This document shows positions 1-41,939 of a DNA stretch of 41,939 bases, in pieces. Each line of letters begins with the position of its first letter. Positions within the stretch are counted from its first letter, which is position 1. The position numbers and the translations under genes were made by a program. The DNA is from a virus, in IMG/VR virus record IMGVR_UViG_3300033388_001990, positions 1 through 41,939 of that record; one strand, given 5' to 3'. A model generated the notes under the pieces. That model saw nothing but the letters and a program-made list of their open reading frames with translations, did not search any database and had not been told where the DNA came from.

Positions 1-114
1 GGAGATGCTTATACTGACCAATACCTAGGAAATGATGGTAATACTTTTCTTGGTGTGAACGCAGCAGGATTAGGGAATTTGGAGCATGGTTCAGGAAATG
101 AAGGCTGGAACAAC
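1..114. repeat. Terminal overlap, left copy
   Basis: Identical to 41826-41939. The other two fibre modules are clearly diverged at DNA level, so this is a circular or terminally redundant genome end and not an internal gene repeat. Confidence 0.95.
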
Positions 115-1848
115 ACATTTATTGGGCAGTATTCTGGGTATAATAACACTACAGGATATGGTAACTCAGCTATAGGAGTAAGTTCTCTTAATGCAAACAA
201 AGCAGGAACTCTTAACTCAGCTATAGGTTATTTTGCTGGTAGATATATCGCCAATGGTTCTACTCCAAATGAAACAACAGGCAGTTCTGTGTACATAGGT
301 GCTTATGCTAAAGCTTCAGCAGATGGAGTAACTAACGAAAATGTCTTTGGATATAGTGCTATAGGTGTAGGTTCTAACTCAGTAGTATTGGGAAATGATA
401 ATGTAACTAAAACTGTATTAAAAGGTGATGTAAATATTTTAAGTGGCGACGTTTATACAGACCAATATTTAGGTCAAGATACAAATACTTTTTTAGGGAT
501 AGATGCTGCAGGTGCAGGGAACTTAGAACATAATTCAGCCTCTCAGGGTTGGTTAAATACATTTCTTGGATATTATGCTGGGTATGCTAATACAACTGGA
601 TATTCTAATGTAGCTATAGGTCACAATGCACTTAAAGATATTGAGGATGGGGCTCAAAATATGGCTGTTGGTAGTAATTCTTTAGGCTCTAATGTTTCAT
701 CATCTAATAATACAGCTATTGGCTGGGCATCTCTTTTTAGTATTACAGCAGGTGGCAATACAGCTATTGGTCATAACGCAGGTAGATATATAGCAAATGG
801 TTCAGACCCTAACATAGCAACAAGTAATTCTGTATATATTGGAAGAACTACAAAAGCCTCAGCGAGTGGAGTAGTTAATGAGATTGTTATTGGATACAGT
901 GCTATTGGTAGTGGTGGTCATACAATTACATTAGGAACATCAAATGATGTATATCTTACTGGCGATGTTCACACAGATTATTATTTATCAAGTGACACCA
1001 ACACATTACTTGGTGTAAATGCCGCAGGAGCAGGTAATTTAGAACACGGTGAAGATGAAGAAGGTTGGCAAAATACTTTTATTGGTAATAATGCTGGATA
1101 TAATAACACCACAGGTCACTGGAACGTCTTCATTGGTCACGATACAGGAGAATCAATTACAACAGGTAGAGCTAATGTAGGTATAGGTGTTCGGGCTCTT
1201 CAAGATAATACTGAGGGTGGTGATAATGCTGCTATGGGATATTATGCTCTTGGCAATAATATTGATGGTATTGAGAATATGGCTATCGGTAGTCGTGCAC
1301 TTCGTTCATTAACAGGTGGTGATAAGAATACAGCTATAGGTAAAGATGCTGGTTATGCTGCAACTGGTAATAACAATGTATATATAGGGAATAAGGCGGG
1401 GCGAGATAATACTGGTACTGGTAATATCTTAATTGGATACAATGCTGGATACAACGAAGCAGGGTCTAATATGTTGTATATAGAAAATACTAACTCTGCT
1501 ACGCCTTTGATATATGGTGAATTTGATAATGATTTAGTAAGGGTGAATGGAACATTCCAAGCTAGTGGATATAAATACAATATAGTAGCTAAAACAGCAG
1601 CTTATACAGCAACCGCAGCAGATGATGTTATCACTTGTGGGGCTGGGAATGAAACATTTACAATAGATTTACCAGTAGTGTCAGCAGGTAAAATATATAC
1701 AATTAAAAACGTCGGAACAGGAGTTATTACAGTTGATGCTAATACAACAGGTAGCACAACTATTGATGGTAGTAATACACAATTATTAAATAGTCAATAC
1801 GACAGCATAAAGATTATCTCTGATGCTAGCGTATATTGGATATTATGA
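1..1848 (+). CDS. Tail fibre, C-terminal part (gene begins at 40626)
   Basis: This is the 3' portion of a gene split by the arbitrary ends of the window. Position 1 is in frame with the reading frame that starts at 40626, and the 114-bp end overlap joins them into one protein of about 1015 residues. Three tandem modules of about 150-170 residues begin at nucleotides 1, 445 and 961, each opening with a GD(A/V)(Y/H)TD motif followed by NTFLG and GNLEH. Within them are many short NTAIG / AGY / NVYIG repeats, resembling the beta-roll repeats of trimeric adhesin heads and phage fibres. The last 100 residues (IYTIKNVGTG, TTIDG, YWIL) form a typical fibre tip. Inferred role: receptor binding. The next gene overlaps its stop as ATGA. 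Confidence 0.85.
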   Translation, partial: GDAYTDQYLGNDGNTFLGVNAAGLGNLEHGSGNEGWNNTFIGQYSGYNNTTGYGNSAIGVSSLNANKAGTLNSAIGYFAGRYIANGSTPNETTGSSVYIGAYAKASADGVTNENVFGYSAIGVGSNSVVLGNDNVTKTVLKGDVNILSGDVYTDQYLGQDTNTFLGIDAAGAGNLEHNSASQGWLNTFLGYYAGYANTTGYSNVAIGHNALKDIEDGAQNMAVGSNSLGSNVSSSNNTAIGWASLFSITAGGNTAIGHNAGRYIANGSDPNIATSNSVYIGRTTKASASGVVNEIVIGYSAIGSGGHTITLGTSNDVYLTGDVHTDYYLSSDTNTLLGVNAAGAGNLEHGEDEEGWQNTFIGNNAGYNNTTGHWNVFIGHDTGESITTGRANVGIGVRALQDNTEGGDNAAMGYYALGNNIDGIENMAIGSRALRSLTGGDKNTAIGKDAGYAATGNNNVYIGNKAGRDNTGTGNILIGYNAGYNEAGSNMLYIENTNSATPLIYGEFDNDLVRVNGTFQASGYKYNIVAKTAAYTATAADDVITCGAGNETFTIDLPVVSAGKIYTIKNVGTGVITVDANTTGSTTIDGSNTQLLNSQYDSIKIISDASVYWIL

Positions 1849-2411
1849 GTTATTGGAAAAATATGGTGGCTAGATATTCCTCTACGGAGTCAAATGTTGA
1901 CGACGTAAGAATGGATAGAGTCACTAACACATTACAAACAATAGAATATGAACATCACGAAATACATAGCGGGAGTTCTTATGTTTTTACTGTGGCTGGA
2001 GATATCGCAAATAATGATTATGCTCATCTTTTAGTTGTCACGCCGAATACACCCAAATGGGGACACATAATATTTGAAGCAGAAGTTGAAACCGAAATGA
2101 AATTAAATGTTTGCGAGGGTGTATCGATATCAGATAGCGGAACAAGCCTTTCTTCATATAATAGAAATAGAAATAGTACGAATGAACCCGCTATTCTTGT
2201 TTATACTAATCCTACAATAACAGATAGTGGAACATGTATAGTAACAGCTCAAGTTGGTTCAGGTAAAAAAATAGGAGGTTCAGCAAGAAGTACAGGAGAA
2301 TTAATATTAAAAGAAAATACTATTTATGACTTTAAGGTGAGAAATGAATCTGGTGGTGCTGGATTCGCCTCTCAACAGTTTAATTGGTATGAACATACAA
2401 ATAAACATTAA
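1845..2411 (+). CDS. Putative virion structural protein (188 aa)
   Basis: The ATG at 1845 overlaps the fibre stop (ATGA). A TTG at 1836 is in frame, but the coupled ATG is the better start. The N-terminal segment contains TNTLQTIEYEHHEIHSGSSY, a stretch I recall from small structural proteins of many uncultured phages, and the C-terminus ends in a related WYEHTN sequence. The rest is predicted beta-rich, with no signal peptide or membrane segment. Its place between fibre and scaffold/coat genes suggests a head decoration, head fibre or tail accessory protein. The exact role is not known and the family is recalled from memory. Confidence 0.7.
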   Translation: MSYWKNMVARYSSTESNVDDVRMDRVTNTLQTIEYEHHEIHSGSSYVFTVAGDIANNDYAHLLVVTPNTPKWGHIIFEAEVETEMKLNVCEGVSISDSGTSLSSYNRNRNSTNEPAILVYTNPTITDSGTCIVTAQVGSGKKIGGSARSTGELILKENTIYDFKVRNESGGAGFASQQFNWYEHTNKH

Positions 2412-2422
2412 TAAATAAAATT

Positions 2423-2710
2423 ATGACAAAAACATACGAAGTAATATACGAAGTAAAGGAAAAACCAGAAATAAAGGTCGTTGACACAGATGTAAAAGAG
2501 CAAATAATAGGTTATCAAAACTATAAAGGTAAGATAATTTATGAAATAGCAAGTTTGCAAACAGAAAAAGCACAAAATATTGCAATAAATATTAAGATTG
2601 ATGAAGAAGTTTCTGAAAAAGAAGCAGAGTTAGCAGAACTCGAAATTTTACAACCAGAAATCGACGCTTTGAAATCTGTTGAAGATGAAGAGGAAGAAAT
2701 AATTAAATAA
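2423..2710 (+). CDS. Small acidic protein of unknown function (95 aa)
   Basis: I do not recognise this protein. It is charged, with a lysine/glutamate-rich N-terminal third (YEVIYEVKEKPEIKVVD), a likely helical middle (QTEKAQNIAINIKIDEEV) and a very acidic C-terminal tail (EDEEEEIIK). There is no membrane segment or cysteine. It starts 12 bases after the preceding stop, in an A-rich context without a Shine-Dalgarno sequence, like most structural genes here. Position between the fibre and scaffold genes suggests a virion-assembly or chaperone-like accessory role, but that is only context. Confidence 0.65.
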   Translation: MTKTYEVIYEVKEKPEIKVVDTDVKEQIIGYQNYKGKIIYEIASLQTEKAQNIAINIKIDEEVSEKEAELAELEILQPEIDALKSVEDEEEEIIK

Positions 2711-2714
2711 ATAT

Positions 2715-2861
2715 ATGACACCAGAACAAGCATTAAACAATTTAAACGCAGCAGTTGCAGCAATGCAATTAAATAGAGAACAACATACAACGCTAGTTCA
2801 ATCAGTAGAGGTTTTAAGACAGGCTATAATACCAAAGCCAAAAGAAGAAGTAAAAAAATAA
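2715..2861 (+). CDS. Small helical protein (48 aa)
   Basis: This short ORF runs from the ATG at 2715 to the TAA at 2859-2861, four bases after the preceding gene. It encodes an alanine/glutamine-rich, probably single-helix protein starting MTPEQALNNLNAAVAAM and ending in a basic-acidic tail (PKPKEEVKK). Similar small helical ORFs next to capsid genes occur in many phages, sometimes as fibre or scaffold accessories. I recognise no family. Its stop codon lies at the edge of the first AAAGAGTCGTT hairpin element (2859-2890). Confidence 0.6.
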   Translation: MTPEQALNNLNAAVAAMQLNREQHTTLVQSVEVLRQAIIPKPKEEVKK

Positions 2862-2890
2862 AGAGTCGTTAGGTAAAAATCCTAGTAAAA
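2859..2890 (+). promoter_or_regulatory. Intergenic hairpin element 1 (AAAGAGTCGTT type)
   Basis: The sequence AAAGAGTCGTT is followed by a short hairpin (TAGG at 2870-2873 pairing with CCTA at 2881-2884) and then GTAAAAAA. The same leading 11-mer and trailing GTAAAAAA flank a different hairpin at 3229-3262, so the layout is conserved while the stem sequence changes. It could be an RNA processing or stability element between structural genes. The stem is short, so a terminator is unlikely. Confidence 0.45.
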
Positions 2891-2915
2891 AACAAAGTTA
2901 ATAATACATACTAAT

Positions 2916-3230
2916 ATGGCATACCCAACAGAAGGCACAACAGAATATACATCAATCAATTCAACAGCGATGACATTATCAGGCACAACGTCTGAACAAA
3001 TTTTCGCTGCTAATGCTGAAAGAACAAATATGAGGATTACTAATAATGGTCCGTATTTAATATTTCTAGGATTAGGCTTAGCAGCATCTAAAACTAAAGG
3101 AATTAAATTAGTAAGAGATGCAACATGGGAGATGGATACCACAAATATTTTTAGAGGAATCGTGAATGGAATATCTAACACAGTTAGTGCAGCACAAGAC
3201 GTAACTGTCCAAGATGGTTACATTATTTAA
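2916..3230 (+). CDS. Small putative capsid-associated protein (104 aa)
   Basis: This is a beta-rich small protein (MTLSGTTSEQIFAANAERTN, then RITNNGPYLIFLGLGL) that resembles small head proteins found between portal and scaffold genes in podoviruses. It has no cysteines, signal peptide or clear membrane helix. It lies between two copies of the AAAGAGTCGTT hairpin element and upstream of scaffold and coat. I infer a head decoration or stabilisation role; homology cannot be confirmed here. Confidence 0.65.
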   Translation: MAYPTEGTTEYTSINSTAMTLSGTTSEQIFAANAERTNMRITNNGPYLIFLGLGLAASKTKGIKLVRDATWEMDTTNIFRGIVNGISNTVSAAQDVTVQDGYII

Positions 3231-3262
3231 AGAGTCGTTGAGAACAAAACTCTCGTAAAAAA
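3229..3262 (+). promoter_or_regulatory. Intergenic hairpin element 2 (AAAGAGTCGTT type)
   Basis: This is the second copy of the element. AAAGAGTCGTT is followed by a stem with GAGA (3240-3243) pairing with TCTC (3251-3254), then CGTAAAAAAA. It ends six bases before the first possible start of the scaffold gene. Compared with copy 1, the stem bases differ but pairing is kept, which argues for RNA structure rather than a DNA motif. Confidence 0.45.
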
Positions 3263-3267
3263 AAGCA

Positions 3268-3870
3268 ATGAAACAGACACTAAAGTCTTTAAAAAGAACA
3301 ATTATGGAAGAAGAAAACCAAATGGAGAACGAAACTCCTGAAAATGAACAGGTGGAAACAACACCAGAAGTTAAACAGGAAGAAAAACCTGAAGAAAACA
3401 AAGACTTGCAGTCTGCGTTAGCTCAAAAGGAACATTATAAGACTAAGTTTGAAAAATCTGAAGCTGATAATAAAACCTTAAGAGAAGAGAAATCTAAAGT
3501 TAACAACAAGGAGGTTGCAGAACAAATAACGCAAGACCCACTAGAAATCGTCAAACTAACTAAAGCCTTAGGCTCTTTTAGTGAAGACGAAGTAGAGTTT
3601 ATTTTAAAAAACGCTGATGGTAAAACACCAGAAGATATTGTAAAAGCTACTAAAGACGAATGGGTACAAACCGCAATCACAGCAAAGAGAGAAAAGGTCG
3701 CAAACGAAAACAATATTCCAGCACCTTCATCTCCGTCAACTACGGAAGACGACAGCTTTAATGAAGAATTATCTGTAGCAGGTAAGACTAAACAAGGAGA
3801 TGTTCAGAAACTAGTAGAACAACGTGTAGCCGAACTAGAGTCGGCAGATAGAAAGACGGCAGGAATATAA
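3268..3870 (+). CDS. Scaffolding protein
   Basis: This is a highly charged, coiled-coil-rich protein of 200 residues directly upstream of the coat gene, the classic scaffold position. The first third is Glu/Lys/Gln-rich (EEENQMENETPENEQ), followed by a predicted coiled coil (ALAQKEHYKTKFEKSEADNK), a folded middle (DPLEIVKLTKALGSFSEDEV) and a C-terminal helix (DVQKLVEQRVAELESADRK). Phage scaffolds typically look like this and direct procapsid assembly before leaving the head. An in-frame ATG at 3304 (MEEENQ) is a plausible alternative start. The call rests on composition and position, not on a conserved motif. Confidence 0.8.
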   Translation: MKQTLKSLKRTIMEEENQMENETPENEQVETTPEVKQEEKPEENKDLQSALAQKEHYKTKFEKSEADNKTLREEKSKVNNKEVAEQITQDPLEIVKLTKALGSFSEDEVEFILKNADGKTPEDIVKATKDEWVQTAITAKREKVANENNIPAPSSPSTTEDDSFNEELSVAGKTKQGDVQKLVEQRVAELESADRKTAGI

Positions 3871-3876
3871 TAACTT

Positions 3877-4788
3877 ATGGCAGGAGGAACTAATTATAGG
3901 GTTTTTTCACCTGAGATTTGGAGTGACTCGTTAAGAGTTTACTTTCACGAAAAAGTCTACGCAGCTAAATTTTTCATGGACATGTCCTACGAATTAGCAG
4001 CACAGGGCGGAGAAACCATCACAATTCCTAATTTAACAAAAGGGGAAACACCTTCCAGTTTAACAACAACAACTGGTGACATTACTGACCCAACATTTAC
4101 AGAAACAAGAGTACAATTAACAGTGGATTCTTGGATTAAATCTTCAAGAAAATTCTCAGACTTCGAATTGGGAAGAATGAAGAACAATTATAATCTACAG
4201 AACAGATATCTTAAAGAAGATATCGCACCACAGTTAGCTATTGCTTTCGACAAAGTATTGATTGGCAAAGACGGTGTAGCAGGAAACCTTAACTTGCATA
4301 CAGGAACTTCATTGGTATCTGTTAACAACACTTCTATTACAGAGTGTTTAAGAATAGCAGAATCATTTAGTTTACCTATGGAAGATATGGCTTTCTTTGT
4401 TCATCCGAATGTTTACTGGAGACAGTTATTCAGACGAACACAGTTGATTGACGCTTCCCAAGCGGGAATAAAATCAATTGCAACAGAAGAGGGTACATTA
4501 AGACCATTAGGGTCTTTATACGGAAAACCAGTGTTTGTAACAACGTTAGTTGGTACACCATTAGGTCTAGCCGAAGAAGGTTACCCAGTAACTTGTCGTA
4601 GAAACTTGTTTATCCATCCTAGGTCTCTAATATACGCTTATGGCGATACTGGAGCAGGAAGAGGTACACCAAGACTACAGACTATGCCAGTAGCAAACGC
4701 TTTAGCTAAGAGAATCATCGGTGATTTGGCTTACGGAGCAGTATGTGCTGGTCCAGACGAGGGAGTGAAATTAATCACAGTAGCATAA
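3877..4788 (+). CDS. Major capsid protein (P22 coat-like)
   Basis: This 303-residue protein follows the scaffold by six bases. The segment VDSWIKSSRKFSDFELGRMK and the following helix (IAPQLAIAFDKVLIGKDG) resemble the spine helix and A-domain of P22 gp5-type coat proteins with the HK97 fold. GETITIPNLTKGETP and PRSLIYAYGDTG fit the E-loop and beta segments. Family length (about 300 residues without an extra domain) is normal. It assembles the icosahedral head with the scaffold. Downstream lies a strong RNA structure (4794-4852) and then the glycan island rather than the usual connector genes. Confidence 0.85.
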   Translation: MAGGTNYRVFSPEIWSDSLRVYFHEKVYAAKFFMDMSYELAAQGGETITIPNLTKGETPSSLTTTTGDITDPTFTETRVQLTVDSWIKSSRKFSDFELGRMKNNYNLQNRYLKEDIAPQLAIAFDKVLIGKDGVAGNLNLHTGTSLVSVNNTSITECLRIAESFSLPMEDMAFFVHPNVYWRQLFRRTQLIDASQAGIKSIATEEGTLRPLGSLYGKPVFVTTLVGTPLGLAEEGYPVTCRRNLFIHPRSLIYAYGDTGAGRGTPRLQTMPVANALAKRIIGDLAYGAVCAGPDEGVKLITVA

Positions 4789-4793
4789 CATTA

Positions 4794-4852
4794 ATGTCGT
4801 TTATCGGGTGCAAACCTTTCGGACTGCACCTGATGACGAAAGGAAACGACGT
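4794..4852 (+). promoter_or_regulatory. Pseudoknot-capable RNA structure at the head of the glycan island
   Basis: An outer stem ATGTCGTTT (4794-4802) pairs with AAACGACGT (4844-4852). It encloses a perfect 10-bp hairpin: ATCGGGTGCA (4803-4812) with TGCACCTGAT (4825-4834). The 12-nt loop contains CCTTTCG (4815-4821), perfectly complementary to CGAAAGG (4837-4843) in the 3' arm. If the lower four pairs of the hairpin open, a normal H-type pseudoknot (6-bp and 7-bp stems) can form. The 3' arm holds AAAGG, the only SD-like sequence before the ATG at 4853, so pairing would block ribosome access. It is likely a translational control element. Confidence 0.7.
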
Positions 4853-5761
4853 ATGAAAATAACAATTTTAGGGAAATTCAATGTTGTGAGAACAACAGAT
4901 TCGAAAGTAATAGCTGATTTATTAGAAAAACTAGGGCACACAGTCAATCAATATGATGCCTGTTATACGAAACCTGACTTTCTTATAAAGAAGGCTAATG
5001 AATCAGATTTATTTATATTCCATGATTGTGGAATAGATATGAGTTCGAAGACAGATGAAAGAACATTCTCAGAAGGAGTGATGGGAACAATAGGATTATT
5101 AGAAGAAATCAAATGTAAGAAGGTAATGATAGAGATGAACAAGATTGTTGGCATGAGAGAAGCCTTTGCTAATAAAATAATCCCAGTTACAGATTTAGTT
5201 TTCTTAAATGATGATACATTTATAAGAAGACACAAATTTGATAACGTGTATCCGTTACATTACGGAGCAACAAAAATAAAAGAAGGGAAAGAGAGTGAAA
5301 AGTTTAAATGCGAGATAGCTGTTATTGGAGACATATATGACAGCATGGTTGATACCATTAAGACATTGAAGAAGCAATATGGTAGCCACTTGCAAGTATT
5401 TGACAAATTGACAAACGAGGAAATGGCAGACCTAACAAAGTCAGCTAACATCATAGTTCATTTAAAAGGAATAATGGATAATTTCTATTGGACAGAAGAA
5501 ATATACAAGGCTTTAGCTTGTGGAGGTTTCTTAATCTTTCCAAGATTATACGGACTTAAAGAAGAAGGTTTAGAAGATGGAACACATTTTGCAGGATTTA
5601 CAAGTTATGAGAACATTGTAGCTTGTATAGAGTTCTTCTTAAGCCCAGAGAACGGAGAGATTAAAACTAAAGTTGCAAAAAATGGTAAAGATTTTGTAAT
5701 GAAAAGTTGTTTATTTGAAAATAAAATAAAAGATATGATAAATATATGCAACCAAAAATAA
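4853..5761 (+). CDS. Glycosyltransferase (CgeB/GT-B type)
   Basis: This is a 302-residue GT-B-like glycosyltransferase. The C-terminal half has the nucleotide-sugar-binding signature region (YWTEEIYKALACGGFLIFPR) followed by a Gly-rich segment and a final helix (LFENKIKDMINICNQK), as in CgeB/group 1 glycosyltransferases. The N-terminal Rossmann half begins MKITILGKFNVVRTTDSK. The reading frame extends up to a GTG at 4808, but that codon lies inside the RNA stem. The ATG at 4853, directly after the structure and an AAAGG, is the credible start. It is first in an eight-gene overlapping run. Acceptor and donor are unknown. Confidence 0.75.
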   Translation: MKITILGKFNVVRTTDSKVIADLLEKLGHTVNQYDACYTKPDFLIKKANESDLFIFHDCGIDMSSKTDERTFSEGVMGTIGLLEEIKCKKVMIEMNKIVGMREAFANKIIPVTDLVFLNDDTFIRRHKFDNVYPLHYGATKIKEGKESEKFKCEIAVIGDIYDSMVDTIKTLKKQYGSHLQVFDKLTNEEMADLTKSANIIVHLKGIMDNFYWTEEIYKALACGGFLIFPRLYGLKEEGLEDGTHFAGFTSYENIVACIEFFLSPENGEIKTKVAKNGKDFVMKSCLFENKIKDMINICNQK

Positions 5762-6564
5762 GAATTAGTTTATCGGTAATCAATTTTAAAGAACGAGCCT
5801 TAAAAACTTGGGGATTAAAAGAATGGGAAGGCATTGAGGACCCAACAGAACACGTATTATTTTTTGGAATGTATACAATGCACGATTATAATGCTTGGTG
5901 GTATTCAGACATTAAAGAAAGAAGCATATTTTGGTGCGGTTCTGACATATTAAACACCTTAAAAGATATCGAGTTTAAAAGAAGATTAAAACTTTATCCA
6001 GAGACTAAACATTATTGTGAGACAGAAATAGAAGCAGAAAACCTAAGAAGTATAGGGATTGAACCTATTATTACACAATCATTCTTAGGAGATGTCAATG
6101 GCTTTGATATAACATATAAACAAAGTGATACACCTCATATATGGATGTGTGCTCACCCAGGCAGAGAGAAAGAATATGGACTTGATAAGATTATAGAGAT
6201 AGCTCCGAAGTTCCCAGATTACACTTTTCATGTATATGGGATACTAGAATGGAACGAAGTTGAAAAACCATTGAATGTGATTTGTCATGGAGAAGTAACA
6301 GACGAAGAACTGAACGAAGATATTAAACAATATCAATGTGGCTTTAGAGGAAATGTTCACGAAGGGTTCTCAGAAGTTCCAGTTAAATCAATTCTTAATG
6401 GACAATATACTATAACCAAAATGAAGTTTCCAGAGATGTGGAATTTCCAAGACAGTAAAGAATTAGAAGAACACCTTAAATCTCTTAAAGAGCAGAAAGA
6501 TTATAATAAGAAAGGTCATGATTATTGGAGTAAAAACTTAAATGCATTTCCATGGGTGAACTAA
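5746..6564 (+). CDS. Glycosyltransferase family 1-like
   Basis: This 272-residue protein overlaps the preceding gene by 16 bases. It has a C-terminal group 1 GT-B domain: HIWMCAHPGREKEYGLDKII (substrate-loop helix), FPDYTFHVYG, ICHGEVTDEELNE and EGFSEVPVKSILNGQYTI, where the EGF...P.K element corresponds to the E-x7-E region that binds the nucleotide sugar. The N-terminal half is a less conserved acceptor domain rich in tryptophan. It probably acts with the first gene on a shared glycan. The donor sugar cannot be predicted. Confidence 0.75.
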   Translation: MQPKIRISLSVINFKERALKTWGLKEWEGIEDPTEHVLFFGMYTMHDYNAWWYSDIKERSIFWCGSDILNTLKDIEFKRRLKLYPETKHYCETEIEAENLRSIGIEPIITQSFLGDVNGFDITYKQSDTPHIWMCAHPGREKEYGLDKIIEIAPKFPDYTFHVYGILEWNEVEKPLNVICHGEVTDEELNEDIKQYQCGFRGNVHEGFSEVPVKSILNGQYTITKMKFPEMWNFQDSKELEEHLKSLKEQKDYNKKGHDYWSKNLNAFPWVN

Positions 6565-7079
6565 ATGTAAAAAAGTTGGATTTATTTGACTCATACATCG
6601 AAAACTTTAAAGAAGAGTTTAATAAATATCTCGAAGAAATAGCTGGATTAAGCGGGGTTAAAAGAGAAGATGGTTACACTTGTTATGTGCAAGATAATGT
6701 AAGTATAGCAGAACATATACCAAAAGATAAAATAGTTGTGGACGTTGGATGTAGTTTTGGACTACAACACGTTCTCTATAAAGACCACAAAGGATATATA
6801 GGGATACAAGCATTTAGAAAGGGGCTTAATTGTCACGATACATTTAAACCAACATTCAAAGTATTTACAGATAATGCCAAAATAATAGAAGGAGATTTCA
6901 AAGATGTATGGGAGCAAACAGGAATCACAGATGAAAATAAAGACCAATATTTTGGAATAGCCAATCATAGTTTATGGCACGACCCGAGTGCGAACGAAGA
7001 AGATATAGAATTATTTAAAAAATTATTTCCTAATAATAATTATGCAACAGAAGAATCAAATGCAAAAGTTAAATTCTAA
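6552..7079 (+). CDS. Putative SAM-dependent methyltransferase (small)
   Basis: This 175-residue protein overlaps the upstream stop by 13 bases. It contains a motif I-like sequence (VVDVGCSFGLQHVLYKDHKG) typical of class I Rossmann methyltransferases, followed by YIGIQAF at the acidic-loop position. The usual acidic residue that binds the SAM ribose is not obvious, and the protein is shorter than most enzymes of the class. It may be a diverged methyltransferase or a protein that only keeps the fold. Context is a surface-sugar cluster. Confidence 0.55.
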   Translation: MGELNVKKLDLFDSYIENFKEEFNKYLEEIAGLSGVKREDGYTCYVQDNVSIAEHIPKDKIVVDVGCSFGLQHVLYKDHKGYIGIQAFRKGLNCHDTFKPTFKVFTDNAKIIEGDFKDVWEQTGITDENKDQYFGIANHSLWHDPSANEEDIELFKKLFPNNNYATEESNAKVKF

Positions 7080-7791
7080 TCATCCAACCCTTAAAATGGA
7101 TGAGCATAAATTTGTTATATGGCTTCCGCAAGACAAGAAAAGGGAAGTTAATATGCAAGATTTAATTTGGATTAAACACACTTTAGGAACGTGGGAACCA
7201 GAGACAACTGAATTAGTCAAAAACATTCTTAAAGAGGGGCAAACAGCAATAGATATAGGAACATCAGTAGGATACTTCTCATTGTTGTTCGCAAGGCAAG
7301 TTGGAAGCACTGGAAAAGTTCTATCAGTAGAACAAGGACCAATGCAATTCAATTATATGGATTATAATGTCAAGAATAATGGGTATGAAGACAGGTCAAT
7401 ACGATATAATAACGCAGCTTATAATCAGAATATAGAATACCAATTACCTATTCTAGGTTATCAGAAAATGGATTGGAAAGTCCAAGGTATTAAAGTAGAT
7501 GACCTAGTAAAGAAGCACAACCTAAAGGTTGACTTCATAAAGATGGACATAGACGGAGGAGAGCCAGAAGCCTTAGAAGGATTACAAGAAACCTTTGAGA
7601 ATAATCCTAATCTACAAATGGTCATAGAATATTACCCTAGTTACATAGAAGGAGCTGGAGGCTCAACTCAGAAGTTCTGGGATATATTAGATAAGTATTT
7701 CACTTATGAGAAGTTAGGAGCAGACCACGATGTAGCATCAGAAAAATTAGCACTTCACTATAATTTAATATGCAAAAGAAAACCCATTTAA
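7042..7791 (+). CDS. FkbM-family methyltransferase
   Basis: This is a class I SAM methyltransferase of the FkbM type, 249 residues. Motif I is TAIDIGTSVGYFSLLFAR, motif II follows (GKVLSVEQGP), and VDFIKMDIDGGEPEALEGL is the diagnostic FkbM signature. These enzymes often O-methylate sugars in capsule, LPS or exopolysaccharide clusters. The start is ambiguous: the ATG at 7042 overlaps the previous gene by 38 bases, while the in-frame ATG at 7060 would shorten it by six residues. It sits between a second putative methyltransferase and a glycosyltransferase, all translationally coupled. Confidence 0.85.
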   Translation: MQQKNQMQKLNSNHPTLKMDEHKFVIWLPQDKKREVNMQDLIWIKHTLGTWEPETTELVKNILKEGQTAIDIGTSVGYFSLLFARQVGSTGKVLSVEQGPMQFNYMDYNVKNNGYEDRSIRYNNAAYNQNIEYQLPILGYQKMDWKVQGIKVDDLVKKHNLKVDFIKMDIDGGEPEALEGLQETFENNPNLQMVIEYYPSYIEGAGGSTQKFWDILDKYFTYEKLGADHDVASEKLALHYNLICKRKPI

Positions 7792-8540
7792 TTTACATCC
7801 CTTTTACGGGATTAGGAATTACTGAGTATAAAGGAGACTCTTGGTTCCAATATAGAGCAAACATATTTAGAGATTATGTTGTTAAAAGTCTAAAGGCACA
7901 GACTACGAAAGACTTCACAATATGGATTTCATTCAGACCAGAAGAAAAAGATAACCCAGTTGTTACACAAATAGCCAAGGATATAGAAGACGCTGGATTA
8001 AAACACATATTCACATTTGATGGAGTAATGATGCACGATGATAGAGGAACTTGGCACAATCAAGACCTAGAAGAAAGGATGCAAAAATCCTTAGATTATT
8101 TAAAAGAATGGTTAGAACCATCAGAGTGGATTTATAAGACAGACCTAGGCTCAGATGATATGTTTTCTAAGATTGCCTTAGAAGAAATACAAAAAGTAGA
8201 GCCCAAAGAAAGGGGAGCAACATATTACTTTAGTGGATATATAATGGACATGGTGGGGGACAGAATAGCAGAGTGGAATAGAGATTCTAGCTGCTCTAAA
8301 TACACTGTCATATACCCCTCAGACGCATTCTTTGATGCCTCTAAGCATTTAGAATACGTTAAAGGACTAGAGAGCCACGAATTGCTTCCACAAATATTTG
8401 ATGCCACTAAATTACCAGATGGCAGGTATATGTGCGGAGTCCACAGAGGGAACATTTCAACCACTTGGGACAATTCCTTTAGAGGAAAACAATTCAACGA
8501 TATAGATAAAAAAGCAATTAAAGAAAAATTCGGTTTATGA
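7770..8540 (+). CDS. Putative rhamnosyltransferase-like GT-A glycosyltransferase
   Basis: This 256-residue protein overlaps the FkbM gene by 22 bases. Features match the putative rhamnosyl transferase family: an N-terminal YFxY-like strand region (HLIYIPFTGLG), a helix with RANIFRDYVVKSLKAQTTKD, the strand FTIWISFRPE, and an acidic D-x-G-S-D-D segment (KTDLGSDDMFSK) likely to coordinate the metal-nucleotide sugar. The C-terminal CGVHRGNISTTW is also typical. The family assignment is from memory and rhamnose as donor is not proven. Confidence 0.65.
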   Translation: MQKKTHLIYIPFTGLGITEYKGDSWFQYRANIFRDYVVKSLKAQTTKDFTIWISFRPEEKDNPVVTQIAKDIEDAGLKHIFTFDGVMMHDDRGTWHNQDLEERMQKSLDYLKEWLEPSEWIYKTDLGSDDMFSKIALEEIQKVEPKERGATYYFSGYIMDMVGDRIAEWNRDSSCSKYTVIYPSDAFFDASKHLEYVKGLESHELLPQIFDATKLPDGRYMCGVHRGNISTTWDNSFRGKQFNDIDKKAIKEKFGL

Positions 8541-9550
8541 AAATACCATACGTTAAGTTTGGAGAAAGTTATAAACAAATAAGAAAAGAAATATTAAAAG
8601 AGATAGACAGAGTTTTGTCAAGTGGAGACTTGATACTAAGAGAAGACGTAGAGAAGTTTGAAGAAAACTTTGCAAAATATGTAGGTAGTAAATATTGTGT
8701 AGGAGTAAATAGCGGAACAGATGCATTATATTTATCCTTAAAAGCATTAGGGATTAAACAAGGAGATAAGGTAATGGTTCCTAGTTATACATTTGTAGCG
8801 ACGGCACAAGTAGTAAAACAATTAAAAGCAGAATTATTCTTATATGATGTAGGCGAAAAGTTTGAAGACTTAAAGAATATAAAAGCTATTATGGTTTCTC
8901 ATATGGCAGGAGAGTTTATGACAGATATGGAAAAACTCAAAGAGAAAGCAGGAGATATACCGATAATAGAAGACGCTTGTCAAGCATTGGGAGCTATACA
9001 GAACAATAAGAAAGCAGGAACATTCGGGATTACAGGTTGTTTCTCATTTTATCCAGCTAAAATATTAGGCTGCTATGGAGATGGTGGTGCTATAGTTACC
9101 GATAATAAGATGATTTATAACGAAGTTAAAGAGCTAAGAAACCATTATAAGAAAGATTATTCAAAATGGGGTATCAATTCAAGATTAGACAATCTCCAAG
9201 CAGCAATTCTAAATGTTAAATTAAAGTATTTAGATAAAGTTATAGCTAGGAGAGAGGAAATAGCTCAATTATATTTAAAAGGATTAGGATATAGATTCAC
9301 AGAAGACAGAGGCTCTAAAAGAGTATGGCAAGACTTCATAATCTTAGAACATAATAGAGATTTATTATTCAACCATTTAAAAGAAAAAGGGATTGAAACA
9401 ATGGAAAATGATTATTTCTTTCCAATAGAAAAATGTATGGACTCAATAAGGTATGAAGCACAAACATTAAGGTTGCCAGTCAATGAGGCAATCACCGATA
9501 AAGAGGTCAAGTTTATTATTAAATCTATAAAAGAGTTTTATGTCAAATAA
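8537..9550 (+). CDS. DegT/DnrJ/EryC1 sugar aminotransferase
   Basis: This PLP-dependent aminotransferase of 337 residues acts on keto sugars of nucleotide-linked intermediates. Visible signatures are GVNSGTDALYLSLKALGI (phosphate binding), VPSYTFVATAQ, IIEDACQALGA (the Asp that contacts the PLP ring), and CFSFYPAKILGCYGDGGAIV, with Lys175 as the Schiff-base lysine. NSRLDNLQAAIL closes the domain. It is slightly shorter than the usual 360-390 residues but complete at the C-terminus. The gene starts with an ATGA overlap. A second, shorter paralogue lies at 36482. Its likely substrate is the 4-keto product of a dehydratase such as the one at 14867. Confidence 0.9.
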   Translation: MKIPYVKFGESYKQIRKEILKEIDRVLSSGDLILREDVEKFEENFAKYVGSKYCVGVNSGTDALYLSLKALGIKQGDKVMVPSYTFVATAQVVKQLKAELFLYDVGEKFEDLKNIKAIMVSHMAGEFMTDMEKLKEKAGDIPIIEDACQALGAIQNNKKAGTFGITGCFSFYPAKILGCYGDGGAIVTDNKMIYNEVKELRNHYKKDYSKWGINSRLDNLQAAILNVKLKYLDKVIARREEIAQLYLKGLGYRFTEDRGSKRVWQDFIILEHNRDLLFNHLKEKGIETMENDYFFPIEKCMDSIRYEAQTLRLPVNEAITDKEVKFIIKSIKEFYVK

Positions 9551-10154
9551 CAAAAGTATATATATTGCAGTATTAAACCAAGGAGAAATTAAAGTAGAAT
9601 TATCAAGATTTCTACATAATGCTTCTCACGATAGTAAATATAATATAATGATTACATATCCTTGCAATAGTCCGATTTCTAATAACAGAAATAAGATTGT
9701 TCAAGATTTCTTGGCACAGAAAGAATATGATTACTTATTAATGATTGATGACGATATTATACCGCCAGATAATGTTCTTGATTTAGCAGACTTTCAAAAA
9801 GATATTATCTCACCGATATGTTTCTTTTTCCAAAAGAACATGGTAGCACCATTAGTTCTTAAAAGAAGCCCAGAAGGAGATTATAATATAGATAGAGTTA
9901 ATGGGCACGAGGGATTGATTGAAACAGATGCAGTCGGTACGGGTTGTTTATTGTTATCAAGGAAAGTTTTAGAAGATGTCAGTGCACCATTTAATGATAT
10001 ATTTGATACAGACGGAGTAAGAAAGTTTGGCTTAGACCTAGCTTTCTGCCAAAGAGCTAAAAACAAAGGATACAAAGTATATTGTCATTTAGATTATGCC
10101 TGCGGACACAAAACTATATTTGATTTAAAGAAAATATATAGCTCATTAATGTAA
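9540..10154 (+). CDS. GT-A fold glycosyltransferase
   Basis: This 204-residue protein overlaps the aminotransferase by 11 bases. YDYLLMIDDDIIPPDNVLDL carries the DDD metal-binding motif of GT-A enzymes. ETDAVGTGCLLLSRKVLED resembles the acceptor-binding segment, and GLDLAFCQRAKNKGYKVYCH plus GHK matches the C-terminal catalytic-base and metal-ligand region. It is compact for a GT-2-like enzyme, as are many phage versions. It is presumed to add a sugar to a growing glycan, or directly to a phage or host protein. Confidence 0.75.
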   Translation: MSNNKSIYIAVLNQGEIKVELSRFLHNASHDSKYNIMITYPCNSPISNNRNKIVQDFLAQKEYDYLLMIDDDIIPPDNVLDLADFQKDIISPICFFFQKNMVAPLVLKRSPEGDYNIDRVNGHEGLIETDAVGTGCLLLSRKVLEDVSAPFNDIFDTDGVRKFGLDLAFCQRAKNKGYKVYCHLDYACGHKTIFDLKKIYSSLM

Positions 10155-10645
10155 TGAAACAAACTTTTGTTGTAGATATAAAAAACATAGATGATACTTG
10201 GAAAAACTTTGACAAGAGAGTTAAATATGATATTAAGAAATGTCCGTTAAAAGTATTCAAAACAAAGGACATAAAAACATTTGATGAAATGCACGCAAAG
10301 ACTAGACCAGATAGGTGGATAACAACAGAACAAATATTTAATAAATACGACGAATTAAGAAACAAATGCCACATATACGCTACTACAACTGCGATGGCAC
10401 TCGTATCTTGGGATGAAAATACTGCCTATTATTTAATGGCAGCAAGAGATAAAGAAATTAAACCAGATGGTTCTCCTTCGGCTATCTTATGGGAAGCAAT
10501 GAAGGACATGAATAAAAAGAAACTAAAAAGGTTTGATTTAGCAGGAGCAAACAAACCAACTATCGCTTTCTTTAAGAAAGGGTTTGGGGGCAAACTTGTA
10601 GCACAAAAAGGTCACTACTTAAAGTTTGATAAAAAATTAATATAA
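10154..10645 (+). CDS. GNAT/FemAB-like acyltransferase
   Basis: This 163-residue protein starts with a TAATG overlap. YDIKKCPLKVF, the long helix, ALVSWDENTAYYLMAARDKE and ILWEAMKDMNKKKLKRFDLAGAN match the acetyltransferase fold of FemAB/BioF2-like GNAT proteins, ending in the typical FFKKGFGGKLV. Such enzymes N-acylate amino sugars or build peptidoglycan bridges. Being directly downstream of an aminotransferase and glycosyltransferases, N-acylation of the amino sugar is the natural guess. It is the last gene of the first glycan island. Confidence 0.75.
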   Translation: MKQTFVVDIKNIDDTWKNFDKRVKYDIKKCPLKVFKTKDIKTFDEMHAKTRPDRWITTEQIFNKYDELRNKCHIYATTTAMALVSWDENTAYYLMAARDKEIKPDGSPSAILWEAMKDMNKKKLKRFDLAGANKPTIAFFKKGFGGKLVAQKGHYLKFDKKLI

Positions 10646-10650
10646 CAAAA

Positions 10651-11376
10651 ATGGAGTTCAACGACGAGAGTACTGGATTGGGGTTATGTCAGGATGTAAG
10701 ATTCTTATTAGGATTTAGCGTAAATGACACAACTTCATATTCAACAACAAACATAACAAGAAACATGAATAGCTGGTATCGTAAAGCTAATTCTTGGATA
10801 TGGCAAGCAACTGGAACATGGGAGTATGATGATAGTAATTATACAGATTTTCCTATTGCCACAGCAGATTTAGTAGTGGGTCAATCAGATTATGCACTAC
10901 CTAGTTCAGCTCAAAAAATAATGAGAGTAGAAATACTAGATACCACTGGAAACTATACTCTTTTAACAGAGTTAGACCAAAGTGAAATTGGAGAAGCTAT
11001 GACAAGATTTAGAGGGAATGATGGTATGCCACAATACTTTGACTTAATTGGTAGCTCTTTAGTGCTATATCCAGCACCAGCAGCAGCTAATATAACAACC
11101 ACAGCAGGAATAAAGGTGTATTTCTCAAGAGGGATAGATGAGTTTTCCACAGCAGATACATCAACAGAACCAGGATTTAGTAATGATTTTCATAGATTAC
11201 TTTCTTATGGGGCAGCATTAGACTATGCTTTAGCTCATAATATGGATAATAAGATACAGTCTTTCCAGACTAACATATCTATTATGAAACAAGATTTAAC
11301 TAAGTTCTACGGGAAACGAAACACAGCTAAAAAATTAAGGTTAGCAGCTCAAGACGAAGGGCTGTACAGGTTATAA
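10651..11376 (+). CDS. Head-tail connector/adaptor protein
   Basis: This 241-residue protein has an N-terminal helical part (SWYRKANSWIWQATGTWEYD), a central beta region (YALPSSAQKIMRVEILD) and a C-terminal helix bundle (FHRLLSYGAALDYALAHNM). This layout resembles podovirus head-to-tail adaptors (P22 gp4 or T7 gp11 type), in which the helices bind the portal and the beta part contacts the tail hub. It directly follows the glycan island and precedes tail genes. In most podoviruses this gene would follow the coat gene directly, so the island appears inserted here. Confidence 0.7.
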   Translation: MEFNDESTGLGLCQDVRFLLGFSVNDTTSYSTTNITRNMNSWYRKANSWIWQATGTWEYDDSNYTDFPIATADLVVGQSDYALPSSAQKIMRVEILDTTGNYTLLTELDQSEIGEAMTRFRGNDGMPQYFDLIGSSLVLYPAPAAANITTTAGIKVYFSRGIDEFSTADTSTEPGFSNDFHRLLSYGAALDYALAHNMDNKIQSFQTNISIMKQDLTKFYGKRNTAKKLRLAAQDEGLYRL

Positions 11377-11403
11377 AGGTCTCAAAATAAAAACAATAAA
11401 AAA

Positions 11404-11868
11404 ATGAAATTAAACGGAGCAATACATATTGGTGGACATTTTACAGCTAAATTAGTTAGAAAAGATGGCACTGAAGAAAAAATAACAGTTTGTAACACAG
11501 TTACAACAACTGGAATTGATAGTGTAGCAGGATTAATCGGTGGTTTAAAAACTACTGGATTTACCTATCTTGGGATAGGAACATCAGCAGTAACTATTTT
11601 AGCAGCAGACACAGGATTAGGAGCAGAAGTATCAGGTGGAAGTTTAGCTAGAGCAGCAGCAACAACAACACAAGTCACCACAGATGGAGCAAATGATACA
11701 TTGAGATTAGTTAATTCATTCGCAGCAACAGGAACATATACAATACAAGAAGCAGGTATCTTTGATACAGCATCTAGTGGAGTTATGTTAGCGGGTGGAA
11801 CTTTCGCAGCAAAAGCTATGGAAGATGGTGATGAATTAGTTATGACTTATAATTTAGACGTAGACTAA
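11404..11868 (+). CDS. Tail/fibre-associated structural protein (154 aa)
   Basis: This beta-rich protein contains YLGIGTSAVTI, SLARAAATTTQVTTDGAND and IQEAGIFDTASSGVMLAGG. These motifs are common in small phage tail or collar proteins that sit next to fibre genes. There are no membrane segments. A 27-nt A-rich gap separates it from the connector, and its stop overlaps the next start as TAATG, so it is translated together with the large 998-residue protein. A specific position in the virion cannot be assigned. Confidence 0.7.
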   Translation: MKLNGAIHIGGHFTAKLVRKDGTEEKITVCNTVTTTGIDSVAGLIGGLKTTGFTYLGIGTSAVTILAADTGLGAEVSGGSLARAAATTTQVTTDGANDTLRLVNSFAATGTYTIQEAGIFDTASSGVMLAGGTFAAKAMEDGDELVMTYNLDVD

Positions 11869-14864
11869 TGGAGAAACAGAAACATCTTATCAAAGACGAT
11901 TTAAAGGACCGGATTGAAATTGAGGTTGGTGATTACAAACAGCCTGATTTCAAGCCACAGATTAAAATGATGAGGTGGGATAATGAGGTTAATTATTCAG
12001 TTCGTTTAAAAAATTGGAATAAAGATAAAATAGATTTAGAATTCTATGACCATGAGGAAGGATTTAAATTTATTTGGTATCTAAAAGAGAAGCCAGAAAG
12101 TAATATAGTTGAGTTTACTTTACAAAGTAAAGGAGTAGATTTTTATTATCAACCAGAACTTTCTCAAGAAGCAAAAGATAGAGGTGACATCAGACCTGAA
12201 AATGTAGTTGGTAGTTATGCTATTTATCACTCTACTAAGGGTGGGATGAATGACAGTAGAGGAATGGAATATAAATGTGGGAAAGTAGGACATATTTTTA
12301 GACCACATTTATATGATGCAGATGGAAAAGAATGTTGGGGTATATTGCATATTGATAAAGAAGCAGGAACTTACACAGTAGAAATACCACAAGAATTTTT
12401 AGATAATGCAGTTTATCCTATTAAAAGTAATGATACGTTTGGGTATACAAGTCTTGGTGGAACTGACTCTTTTGATTTAGCTCGTTTTGGTGGAAGCAGT
12501 TATATCAGTGGTGAGGCACACAATCTGGGGATAGCAGGAACATTGGACTCAATTAAGCTTGGGTTAAGAGCAACAAGTAGCACACAGACTCTTGATATGT
12601 ATGCTGCACTATATAGAGAGGATAGTGCGGGTGCTGACTCGCATAACCTTGTTGTCGGAATCGAAAGAGCAGAAGGGGCGGATGATGTCACAACAAGTGC
12701 TGCTTGGTTTACATTTACGGGTAGTTCAGAGTCACTATCAGCAGATGACTACATTATCGTTGCTCTTGGGAATGCTGCTGGTTTAACTGCTGGGGATGTA
12801 TCACTTAGGTCTGATGAGGTGGACCCATTGAGGCGTTATAACGACAGCGGTCTCTATGCTACTCTGAAGGCTGTTGACCCGTGGAACGAGGACGATGCAG
12901 CAGATAATACTAATTGGTCTATGTACGTTACCTATACACCAGCAGTCCTTACGGTGACAACCCAAGCCGCATCAGATGTAACTTCTACAACGGCAACAGC
13001 TAATGGAAATATAACAGATGTTGGTGCTGAAAATGCGGATAAAAGAGGATTTGTATATGATGATGCTAGCCACGATTTACCAGAAGGAAGTGAATCACTT
13101 GTTGATACTGAAAGTTTTGACAATACTTTTGGTGATTGGGTAAATGATGCAGGCGTAGGTAGTAATTGTTTACAATTTGATACCAATAATACTGGTTCTG
13201 GCAATACTGGTCCTTCTGCACCACAGGATGGAACACATTATGTTTATTATGAAACTTCATCTAGTGCTTGTAATGGTGGGAACTGGGACTCAATGACATA
13301 TACATTAAGTGAAACCACTGGTGGTCATGTAGATTTTTATTATCATATGTACGGAGCTGATATTGGAATTTTGACATTAGAAGCCTATGATGGAGTTGGC
13401 TGGACAGCATTTTTGACAAAAAACGGACAACAGGAACAAACAGATGAACTTGACCCTTGGACTCACGTTACTGATGCAGTTTTTCCTAGTAACACAGAAA
13501 AAATAAGATTTTATTATACTGGTGCTACTGGTTTTGCTGGGGATGCAGGGATTGACCTTGTAAAAGTATATGAGGGTGGTGCTGCACCAGCACCTGGAGA
13601 CACAGATTATGAATGGTTCACAACAGAAGAAGGAAATTACGGAACTGGAGCATTCACAGGTTCTTTAGAAGATTTAGACCCCTCCACAACTTATTATGTT
13701 AGAGCTTGGGCTTGGCAGGCGACAGATGGATATGTTTATGGAGATGAAATTGAATTTACAACTGAAGCAGAAGGTGGAACAACATATAGAGCAACAATAA
13801 CTGATGTAATATCAATATTAGAAGTACCAGACCCAGTAACAGGATTAGATTTTTCTGTGAGGGCAAATTGGAGAAAAGTGATATCAGATATAATGGCATT
13901 AGTAGATAATTTAGCACCGAGAGCCGTTTTTAGAAAGTCTATTTCAGATACCATCGAGTTAGTAGATAATTTAACTTTAACGGTATATTTTAGGAAAGCA
14001 ATATCTGACACTATAACTTTGATTGATAATATTTCTAAAAGAGCAAATTTCAGAAAGATAATATCGGATTCAATAACTTTAGTAGATAGTTTAACGACTA
14101 GATTATTAGATTTATTTAGAGTTACTATAAGCGACACAATTACCTTAGTTGACAATCTGTCTAAGAAAACAAATTTTAGAAAATCAGTATTAGATTCAAT
14201 AGTTTTAGTTGATTCTTTCATTGCTGATTTTACAGGTACATTTAGACAAACGATTACTGATACAATTACTTTAGTGGATAATATATCTAAAAAAGTATCA
14301 TTCAGAAAATCTATTTCTGATTCAATAATATTGGTAGATAATTTCTTAGCACAAATCAGAGATATCTTTAGAGTTACAATAAGTGATTCAATAACGCTAG
14401 TTGATTCTTTTACAATCAGATTATTAGATATATTCAGGGCAACAATAACAGATACTATCACTTTAGTAGATAGTCTATCTAAGAGAGCAACCTTTAGAAA
14501 AACACAATCTGATGTTATTACTTTAGTAGACACATTAACAAAAAGAATATCATTTAGAAAGGCAATAAGCGACACAATGACACTTGTAGATTCTTTTATA
14601 GCTAAATTCAGAGGAACATTTAGACAAGTTATATCAGATTCAGTTTCTTTAGTAGATACATTGGCTACCTCATATAGAAAAGTATGGAGATGGGATGAGG
14701 TTATCAAAAGTATAACTAATTGGACAAACAAATCTAAGAATACTACTTCTTATACAGGACAGACGAAAAACACTACATCTTTTACTAACCAGAGTAAGAA
14801 TACAACAGCGTATACTAAACAATCAAAGAATACATCGAATTGGACTAATCAATCTAAAAGTTAA
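11868..14864 (+). CDS. Large repetitive tail/fibre protein (998 aa)
   Basis: This is the largest single-piece virion gene. Residues 1-180 form an unusual N-terminal domain, followed by a carbohydrate-binding-like beta region. A fibronectin type III-like segment (TTQAASDVTSTTATANGNI ... YVRAWAWQ) is split by an inserted jelly-roll-like domain at about residues 405-570. From about residue 650 there are some 12-14 repeats of the form (F/V)RK.ISD(T/S)ITLVD(N/S), in alternating short and long spacings. The C-terminus has five copies of a KNTT.(Y/F)T.QS 10-mer. It is probably an extended fibre or adhesin. Confidence 0.8.
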   Translation: MEKQKHLIKDDLKDRIEIEVGDYKQPDFKPQIKMMRWDNEVNYSVRLKNWNKDKIDLEFYDHEEGFKFIWYLKEKPESNIVEFTLQSKGVDFYYQPELSQEAKDRGDIRPENVVGSYAIYHSTKGGMNDSRGMEYKCGKVGHIFRPHLYDADGKECWGILHIDKEAGTYTVEIPQEFLDNAVYPIKSNDTFGYTSLGGTDSFDLARFGGSSYISGEAHNLGIAGTLDSIKLGLRATSSTQTLDMYAALYREDSAGADSHNLVVGIERAEGADDVTTSAAWFTFTGSSESLSADDYIIVALGNAAGLTAGDVSLRSDEVDPLRRYNDSGLYATLKAVDPWNEDDAADNTNWSMYVTYTPAVLTVTTQAASDVTSTTATANGNITDVGAENADKRGFVYDDASHDLPEGSESLVDTESFDNTFGDWVNDAGVGSNCLQFDTNNTGSGNTGPSAPQDGTHYVYYETSSSACNGGNWDSMTYTLSETTGGHVDFYYHMYGADIGILTLEAYDGVGWTAFLTKNGQQEQTDELDPWTHVTDAVFPSNTEKIRFYYTGATGFAGDAGIDLVKVYEGGAAPAPGDTDYEWFTTEEGNYGTGAFTGSLEDLDPSTTYYVRAWAWQATDGYVYGDEIEFTTEAEGGTTYRATITDVISILEVPDPVTGLDFSVRANWRKVISDIMALVDNLAPRAVFRKSISDTIELVDNLTLTVYFRKAISDTITLIDNISKRANFRKIISDSITLVDSLTTRLLDLFRVTISDTITLVDNLSKKTNFRKSVLDSIVLVDSFIADFTGTFRQTITDTITLVDNISKKVSFRKSISDSIILVDNFLAQIRDIFRVTISDSITLVDSFTIRLLDIFRATITDTITLVDSLSKRATFRKTQSDVITLVDTLTKRISFRKAISDTMTLVDSFIAKFRGTFRQVISDSVSLVDTLATSYRKVWRWDEVIKSITNWTNKSKNTTSYTGQTKNTTSFTNQSKNTTAYTKQSKNTSNWTNQSKS

Positions 14865-14866
14865 TT

Positions 14867-15646
14867 ATGACAATCTTAATTACGGGGGCAGCAGGTTCAA
14901 TAGGTAGTGAACTTGTTAGACAACTTAGTAAGACTAATAATGTAATTGCAGTTGACCAAGATGAAAGTGGACTTTACGATTTAGAGGGATGCACACCAGT
15001 TATAGCCAACATAAGAGATAGAGAAAGACTTAATGATATATTTAGTCATTATAAGCCTGACATAGTTTATCACGCAGCAGCGTATAAGCATCTTTCAAGC
15101 TATGAGAAAGAGAACCTATATGAAGTAATAGAAACAAATATACAGGGCACAAAGAATGTAATTGAGACAGCCAAGAAGTATAAGGTCAAGAAACTTGTGT
15201 TTATCTCCACAGATAAGGCAGTTAATCCAACGAGTCTAATGGGAACAACTAAACTCTTAGGAGAAATAATGGCTAAACGAAGTGGGTATATTGTAGTAAG
15301 ATTTGGCAACGTATTCGGAAGCAGAGGAAGTGTAATTAAGAAATGGGAGAAACAAGCAAAAGAAGGCAAACCCATAACCATTACAGATATTAGAATGACA
15401 CGCTACTTTATGAGCATAAAAGACGCTTGTAAACTAGTTATAGAGGCATCTAAGAAAGGAAAAGGAGGAGAGATATTTATTTTAGATATGGGCGAACAGA
15501 AAAAGCTCATAGATATAGCAAAAGGTTATTCAGATAAAATAAAAATAATAGGTGCCAAAGAAGGCGAAAAATTATGTGAAGAATTAATGACAGAAGAAGA
15601 AATTATAAAAGCTAAAAAAATAAAAGATTTTTATGTCATCAAATAA
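14867..15646 (+). CDS. Nucleotide-sugar 4,6-dehydratase-like SDR (CapD/PseB type)
   Basis: This 259-residue short-chain dehydrogenase is of the polysaccharide biosynthesis family. NAD binding is through GAAGSIG (residues 7-13). FISTDKAVNPTSLMGTTKLL is the CapD/FlaA1 signature, with Met in place of the usual SDR catalytic Tyr (MGTTK), as is normal in this family. VVRFGNVFGSRGSVIKKW and ITITDIRMTRYFMSIKDA complete it. Such enzymes convert UDP-GlcNAc or similar to a 4-keto-6-deoxy sugar, the substrate class of DegT aminotransferases. It is shorter than PseB (about 330). It starts two bases after a tail gene. Confidence 0.85.
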   Translation: MTILITGAAGSIGSELVRQLSKTNNVIAVDQDESGLYDLEGCTPVIANIRDRERLNDIFSHYKPDIVYHAAAYKHLSSYEKENLYEVIETNIQGTKNVIETAKKYKVKKLVFISTDKAVNPTSLMGTTKLLGEIMAKRSGYIVVRFGNVFGSRGSVIKKWEKQAKEGKPITITDIRMTRYFMSIKDACKLVIEASKKGKGGEIFILDMGEQKKLIDIAKGYSDKIKIIGAKEGEKLCEELMTEEEIIKAKKIKDFYVIK

Positions 15647-16388
15647 ACTACGTAAACAAATTATCAAGAGTAGTTACGAAGCAGGAGCATGCCATCTAGG
15701 AAGTGCACTAAGTTGTGCAGACCTAATAGAGGCAATATATTATATTAAAAAGCAAAGTGAGACATTCTTGTTTGCTAAAGCAAGTGGGGTAGCAGCATTA
15801 TATTGTTATCTACACCCTAAAAAAGCAGCAAAATACTTAAAAGAATATCCGTTACCAGATAAAAGAGTGCCAGGAATTGAACATTCATTTGGCTCATTAG
15901 GACACGGAATACCAGTGGCAGTAGGGGTAGCACTAGCAAATAAAAAAAAGAGAGTTTATTGTCTTATAGGAGACGCAGACTTGCAAGAAGGAACATTCTG
16001 GGAAAGTTTGTTATTTGCATCACATCACAATCTAAGCAATTTAGTTATACTTGTAGATAGAAATAATATTCAAGCCTGCGGAAAGACAGAAAAGATTATC
16101 AAACTTAATCCTCTAAGAAATAAGATAGAATCGTTTGGATGTGATGTTCATATAGTAAATGGACACAACAGAAAAGAAATTGAAGAGATATTTGATGAAC
16201 CAATCTATATGAGTGATGAAGATTTTGAGCCCTGTGGATTAGTTTCTAAACAATTTTATAAACCAACGGTCGTCATAGCTAAAACAACAAAAGGTAAAGG
16301 TGTTGACTTTATGGAAAACAACCATACTTGGCACTATAAAAACCTAGACGAACATGGACTTAAGAACGCATTATCACAACTATCTTAG
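15633..16388 (+). CDS. Transketolase, N-terminal (TPP-binding) subunit
   Basis: This 251-residue split transketolase subunit overlaps the dehydratase by 14 bases. HLGSALSCADLIEAIYYI and GSLGHGIPVAVGVALANKKK lead to the TPP-Mg motif CLIGDADLQEGTFWESLLFA ending in VDRNN (GD...NN). The last third carries TKGKGVDFMENNHTWHYKN, typical of the subunit. Split transketolases are common in archaea and in surface-sugar clusters, where they move two-carbon units to make unusual or branched sugars. A dedicated pathway step is more likely than a general pentose-phosphate role. Confidence 0.88.
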   Translation: MSSNKLRKQIIKSSYEAGACHLGSALSCADLIEAIYYIKKQSETFLFAKASGVAALYCYLHPKKAAKYLKEYPLPDKRVPGIEHSFGSLGHGIPVAVGVALANKKKRVYCLIGDADLQEGTFWESLLFASHHNLSNLVILVDRNNIQACGKTEKIIKLNPLRNKIESFGCDVHIVNGHNRKEIEEIFDEPIYMSDEDFEPCGLVSKQFYKPTVVIAKTTKGKGVDFMENNHTWHYKNLDEHGLKNALSQLS

Positions 16389-16818
16389 AGAGTTAGCGAG
16401 TAGAGACAAAGATATTATTCTGCTTACAGGAGACTTAGGCTATTCTTTTAATGAGGAATTTGCTAAAGAGTTTCCAGACCAGTTTATTAACTGTGGTTGT
16501 ATGGAACAATCAATGGTTGGAATAGCAGCAGGATTAGTATTGGCAGGCAAGAAACCATATTGTTATAGTACAACAATCTTTCTTCTTATGAGAGCTTACG
16601 AGCAAGTAAGAGATGATATTTGCTACAATAATTTAGACGTTAAACTTATAGGCACAGGGGCGGCAGACTTCTTGGGCTTTACTCATAATTTGCACGGAAC
16701 AGAAAATGAGGAAGATTTATTAAAAAATCTGCCAAATATTAAAAGATATTATCCTAAAACTGAAAATGAGCTTGAAGGAGCAATAAATAAGGAAGGACCA
16801 ATATATATACGATTATGA
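16354..16818 (+). CDS. Transketolase, C-terminal (pyrimidine-binding) subunit, short
   Basis: This is the partner of the gene just upstream, overlapping it by 35 bases. LASRDKDIILLTGDLGYSF, FPDQFINCGCMEQSMVGIAA (with the catalytic Glu region) and GKKPYCYSTTIFLLMRAYEQ are diagnostic of the Pyr domain. At 154 residues it is only about half the usual C-terminal subunit (about 310), because the third transketolase C domain is missing. The protein ends cleanly in IYIRL with ATGA coupling to the next gene, so this looks like a trimmed design rather than a frameshift. Confidence 0.85.
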   Translation: MDLRTHYHNYLRELASRDKDIILLTGDLGYSFNEEFAKEFPDQFINCGCMEQSMVGIAAGLVLAGKKPYCYSTTIFLLMRAYEQVRDDICYNNLDVKLIGTGAADFLGFTHNLHGTENEEDLLKNLPNIKRYYPKTENELEGAINKEGPIYIRL

Positions 16819-18176
16819 AATTTACAATTAAAATATTAGACTTTTTGGGTGGATACTGCCCAATGTACTGGAAAAACTCATACGCAAGCTATGGGAATAA
16901 AAACATGGCTTCAGAAATGAGGAATGTTGATTTGATAGACCCAAATACTATAACACAAGGACCAGGGTTGTCAAGCATAACAGGTGCAACAGTAACAGGA
17001 GCAATCAAGGGAATACACCCTGTTTGTTTAGCAGATAATCAAACATGGGGTATAGGATCTAATGCAGTATATAGAATATCTGAAACGACAGTATCTTTAG
17101 CACAAACAACTTCATCAGTAGTAGGAGAAGATGTTGCTTTATATGGAGGAGCTTTGAAATACTCATCTGCAACACAGATAGGAACTTATGATTTAGCAGC
17201 TACTTGGGATACAGATTGGTGGACTACAGTAGCCTCAGGAAGTGCTTTAAATGCCTCTCATCCACATCCCATGGAATCAGCAGGAACAAGTGGAATACTA
17301 TATATAGGGAATGGCAGATATGTAGCTTCTTGGGATGGAGCAACTGCAACAGATGACGCATTTGACACAACAGACACAAGTTCACAGATTGTTTCTCTTA
17401 AATGGAACCAGAATAGATTATGGATTGCAGCTAATAGACCAAACGTAGAAGGTAGAAAGTATGGCTCAGTATATATTTGGGATGGTAACGCACCTAGTTG
17501 GGAGAACCAAGTAAAAATAGAGGGTGAAATAGGAACATTATATATAAAAGGGGGTATCACTTATGTATTTTATAAGACTAATCTAAAAGAAGATATTTGT
17601 TCTTTAGGATATATAGACGGAAACCAAATAAGAAAACTAAAAGACTACTCAGGAAGCCTACCAAACTTTGCACAAGTAACAGACTATCAAGACTTTATCT
17701 TATGGGTTTCTGATACTTCAACATTAGCTTTTGGAGCAGGCGACCCACAATTAAATGGAAGATTATTCAACTTATCTAATTGCGGAGAAGGCGGATTAGC
17801 TAATCCATTTGGAGAACCATTAACAGCTTTTAGTGGGAGTGTAAGACAATTTAGCGGATACAACACAGATTGTAATTGGAAATCAATGTTCTTTGACATT
17901 AAAGGAGACGAAAGAAAAGGTATTATAGATAAACTTATATTTGACTTTGAACCTTTGGCGACTAACGCTAAAGTAGATTGGACTCTTAGAAGTGAAGACG
18001 GAACAGCATTGAGGACAGGAGGTATATCTCATACAGCCAATGGAGAAGTAACAACTATACAAGAATGGTTTGACTCAAATGCAGAAAAAGTAAGAATGGA
18101 ATTAGACTGGTCTAACGGCTCAGTGACTAACCCAGTAAAAATAAAAAGTATAAAGAAATATGGCAGAACAGAATGA
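16815..18176 (+). CDS. Tail/virion protein, possibly hub or stabilisation protein
   Basis: This 453-residue protein is rich in beta structure and tryptophan. A repeated pattern (QTWGIGSNAVYRIS, GILYIGNGRYVASWDG, LKWNQNRLWIAANR, SVYIWDGNAPSWEN) suggests a beta-propeller, as in podovirus tail hub or P22 gp10-like proteins. It has no membrane segment. The ATGA overlap with the transketolase gene shows that the sugar genes were inserted inside a coupled tail operon. Assignment to tail is by context and fold impression. Confidence 0.65.
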   Translation: MKFTIKILDFLGGYCPMYWKNSYASYGNKNMASEMRNVDLIDPNTITQGPGLSSITGATVTGAIKGIHPVCLADNQTWGIGSNAVYRISETTVSLAQTTSSVVGEDVALYGGALKYSSATQIGTYDLAATWDTDWWTTVASGSALNASHPHPMESAGTSGILYIGNGRYVASWDGATATDDAFDTTDTSSQIVSLKWNQNRLWIAANRPNVEGRKYGSVYIWDGNAPSWENQVKIEGEIGTLYIKGGITYVFYKTNLKEDICSLGYIDGNQIRKLKDYSGSLPNFAQVTDYQDFILWVSDTSTLAFGAGDPQLNGRLFNLSNCGEGGLANPFGEPLTAFSGSVRQFSGYNTDCNWKSMFFDIKGDERKGIIDKLIFDFEPLATNAKVDWTLRSEDGTALRTGGISHTANGEVTTIQEWFDSNAEKVRMELDWSNGSVTNPVKIKSIKKYGRTE

Positions 18177-19572
18177 AGACATAATTGACATAGCACCAGA
18201 GATTATAGTCCCTGTTCCTTTATCCGAACAGATACAACAAAAAGAAACTATAAGTAATAAAAATATTACAGCTAGTAGATTTTCAGGTGGCAGTATTTAT
18301 GGAGGTTCTAAAAACACAGTGTTTAGATTCGAACAAGACCAAGGAATATGGCTAGGGAACGCTGATTTTAATGAAGCACCTTTTAGTGTGGACATGTCAG
18401 GAACAATGCTTGCCTCAGATTGGAAAACAGCATCGACAGGAAAGAGAATAGAATTAAGTGGAGCTAACGCTAATATAGAAGGATATAACGCTGCTAATGA
18501 TTTAGAATGGAGATTAGGAGGTATTAACTCTGATTTAGCAATTTTTACATTCGCAGATAGACACTCTATAGATATAAATTGTGGGTTTGCTTTAACAACA
18601 GCAGATGGATTAATAGATGTTCATATTAGTCATGTAGATGCGACTGCTACAATGTTTAATTTACAACATGCTGGAATTGGATATATTATTGATGCTCAAG
18701 TAGATAGCCATGCATCAAGAACAAAAGCTACAGCTCGTTTTGATGCTGTGTCTGGACAAGGAGCTAATATAAATTTACATCCTATAATTAACTCTCCGCA
18801 AACACCCGATGAAGGAGATTTATATGCTGATAATGACCATAAAATATATTATTGGAATGATAGTAGTTGGATAGATTTAACAGCAGATACACAACCATAT
18901 CCCACTGAAATGCTTATGGGAGCAGGAGAAGCTACAGAGAATCAAGATTATTGGAATTTCAATTTGCCACTTCTTATAAGTACTGATGTTCCTACTGGTA
19001 ACTTTTGGACATTAGATAATGTAAATATAGGAAATACAGGAATGAGTTGTATAGGATTTGGATGTGCAATAGATTTAGCAGGTTCGCTTATGACAACTAA
19101 TCCTATATTTCTTATAGGACAAAATGATTATATAAATTTTGGTTCAGGTAAAAATATTATAGTAGAATGGGGTGGAATCTATGGATTTCCGTTGGTAGGA
19201 CACGGAGAACAAGGTGGGTTTGGGTTAGCTTCGTCAGATGCAGCCTTTCAAGATTATGATGACCAAACAGATGATGCAGTATGTTTTACAATGGAACAAA
19301 CAAATCTATATGCTCACACAGCAAATGCAGGAGCTGGACACACAGAAACTCTTATTACAGGAATAACATTAACAAATATAAATACATTCAGAATAGAATT
19401 TGATGGTGGAACGAACGCTAAATTTTATATAAACGGTGTTTTAAAGGCAACACACACAACTAACTTACCAGATAGCGAAGATGTAAAATTCGGTTATGGA
19501 GCTACTGGTAACTCAAATGATTATTTTAACCATTCAACATTAATAGTCCCATACGTTTCAATAGAAAAATAA
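18160..19572 (+). CDS. Tail fibre or tailspike-like protein (470 aa)
   Basis: The protein has an N-terminal short helical adaptor, then a beta-structured shaft (SRFSGGSIYGGSKNTVFRFE). Next comes a segment common in fibres just before the tip (TPDEGDLYADNDHKIYYWND), and a C-terminal domain that looks like a concanavalin/LamG-type jelly roll (TFRIEFDGGTNAKFYINGVL, then KATHTTNLPDSEDVKFGYGA). The latter is a recurrent carbohydrate-binding or tip domain in phage fibres. It overlaps the preceding gene by 17 bases. It is a probable second receptor-binding protein besides the split fibre at the window ends. Confidence 0.75.
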   Translation: MAEQNEDIIDIAPEIIVPVPLSEQIQQKETISNKNITASRFSGGSIYGGSKNTVFRFEQDQGIWLGNADFNEAPFSVDMSGTMLASDWKTASTGKRIELSGANANIEGYNAANDLEWRLGGINSDLAIFTFADRHSIDINCGFALTTADGLIDVHISHVDATATMFNLQHAGIGYIIDAQVDSHASRTKATARFDAVSGQGANINLHPIINSPQTPDEGDLYADNDHKIYYWNDSSWIDLTADTQPYPTEMLMGAGEATENQDYWNFNLPLLISTDVPTGNFWTLDNVNIGNTGMSCIGFGCAIDLAGSLMTTNPIFLIGQNDYINFGSGKNIIVEWGGIYGFPLVGHGEQGGFGLASSDAAFQDYDDQTDDAVCFTMEQTNLYAHTANAGAGHTETLITGITLTNINTFRIEFDGGTNAKFYINGVLKATHTTNLPDSEDVKFGYGATGNSNDYFNHSTLIVPYVSIEK

Positions 19573-19586
19573 ATTAACAAAATAAT

Positions 19587-20972
19587 ATGGCATTAACACC
19601 AGAACAAGTAACAGAATATTATGCTACAGAAGGAAAGAAGGCAAGACCGCTTTCTCCTTTAGCGTGGCAAGCACAACAACAAGGTAGAACTGACATTGCT
19701 CAAAGAACATCGGCTACCACCCAAAAGATAAGCCAAAACTTATTTACTCAACCTAATCAAATAGTAGATAACACGGCGGCTCCTATCTTACCTAGTCCCG
19801 CAACTAATGTAACGAACTTTGTAGCACCAGCTCAAGCTTCTTTTCAACAAATCTCAGACCAAATATCTCAGACTTATGAAAAAAGATTAGCAGATGCACA
19901 AAAACAATCACAACAAGCGGCAGAGAAATCACAAGGATTACTAGCTAAAGCAGAACAGTTTCTCACTCAAAGAGCAGAGACTCAAGCACCAGATACCCAA
20001 CAGCTATTTCAAGATACATTGGGGCAATTTGGATTTACTCAAGAGTCTTTTCAACAACAACAGTCTTTAATAGACCAAATGGCTGGATTTAATGCTCAGA
20101 TAGCACAAGTAGATGCTGTAGCTGGGCAAAAAGAGATAGAATCAGAAAGAAGAGGTATGCCTGTTTCCTTTATAAGAGGAGAACAAGCATTAATTAGAAG
20201 ACAAGCGTCAGTAGAGAAAGCAGGATTAGCAGCACAAGCAGGAGCAATAGGAGCTCAATTAGAAGCTACTAGAGGTAATTTGTCTCAAGCACAAAGCTTC
20301 GCATCACAAGTAGTGAACGCAGCTACTTACCAATATCAACAAACTAAGAGTGATTTAGAGTGGGGATATAACACCTATAGTGATTTGTATAACAGTATGC
20401 AAGACGACCAAAAGGCAATTTGGGATGACATTTATGCAGAGAACTTAAATGAAATGAATGTTAGAAAAGACGAAGCACAGCAAATAATGAACTTAGTTTT
20501 AGATGCAGCTAGTCAAGGGATACAACTAACCTATAATCCAGCGACAGATGATTATAACACAGTAGCACAAAGATATTCAGCATCGTTAGTAAACAGACCA
20601 CAACAACAACAACAAGTAGTAGGATTTACTGGGACACAAAAGCTTAAACTAGAACAAGCAGGATTAGGCAATGCACCAAGACAACAACAGTTAGACTTCT
20701 TATTCAATGATGAAGCTGATGAGTTAGGATACACCCCTGACCAGAAAAAGAAATTAAGAGCATTTAAAGTAGATATTAACGACACAGAATTAGCTGATAC
20801 CTTGATTTATAGAGGCGAGCAAGAATATAGAAGATTAGTTCAGCAAAGAGAAGCTGGCTTATCACCTAGTTTTATTAGCCAAGTTGGTCAAGCAGCTAAA
20901 GCAATACCGAGTGCAACAAAAGATGTTTTCTCTTCTATATGGGATAGCGTTAAAGGTTTCGCTGGATTTTAA
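19587..20972 (+). CDS. Putative internal/ejection protein (461 aa)
   Basis: This glutamine- and alanine-rich protein has long predicted helices (SFQQISDQISQTYEKRLADA, AEKSQGLLAKAEQFLTQRAE, VEKAGLAAQAGAIGAQLEAT). There is no signal peptide and it is highly soluble in composition. Together with the 792-residue protein that follows two bases later, it matches the paired internal virion (DNA-ejection) proteins placed at the end of podovirus structural operons. These proteins leave the head and build a channel across the envelope. The role is inferred from composition and order only. Confidence 0.65.
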   Translation: MALTPEQVTEYYATEGKKARPLSPLAWQAQQQGRTDIAQRTSATTQKISQNLFTQPNQIVDNTAAPILPSPATNVTNFVAPAQASFQQISDQISQTYEKRLADAQKQSQQAAEKSQGLLAKAEQFLTQRAETQAPDTQQLFQDTLGQFGFTQESFQQQQSLIDQMAGFNAQIAQVDAVAGQKEIESERRGMPVSFIRGEQALIRRQASVEKAGLAAQAGAIGAQLEATRGNLSQAQSFASQVVNAATYQYQQTKSDLEWGYNTYSDLYNSMQDDQKAIWDDIYAENLNEMNVRKDEAQQIMNLVLDAASQGIQLTYNPATDDYNTVAQRYSASLVNRPQQQQQVVGFTGTQKLKLEQAGLGNAPRQQQLDFLFNDEADELGYTPDQKKKLRAFKVDINDTELADTLIYRGEQEYRRLVQQREAGLSPSFISQVGQAAKAIPSATKDVFSSIWDSVKGFAGF

Positions 20973-20974
20973 TT

Positions 20975-23353
20975 ATGGATAACATATTTTCAAAAATAGG
21001 AAGCGGCATAAAAAGCGGCGTACAAAGCGTTGCTTCTGTTGTGCGTGGAATTCCTGAAGCACTTAAAAAACAAAGAAAGTTCTTCCGCCAATTCGGACCA
21101 CAAACTCCAGAAGAGGCTAGGGAAGTCGGATTAATACCAACTAAGATTGGTGATGAGACTTTTTATTTAGACCCTTTGGGATTTGTTACTGGAATTAAGA
21201 AAGTTGGAGGGAAAGCAGTTTCCGAAGCTGTAAAGACACTAACAAAGAGCCCAGCACTAACTAAGCATTTCGGATTCTTAAAAGAAATTTCAGCTCCGTT
21301 AGAATTAAGACCACCATCTAAAGTACAATTAACTGGAAAAGCAATAGAACAAGGCATAGCACTTAGAGCTACTAAAGCTGGAAAACTTGTGCCGTCAGTT
21401 AGAAAATCTGGTGTATTTGTCCCAGAAGAATTTGCAACTTACAAGAATTTTAAAGATGTTAAGCCAGGAGCTTTTGGCGGAACTAAAGATATAACAAGAT
21501 TAATTCAAGAAATTGATGGAGCTTTGCCTACAAAAGAATTAGTAAAACTTCCAGGTCAAGCTGGCCCAACAACTAAATATGTTTTATGGAGGACTAGAGA
21601 TATGATGAAACAATCTATTGAATTTCAACAAGAGAGTTTGATTAGATTAAAAAAGATTATAGGAAACATAAAACCTAGGTCTAAAGAAGCTCAGACCGCT
21701 AATAGGGTATTGGAAAAAATAGGCTCAGCAGACAAGAACCTTCCTATAGATACTTTAATTGCTAAAAAATCAATTAGCGAAATTACAACAAATCCAGAAA
21801 TAGTTAGGCTAGCAAGAAACGCTAGAAACTTTTTTGATGATATGTTAGATATGCAAAACGTTGTAAGGCAAGAAAGAGGACAGAAATTAATACCTAAAAG
21901 AGATTTTTATTCTCCTAATGAATTTAAAAATAGAAGTTTGTGGGAAAAGTCTTTTGGATTAAAACAAGAACCAGCTAAACTTATTCGAACACCAGAATTA
22001 CCAGATTATATTTTTCCTGATAAACCATTTAATCCAAGAGAATTAGCTAGGGAACATGGCTTAAAAGAATTTGAAAAGGAAATGGACTTAGTGACTTTAA
22101 TGGATAACTATACTAGAACAGCTACTAAAGATATATTTTCTACATCTATTATACAAAATAATAAAGCATTTATTCAACAACTAGATTCTATGGGCTTACC
22201 AAACTCAGCACGTTCATTACAGAATTGGACAGCAGAAGCATTTGCAGGAGTAAAAGCTAGTGTAGATAGAACAGCAAACCTATCTCCTTCTATAGAGAAA
22301 GGAATGGCTTGGTGGAGAAGAAGACTTGCTAGAAGTGTTTTCCCATTAAACTTTGCATGGAATACTTTCATACAAACAGGTTCAGCAACCTTAACTGGGA
22401 CTAGATATGGATGGCTCAACACAGCTAAGTCAGCACAAGAATGGTTTACTAATCCAATCATTAGAGATGAAATATTTGAAAACGCTTATTCACAAATTAT
22501 TAAATCTCAAAAGATTGGTAAAATTAGTCAGCAAGATATTAATAAAGGAATTGTAGCATCTAAAAAACTGACACAAGGAAAGCTTGATACAGCAACAGAC
22601 GCAGCAAATTTCATGACAGAATGGATAGAGAAGAACCTTACTGGAATGTCAGTAAGAGCTGCTTATAAGGATGGAGCTAAAAGAGGACTAAAAGGAAAGG
22701 CATTGTGGGAATATGCTTCTGATGGAGGTGCTAAAACTCAATCTATGTATAATATGGAAGACTTACCTGGTATCTTAAGGTCTAACCTTGTAAAAACAGG
22801 AGCTCCGTTTCAAACGTTTTCTTTTGAGATGTTTAACTCTATGAGAGAATTTGCAGGTAAAACAGGAGTACCACCTGGAACTTTTCAAGAAAGAATGAAA
22901 ATGCTTTTAAGATTTGGTGCAGGGATGTGGGCTACTAATACAGTGAGTGAAGCAGCTAACGGAAGAAGACCATGGGAAGCGTCTTCATTTATACCTTTTT
23001 ATGGAAACTTTATTACACCGATATTTTCCAATAAATCATCAGACACAGCAAGAGCACTTCCTAGTTTTATAAGTGTTGGTAGAGATGTTGCAGAAGGAAT
23101 GGAAGATGTTATTAAAGATGGAGACTTTACTAAATTAAGAAAAACAGCAATCCGTTATGGACTGCCGTTTGGTGGTACTCAAGCTAATAGAGTAGTAGAA
23201 GGTATTATTGATAATTCTAAAGAAGGACATGAAAGTGCTTCTGGTAAATTATTGTTTCCTATTGTAGAATCTAAAGAAAAGATGAGAGCAATATTATTTG
23301 GTCCTTATGGAACAAAAGCTGGACAAGAATTTATTAAAAAAAGAAATCAATAA
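20975..23353 (+). CDS. Large internal/ejection protein (792 aa)
   Basis: The N-terminus is an amphipathic helix (NIFSKIGSGIKSGVQSVASV). A long alpha-helical body follows, with the segment WWRRRLARSVFPLNFAWNTF leading into a Gly/Thr-rich hydrophobic stretch, and later AASFIPFY-like hydrophobic patches. Similar large proteins are found last in podovirus structural operons and in phage large polyvalent proteins. It could be a membrane-interacting ejection protein. I see no lysozyme or protease motif. The 3' end overlaps a small leftward ORF (23347-23454). Confidence 0.65.
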   Translation: MDNIFSKIGSGIKSGVQSVASVVRGIPEALKKQRKFFRQFGPQTPEEAREVGLIPTKIGDETFYLDPLGFVTGIKKVGGKAVSEAVKTLTKSPALTKHFGFLKEISAPLELRPPSKVQLTGKAIEQGIALRATKAGKLVPSVRKSGVFVPEEFATYKNFKDVKPGAFGGTKDITRLIQEIDGALPTKELVKLPGQAGPTTKYVLWRTRDMMKQSIEFQQESLIRLKKIIGNIKPRSKEAQTANRVLEKIGSADKNLPIDTLIAKKSISEITTNPEIVRLARNARNFFDDMLDMQNVVRQERGQKLIPKRDFYSPNEFKNRSLWEKSFGLKQEPAKLIRTPELPDYIFPDKPFNPRELAREHGLKEFEKEMDLVTLMDNYTRTATKDIFSTSIIQNNKAFIQQLDSMGLPNSARSLQNWTAEAFAGVKASVDRTANLSPSIEKGMAWWRRRLARSVFPLNFAWNTFIQTGSATLTGTRYGWLNTAKSAQEWFTNPIIRDEIFENAYSQIIKSQKIGKISQQDINKGIVASKKLTQGKLDTATDAANFMTEWIEKNLTGMSVRAAYKDGAKRGLKGKALWEYASDGGAKTQSMYNMEDLPGILRSNLVKTGAPFQTFSFEMFNSMREFAGKTGVPPGTFQERMKMLLRFGAGMWATNTVSEAANGRRPWEASSFIPFYGNFITPIFSNKSSDTARALPSFISVGRDVAEGMEDVIKDGDFTKLRKTAIRYGLPFGGTQANRVVEGIIDNSKEGHESASGKLLFPIVESKEKMRAILFGPYGTKAGQEFIKKRNQ

Positions 23354-23454
23354 ATAAAAGAACCAGATATTCTAAAAGAAATATATCCAGTTACTAACAT
23401 CACAGAAAAGACAACAAATATTCCTTTAATTAATTTTAAATCTATATTGTTCAT
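23347..23454 (-). CDS. Hydrophobic micropeptide (35 aa) on the opposite strand
   Basis: Reading leftward from the ATG at 23454 to the TGA at 23347, this short ORF encodes MNNIDLKLIKGIFVVFSVML... with one clear membrane helix and a polar C-terminus. It is preceded by a strong leftward promoter (about 23684-23712) and a 220-nt structured leader. Its last seven bases overlap the 3' end of the ejection gene on the other strand. Candidate roles are a type I toxin-like peptide, a superinfection-exclusion peptide or a lysis accessory. Without homology the gene call itself is moderate. Confidence 0.5.
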   Translation of the reverse strand: MNNIDLKLIKGIFVVFSVMLVTGYISFRISGSFIY

Positions 23455-23677
23455 ATAATTAATAAACCAACGAAACGATATAACTTCAGAACCCCGATAA
23501 CAGTTCCCCCTACCCCAAACGTAAAAGTTTGAAGTAGGAAAACTGGTTGGATTAACTTCGTCACCCCGATTACTCTTTAGGCGAGTAACAACCCCAGCAT
23601 ATATAGTCTTAAAGCGTTAGCCCTCGGATTTGCACCGTATTTAAAGTCGCACCATATAATTTATTCCCCCAGCGACT
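23455..23677 (-). ncRNA. Structured leader RNA upstream of the micropeptide
   Basis: The leftward transcript predicted to start near 23677 has several stems. AGTCGC pairs with GCGACT near its 5' end. GTTACTC pairs with GAGTAAT (about 23575-23595). A 19-bp hairpin pairs CAGTTTTCC and TACTTCAAAC with GTTTGGGGTA and GGGGGAACTG (about 23500-23545). Two copies of an ATCGGGGT-N4-GAAGTTA motif flank the long hairpin. This is far more structure than a plain leader needs. It may be a riboswitch-like or antisense regulatory RNA. No known class is matched with confidence. Confidence 0.55.
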
Positions 23678-23683
23678 ATAGCC

Positions 23684-23712
23684 ATCATATCATAAAATTA
23701 AAACATTGTCAA
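23684..23712 (-). promoter_or_regulatory. Sigma-70 promoter, leftward
   Basis: On the minus strand, TTGACA (plus-strand 23707-23712) and TATGAT (23684-23689) are separated by 17 bases, close to the full consensus. Transcription would begin near 23677, at the first paired base of the structured leader. Confidence 0.7.
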
Positions 23713-23717
23713 GTATT

Positions 23718-23951
23718 ATGGAAGAATTAACAACATTAGCACAATATGGAATAGCAGGAGTCTGCATAGCATTAATCATTTTTACATTCTGCGTTTTAAG
23801 AATGGTTTTTAAAATTTTAGGAAATCATATAAATCATAATACAGAAGCCCTAACAAAGATGATAGAGAAGTTAGACCAAGATATTCGTTCACAAAGAGAT
23901 AACACACAGGTCTTAAGAGATTTAAAAAACGTCTTAATTAGCAAAAAATAG
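23718..23951 (+). CDS. Small membrane protein, holin-like (77 aa)
   Basis: This protein has one strong N-terminal membrane helix (YGIAGVCIALIIFTFCVLRM) followed by a charged, coiled-coil-like tail (ALTKMIEKLDQDIRSQRDNT) and a lysine-rich end. The layout of a single helix plus a charged helical tail is that of small phage holins or spanin-like membrane proteins and of YtxH/XhlA-type haemolysin-like proteins. A TTG at 23706 is in frame, but the ATG at 23718 is preferred. The lysozyme gene is far away (31924), so a lysis role is only a possibility. Confidence 0.6.
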   Translation: MEELTTLAQYGIAGVCIALIIFTFCVLRMVFKILGNHINHNTEALTKMIEKLDQDIRSQRDNTQVLRDLKNVLISKK

Positions 23952-23960
23952 TTATCCACA
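23952..23960 (+). promoter_or_regulatory. DnaA box (perfect 9-mer)
   Basis: TTATCCACA matches the strict consensus of the bacterial initiator DnaA. It ends one base before the -35 hexamer of the promoter at 23962. Two other perfect copies (30411, 34879) are also promoter-adjacent. Confidence 0.6.
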
Positions 23961-23961
23961 G

Positions 23962-23989
23962 TTGACGCAGTTGTTTGACGTGGTATAAT
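23962..23989 (+). promoter_or_regulatory. Sigma-70 promoter for the 23998 operon; leaderless start
   Basis: TTGACG (23962-23967) and TATAAT (23984-23989) are spaced by 16 bases. The expected transcription start (about 23996-23998) coincides with the ATG at 23998, so the mRNA would be leaderless or nearly so. Confidence 0.75.
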
Positions 23990-23997
23990 TTAATAAG

Positions 23998-24963
23998 ATG
24001 AAAAAACCAAAAATATTATTGATTGGTTCTAGTATAAGAAGTATTGGGGACCTAAGTTATTTGGAAGAGATAAATAAAGGTTTGTGCAATTCAGAAATCG
24101 CACTGGCATCAGCTTACCATGGAATAAAAGAATACACAAGCGACATAGAATATCAAAGATTGAACAATAGTTACTTCCCAGATTTAATTGACAAGATAAA
24201 AGAAGCAGACGGAATCATATTTGGCACTCCAGTATATTTCGGACATAGAAATTCTTTATTAGATGAGTTAATCAGTTTCATACCAGAGGGTATTTTATTA
24301 GATAAAGTTTGTGGAGTAGTAAGTGTTGGAGCTAAAAGAAATGGCGGACAAGAAACTACAAATGTTTTTACAATGTGGGACTTAATGGGAAAGGGAGCAC
24401 TATGCGTTAACGACGGAGCTCCAATAAGTCAGTTCGGTGGAACAGGTATAGCAGGAAAGTTAGGAGACATGAAGAAGGATAAAACTGGGCTAGAACAATG
24501 TTTCGGTCTAGGACAAAGAGTAGCACATGTTGCCGACATTATAAAACAAGAGAAATATGCTAATGCCACAATAACAAGAATTGACGTACCAAGAACAATA
24601 GCTCATGGATTTGACCATTGCAGAGGTTGTGCAGAATGCCCCTTACCAATTGAAAAAGATTATAAATGTAGAAACACAGAAGATTATATGGGAACACTAC
24701 ATAAAGAAATTGTCAAGGCAGATGGACTGCATTTTATAGGGTTCAGTATGAGACTGTTCGAAAGAATGAGATACCTTAGAAGAGATAATTTTAGACTTAC
24801 ATATACAGTTGTTCATTGTGAAGATGTAAAACAAGTTCCCATATTTATTAAGCTCAATACAATATTATGCAGGAATAATTTAGATAAATATGCGATGAGA
24901 ATAAAAGGAGGTTTGAAAAAGGTATCTAAAAATAAACAAAAGTATGAAGCCATCGGACATTAA
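23998..24963 (+). CDS. Flavodoxin-fold (NADPH-dependent FMN reductase-like) protein with Cys cluster
   Basis: This 321-residue protein has an N-terminal flavodoxin-like domain. The strand KPKILLIGSS ends in the phosphate loop, and IIFGTPVYFGHRNSLLDELI is the classic isoprenoid-FMN reductase motif. A cysteine cluster follows at about residue 210 (HCRGCAECP, then C about ten residues later). After it a second, diverged flavodoxin-type half (GLHFIGFSMRLFERMRYLRR) appears. The Cys cluster resembles those of flavodoxin/iron-sulfur flavoproteins and could bind Fe-S or zinc. It opens an operon with sugar-modifying genes. Its redox substrate is unknown. Confidence 0.7.
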   Translation: MKKPKILLIGSSIRSIGDLSYLEEINKGLCNSEIALASAYHGIKEYTSDIEYQRLNNSYFPDLIDKIKEADGIIFGTPVYFGHRNSLLDELISFIPEGILLDKVCGVVSVGAKRNGGQETTNVFTMWDLMGKGALCVNDGAPISQFGGTGIAGKLGDMKKDKTGLEQCFGLGQRVAHVADIIKQEKYANATITRIDVPRTIAHGFDHCRGCAECPLPIEKDYKCRNTEDYMGTLHKEIVKADGLHFIGFSMRLFERMRYLRRDNFRLTYTVVHCEDVKQVPIFIKLNTILCRNNLDKYAMRIKGGLKKVSKNKQKYEAIGH

Positions 24964-25198
24964 CTTTAAAATAGATAGCAAGCATGGGTTAGAAGTTTAT
25001 TATTGTATGTTTGTTAATGGCTATCATTCGCCTCAACGCAGATGGGATAAATGGTTATGCATAGCATGCAATAAAATTTATAATAGTCAAGAAGAATATG
25101 AGAAAGAGCATATGTTTGTTTGCAAAATAGATAATAAAAGGTTTGAAATAGAAAAAATATTATGCGATAAAATTTATGAAAAAAATACTCGTACTTAG
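24944..25198 (+). CDS. Small protein with possible zinc-binding Cys/His (84 aa)
   Basis: This protein overlaps the upstream gene by 20 bases and the downstream deacetylase by 23. WLCIACNKIYNSQEEYEKEH followed by MFVCK gives a C-x2-C-x15-17-H-x3-C arrangement like a C2H2/C2HC zinc finger. The first third has YYCMFVNGYHSPQRRWDKW. I recognise no family. Coupling with the flavoprotein and the LmbE-type deacetylase suggests a part in the same process. Confidence 0.6.
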   Translation: MKPSDINFKIDSKHGLEVYYCMFVNGYHSPQRRWDKWLCIACNKIYNSQEEYEKEHMFVCKIDNKRFEIEKILCDKIYEKNTRT

Positions 25199-25775
25199 TC
25201 CACATCCCGACGACGGCGTCATAGGTTGTGGAGGATATATAAATAAAGCGTTAGAGAATGGAGCAGAAGTATTATATGTTATATTCTCTTGTAATAAACA
25301 AGGCTTCAGTGAGTTAGAAATAGAAAATTCAATAAGAGAATTAGGGGTGGCTGAAGATAGAATAATCACACTTGATTATCCAGTCAGAAGATTTAATGAA
25401 TATAGACAAAGCTTATTGCAAGAACTTATTCAACTTAGAGGACAGTTCGAACCAGACATAGTATTATGTCATTCTAGCTTTGACAAACATCAAGACCACG
25501 AAGTTATTAACAACGAGGCAAAGAGAGCATTTAAACATACTACGTTGCTAGGGTATGACCTACCTTGGAACACAAAAGACTTTAGGCATGACGCTTATAA
25601 GCCTTTAGAAGAAAAACATATTAGTAAAAAGATTGTAGCTATGGGAAAATGTGAGAGCCAATCCCACAGAAGATATTACAACCCAGAGCTAAGAATGGCA
25701 CAAGCTAGATATATAGGAGAGAAAAAGGATTTAGATTACGCAGAAAGTTTTGAAATAATTAATCTTATTTTATGA
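25176..25775 (+). CDS. LmbE/PIG-L family deacetylase
   Basis: This is a zinc-dependent N-deacetylase of 199 residues. The HPDD motif at residues 10-13 (LSPHPDDGVIGCGG) and the later HQDH at 105-108 supply the metal ligands and catalytic Asp. AQARYIGEKKDLDYAESFE is the usual C-terminal segment. Such enzymes deacetylate GlcNAc-type groups on lipids, nucleotide sugars or glycans and are frequent in surface-polysaccharide clusters. The next gene (ATP-grasp) overlaps by four bases. Together with the DegT and GNAT genes it suggests handling of amino/N-acyl sugars. Confidence 0.9.
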   Translation: MKKILVLSPHPDDGVIGCGGYINKALENGAEVLYVIFSCNKQGFSELEIENSIRELGVAEDRIITLDYPVRRFNEYRQSLLQELIQLRGQFEPDIVLCHSSFDKHQDHEVINNEAKRAFKHTTLLGYDLPWNTKDFRHDAYKPLEEKHISKKIVAMGKCESQSHRRYYNPELRMAQARYIGEKKDLDYAESFEIINLIL

Positions 25776-26509
25776 AAAGGATTTTAGTCACAGCCTGCGG
25801 GCATCAAGGAGGATACGATTTATGCACCTTTCTTAAGGGTAAGGGATACTATGTGATTGGAACAGACATAAACCCATATTGTGCAGGAAGGTTCTATTGT
25901 GATGAGTTCTATATGGGAGATTGTTTAGTAGAATATGACTTTAAACTTATTACATCTAGTCATGAGATTAAGTGGTTTGATAAGCACCAAGTGTATGAAA
26001 TGTTGCACGATAAGATACCACTACCACAATATATATATTCAGAAAAGTATGTGGTTAAACCAGTGTTAGGAAGCGGGGCAAAGGGAGTGGAATATTTGGA
26101 GACAGATAAAATGGTGATGGAATATATGGAAGGAGAGAATATAGATGTAGATGTAGTGTCAGAGGGCAAAGAGCTTTTGATAGCTATACCGAAACTAAGG
26201 AGAAGAGCCTATGGAGGCACCCTAGTAGAAGGAGAGATAGTAGATAGACCATACATAGTAGAGCAGATTGAAGAAGCACTAAGAGTCTTACCTTTAAATG
26301 GATTATCTTGCTGGCAATTTATAGATGGAAAGCTGCTAGAGATAAACCCCAGAATAGCAGGAGCAGTAGCAGATTATGAGATAGTAGACCTATGGATAAA
26401 ATACAGTTTAGGAGAAATAGAGAAAGAAGAACTAAAAAAATATCAACCAAATTATAGACAAGAAATAATAAGATGTATACAGACGGTAAACCAAAACTTA
26501 AAACAATGA
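25772..26509 (+). CDS. ATP-grasp enzyme (carbamoyl-phosphate-synthase-like), compact
   Basis: This 245-residue protein starts with a Rossmann-type domain (RILVTACGHQGGYDLCTFLK). A shortened ATP-grasp domain follows: YVVKPVLGSGAKGVEYLE (phosphate loop), MVMEYMEGENIDVDVVSEG, and LLEINPRIAGAV (metal ligand E-x-NPR). These enzymes join a carboxylate to an amine or thiol using ATP. Versions in polysaccharide clusters often accompany LmbE proteins. It is shorter than the common 300-350 residues, with the middle domain trimmed. The stop overlaps the next start as ATGA. Confidence 0.85.
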   Translation: MKRILVTACGHQGGYDLCTFLKGKGYYVIGTDINPYCAGRFYCDEFYMGDCLVEYDFKLITSSHEIKWFDKHQVYEMLHDKIPLPQYIYSEKYVVKPVLGSGAKGVEYLETDKMVMEYMEGENIDVDVVSEGKELLIAIPKLRRRAYGGTLVEGEIVDRPYIVEQIEEALRVLPLNGLSCWQFIDGKLLEINPRIAGAVADYEIVDLWIKYSLGEIEKEELKKYQPNYRQEIIRCIQTVNQNLKQ

Positions 26510-26649
26510 AATTTATCGTCACAGATGATATGTCTGAACGCATAGAAGAAGCAGTACAGGAGTTTATAAAAGAACACTATAACGGAGACCAGTCTAAAAG
26601 AGGTAGAGCACTAGAGCTTATAGTCGCAGATTATAAATCAGGACATTGA
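26506..26649 (+). CDS. Small protein, ribbon-helix-helix-like (47 aa)
   Basis: This short ORF is coupled to the ATP-grasp gene by ATGA. It encodes MKFIVTDDMSERIEEAVQEF followed by a basic helix (GDQSKRGRALELIVADYK). The beta-strand then two helices pattern fits a CopG/Arc-like ribbon-helix-helix DNA-binding protein, though the match is only by layout. It could be a transcriptional repressor of this unit. Confidence 0.5.
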   Translation: MKFIVTDDMSERIEEAVQEFIKEHYNGDQSKRGRALELIVADYKSGH

Positions 26650-26653
26650 GTTT

Positions 26654-27397
26654 ATGCCAAAAATATTAATATTTGACATTGAGACAGCACCAAACTTAGC
26701 TTATGTGTGGGGGAAATATGAACAAGACGTTATAGAGTTTGACAAAGAGTGGTATATGTTGTGTTATGCATACAAGTGGTTGGGGAAAAAGACACAAGTG
26801 ATAGGATTGCCTAACTTTAAAAACTACAACCAAGATAAAGAAAATGATTATGAGCTTGTAAAGTCTTTATGGAAACTGTTTAATGAAGCAGATATAATTA
26901 TAGCCCACAATGGAAACGCATTTGATATCAAGAAAGTGAACGCAAGATTTATTTACTACAAGCTACCGCCACCAACACCGTATAAGAAAGTAGACACATT
27001 ATCTGTAGCTAGAAGATATTTCAATTTTAATAGCAACAAGTTAGACGACCTAGGGAACTATTTGAAGATAGGAAGAAAGGTAAGCACAGGAGGATTTAAA
27101 CTCTGGCTAGGATGTATGAACGGAGACAAAAAATGCTGGAAGAAAATGATGGATTACAACAAGCAAGATGTAGACCTGCTAGAAAAAGTCTATCTAGCAA
27201 TGCTACCATATATAGAGGGGCACCCAAATATAGCATTATTAAATGGAGAAATAATAGCTTGTCCTAATTGTGGGTCGACCAATATACACAAAAGAGGATT
27301 TGGAATAACAAGAGTAACCAAATATCAAAGATGGCAATGCCAAGATTGTGGCTCATGGCACAACTCACCCATCAAAGATGATAAACAAATAAGATGA
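26654..27397 (+). CDS. DEDD-type 3'-5' exonuclease with C-terminal zinc ribbon
   Basis: This is a 247-residue RNase H-like exonuclease. Motif I is IFDIET (Asp8, Glu10), motif II is IIAHNGNAFDIK (Asp91), and motif III is YNKQDVDLL (Asp172). The KLPPPTPYKKVDTL segment is typical of phage and YprB-like proteins. Residues 200-235 form a zinc ribbon, with Cys203, 206, 229 and 232, resembling those in transposase and transcription-factor ribbons. A nuclease with a DNA-binding ribbon would suit DNA repair or degradation of host DNA. It overlaps the DUF3310 gene by four bases. Confidence 0.85.
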   Translation: MPKILIFDIETAPNLAYVWGKYEQDVIEFDKEWYMLCYAYKWLGKKTQVIGLPNFKNYNQDKENDYELVKSLWKLFNEADIIIAHNGNAFDIKKVNARFIYYKLPPPTPYKKVDTLSVARRYFNFNSNKLDDLGNYLKIGRKVSTGGFKLWLGCMNGDKKCWKKMMDYNKQDVDLLEKVYLAMLPYIEGHPNIALLNGEIIACPNCGSTNIHKRGFGITRVTKYQRWQCQDCGSWHNSPIKDDKQIR

Positions 27398-27621
27398 ACC
27401 CACTAAATAAACAAGAAGGCGGAAACCATTACAAAGACTTCAAAATACAACCAGTAGAGTTTATAGAGGAAAACAAAATAGGCTTTTGTGCAGGTAATGT
27501 TATCAAGTATATTTGTAGGCATGAGAGCAAAGGAGGTGAAGAAGACTTAAAAAAGGCTATTCATTATATAGAATTATTAATAGAGATAAATAAGAATGAA
27601 ACCCCTACCAAAAAGAATTAA
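27394..27621 (+). CDS. DUF3310-like protein (SaV/gp1.7 type)
   Basis: This 75-residue protein contains the signature of phage DUF3310 proteins: NKQEGGNHYKDFKIQPVEFI, then FCAGNVIKYICRHESKGGEE and DLKKAIHYIELLIE. The family includes T7 gp1.7-like nucleotide kinases, small phage proteins linked to nucleotide metabolism. Length is normal. Here it lies between an exonuclease and a metallopeptidase. Whether this copy is an active kinase cannot be seen. Confidence 0.85.
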   Translation: MNPLNKQEGGNHYKDFKIQPVEFIEENKIGFCAGNVIKYICRHESKGGEEDLKKAIHYIELLIEINKNETPTKKN

Positions 27622-27850
27622 AGTATATACTATCTGGTATAAGGTAGAAGAAAAGAGACTAAACAATAGATGTGGAGAGATTATTTTTGATGACAATACC
27701 ATATATATAGATAGTGAATTACCGCTAAATCAGCAATGGTCAACATTCTGGCACGAAGTAATCCACGCAATAAATATAACATTAGATGAAAATATAGTAG
27801 AACCTTTAGCACAGGGAATAAATCAAGTAATCCAAGATAATTTTAAGTAG
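27596..27850 (+). CDS. Small HExxH zinc metallopeptidase-like protein
   Basis: This is an 84-residue protein with FWHEVIHAINI (HExxH at residues 53-57) preceded by NTIYIDSELPLNQQW, matching small ImmA/IrrE-like or phage SprT-like metallopeptidases. The third zinc ligand may be the Glu in the following helix (DENIVEPLAQ). It overlaps the upstream gene by 26 bases. ImmA-type proteases cleave repressors, but small phage copies are of unknown use. Confidence 0.75.
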   Translation: MKPLPKRIKVYTIWYKVEEKRLNNRCGEIIFDDNTIYIDSELPLNQQWSTFWHEVIHAINITLDENIVEPLAQGINQVIQDNFK

Positions 27851-27863
27851 GAGGTATAGCACA

Positions 27864-27929
27864 TTGAAAAAGTTAATAATACTCGTATCCGTAGTAATGG
27901 TAATAGTAATCTATTTTAGGAGGAGGTAG
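27864..27929 (+). CDS. Hydrophobic micropeptide (21 aa, TTG start)
   Basis: A strong Shine-Dalgarno sequence (AGGAGGT, 27849-27855) precedes TTG at 27864. The ORF encodes MKKLIILVSVVMVIVIYFRRR, a single membrane helix with a basic end. Its own stop region contains AGGAGGAGGT, the SD of the next gene (TTG at 27930). This arrangement of SDs and alternative starts differs from the rest of the genome, and the ORF is supported mainly by the SD. Confidence 0.5.
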   Translation: MKKLIILVSVVMVIVIYFRRR

Positions 27930-28274
27930 TTGAAGAAAAAGAAATTAGACAAAAGAGCAAAAGAAATAAGAAAAGAAAGGAGGAAAAGAAAAAGAGAATT
28001 AAAGGATGTAAAAATTTCCGAGAAACAAAGACAAGATGAGATAAACGAAACAATCCCAACGGAGCATCACAAATTACCGAAAAGTCGTGGAGGTGATGGA
28101 ACACCAACAATAACTGTCAACAAAAGAATACATCAGTTGTATTCACAGTTATTCCAAGTGCAAATACCAAACAAAAAAGATATAGAGATGCTACCAGAGG
28201 AAGTAGTCCATTGGCTGAACAAAACATTCTGGGGGAATGAATATGAAATAACCATAAGGAGGATAGAACAATGA
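27930..28274 (+). CDS. HNH-like protein (114 aa, TTG start)
   Basis: TTG at 27930 follows the AGGAGG-type SD at 27918-27927. The first 40 residues are very basic (KKKKLDKRAKEIRKERRKRK), suggesting nucleic acid binding. EHHKLPKSRGGDGTPTITVN and RIHQLYSQLF match the shape of HNH-type endonuclease motifs (HH, N, H), although the usual zinc cysteines are absent. Activity is uncertain. It is the first larger gene of the SD-rich block. Confidence 0.6.
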   Translation: MKKKKLDKRAKEIRKERRKRKRELKDVKISEKQRQDEINETIPTEHHKLPKSRGGDGTPTITVNKRIHQLYSQLFQVQIPNKKDIEMLPEEVVHWLNKTFWGNEYEITIRRIEQ

Positions 28275-28441
28275 GAAGGAATTGCTTTGAGTGCCGATTC
28301 TATCGCAGATGCGATGAAGTGAAGTTGCTCAAAGAGAAACGAGAGAAAGGCAAACTGTCCAGCGACGAAATGGTGATGAAACTCAATGGTGAGTTTGCAC
28401 AAAGAAACTGCTTTCAGAGGAGGGATAATGGATATAAATAA
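28271..28441 (+). CDS. Small cysteine-containing protein (56 aa)
   Basis: The ATG at 28271 overlaps the upstream TGA and is preceded by AGGAGGAT. The protein begins MRRNCFECRFYRRC (three Cys in C-x2-C-x5-C) and has a fourth Cys near the C-terminus (RNCFQRRDN), so it could bind a zinc or Fe-S site. The middle is charged and helical (KEKREKGKLSSDEMVMKL). I recognise no family. Codon use is less A/T-biased than in neighbouring operons. Confidence 0.6.
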   Translation: MRRNCFECRFYRRCDEVKLLKEKREKGKLSSDEMVMKLNGEFAQRNCFQRRDNGYK

Positions 28442-28589
28442 AGTAGTCCTGTGTTTCATCCATAAGACTCCTAACGAAATAGCGTCTTGTGAGTGCGACA
28501 ATCACGCAAATTGCGTAGAGTTTCTTCTCTTAGTAGGAACAAAGTTCCTAGATACGGACAAGAAGCTTTGCGACCAAGTGGAGGTGTGA
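28428..28589 (+). CDS. Small Cys/His-rich protein (53 aa)
   Basis: The start is placed at ATG 28428, which has AGAGGAGGG seven bases upstream. The longer in-frame start at 28386 lies inside the preceding gene and has no SD. The protein is MDINKVVLCFIHKTPNEIAS followed by CECDNHANCVEF, giving a cluster of Cys and His residues that may bind zinc. It overlaps the upstream ORF by 14 bases. Function unknown. Confidence 0.55.
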   Translation: MDINKVVLCFIHKTPNEIASCECDNHANCVEFLLLVGTKFLDTDKKLCDQVEV

Positions 28590-28590
28590 A

Positions 28591-29163
28591 GTGACTAACG
28601 AAGAACAACTGATAGCTGAATGTATCAAGACCACGACCGATTACCCAAATTGTCAAGAAACCTGTCCGTTTGACCTTCTTACTTGCGACACTATCTATCC
28701 TGTGGTTACAGAAGAAATGGTCGCAAATGATGTAGAAGAGATACTGGACAATATGACTCACGACAAAGCAGTTGTGGTAACAGACGAAGCTATGGAAAGA
28801 GCAAAGAACTTGGTTGCTAAAATCAACGCCAAATGCAACCTAGGTTTATCAGAAGATAAACAAGCAGAACTTGCTAATTCCATAGCAACCACATTTGCAC
28901 ACGATGAACTCCCGAAAGATGATAACGCCTTCTTCGGAAGCGTAATCAACCACATACTTGAAGGCAAAGTAGCTTGGATAATGCAGAAAATCTCTGAATG
29001 GGAGAAAATGGCACAGGAGGGCATAGAATTGCCAGAAGGTCAAGAGCTTGAGTGGGTAAAGATTGATGCCACAGATGCAATCAACCACTGGACACCAGAG
29101 CTAATAACCTTTGGGGTAATGTGCTTCTTCTACGGATTAGGCTATGGTAAAACGAGTAGATAA
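28591..29163 (+). CDS. Protein of unknown function (190 aa, GTG start)
   Basis: GTG at 28591 follows GTGGAGGTGTGAA. The N-terminal 35 residues carry four Cys (AECIKTTTDYPNCQETC, then LLTCD), possibly another metal site. The rest is helical (EEILDNMTHDKAVVVTDEAM, ELANSIATTFAHDELPKDDN) with an IMQKISEWEKMAQEG helix and a hydrophobic C-terminal segment (ELITFGVMCFFYGLGYGK). I do not recognise it. It ends the block of SD-led genes and is followed by a strong hairpin (29170-29219). Confidence 0.65.
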   Translation: MTNEEQLIAECIKTTTDYPNCQETCPFDLLTCDTIYPVVTEEMVANDVEEILDNMTHDKAVVVTDEAMERAKNLVAKINAKCNLGLSEDKQAELANSIATTFAHDELPKDDNAFFGSVINHILEGKVAWIMQKISEWEKMAQEGIELPEGQELEWVKIDATDAINHWTPELITFGVMCFFYGLGYGKTSR

Positions 29164-29169
29164 CAAAAC

Positions 29170-29219
29170 GGGGAGGTAAGTAAACTTATCACACAAGAAA
29201 AGCCTCTGCTTATCTCCCC
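29170..29219 (+). promoter_or_regulatory. Long inverted repeat at the right edge of the SD-rich block
   Basis: GGGGAGGTAAG (29170-29180) pairs with CTTATCTCCCC (29209-29219), 11 bp with one G-U, across a 28-base loop. It lies between genes and has no T-run after it, so it is not a standard terminator. The 5' arm holds an SD-like GGGGAGG that the structure would hide. Confidence 0.5.
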
Positions 29220-29227
29220 TACAACTT

Positions 29228-29419
29228 ATGAAAAAGTTTATATTATACACAATTAGGTGGCAGTTAAGTTTTTTAACAATGTATCCTACAAATTGGGCGA
29301 TTGATTTAGTCTATCCTAGTTGTCCATTTTGGTTAAGAATAGTGATAATGAACTTAGTCGGTTCTTGCACATTCTTCTGGTTTGATAAATTTATATTTAA
29401 AACAAGAAAGGCGATATGA
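29228..29419 (+). CDS. Small membrane protein, GtrA-like end (63 aa)
   Basis: This protein has two hydrophobic segments (FILYTIRWQLSFLTMYP and WLRIVIMNLVGSCTFFWFD) and a basic end (KFIFKTRKAI). The FFWFDKFIF pattern after a Gly-Ser turn resembles the last helix of GtrA-like or related small membrane proteins seen in uncultured bacteria and phages. It has no SD and starts eight bases after the inverted repeat. Overlap with the next gene is four bases. Confidence 0.6.
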   Translation: MKKFILYTIRWQLSFLTMYPTNWAIDLVYPSCPFWLRIVIMNLVGSCTFFWFDKFIFKTRKAI

Positions 29420-29955
29420 CACAATTAACAGAATCACAAATACATACATTAGCAAAAACCTTAAACAAGGCTTTGATTAAGTTTGGCATAAAAGGAATGA
29501 TGTCAGTTTATGAACCCACTAAAAGAGTAGTCCCAGCTACCTTTGTTAAAGATGCCTTTAACGCAATAGGATTAAATATAGTAACCACAATGCAGGACAG
29601 AAAATACACTCTGACAGATTGGAAAATAATGGATGATGTTTTAGATGTAATCACAGATATTTCAAAAGAGTTTAAGTGGACTAGAGAAGTTTATGACTGC
29701 GACAACAGAGCTGGGTTTGTAAAAACTATGTGCGACCTAATGACTGGTTGTAATAATGTAGGGACAATGAATGCAGATGTATTCACTATGGATGAAAAGC
29801 TAGTAGGCAGACACAATCTAAACTTTGTAGTAACAAGCGATAGTAGTATTTATTTATATGATGTAGATTTCACACAAAGATTTAAAATGGAAAAAGGAGA
29901 GTATGTAGTAGGAGATAGATATAAATATAAGATATACTCAGCAAGAGTTTTTTAA
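29416..29955 (+). CDS. Putative transglutaminase/papain-like fold protein (179 aa)
   Basis: The C-terminal half looks like the papain-like agglutinin-C/lectin-associated family. EVYDCDNRAGFVKTMCDL has Cys95 at the start of a helix, GRHNLNFVVTSD has His133 on a strand, and IYLYDVDFTQ has the acidic third residue. Usual family members have Y.CDDFA and GHAFN in these positions. It could be a cysteine hydrolase or a degenerate relative in the phage lysis or entry machinery. The N-terminal 60 residues are unassigned. Confidence 0.6.
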   Translation: MTQLTESQIHTLAKTLNKALIKFGIKGMMSVYEPTKRVVPATFVKDAFNAIGLNIVTTMQDRKYTLTDWKIMDDVLDVITDISKEFKWTREVYDCDNRAGFVKTMCDLMTGCNNVGTMNADVFTMDEKLVGRHNLNFVVTSDSSIYLYDVDFTQRFKMEKGEYVVGDRYKYKIYSARVF

Positions 29956-29989
29956 AAAAGGTCTTATTATCAACCAAGTAAATAAAAAT

Positions 29990-30148
29990 ATGAAAAATGT
30001 AAAAAGTTTAGCAATTTCAGCAGTAGCAGTAGGAGTAATTTATTTCTTAGATGGAGTTGCAGGATTAGAGTTAGGAGAGTATGCAGTTATGGCTACAGGT
30101 TTCGCAGCAGTATGCGTTAATTTTCTAAAACAAAAGGTAGGATTATAA
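29990..30148 (+). CDS. Small hydrophobic protein, holin-like (52 aa)
   Basis: The ORF is MKNVKSLAISAVAVGVIYF..., with two short hydrophobic stretches (ISAVAVGVIYFLDGVAGL and YAVMATGFAAVCVNFL) and a short basic tail (KQKVGL). The two-helix layout is like small class II holins. It has an A-rich 5' context without SD. Two nearby short genes and a terminator follow. Confidence 0.55.
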   Translation: MKNVKSLAISAVAVGVIYFLDGVAGLELGEYAVMATGFAAVCVNFLKQKVGL

Positions 30149-30187
30149 ATTGGACTAAAGTCGAATTATAAATTCAAAACAAAATAT

Positions 30188-30247
30188 ATGGACGAAGAAA
30201 CAAAAGTAGATGAAGTAGAAGAAGTGGAAGAAGAAACCACTGAATAA
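30188..30247 (+). CDS. Very short acidic ORF (19 aa)
   Basis: ATG at 30188, TAA at 30245-30247. It encodes MDEETKVDEVEEVEEETTE, nearly all acidic. It follows a 39-base gap and directly precedes a structured 3' region. It could be a DNA-mimic-like or regulatory peptide, or a chance ORF. Support is limited to position, an A-rich start context and the lack of other coding use. Confidence 0.35.
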   Translation: MDEETKVDEVEEVEEETTE

Positions 30248-30381
30248 CGTTAGTGCTTGGGTGTCGGCATCGTGAGACATATCAGCTATTGAAACACAGC
30301 TCTACGCCACCTAAACTGGCTAGAGGAATATCACACAAAATTAAAGCGTTGTTAGTGATGAGACCGCACCAAAGGCAACAT
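30248..30381 (+). ncRNA. Structured 3' region ahead of the terminator
   Basis: About 134 bases without an ORF. TTGGGTG (30257-30263) pairs with CACCTAA (30308-30314), closing a loop that contains further short pairings, and a weaker stem involves TATCAC and GTGATG. With the terminator that follows it could make a stable small RNA or 3' UTR. No separate promoter is clear, and no Rfam class is recognised by eye. Confidence 0.4.
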
Positions 30382-30406
30382 GAGCTCTGAAAGGGGCTCT
30401 TTTTAT
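30382..30406 (+). terminator. Rho-independent terminator
   Basis: GAGCTCT (30382-30388) pairs with GGGGCTC (30393-30399) around a GAAA tetraloop, and TTTTTATT follows. It ends the transcription unit that starts at 23962. Confidence 0.85.
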
Positions 30407-30410
30407 TACC

Positions 30411-30419
30411 TGTGGATAA
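30411..30419 (-). promoter_or_regulatory. DnaA box (perfect 9-mer)
   Basis: TGTGGATAA, the complement of TTATCCACA, lies six bases upstream of the -35 at 30426 and just after the terminator. Confidence 0.6.
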
Positions 30420-30425
30420 CTTTTA

Positions 30426-30453
30426 TTGACACAAGTCTATGAAATGATAAAAT
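30426..30453 (+). promoter_or_regulatory. Sigma-70 promoter for the 30460 operon; leaderless start
   Basis: TTGACA (30426-30431) and TAAAAT (30448-30453) are spaced by 16 bases. The predicted transcription start falls on the ATG at 30460, again giving a leaderless mRNA. Confidence 0.7.
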
Positions 30454-30459
30454 AAATAT

Positions 30460-30750
30460 ATGGAAAAGAAATTAAGACCTTACATATATAATGATGGTGT
30501 AATAATATCAGAATCATTCCAGCGTTTATGTTGGGATAGAGCGATGTCAATATATCTAAAAGATTTTTGCGAGGCAGACAGAAGAAGAGAATCTTTAGAG
30601 GAAGGTGGTTGGAAAATAACAGACAGTGAGAGGAAAAACGAATCAATAGAATTTTCTTTGAAAACTAATGTGCATGCGGATACAGTAATAGTAGATTATA
30701 CATTTATGGTCGAAGGGAAAAGACAAATTATTGAAAAAAGACATGGATAA
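30460..30750 (+). CDS. Protein of unknown function (96 aa), first in operon
   Basis: This protein starts directly at the predicted transcription start. It is charged, with a helical N-terminal half (SFQRLCWDRAMSIYLKDFCE, then ADRRRESLEEGG) and a beta-rich C-terminal half (ESIEFSLKTNVHADTVIVDY). There is no membrane segment. As the first gene of an early-looking unit it could be a host-takeover or regulatory protein. I recognise no family. It overlaps the next gene by 20 bases. Confidence 0.6.
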   Translation: MEKKLRPYIYNDGVIISESFQRLCWDRAMSIYLKDFCEADRRRESLEEGGWKITDSERKNESIEFSLKTNVHADTVIVDYTFMVEGKRQIIEKRHG

Positions 30751-30961
30751 AACAAGATTAAAACTAATTCAAAAGTTGAGAGCAAAAAGATATACGTTTG
30801 AGGAGATAGGCGAAATATTTGGGATAAGCAAACAACGAGCCCACCAAATATATAATATATTAGAAGCACCAGAAACTCACAAGTGCTATATATGTGACAA
30901 AAGGTCTGACAACAAAATTTGCAAAGAATGCAAAAAGAAAATAGAAGATTTAAAAAAATAA
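30731..30961 (+). CDS. HTH regulator with zinc-ribbon tail (76 aa)
   Basis: YTFEEIGEIFGISKQRAHQI is a sigma-70 region 4-like helix-turn-helix. The C-terminal part HKCYICDKRSDNKICKECKK has four Cys in two CxxC pairs, forming a probable zinc knuckle. The first ATG (30731) overlaps the previous gene; ATG at 30743 (MDKTRLKL) is an alternative start. It may control phage transcription, for example the divergent region at 34800-34960. Confidence 0.75.
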   Translation: MKKDMDKTRLKLIQKLRAKRYTFEEIGEIFGISKQRAHQIYNILEAPETHKCYICDKRSDNKICKECKKKIEDLKK

Positions 30962-30962
30962 T

Positions 30963-31157
30963 ATGGCAAACGATAAACAAATGTGGGAGGCAAAAGAAAA
31001 AAGAGAACTCTTTTGCAAAAGCGTCAATACAATGCTTATGCGTGCAGATGGAGATGAAGTCAAAATAGACATAATATTAGAAATGGCTAAGATGGTTGTA
31101 GATAGAGCATTTGAGAACTACCAAGAAAAAGATAATACAGATGACCCAGAGTTATGA
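30963..31157 (+). CDS. Small protein of unknown function (64 aa)
   Basis: This protein is helical and charged (KQMWEAKEKRELFCKSVNTM, then VKIDIILEMAKMVVDRAFEN). There are no motifs. It starts one base after the regulator and overlaps the nuclease gene by four bases, so it is translated with it. A partner or inhibitor of the nuclease is possible but there is no direct evidence. Confidence 0.6.
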   Translation: MANDKQMWEAKEKRELFCKSVNTMLMRADGDEVKIDIILEMAKMVVDRAFENYQEKDNTDDPEL

Positions 31158-31783
31158 AACAATCAGAAGCCATTATAAACTATACTAATAGAAGAGAACA
31201 CCATAGCAGAGAGCTAGGCAGATATTGGGCTAGTGAAATCTACGGAATTAGAAAGGGCTATAAGCAACCAGAAGACCACTTTAAAGAACAAGACATAGAT
31301 GCACAAGGTTGCTGGAGAATAGAACTAGGCAACAAAGCAGAAGAACTCTTAAAAGAAGTATATGAACATAATGGCAAGAAGGTAGGCGACCAGAAAAAGT
31401 ATGAAATTTACATAGATGACGGGAGACCAGTAAATGTTATAAATGTGCCAGATATAAATCCCGAAATAACCTTAGTTATAAAACCAGACTTTGAATTTGA
31501 GGACAGAGTAGAGGAGTGCAAGTTCTCTCTGGCTCAACCTCAAGATATACCAGAGAAATGGAAAGACCAACTAGAGTGTGAGTATAGGGCGACAGCAAAA
31601 CCAGTATATCTAGTTATGCTACATAACGCCCCACCGACTAAACACCTTTATAAGCCAAGCGAATTAAGGTGGAAGTCGATACAAAAAGCAATTATTAATT
31701 ATCATAAAGAAGTAAAAGAATATGGAAAACATTTGCCCAGTATGCAATCAGCAAAAAAAGGAGATACCAGCAGGAGTATCTAA
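31154..31783 (+). CDS. PD-(D/E)XK nuclease (Cas4/RecB-like)
   Basis: This 209-residue protein has WRIELGNKAEELLKEVYEHN (the helix with the conserved Glu). The core is EITLVIKPDFEFEDRVEECK, with Asp112 and the E-x-K pair Glu121/Lys123, followed by WKDQLECEYRATAKPVYLVM, the typical Q-containing helix. Such nucleases resect DNA ends in recombination or replication. The linked gene at 31722 is a Cys-rich protein. The phage has no recognisable recombinase or helicase partner. Confidence 0.8.
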   Translation: MKQSEAIINYTNRREHHSRELGRYWASEIYGIRKGYKQPEDHFKEQDIDAQGCWRIELGNKAEELLKEVYEHNGKKVGDQKKYEIYIDDGRPVNVINVPDINPEITLVIKPDFEFEDRVEECKFSLAQPQDIPEKWKDQLECEYRATAKPVYLVMLHNAPPTKHLYKPSELRWKSIQKAIINYHKEVKEYGKHLPSMQSAKKGDTSRSI

Positions 31784-31931
31784 AAGAACAGGTAAGCCTT
31801 ATAATGCTTTCTCTGTTTGCCCCAACAAATGCCAACAAACTAATAGTGGCGTTCAAAAGGAAGCTGACCAAGGAAAGTTAATCATAGAGAAGTTAGACCA
31901 AATAATAGAATATTTAAAAAACCTTGTTTAG
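31722..31931 (+). CDS. Zinc-finger protein (69 aa), overlapping the nuclease
   Basis: This gene overlaps the nuclease by 62 bases in another frame. MENICPVCNQQKKEIPAGVS ... AFSVCPNKCQQ supplies Cys pairs as in topoisomerase-type zinc ribbons, which bind single-stranded DNA. The C-terminal half is a coiled-coil-like helix (GKLIIEKLDQIIEYLKNLV). It could be a small ssDNA-binding protein working with the nuclease. Its stop overlaps the TTG start of the lysozyme gene. Confidence 0.65.
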   Translation: MENICPVCNQQKKEIPAGVSKRTGKPYNAFSVCPNKCQQTNSGVQKEADQGKLIIEKLDQIIEYLKNLV

Positions 31932-32367
31932 ACTAATAATTCTACTAATTTTATACTTAGTGGTAGGATATGTCGTGTTTAGCTACGAGAAGCCCTTAGA
32001 AGGCAATGTAGAGCCTTATAGGGGTATCATAGTGCAAGAGAACACTCTTAAATCTTACCAAAACGCACAGAATATAAACATAATAATATTAGCTAATAAG
32101 ATTATAGAATGTGAAAGTGGGGGCAGACCAGATGTTTGCTCTTATGCAGGTTGTGGTCAAGGAATGGGACTTTTTCAACTAATCCCCAGCACTGTAAAGT
32201 ATTGTGAGAAGAAACTAGGACACAGCATAGACCCATTCAACGCAGAAGATAACTATGAGTGTGGTATGTGGCTTTTACAAGAAGAGGGAACTAGGCATTG
32301 GGGATTTAGTGGAGCAACTTGGGGGTCGTATGACTGCTGGTCGGATTATAAATATTTAGTGGATTAA
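31924..32367 (+). CDS. Lysozyme/lytic transglycosylase with signal anchor (TTG start)
   Basis: The N-terminal hydrophobic segment (LIILLILYLVVGYVVFS) acts as a signal anchor or export signal. The domain from residue 55 is SLT/goose-lysozyme-like: ANKIIECESGGRPD (catalytic Glu64 in ESGG), then CGQGMGLFQLIPSTVKYCE, ending in GYD-like aromatic residues. It cleaves peptidoglycan, either in cell lysis as a signal-arrest endolysin or in entry. TTG at 31924 is the only start that keeps the signal anchor. The stop at 32365-32367 directly abuts the tRNA. Confidence 0.8.
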   Translation: MFRLIILLILYLVVGYVVFSYEKPLEGNVEPYRGIIVQENTLKSYQNAQNINIIILANKIIECESGGRPDVCSYAGCGQGMGLFQLIPSTVKYCEKKLGHSIDPFNAEDNYECGMWLLQEEGTRHWGFSGATWGSYDCWSDYKYLVD

Positions 32368-32438
32368 TCCGAGGTCGTATAAAGGTAGTACGCTGGGCTT
32401 TGAACTCGGAAATTGAGGTTCGATTCCTTACCTCGGAA
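32368..32438 (+). tRNA. tRNA-Gln (anticodon TTG)
   Basis: The acceptor stem TCCGAGG (32368-32374) pairs perfectly with CCTCGGA (32431-32437). The D-arm is 32377-32391, the anticodon stem 32393-32397/32405-32409, and the loop CTTTGAA (anticodon TTG at 32400-32402). The variable loop has four bases and the T-arm has a canonical TTCGATT loop (32419-32425). The weak U1-A72 pair is a tRNA-Gln identity feature. The discriminator is A and CCA is not encoded. It starts the base after the lysozyme stop codon. Confidence 0.88.
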
Positions 32439-32455
32439 CATATTAACTAGACTAA

Positions 32456-32483
32456 ACTTCGCATAATCACTATTAACCGAAGT
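32456..32483 (+). repeat. dif-like site 1 (28 bp, 11-6-11)
   Basis: Left arm ACTTCGCATAA, centre TCACTA, right arm TTAACCGAAGT. The arms are imperfect inverted repeats (ACTTCG / CGAAGT). Layout and left-arm sequence resemble XerC/XerD dif sites. Sites 1-4 all point the same way. Confidence 0.65.
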
Positions 32484-32484
32484 A

Positions 32485-32622
32485 TAACCATTGTGAGCTG
32501 GGGTGGCGATATTTGTACAAAATATCAAATGCCAAGTTGGATTAATTATCCAACTATAACCCGAATAGTTTAGCGACGAAAGGGGTTGCAAGTTAATTCT
32601 TGCCCTCAGCTCCCAGTGGTTA
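32485..32622 (+). ncRNA. Five-way-junction RNA cassette between dif-like sites 1 and 2
   Basis: The closing stem is TAACCATTG (32485-32493) with CAGTGGTTA (32614-32622), then GAGCTG (32495-32500) with CAGCTC (32607-32612). Inside are four hairpins. The first has TGGC (32504-32507)/GCCA (32531-32534) enclosing GATATTT/AAATATC (32508-32526). The second is a perfect 8-bp AGTTGGAT/ATCCAACT (32535-32555). The third pairs AACCC (32558-32562) with GGGTT (32583-32587), and the fourth GCAAG with CTTGC (32588-32603). The structure fills the interval between the two sites exactly. It is not a tRNA (no T-loop or anticodon arm). Confidence 0.65.
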
Positions 32623-32626
32623 ACAT

Positions 32627-32651
32627 ACTCCGCATCACTATTAACCGAAGT
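32627..32651 (+). repeat. dif-like site 2 (25 bp, left arm shortened)
   Basis: Same centre (TCACTA) and right arm (TTAACCGAAGT) as site 1, but the left arm is ACTCCGCA: it lacks the last three bases (TAA) and has one substitution. Possibly a decayed or recombined copy. Confidence 0.6.
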
Positions 32652-32708
32652 ATAACAAAAATGAGTGCCGAAACGTGACAAAAAGCTAACAAACTAGCAC
32701 CCATTTTA

Positions 32709-32801
32709 TAAATTAGTTCTTTTCTGGGGGAATGTTAGGCTTTAAAACTTCGGAATGAGTAAGCCAGTGGGTTCCGAGTTCCCCAAAAGAGAATTAATTT
32801 A
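32709..32801 (+). ncRNA. Long-stem hairpin RNA C
   Basis: TAAATTAGTTCTTTT-type sequence (32709-32723) pairs with 32787-32801, continuing through TGGGG/CCCCA to GAA/TTC, giving about 20 pairs with one mismatch and a bulge. The enclosed loop has a hairpin GGCTT (32738-32742)/AAGCC (32761-32765). No ORF of note covers it. Its 3' strand overlaps the 5' strand of RNA D, so the two stems compete. Confidence 0.5.
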
Positions 32802-32900
32802 TTAAGAGCTGGGAAACCAGCTGAATAGGTATGGCGGGTAATCGGGTTAGCAGTTGTGAACGAAAACTCCGTAAGCAACTGCCTAGCTCTTAATAAATTA
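32795..32900 (+). ncRNA. Long-stem hairpin RNA D
   Basis: A perfect 16-bp stem pairs 32795-32810 (TAATTTATTAAGAGCT) with 32885-32900. It encloses GCAGTTG (32850-32856)/CAACTGC (32876-32882) and a small AGCTGGGAAACCAGCT hairpin (32807-32822) that competes with the top of the long stem. It ends 13 bases before the ATG at 32914, so it may control that gene or be a free RNA. Confidence 0.5.
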
Positions 32901-32913
32901 TAAATTAAAATAT

Positions 32914-33141
32914 ATGAAAAATAAATATCGCGTAGATAAACCAGAGTATTGGTGGGATGTAGCAATAACAATAAAAAGTATGAAAAAAGAAGAAAATAGA
33001 GAATGTAAACATAAAACTAAACACACAGAACAATATATATCATTAGATGGAAATGATAAAATAAGATGTGGAAAAATAATCATTATTACTTATTGTGCAG
33101 ATTGTGGTAAAAGATTACATAGAATAGAAACAGATAGATAA
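32914..33141 (+). CDS. Small cassette protein, possible zinc site (75 aa)
   Basis: This protein is basic with two Cys/His groups (ECKHKTKHTEQY and IITYCADCGKRLHR), which may form a zinc site. The N-terminus is KNKYRVDKPEYWWDVAITIK. There is no family match that I know. The gene lies in the cassette bounded by dif-like sites 2 and 3. Its stop TAA (33139-33141) is followed by CCGAT and then site 3, the same spacing as the next cassette ORF has to site 4. Confidence 0.55.
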   Translation: MKNKYRVDKPEYWWDVAITIKSMKKEENRECKHKTKHTEQYISLDGNDKIRCGKIIIITYCADCGKRLHRIETDR

Positions 33142-33146
33142 CCGAT

Positions 33147-33174
33147 ACTTCGTATAACGTGCATTCTGCGAAGT
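33147..33174 (+). repeat. dif-like site 3 (28 bp, 11-6-11)
   Basis: Left arm ACTTCGTATAA, centre CGTGCA, right arm TTCTGCGAAGT. The right arm is almost the exact complement of the left, and this is the copy closest to published Xer left-arm sequences of the plasmid pdif type (from memory). ATG of the next ORF lies 10 bases after it. Confidence 0.65.
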
Positions 33175-33184
33175 ATAAATATAT

Positions 33185-33382
33185 ATGAAACAAGAAACAT
33201 TAGAAATGATAGAAGAATATAATTCAAATGGAGTTTGTGTTAAAAGAACAATCAATGGTTTTGATTTACCGCCAGACAAAGAGCCGAGTGTTGTTATTTT
33301 TAGAAATTTAAAAAGTATTACACAGAAATTCTATATGACAAAAGAAGAAGCGAGACAAAGATTCGGAAATATCAAATTATAA
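33185..33382 (+). CDS. Small cassette protein (65 aa)
   Basis: Encodes METLEMIEEYNSNG-like sequence (starting MKQETLEMIEEYNSNGVCVK), with a beta pair (RTINGFDLPPDKEPSVVIF) and a basic helix (FYMTKEEARQRFGNIKL). No motif known to me. It is a single-ORF cassette: the start lies 10 bases after site 3, and the stop TAA is followed by CCGAT and site 4. That fixed offset is the strongest sign that ORF and site form a mobile unit. Confidence 0.55.
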   Translation: MKQETLEMIEEYNSNGVCVKRTINGFDLPPDKEPSVVIFRNLKSITQKFYMTKEEARQRFGNIKL

Positions 33383-33387
33383 CCGAT

Positions 33388-33415
33388 ACTTCGCATAACA
33401 ACCATTAACCGAAGT
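33388..33415 (+). repeat. dif-like site 4 (28 bp, 11-6-11)
   Basis: Left arm ACTTCGCATAA, centre CAACCA, right arm TTAACCGAAGT. Arms are identical to site 1; only the centre differs. The next ATG (33424) is eight bases downstream. Confidence 0.65.
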
Positions 33416-33423
33416 ATAAATAT

Positions 33424-33531
33424 ATGGAAAAAACAAAACTAGCATTTACATATATACTAATAGTTATATTAGCACCACCACTTTTCGCTGTGGCGTGTAA
33501 ATGGGCATTCTTTTGGTTTGATTTTATATGA
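33424..33531 (+). CDS. Small membrane peptide (35 aa)
   Basis: Encodes MEKTKLAFTYILIVILAPPL then FAVACKWAFFWFDFI, one to two membrane helices. It starts eight bases after dif-like site 4 and overlaps the next ORF as ATGA. No fifth site follows, so it may be the first fixed gene after the cassette array or the last cassette of it. Confidence 0.5.
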   Translation: MEKTKLAFTYILIVILAPPLFAVACKWAFFWFDFI

Positions 33532-33677
33532 AATGTAAACTATGTGGAGAAAACATAATAGGAGGAGCAATACTAGTAAAGTTCAAGCACCTCATAAATA
33601 GGCAATACATAGACTATGGCTGTTATTTATTATTAAGAAAAAGGAAATTAAATGGACAAAAAAAAACGACTACGTAA
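33528..33677 (+). CDS. Small CxxC protein (49 aa)
   Basis: ATGA-coupled to the membrane peptide. MKCKLCGENIIGGAILVKFK has an N-terminal CxxC, with a further Cys in IDYGCYLLLRK and a basic C-terminus, suggesting a half zinc ribbon that might dimerise or bind nucleic acid. It overlaps the start of the HNH gene by 26 bases. Confidence 0.5.
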   Translation: MKCKLCGENIIGGAILVKFKHLINRQYIDYGCYLLLRKRKLNGQKKTTT

Positions 33678-34002
33678 ACAAGCAGATAAACTATGGTTTG
33701 AAATACTTATCAAGCCTAAGTGTGAAGTATGCGACAGTCAAGCGAAGCAAGTACATCACTTCTTCCCAAAGAGCTCCTATGGACACCTAAGATACAATAT
33801 GAACAATGGAATAAACCTATGTATGCACTGTCATTTAAAGATACACCTAAAAGGAGACCCCCAAATAATAATCGCCATCAAAAAGAAAAGAGGCAAAGTA
33901 TGGTACAACAACCTCTTAAAAGAAGCAAGAGACAGACCACAAGGTAGTTATCAGACTATAGGATACTATCAAAACATAATAGAGGAACTAAACAAACAAT
34001 AA
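33652..34002 (+). CDS. HNH endonuclease
   Basis: This 116-residue HNH protein has KCEVCDSQAKQVHHFFPKSS (zinc Cys pair and HH at residues 35-36), then MNNGINLCMHCHLKIH (Asn55, Cys57, Cys60, His61, His65). The motif is complete and probably active. Phage HNH proteins of this size either act in DNA packaging next to the terminase or are free-standing homing-type nucleases. Here it is about 1 kb from terS but on the other side of a leftward operon. A recombination-linked (NinG-like) role also fits. Confidence 0.85.
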   Translation: MDKKKRLRKQADKLWFEILIKPKCEVCDSQAKQVHHFFPKSSYGHLRYNMNNGINLCMHCHLKIHLKGDPQIIIAIKKKRGKVWYNNLLKEARDRPQGSYQTIGYYQNIIEELNKQ

Positions 34003-34004
34003 AT

Positions 34005-34181
34005 ATGAAATGGAAAAAACAATTAGATAAATTAGGAGAAAAATGTTCGTGGGGTTGGTATGGAGATGAAGGAACATTATTTCAATTTATCAAAAAAGCC
34101 ATAAAAGAAGCCCGTGCAGATGAGAGGAGGAAGTGTGAAGAGAAATTTGAAGAAACATTATCTAATTTTACTGACAGATAA
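34005..34181 (+). CDS. Small protein of unknown function (58 aa)
   Basis: Encodes MKWKKQLDKLGEKCSWGWYG..., then a charged helix (FIKKAIKEARADERRKCEEK) ending in SNFTDR. No motif known. It follows the HNH gene by two bases and is the last gene before the bidirectional terminator. Confidence 0.55.
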   Translation: MKWKKQLDKLGEKCSWGWYGDEGTLFQFIKKAIKEARADERRKCEEKFEETLSNFTDR

Positions 34182-34204
34182 AAGAGGGCAAGCCTAAGAA
34201 CTAA

Positions 34205-34235
34205 AAAACAGGGATTAAAACCCCTGCTTTTTCGG
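34205..34235. terminator. Bidirectional Rho-independent terminator
   Basis: CAGGG (34209-34213) pairs with CCCTG (34222-34226). It is followed by CTTTTT on the plus strand and by a T-run (from AAAAAA at 34203-34208) on the minus strand. It separates convergent units. Confidence 0.75.
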
Positions 34236-34250
34236 CTCTGTCAATAGTCG

Positions 34251-34472
34251 TTACTCAATCTCACTGATACATTTTAACAAAGCACTATCGTCCCATTTAT
34301 AAAACTCAGGTTGCCATTCTCTAATCTTAGCCAATGCTCCTAATTCTGTTGGAGCCTCTACCTCTGTTTCTATGTCTGGAGCCTCACAATGAGACTTCAT
34401 ATTAAAGTACCAGTTTCTATCAGTTTGAGTGATAATATGGTACATATCATTTATTCCTTTTTCTATATCCAT
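34251..34472 (-). CDS. Protein of unknown function (73 aa), leftward operon
   Basis: Third gene of the leftward unit. Encodes MDIEKGINDMYHIITQTDRN, then an acidic-helical part (APDIETEVEAPTELGALAKI) and a Trp-rich segment (REWQPEFYKWDD). No motif known. Its stop lies next to the bidirectional terminator. In position and direction the three-gene operon resembles an immunity or early-control unit, but no repressor domain is evident. Confidence 0.6.
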   Translation of the reverse strand: MDIEKGINDMYHIITQTDRNWYFNMKSHCEAPDIETEVEAPTELGALAKIREWQPEFYKWDDSALLKCISEIE

Positions 34473-34480
34473 ATAATTAG

Positions 34481-34645
34481 TTAGTATGGGTATGTAAATC
34501 CTCCGATTGCCATAACCACAACAAATGCTAATAATAACAATGTTAGACCTTTACGACTTGCCTCTACTTCGTTGTATTCTTCTTTCGTCTTATTAAGCCA
34601 CTGTTGCTTATATTCTTCTTGTATTTTCTCTTGATATGTTTTCAT
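34481..34645 (-). CDS. Small membrane-anchored protein (54 aa), leftward operon
   Basis: Encodes MKTYQEKIQEEYKQQWLNKT, a charged N-terminal helix, followed by one membrane segment (GLTLLLLAFVVVMAIGGFTY) and a short end. It is a tail-anchored type of protein, as seen in small immunity or superinfection-exclusion proteins. It lies eight bases from the next gene and two bases from the previous one. Confidence 0.6.
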   Translation of the reverse strand: MKTYQEKIQEEYKQQWLNKTKEEYNEVEASRKGLTLLLLAFVVVMAIGGFTYPY

Positions 34646-34647
34646 AG

Positions 34648-34794
34648 TTATTTATTTTCTTTTAAATAATTTATTAACAAATCACTGGCTTGTCCTATTT
34701 CTTCTCGTTCTTCTATGTCTTCTGTCGCCATTTCCGCAAAGTCTACCAATAAATCAACAGCTTGAAATAGTTTAGATTTTGTTTCTTTATCCAT
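34648..34794 (-). CDS. Small acidic protein (48 aa), first in leftward operon
   Basis: Start ATG at 34794, stop TAA at 34648. Encodes MDKETKSKLFQAVDLLVDFA followed by EMATEDIEEREEIGQASDLL, mostly acidic helix. It is the first gene after the promoter and operator-like palindrome. No known family. Confidence 0.6.
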   Translation of the reverse strand: MDKETKSKLFQAVDLLVDFAEMATEDIEEREEIGQASDLLINYLKENK

Positions 34795-34814
34795 ATATTT
34801 ATTTATTTTACTTG

Positions 34815-34835
34815 TAGATACTGACTAGGTATCTA
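34815..34835. promoter_or_regulatory. Operator-like palindrome over the leftward transcription start
   Basis: TAGATAC (34815-34821) and GTATCTA (34829-34835) form a perfect 7-bp inverted repeat with a 7-base centre, and the leftward transcript is expected to start within it. A further half-site GTATCTA lies at 34869-34875, at the leftward -35. This suggests binding of a dimeric repressor. Confidence 0.55.
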
Positions 34836-34840
34836 TATTC

Positions 34841-34868
34841 ATACTATCATAACCTAGAAGCGTGTCAA
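34841..34868 (-). promoter_or_regulatory. Sigma-70 promoter, leftward
   Basis: Minus-strand TTGACA (plus 34863-34868) and TAGTAT (34841-34846), spacing 16. It drives the three-gene unit ending at 34251. Confidence 0.7.
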
Positions 34869-34878
34869 GTATCTAACC

Positions 34879-34887
34879 TGTGGATAA
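34879..34887 (-). promoter_or_regulatory. DnaA box centred between divergent promoters
   Basis: TGTGGATAA is exactly 10 bases from the leftward -35 (34863-34868) and 10 bases from the rightward -35 (34898-34903). Confidence 0.6.
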
Positions 34888-34897
34888 CTCTAGGGTA

Positions 34898-34926
34898 TTG
34901 ACTTTTTCCTTAAAGTATGCTATACT
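34898..34926 (+). promoter_or_regulatory. Sigma-70 promoter for terS and the late operon
   Basis: TTGACT (34898-34903) and TATACT (34921-34926), spacing 17. The start of transcription would be near 34933. The 5' UTR carries two tandem AACATCTGAT copies (34942-34961) just before the ATG at 34966. No terminator was noted before 23353 (through the junction). Confidence 0.75.
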
Positions 34927-34965
34927 GGATATAAGCTTAAAAACATCTGATAACATCTGATAACT

Positions 34966-35298
34966 ATGCCAACCCCTAAACAGAAAAAAGCATTTAAAAA
35001 TACTATTGAAAACATAGCAACCAAGAACCCTCAACCAGTAGGAGAGCTTTTAATAGATAGCGGATACTCACCGAGCATAGCAAAGAAACCAAGTATGGTT
35101 ATAGAGAGCAAAGGATTTAAAGAGCTATTAGCCACCATAGATGATAACAAGATAGTAGAGCAGTTTTACAAGTATGCCCTAGATAAGAGCGACAAGAGAG
35201 TATCAATGGAAGCAGGCAAAGAGATATTAAAGCTCAAGAACAGATACCCAGACCAGAAGAGCAAACTAGTAGGCTTATTCGGTAGCATACAGGACTAA
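34966..35298 (+). CDS. terS: Terminase small subunit
   Basis: This 110-residue protein has an N-terminal basic helix (TPKQKKAFKNTIENIATK) and a helix-turn-helix-like segment (VGELLIDSGYSPSIAKKPSM). VIESKGFKELLATIDDNKI and MEAGKEILKLKNRYPDQKS follow, all typical of phage TerS. It recognises the packaging site and stimulates TerL. It is unusual that three sugar or unknown genes separate it from terL. A noncoding stretch with repeats follows and may be the site it binds. Confidence 0.8.
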   Translation: MPTPKQKKAFKNTIENIATKNPQPVGELLIDSGYSPSIAKKPSMVIESKGFKELLATIDDNKIVEQFYKYALDKSDKRVSMEAGKEILKLKNRYPDQKSKLVGLFGSIQD

Positions 35299-35602
35299 CA
35301 ACCCAGCTACCCTCATAGAAGCCCCTTAGATGGCAACCTAGAGCCTTGTTTATAAGCATAACTACGATAATACATACATAACATCACTACCTAGAGCGAA
35401 TGCATGTGGTAATCTACCTATAGCAGAGATGAATGTCTAGTGATGATATTAGCAGACGCCCTTGAAATGGTACAACTTCCCCCACACACACATAAACACA
35501 GACAATTGGGCCTCTTATAAGGATAAGGGGGGGTGGGATAGGCGAGTTCAAAGGAGAGGAATAGTATATATGGTCACCATACAGGATAACTTAGAAATAG
35601 AC
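35299..35602. other. Noncoding region after terS; candidate packaging site and gene remnant
   Basis: About 300 bases without a convincing ORF. It holds three ACCTA(G/T)AGC copies (35336, 35389, 35416) and an 8-bp inverted repeat CATCACTA/TAGTGATG (35382-35389/35438-35445). A C-run (CCCCCACACAC, 35480s) and a G-run (GGGGGGGTGGG, 35527-35537) may pair. Bases 35317-35347 closely match part of the lysozyme gene (31988-32017). A pac or cos site is plausible here. Confidence 0.45.
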
Positions 35603-36169
35603 ATGAAAATATCAATAATAGGTTTAGGATATTGGGGTAAAATATGGAAAGAAGTATTAATTAAACACGACGTTCTTCATAAAACGTGCGATAGAGAGGG
35701 GGCGGATACTACTGACTGGAGAGAGGCGATAAAAGGTGCAGATGGAGTGATAATTGCCACACCGCCTAATACACATGAGTATGTCTCAGAAGATTGTTTG
35801 AACGAAGGTATATACGTATTATGTGAGAAGCCTATTAGTATTATTCATGATAGATTAATGCAAGGGTATCAGATGAGAGTACATCCTAATTTCAAGAAAT
35901 TGCGGATAAATCCTAAGAAGATAGATATTATATGGGAGGGACGTCAGAATAACGATGTATGGAACAGAATAGCCCCTCACGCCTTAGATATCATGGAATG
36001 GGTAGTAGGACCCCAAACAGAAGAGATAAAGCTTAATATAGCACTTAATAACGGAAAGAGACGACAAGCTACCACAGATGACGTTACAGTAGATTTTACA
36101 AAGAATGGAGATAATCTCTTAGATAGAGAATTAGAAATATTCATAGATTTAATAAAGAGTAAAGTATAA
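35603..36169 (+). CDS. Gfo/Idh/MocA-type oxidoreductase, compact
   Basis: This NAD(P)-dependent sugar oxidoreductase has 188 residues instead of the usual 320-350. MKISIIGLGYWGKIWKEVL is the dinucleotide-binding loop, GVIIATPPNTHEYVSED and YVLCEKPIS the EKP active-site motif, and HALDIMEWVVG part of the C-terminal catalytic region. Most of the beta-sheet C-domain is missing. The start is at ATG 35603, where the Rossmann strand begins; ATG 35570 (with AAGGAGAGG upstream) and TTG 35462 are also in frame. Such enzymes oxidise nucleotide sugars at C3, upstream of DegT transamination. Confidence 0.75.
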   Translation: MKISIIGLGYWGKIWKEVLIKHDVLHKTCDREGADTTDWREAIKGADGVIIATPPNTHEYVSEDCLNEGIYVLCEKPISIIHDRLMQGYQMRVHPNFKKLRINPKKIDIIWEGRQNNDVWNRIAPHALDIMEWVVGPQTEEIKLNIALNNGKRRQATTDDVTVDFTKNGDNLLDRELEIFIDLIKSKV

Positions 36170-36173
36170 TAAT

Positions 36174-36485
36174 ATGTCAGAAAATATAATAAAAGTGATA
36201 GCTTCTATAGACGATATAAAAGTTGAAACAAAATTAGGATTTAATGACGAAGAGTGGAATAGACTTAAAAATAATGAGTTTATGAAAAAAAGATATATTA
36301 AACATCATTTCTTACCATTATTACAAAAGTACTTTTTGACAGAAGAAGGTAAAGAATATAATAGATTAACAGACGAATTAAGAGAAACACTATCTTTAGA
36401 TGTTCTCCATAGAAGAGATAAAATTAAAGATAAACCTCGTTCATATTTAAAAGAAGAAGATTTAAACATAATTTATCCAAAATGA
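36174..36485 (+). CDS. Protein of unknown function (103 aa)
   Basis: This charged, mainly helical protein begins NIIKVIASIDDIKVETKLGF and ends in a basic C-terminal helix (VLHRRDKIKDKPRSYLKEED). It lies between the oxidoreductase and the aminotransferase, four bases after one and overlapping the other by four, so it is part of the sugar insert. No motif or family recognised. Confidence 0.6.
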   Translation: MSENIIKVIASIDDIKVETKLGFNDEEWNRLKNNEFMKKRYIKHHFLPLLQKYFLTEEGKEYNRLTDELRETLSLDVLHRRDKIKDKPRSYLKEEDLNIIYPK

Positions 36486-37408
36486 TAAACGCAATTAAGC
36501 GGGTATTAGATAGCGGACAATATATATTAGGAAAAGAGGTTGAGGCGTTTGAAAGAGAAGTCGCCGACTATTATGGTATGGAGTATGCCATCGGATGCAA
36601 CAGCGGGACAGATGCCCTAATTCTTTCATTAGAAGCCTTGGGTATAGGGAAAGGAGACGAGGTGATTACTACACCATATACGTTCATTGCATCAGCAGAA
36701 AGCATCGCAAGAGTGGGGGCAAAGCCAGTCTTTGTAGACATAGATTACGATACTTTTTTAATAGACCCAGATAAGATAGAAGCAGCGATTACAGAGAATA
36801 CGAAAGCTATTCTTCCTGTCCATTTATTTGGAGAGGTCTGTGATATGGCACGGATAATGGAAATCGCTGACCACTATAATCTTAAAGTCATAGAAGACGC
36901 AGCACAATGTTTTGGGTTTGAGGGGCTAGGTAAAGGCGACACTTTGTGCTTCAGTTTCCATCCATCTAAATCTTTAGGAGGATGCGGAGACGGAGGCATA
37001 ATTCTCACCAATAATAAGAGAGTCGATAACAAGCTTAGGTCTCTACGAAACCACGGTGCGGATTTATTTAAAGGTCCAGAAGGAAAGTATCATAATCTAT
37101 GTGTAGGGTATAACTCACGCTTAGATGAAATACAAGCAGCAATATTAAGAGAAAAATTAAAAGATTTCGGAAAATATGGAATTAAAAAACTATACACATT
37201 TAGAACTCCGAACAGAGAACTTGTACAACAATGGTTGGAAGAGAACCAAGTTGACAACAAAATCTATTATTCCAAACTCCTCCATCTCCAGCCATGTTTT
37301 GAATTTCTGGGGTATGAAAAAGGAGATTTGCCAGTTGCAGAAAAAGCAGCCGAAGAGTGTCTAACTATAAATATATATGTCAACTCTAAACGAGATAATA
37401 AAGTTTAA
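36482..37408 (+). CDS. DegT/DnrJ/EryC1 sugar aminotransferase, internally shortened
   Basis: The N-terminal two thirds are complete: IGCNSGTDALILSLEALGIG, TPYTFIASAESIARVGAKPV, KVIEDAAQCFGF and CFSFHPSKSLGGCGDGGIIL with the Schiff-base lysine at 163. After NSRLDEIQAAILREKL the usual 60-residue segment (RR...Y...L) is reduced. The protein ends about 30 residues early at LTINIYVNSKRDNKV, where the terL start overlaps by 32 bases. At 308 residues it is a trimmed paralogue of the gene at 8537. It may still be active, since the PLP site is intact. Confidence 0.85.
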   Translation: MINAIKRVLDSGQYILGKEVEAFEREVADYYGMEYAIGCNSGTDALILSLEALGIGKGDEVITTPYTFIASAESIARVGAKPVFVDIDYDTFLIDPDKIEAAITENTKAILPVHLFGEVCDMARIMEIADHYNLKVIEDAAQCFGFEGLGKGDTLCFSFHPSKSLGGCGDGGIILTNNKRVDNKLRSLRNHGADLFKGPEGKYHNLCVGYNSRLDEIQAAILREKLKDFGKYGIKKLYTFRTPNRELVQQWLEENQVDNKIYYSKLLHLQPCFEFLGYEKGDLPVAEKAAEECLTINIYVNSKRDNKV

Positions 37409-38666
37409 ACCGAGAGAATCACAAAAACAAATATCAGACTGTAAAGAAAGAGAGATGGCAATATGTGCAGGAAGACGATGGGGTAAATCTGTTATATGTG
37501 CATATATTATAACAAAAGAATTCTATAAGGCATTTAAGAAACTGAGGTCTGGAGAAATAGACTCATGGAAATGTTGGATAGTAGCACCTAATTATGAGTT
37601 GACACAAAAGGTATTTGATTATGTAGTAAAGTTCTTATTAAAAGCAGAACCAGACTTAGGTAAATATATATCAAGCAGACCATTCCCACAGATAAGGCTA
37701 ACAGAGAGCTTCTGGATACAATGTAAGTCAGCAGAGAACCCTACTTCTTTATTAGGAGAAGAGTTAGACCTAATCATTATTGATGAGGCAGCCAGAATAT
37801 CTAAGAACATCTGGGACACATATATCTACCCTACCACTACTATTAGAAAGGGTAAGGTGATATTCATTTCTACTCCATTTGGACAAAACTGGTTTTTCCA
37901 TAAATACAATCAATGTGCAGAAAATAACGCAGCATTTCATTTTGAGAGCAGAGACAATCCATTATTTGAAAAAAGTGAATGGGATAAAGCTAAACTATTA
38001 TTCCCAGCAGCGATATTCTCACAAGAGTATGAAGCTACCTTTAACCCAGATGCAGCAGCAGTATTTAGAGGTATAGATGAAATAATTAAAGATAATTGCC
38101 TATCAGATTATGTAAGAGACCATAGATATGTAATGGGAGTAGATTTAGGCAAACACGAAGATTTTACAGTAATAACTGTAATAGATAAATATAATAACAA
38201 CGTAGTCTATTTCGATAGATTTAACACAATAGATTATCCTTTCCAAAAAGCAAGGATTAAAGCAACATCAGATAGATATGCAGGAGCTAGAGTGATATTA
38301 GACTCTACTGGAGTAGGGGAACCAATTAAGGATGACCTTATGAGAGCTCAGGTATTTGTAGATGATTTTGTCTTCACAAACAAATCTAAAAAAGAATTGA
38401 TAGAGAAGTTGTCTATCTTTATAGAACAAAAAAATGTATTTATACCAAATGAACAAAAATTAATTAGTGAACTAAGAGAGTTCGGTTATCATTTAACTGA
38501 CTCTGGGAACGTAATATACGGAGCACCAGAAGGAAGTCACGATGATTGCGTATGCTCTTTAGCATTAGCAGTATGGGGGTTGATTGGAAAAGCACACCCC
38601 AAAACAGCATTACAAGAAGAAATGGCTAAAGCTAAAAGAGTTAAGGTAATAGAAAGTAATATATGA
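37377..38666 (+). CDS. terL: Terminase large subunit
   Basis: This 429-residue packaging motor has Walker A CAGRRWGKSVICAY (GRRWGKS at 32-38), Walker B LDLIIIDEAARISKN, and motif III (VIFISTPFGQNWF). The RNase H-like nuclease domain has MGVDLGKHEDFTVITVID, GVGEPIKDDL-type strands and the final acidic GSHDDCVCSLALAVWGL. Length is normal. The start overlaps the aminotransferase. The portal gene follows with an ATGA overlap, the standard order. Confidence 0.95.
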   Translation: MSTLNEIIKFKPRESQKQISDCKEREMAICAGRRWGKSVICAYIITKEFYKAFKKLRSGEIDSWKCWIVAPNYELTQKVFDYVVKFLLKAEPDLGKYISSRPFPQIRLTESFWIQCKSAENPTSLLGEELDLIIIDEAARISKNIWDTYIYPTTTIRKGKVIFISTPFGQNWFFHKYNQCAENNAAFHFESRDNPLFEKSEWDKAKLLFPAAIFSQEYEATFNPDAAAVFRGIDEIIKDNCLSDYVRDHRYVMGVDLGKHEDFTVITVIDKYNNNVVYFDRFNTIDYPFQKARIKATSDRYAGARVILDSTGVGEPIKDDLMRAQVFVDDFVFTNKSKKELIEKLSIFIEQKNVFIPNEQKLISELREFGYHLTDSGNVIYGAPEGSHDDCVCSLALAVWGLIGKAHPKTALQEEMAKAKRVKVIESNI

Positions 38667-40408
38667 AAATAGAAACAAAAGTTAATAAACTGACAGGAAT
38701 CATAAAGACCCAGATTGGTAATTATGAAAATAATATAGGATTAGAAATTAATCCGTCTTTTGCTAAGAGGCAAAAAGATATTATTGATTTAGTAGGAGAT
38801 TATTGGATGTCCAAATATAGAGATGGAACAACCGATTCTTCTGGTTACAGAAAAGCATTTTACAATGTGATTAAAAACCCAGTTAAGGTAGCATCTAAGA
38901 TGATTGACCTTGACACTAAAGATATTAAAGTGATTGCCGAAGATGGTAAATCATATTATCCTTCTTGGTTCTTTGGAAAAGAATTAAAGAAATGGATGAA
39001 ACACGAGAAGAATAAGAAAGGCGAAACATTTGGTCAGTTTTTGAACCAAGTGGTTTATAGTTTGCCTAGATATGGACACATCCTTGTTAAAAAGGCAGGA
39101 AATACTCCTTACATAGTTCCACTACAGAATGTTGTAGTTGACCAAAGTGCAAACAGATTCTTAGAATCAGACTATATAATTGAAATCCACCACTATACAG
39201 ATGAGCAATTAAGAAATGAACCTTGGGATGAGAAGAAGATTGAAGCTATTATCAAGAAAAAAGAGAAAGAAGACGATAAGATTGTCATTTATGAGATACA
39301 AGGGAACGTTCCAGGCTTAAAGAAGAATTACTTTATATTCCCTAAAAACGCAACAAAGAATAGCGAAATTTTAGTTGAACAAAAGAAATCAAGAAAAGAG
39401 TTATACAAGGAACTTAAATGGGACGATATACAGGGTAGAGCTCTAGGTATAGGTGTAGCAGAAGAATTATTTGAAGCTCAAATAGAAAAGAATATTAATA
39501 CCAATCTATTAAAGGCAGGAACCAGATGGTCTTCTAAGCACATATTCCAAACTAGAGACGACAGTATAGCTAATAACTTAATGACTGACATTGAGAATGG
39601 AGACTTAATTATAGCTAACTCCCCAATAGACCCAGTAGATGTAAGAGAAACGAACCTCAGTGTTTATAACGATGAAGATGAAAGATGGAATAAGAACATA
39701 GCAGATATATCATTTGCTTATGAAGGAGTACAAGGGCAAAGACCACCATCGGGAACACCTTTTGGAACTACACAACTTAATACGGCTATGACAGGCTTGT
39801 ATTACGAACAAAAGAGAGAGGAAGTTGGTATGTTTATAAGAGATATTATCTTTGAATGGATTATTCCAGAGTTTGAAAAGACCATTAAGAACGAACATGA
39901 AATAATGATAGAAGAATTTGATGAGAATGAAGTTGATATTTTAAGAAATGCCATTGTTTCAGATGATACAAATAAAGCAATAGCACAATTTGCAAAAGGT
40001 AATAGAAGATTACCAGATAAGAATGAAATTGAGATATTAAAATCTATTTCTACAGAAGCATATAAAAGAAAGAAATCCTTAGAACTGCCGAAAAGCTTTT
40101 ATGAGGACATTAAATATAGAATTGATGTGGTAATCACAGGAGAACAAATTGATATGGGTGCCAAAGTAGCCTCACTTCAATCAGTCCTTCAAATATTAGG
40201 AGGTAATCCGACTATCTTACAAGATAAAAGAACAAGAAATGTATTTTATCAATTATTAGATATGCTTGGCATCTCCCCAGTAACACTAGGAGTTGAAGAA
40301 GAACCTGGTTTAGCAGATACTATGGGACAACAACAAGCAAAAGTAGCTGGTTCAGTAGCAAAACCAACACCAACGCAAGGAGTTACTAATTTACCACAAA
40401 GATTATGA
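38663..40408 (+). CDS. Portal protein
   Basis: This 581-residue protein is directly downstream of terL. It has a long helical N-terminal wing (AKRQKDIIDLVGDYWMSKYR), a beta region (YGHILVKKAGNTPYIVPLQN), and the stem/crown with FQTRDDSIANNLMTDIENGD and EGVQGQRPPSGTPFGTTQLN, a segment typical of podovirus portals. The C-terminus is Gln-rich. It forms the dodecameric ring at the head vertex through which DNA is pumped. Family is assigned by order and features. Confidence 0.85.
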   Translation: MKIETKVNKLTGIIKTQIGNYENNIGLEINPSFAKRQKDIIDLVGDYWMSKYRDGTTDSSGYRKAFYNVIKNPVKVASKMIDLDTKDIKVIAEDGKSYYPSWFFGKELKKWMKHEKNKKGETFGQFLNQVVYSLPRYGHILVKKAGNTPYIVPLQNVVVDQSANRFLESDYIIEIHHYTDEQLRNEPWDEKKIEAIIKKKEKEDDKIVIYEIQGNVPGLKKNYFIFPKNATKNSEILVEQKKSRKELYKELKWDDIQGRALGIGVAEELFEAQIEKNINTNLLKAGTRWSSKHIFQTRDDSIANNLMTDIENGDLIIANSPIDPVDVRETNLSVYNDEDERWNKNIADISFAYEGVQGQRPPSGTPFGTTQLNTAMTGLYYEQKREEVGMFIRDIIFEWIIPEFEKTIKNEHEIMIEEFDENEVDILRNAIVSDDTNKAIAQFAKGNRRLPDKNEIEILKSISTEAYKRKKSLELPKSFYEDIKYRIDVVITGEQIDMGAKVASLQSVLQILGGNPTILQDKRTRNVFYQLLDMLGISPVTLGVEEEPGLADTMGQQQAKVAGSVAKPTPTQGVTNLPQRL

Positions 40409-40626
40409 AGTTAACATCAGAACAAGATACTTTCCTAAAAGAAAATAAGGAAATGTTATTTAATATTTTTAATACTAGAATAGACGAATTAAAAGAAAAT
40501 ATGGTTCTAGCAGATGAACCTACTAGAAATCAAATAGCCAATATGATTGTAGAATTTAGATATTGGTTAAGAGATATTAAAATCACAAAGCCAGATAAAA
40601 AAATAAAGAAAGACAACGGTATATAA
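40405..40626 (+). CDS. Small helical protein between portal and fibre (73 aa)
   Basis: Overlaps the portal by four bases and the fibre start by one (TAATG). A helical, charged sequence (MKLTSEQDTFLKENKEMLFN, then RNQIANMIVEFRYWLRDIKI) with a lysine-rich tail. Similar small genes follow portals in many phages, sometimes as scaffold or connector accessories. No motif recognised. Confidence 0.6.
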   Translation: MKLTSEQDTFLKENKEMLFNIFNTRIDELKENMVLADEPTRNQIANMIVEFRYWLRDIKITKPDKKIKKDNGI

Positions 40627-41939
40627 TGACTTACGAGGAATACCGAAAAACTAGAGGAATCATCAGCGAAATAATTAAGGAATTAAAGAATAACCTCTTT
40701 AATGAGGGAGAGGACACAACTTCAGAGGAAGCTAAAGATGTATTTGAAAAAACGACAAGGAGGATTCTGGATAAATTAGGGGTCAGTCCAGACGAATACT
40801 ATGGGTTTGAAAGCTCTTTAAAACAAGACAGCAAACTAAAAAAGCAACTGAAGAAAGACGAAAGAGATGCTTTATTAGATGAAAGAATGGAAGGTAAGAC
40901 TTCTAAAGTTTTAGCGTCTTTGGTTGAATTGAAAGATGACCTTGACAAACAAATAAAAGATGGCACACTATTGACTCAGAAAGAATTAGATAATATCAAA
41001 AAAGGCTTATCTAATATTACACAATCATCTGATAAATCTGTCAAGGAGCTAAAAGATGAGGTAAAACGCTTGAATGAAAACATACCAAAACCTTATGACT
41101 TAGAAGTTGATAAAATAGAAGATATAGTTTCTGCTAGAATAGATGGATTCCATTATGACAGAATCAATGAAATGGAGTCTGACAAAAGAATTGGTAGTTT
41201 AGAAAAAGGATTGAACGATGTAGTCTTAGGGCTATCTAATATGACAGATAAAAGTGTTGTAGAAGGACTATTAGAAGATTCTAATGTTTTTAAAACAGCA
41301 CTAGGAGAAATAAATGGTGCATTTATACAAATAAATAATGATATTATACAAAGTTCAGGTAATGCAGATTATAGAAGTTTGAACATAGGAACAGTAATGA
41401 GTGGTGGCACACCAGGAAGTATATTATTCTTAGATGCTGATAAAGCATTAGCAGAAGACAATCCAAATATTTTCTGGGATGATACTAATAATAGATTAGG
41501 AATAGGGACTAATAGTCCATCTCAAGCACTTCACGTAAATGGTGGAAATATTTATGTATCACAAACAGGTATAGGTGCTTCTACGACAATTGATAGAACA
41601 GATGGTAAAATTGGAGCTCTTCAGGCTTCTCTTGCCGCTGTTCAATTTAGATTTGATGATTCTGCACCATTCCGTATACAAGCTGGAACAAGAGCGAATA
41701 TAGAGGCTGGAGCTTCTGCTGGGTCTGATAGTGTTAGAATATTTATAGATGCATCTGGGCGTGTTGGTATCGGTACAGAAATACCATCTAAAAAATTTCA
41801 CGTAAATGGCAATTTTAAATTAGATGGAGATGCTTATACTGACCAATACCTAGGAAATGATGGTAATACTTTTCTTGGTGTGAACGCAGCAGGATTAGGG
41901 AATTTGGAGCATGGTTCAGGAAATGAAGGCTGGAACAAC
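40626..41939 (+). CDS. Tail fibre, N-terminal part (continues at 1-1848)
   Basis: Starts at ATG 40626 with TAATG overlap and stays open to the end of the window. The first 220 codons are charged and coiled-coil-rich (KELKNNLFNEGEDTTSEE, ELKDEVKRLNENIPKPYDL), a typical fibre anchor and shaft. At about codon 290 the repeats begin (NNRLGIGTNSPSQALHVNG, later GRVGIGTEIPSKKFHVNG), a common fibre motif. In the circular genome codon 401 equals position 1, giving a protein of about 1015 residues. It is the main receptor-binding candidate. Confidence 0.85.
   Translation, partial: MTYEEYRKTRGIISEIIKELKNNLFNEGEDTTSEEAKDVFEKTTRRILDKLGVSPDEYYGFESSLKQDSKLKKQLKKDERDALLDERMEGKTSKVLASLVELKDDLDKQIKDGTLLTQKELDNIKKGLSNITQSSDKSVKELKDEVKRLNENIPKPYDLEVDKIEDIVSARIDGFHYDRINEMESDKRIGSLEKGLNDVVLGLSNMTDKSVVEGLLEDSNVFKTALGEINGAFIQINNDIIQSSGNADYRSLNIGTVMSGGTPGSILFLDADKALAEDNPNIFWDDTNNRLGIGTNSPSQALHVNGGNIYVSQTGIGASTTIDRTDGKIGALQASLAAVQFRFDDSAPFRIQAGTRANIEAGASAGSDSVRIFIDASGRVGIGTEIPSKKFHVNGNFKLDGDAYTDQYLGNDGNTFLGVNAAGLGNLEHGSGNEGWNN
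41826..41939. repeat. Terminal overlap, right copy
   Basis: Exact copy of 1-114. Trimming it gives a genome of 41,825 bp. Confidence 0.95.

Follow-up and report, generated by a model that had tools for sequence, protein, structure and literature searches.

A tailed phage with dif-like sites that suggest the use of the Xer recombinase of a probable Patescibacteria host

The window, i.e. the whole stretch of DNA that was analysed, is an apparently complete tailed-phage genome of 41,939 nt with a 114-bp terminal repeat. Its host probably belongs to the Patescibacteria, which are tiny uncultured bacteria. The genome contains four sites in direct orientation, three of them intact and one damaged (Table 1). 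We consider it probable that they are dif mimics recombined by the Xer enzyme of the Patescibacteria host, such that the phage would give the sites and the host the enzyme. The first part of this reading is the firmer one: judged by their sequence, the sites are very likely recognised by host Xer. That the array has grown by the capture of cassettes is a reading to which we assign somewhat less than an even chance. The comparisons given below suggest that the phage borrows host Xer to rearrange or maintain its DNA.

Sites 1, 3 and 4 display an 11-6-11 layout with imperfect dyad arms, to which site 2 conforms in part. A search with the site pattern, allowing for up to three mismatches, gave six matches (these three sites on both strands), compared to 0.03 expected in shuffles. 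An initial annotation, made from the letters of the DNA, had described 11-6-11 sites with ACTTCG...CGAAGT arms and a second site that lacks three left-arm bases but has the centre and right arm of site 1; both descriptions were correct. Core and right arm of site 2 are identical to those of site 1, and its left arm is devoid of TAA and contains one T>C exchange. The arms pair in nine of eleven positions; the inner bases are unpaired (GCATAA versus TTAACC), and these mismatches are common to host dif. Site 3 deviates from the TTAA inner motif. Three different cores occur among the four sites, namely TCACTA (sites 1 and 2), CGTGCA (site 3) and CAACCA (site 4). The search for a fifth site in the window and beside its G-tract yielded half-site pairs at chance level only, and no GC-skew switch was found at the array. 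The claim that no recombinase is encoded also held: neither the tyrosine recombinase PF00589 nor the serine recombinase PF00239 gave a match anywhere in the phage genome.

Table 1. Features of the site array and of the terminase region of the phage genome.
Feature	Position	Strand	Remark
tRNA-Gln (TTG)	32368..32439	+	directly ahead of site 1; ARAGORN and Rfam
Site 1, dif-like: ACTTCGCATAA TCACTA TTAACCGAAGT	32456..32483	+	arms equal to those of the L018 chromosomal dif
RNA A	32485..32622	+	multibranched fold that fills the interval from site 1 to site 2; without an Rfam family; z -7.5
Site 2, damaged: ACTCCGCA TCACTA TTAACCGAAGT	32627..32651	+	
RNA B	32655..32912	+	structured stretch opening the interval between sites 2 and 3; z = -4.8
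75-aa ORF	32914..33141	+	between sites 2 and 3, after RNA B; no family match
Site 3: ACTTCGTATAA CGTGCA TTCTGCGAAGT	33147..33174	+	
65-aa ORF	33185..33382	+	sole content of the interval from site 3 to site 4; no family match
Site 4: ACTTCGCATAA CAACCA TTAACCGAAGT	33388..33415	+	
35-aa ORF	33424..33531	+	start 8 bases beyond site 4
G-tract GGGGGGGTGGGATAGGCGAGTT, putative cos/pac	35527..35548	+	often adjoined by the single dif-like site of relatives
Terminase large subunit	37377..38666	+	anchor used to find relatives

The intervals between the sites are compact. RNA A comprises 138 nt and folds with -60.6 kcal/mol (z = -7.5), in agreement with the earlier observation that an RNA fills one interval. 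In the Rfam search, the tRNA alone reached the threshold, and RNA A and RNA B remained unmatched; a match of 16.6 bits to drum RNA was rejected, being far under the 43-bit cut-off of that family. The ORF following RNA B has, in our reading of its sequence, zinc-ribbon-like Cys pairs. As initially annotated, this ORF and the next one (33185-33382) both terminate with TAA-CCGAT-site, and the next ATG is found 10 bases beyond site 3 and 8 bases beyond site 4. The flanks of sites 3 and 4 are alike on either side (79% over 61 nt); the one-ORF interval therefore looks like a "site + ORF" unit.

Elsewhere in the genome, the portal protein was recognised by homology. Many genes for sugar modification were noted (DegT aminotransferases, an epimerase, an FkbM methyltransferase, PIG-L and a transketolase-like protein; positions 7042-9550, 14867-16388, 25176-26509 and 36482-37408), which suggests glycan synthesis by the phage. 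The stretch 30236-30420 is non-coding and has a terminator-like hairpin at its end; it is possibly a further small RNA, with a fold that is not significant (z -1.4).

A scan of 84,980 species genomes with the arm pattern led to 32 loci; matches in Pantoea, a planctomycete and Chloroflexi and the lox-like loci L011 and L012 were set aside. Several Patescibacteria loci read ACTTCGCATAA TGTAGA TTAAGCGAAGT. The initial annotation had proposed a comparison with the dif sites of candidate hosts, and this comparison gave complete identity: both arms of the chromosomal site of the Patescibacteria locus L018 equal those of sites 1 and 4 in 22 of 22 bases, with a xer gene 43 bp away. Each of 11 genomes checked contains exactly one such site (at most two mismatches); that of locus L021 is located on a phage contig, the remaining ones on different contigs. 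For seven loci from Patescibacteria or related organisms, the distance between the site and a xer gene is 40-320 bp, the gene being that of the L018 Xer itself or 57-62% identical to it. Within the order to which L018's genome belongs, 13 of 119 genomes gave a match with no more than one mismatch; ten newly fetched loci of this order include xer, and in all ten the site is 8-165 bp away from the gene. Genomes common to the order-wide and the phylum-wide scan assign this order to the phylum that also contains a Falkowbacteria genome. A phylum-wide search for ACTTCG arms was positive for one genome out of 380, which restricts this class of arms to parts of the phylum. Other Patescibacteria contain sites of the ATGTCG/ACGTCG class within about 1 kb of xer. 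Sites next to xer were seen at L018 (4047-5077), L099-L109, L114, L118, L122, L127 and L128.

The dif site of Patescibacteria appears to adjoin a single xer gene and to come in two or more classes of arms, among them ACTTCG and ATGTCG/ACGTCG. By analogy, we take the xer-adjacent sites to be the dif of a single-Xer system like XerS/difSL, whose xer gene likewise adjoins its site (PMC5357621). The open-access literature searched contained no report of dif in Patescibacteria or their phages. None of the three cores of the window equals a known host core.

Alignments of terminase and portal were used to gather about 50 loci of relatives. No near relatives were found in phage records, the lysozyme ORF and both cassette ORFs have no homologues in viral contigs, and no related phage sharing the intervals of the window was detected. 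Among the relatives, the 1.4 kb upstream of terL show a 10-fold enrichment of dif-like sites (p = 2e-5); examples are L055, L061, L062, L067, L068 and L076. The arms of these sites fall in the Patescibacteria dif classes, the GTCG class of several being that of xer-adjacent host sites, and their cores are unlike those of the hosts. The exact arms of the window recur, around the core TAATCA, in L021, a contig whose portal is related. A second viral scan, for the ATGTCG class, gave 67 loci with one such site each within the examined stretch, compared to about 7 loci expected by chance according to our own estimate. PF00589 is absent from 34 of 35 site-bearing virus records, many of which are fragments. 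Judged by these sequences, dif mimics without an own recombinase look widespread; a direct tandem array was found, among the loci searched, only in the phage studied here. Because the arms equal those of a xer-adjacent host site, relatives contain sites of host classes, and the phage has no own recombinase, the Xer/dif identity of the sites is strongly supported.

A different arrangement of host-type sites occurs in a virus of 37.9 kb, G522 (IMGVR_UViG_3300028914_000196). It contains GATAGATTTTACGACATTA six times, with the orientation alternating from copy to copy, around tail-fibre segments (L247 1-4320 and the end of L248), and one of the copies is in frame within a gene with tail-fibre matches. 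The first 17 bases of GATAGATTTTACGACATTA are identical to the core and right arm of the xer-proximal host site L122. The searches of this record for a tyrosine or a serine recombinase found none. From its sequence, the six-copy array is probably a tail-fibre shufflon run by host Xer. The interpretation of the end sites as attL and attR of a dif-integrated prophage was rejected, as there are six alternating copies in tail-fibre sequence.

In many relatives, the single dif-like site lies 5-110 nt upstream of the conserved G-tract near terS/terL, which is a putative cos/pac; contig L081 starts exactly at the G-tract, as a packaging cut would give. About 50 nt beyond the G-tract, close to the terminase genes, there is a CAGG match that is rich in C (window 35527-35595), and the positions of the G-tract in relatives are L013 2711, L055 6062, L059 535, L061 1975, L021 527 and L081 1. 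In phage P1, loxP is located near pac. The location of the single sites would suit a function in genome maintenance, for which host Xer would circularise terminally redundant DNA or resolve multimers of a plasmid-like phage, with extra copies being by-products of duplication. Phage cores that are unlike host cores are also in line with this explanation, as they suit self-recombination but not recombination with the chromosome. However, the window has no dif-like site at its G-tract, the array being 2.1 kb upstream, and contains three different cores, although one site suffices for multimer resolution. Given, moreover, that the G-tract is a cos/pac only putatively, we regard genome maintenance as a possible but rather improbable explanation.

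Integration is less likely still. The sites could be mimics of the attP type, by which the phage integrates into host dif via host Xer in the manner of IMEX, and the different cores might suit different hosts. IMEX phages depend on host Xer and a single dif-like attP, and in VGJphi part of the core may be mismatched (PMC5357621). The identity of the window's arms to host dif agrees with this, as does a prophage in genome G124, which is distant but has a related portal. It terminates with an integrase of its own, behind which come a dif-like site and then host chromosomal genes (SLT, M23 peptidase and GluRS), and a second dif-like site was noted upstream of the prophage's terminase region; these features are on contig C1 (L147 6072 and L148 14088-15385). 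Yet this prophage encodes an integrase, and no prophage of this phage group inserted at dif without one was found. Every ACTTCG-class genome checked has a single site, a relative of the portal is present in only 3 of 380 genomes, and no lysogen was seen among the ACTTCG-class genomes; furthermore, the cores of the window have little in common with known host cores. For the attP array that the initial annotation had considered, neither a matching host core nor an integrase-less dif prophage was found. That the sites have nothing to do with recombination and are protein operators placed between transcripts, or RNA hairpins for processing or stability, would fit their imperfectly palindromic form, the dense coding around them and the neighbouring tRNA and structured RNAs, but is highly improbable given that the inner arms are unpaired with the same asymmetry as in the xer-adjacent site of L018, that the 11-6-11 spacing is constant while the core varies, and that the outer arms track host dif classes across phages.

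The preferred explanation is that of dif mimics served by host Xer. Host Xer would bind and recombine the phage sites. An ancestral single phage site may have become an array via Xer-mediated cointegration and deletion with other site-bearing DNA, the partners being presumably no longer visible. Small units would have been left between the sites (RNA A; RNA B plus an ORF; one ORF), and a later drift of the cores could have stabilised the array. Xer strand exchange requires closely related cores (PMC11705084). Due to their differing cores, sites 3 and 4 are predicted to recombine neither with each other nor with site 1. A common core is present in sites 1 and 2 only, so the RNA A interval alone is predicted to be excisable, and this poorly, since site 2 lacks part of the left arm. 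The sites of G522, in contrast, share a single core, as an active system requires. The presence of three cores that all differ from known host cores and the deviation of site 3 from the TTAA motif speak against the preferred explanation. Likewise, neither a product of recombination nor the gain or loss of an interval was observed, and in the closest precedent, the xrs cassettes of Acinetobacter, excision does not take place by modules (PMC11705084). Of the host-Xer cassette platform proposed in the initial annotation, the Xer/dif part is borne out by the L018 arms, whereas the mobility of the cassettes would be restricted, as the cores are predicted to allow only sites 1 and 2 to recombine. 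An array of movable cassettes seems plausible.

The sites resemble those of XerS/difSL, XerH/difH and XerA/dif, which are palindromic Xer sites with near-symmetric arms whose host copies adjoin xer (PMC5357621); in contrast to these single-Xer systems, the phage has several copies, with cores unlike each other and unlike those of known hosts, and no adjoining xer. IMEX (CTXphi, VGJphi, TLCphi and LME-1 of Legionella) likewise combine a dif mimic with the lack of an own recombinase and rely on host Xer (PMC5357621, PMC9765430), as the phage probably does. However, they are mostly filamentous phages or islands with one attP and not tailed phages with an array. The xrs/pdif modules of Acinetobacter plasmids have several Xer sites with divergent cores bounding one or few genes, on an element without a recombinase, as in the phage (PMC11705084); they mostly form inverted pairs on resistance plasmids, whereas the phage copies are direct and bound RNAs and tiny ORFs. 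Integron gene cassettes are similarly compact units of an ORF and one site in a single orientation, but the phage has no integron integrase, no folded sites of the attC type and no attI/promoter platform, and its sites are dif-like.

In its widest form, which we put forward tentatively and with more doubt than confidence, the interpretation is that tailed phages of Patescibacteria generally outsource site-specific recombination to host Xer by means of dif mimics matched to the host, with an integron-like platform that captures one-ORF and structured-RNA cassettes, locked by core changes, in the phage studied here and a tail-fibre shufflon in G522. If this is true, many integrase-less Patescibacteria phages use the host enzyme of chromosome dimer resolution, and tailed phages would join plasmids as carriers of Xer-based systems for cassettes and inversion. 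Furthermore, the arm classes of dif could then help to link uncultured phages to uncultured hosts.
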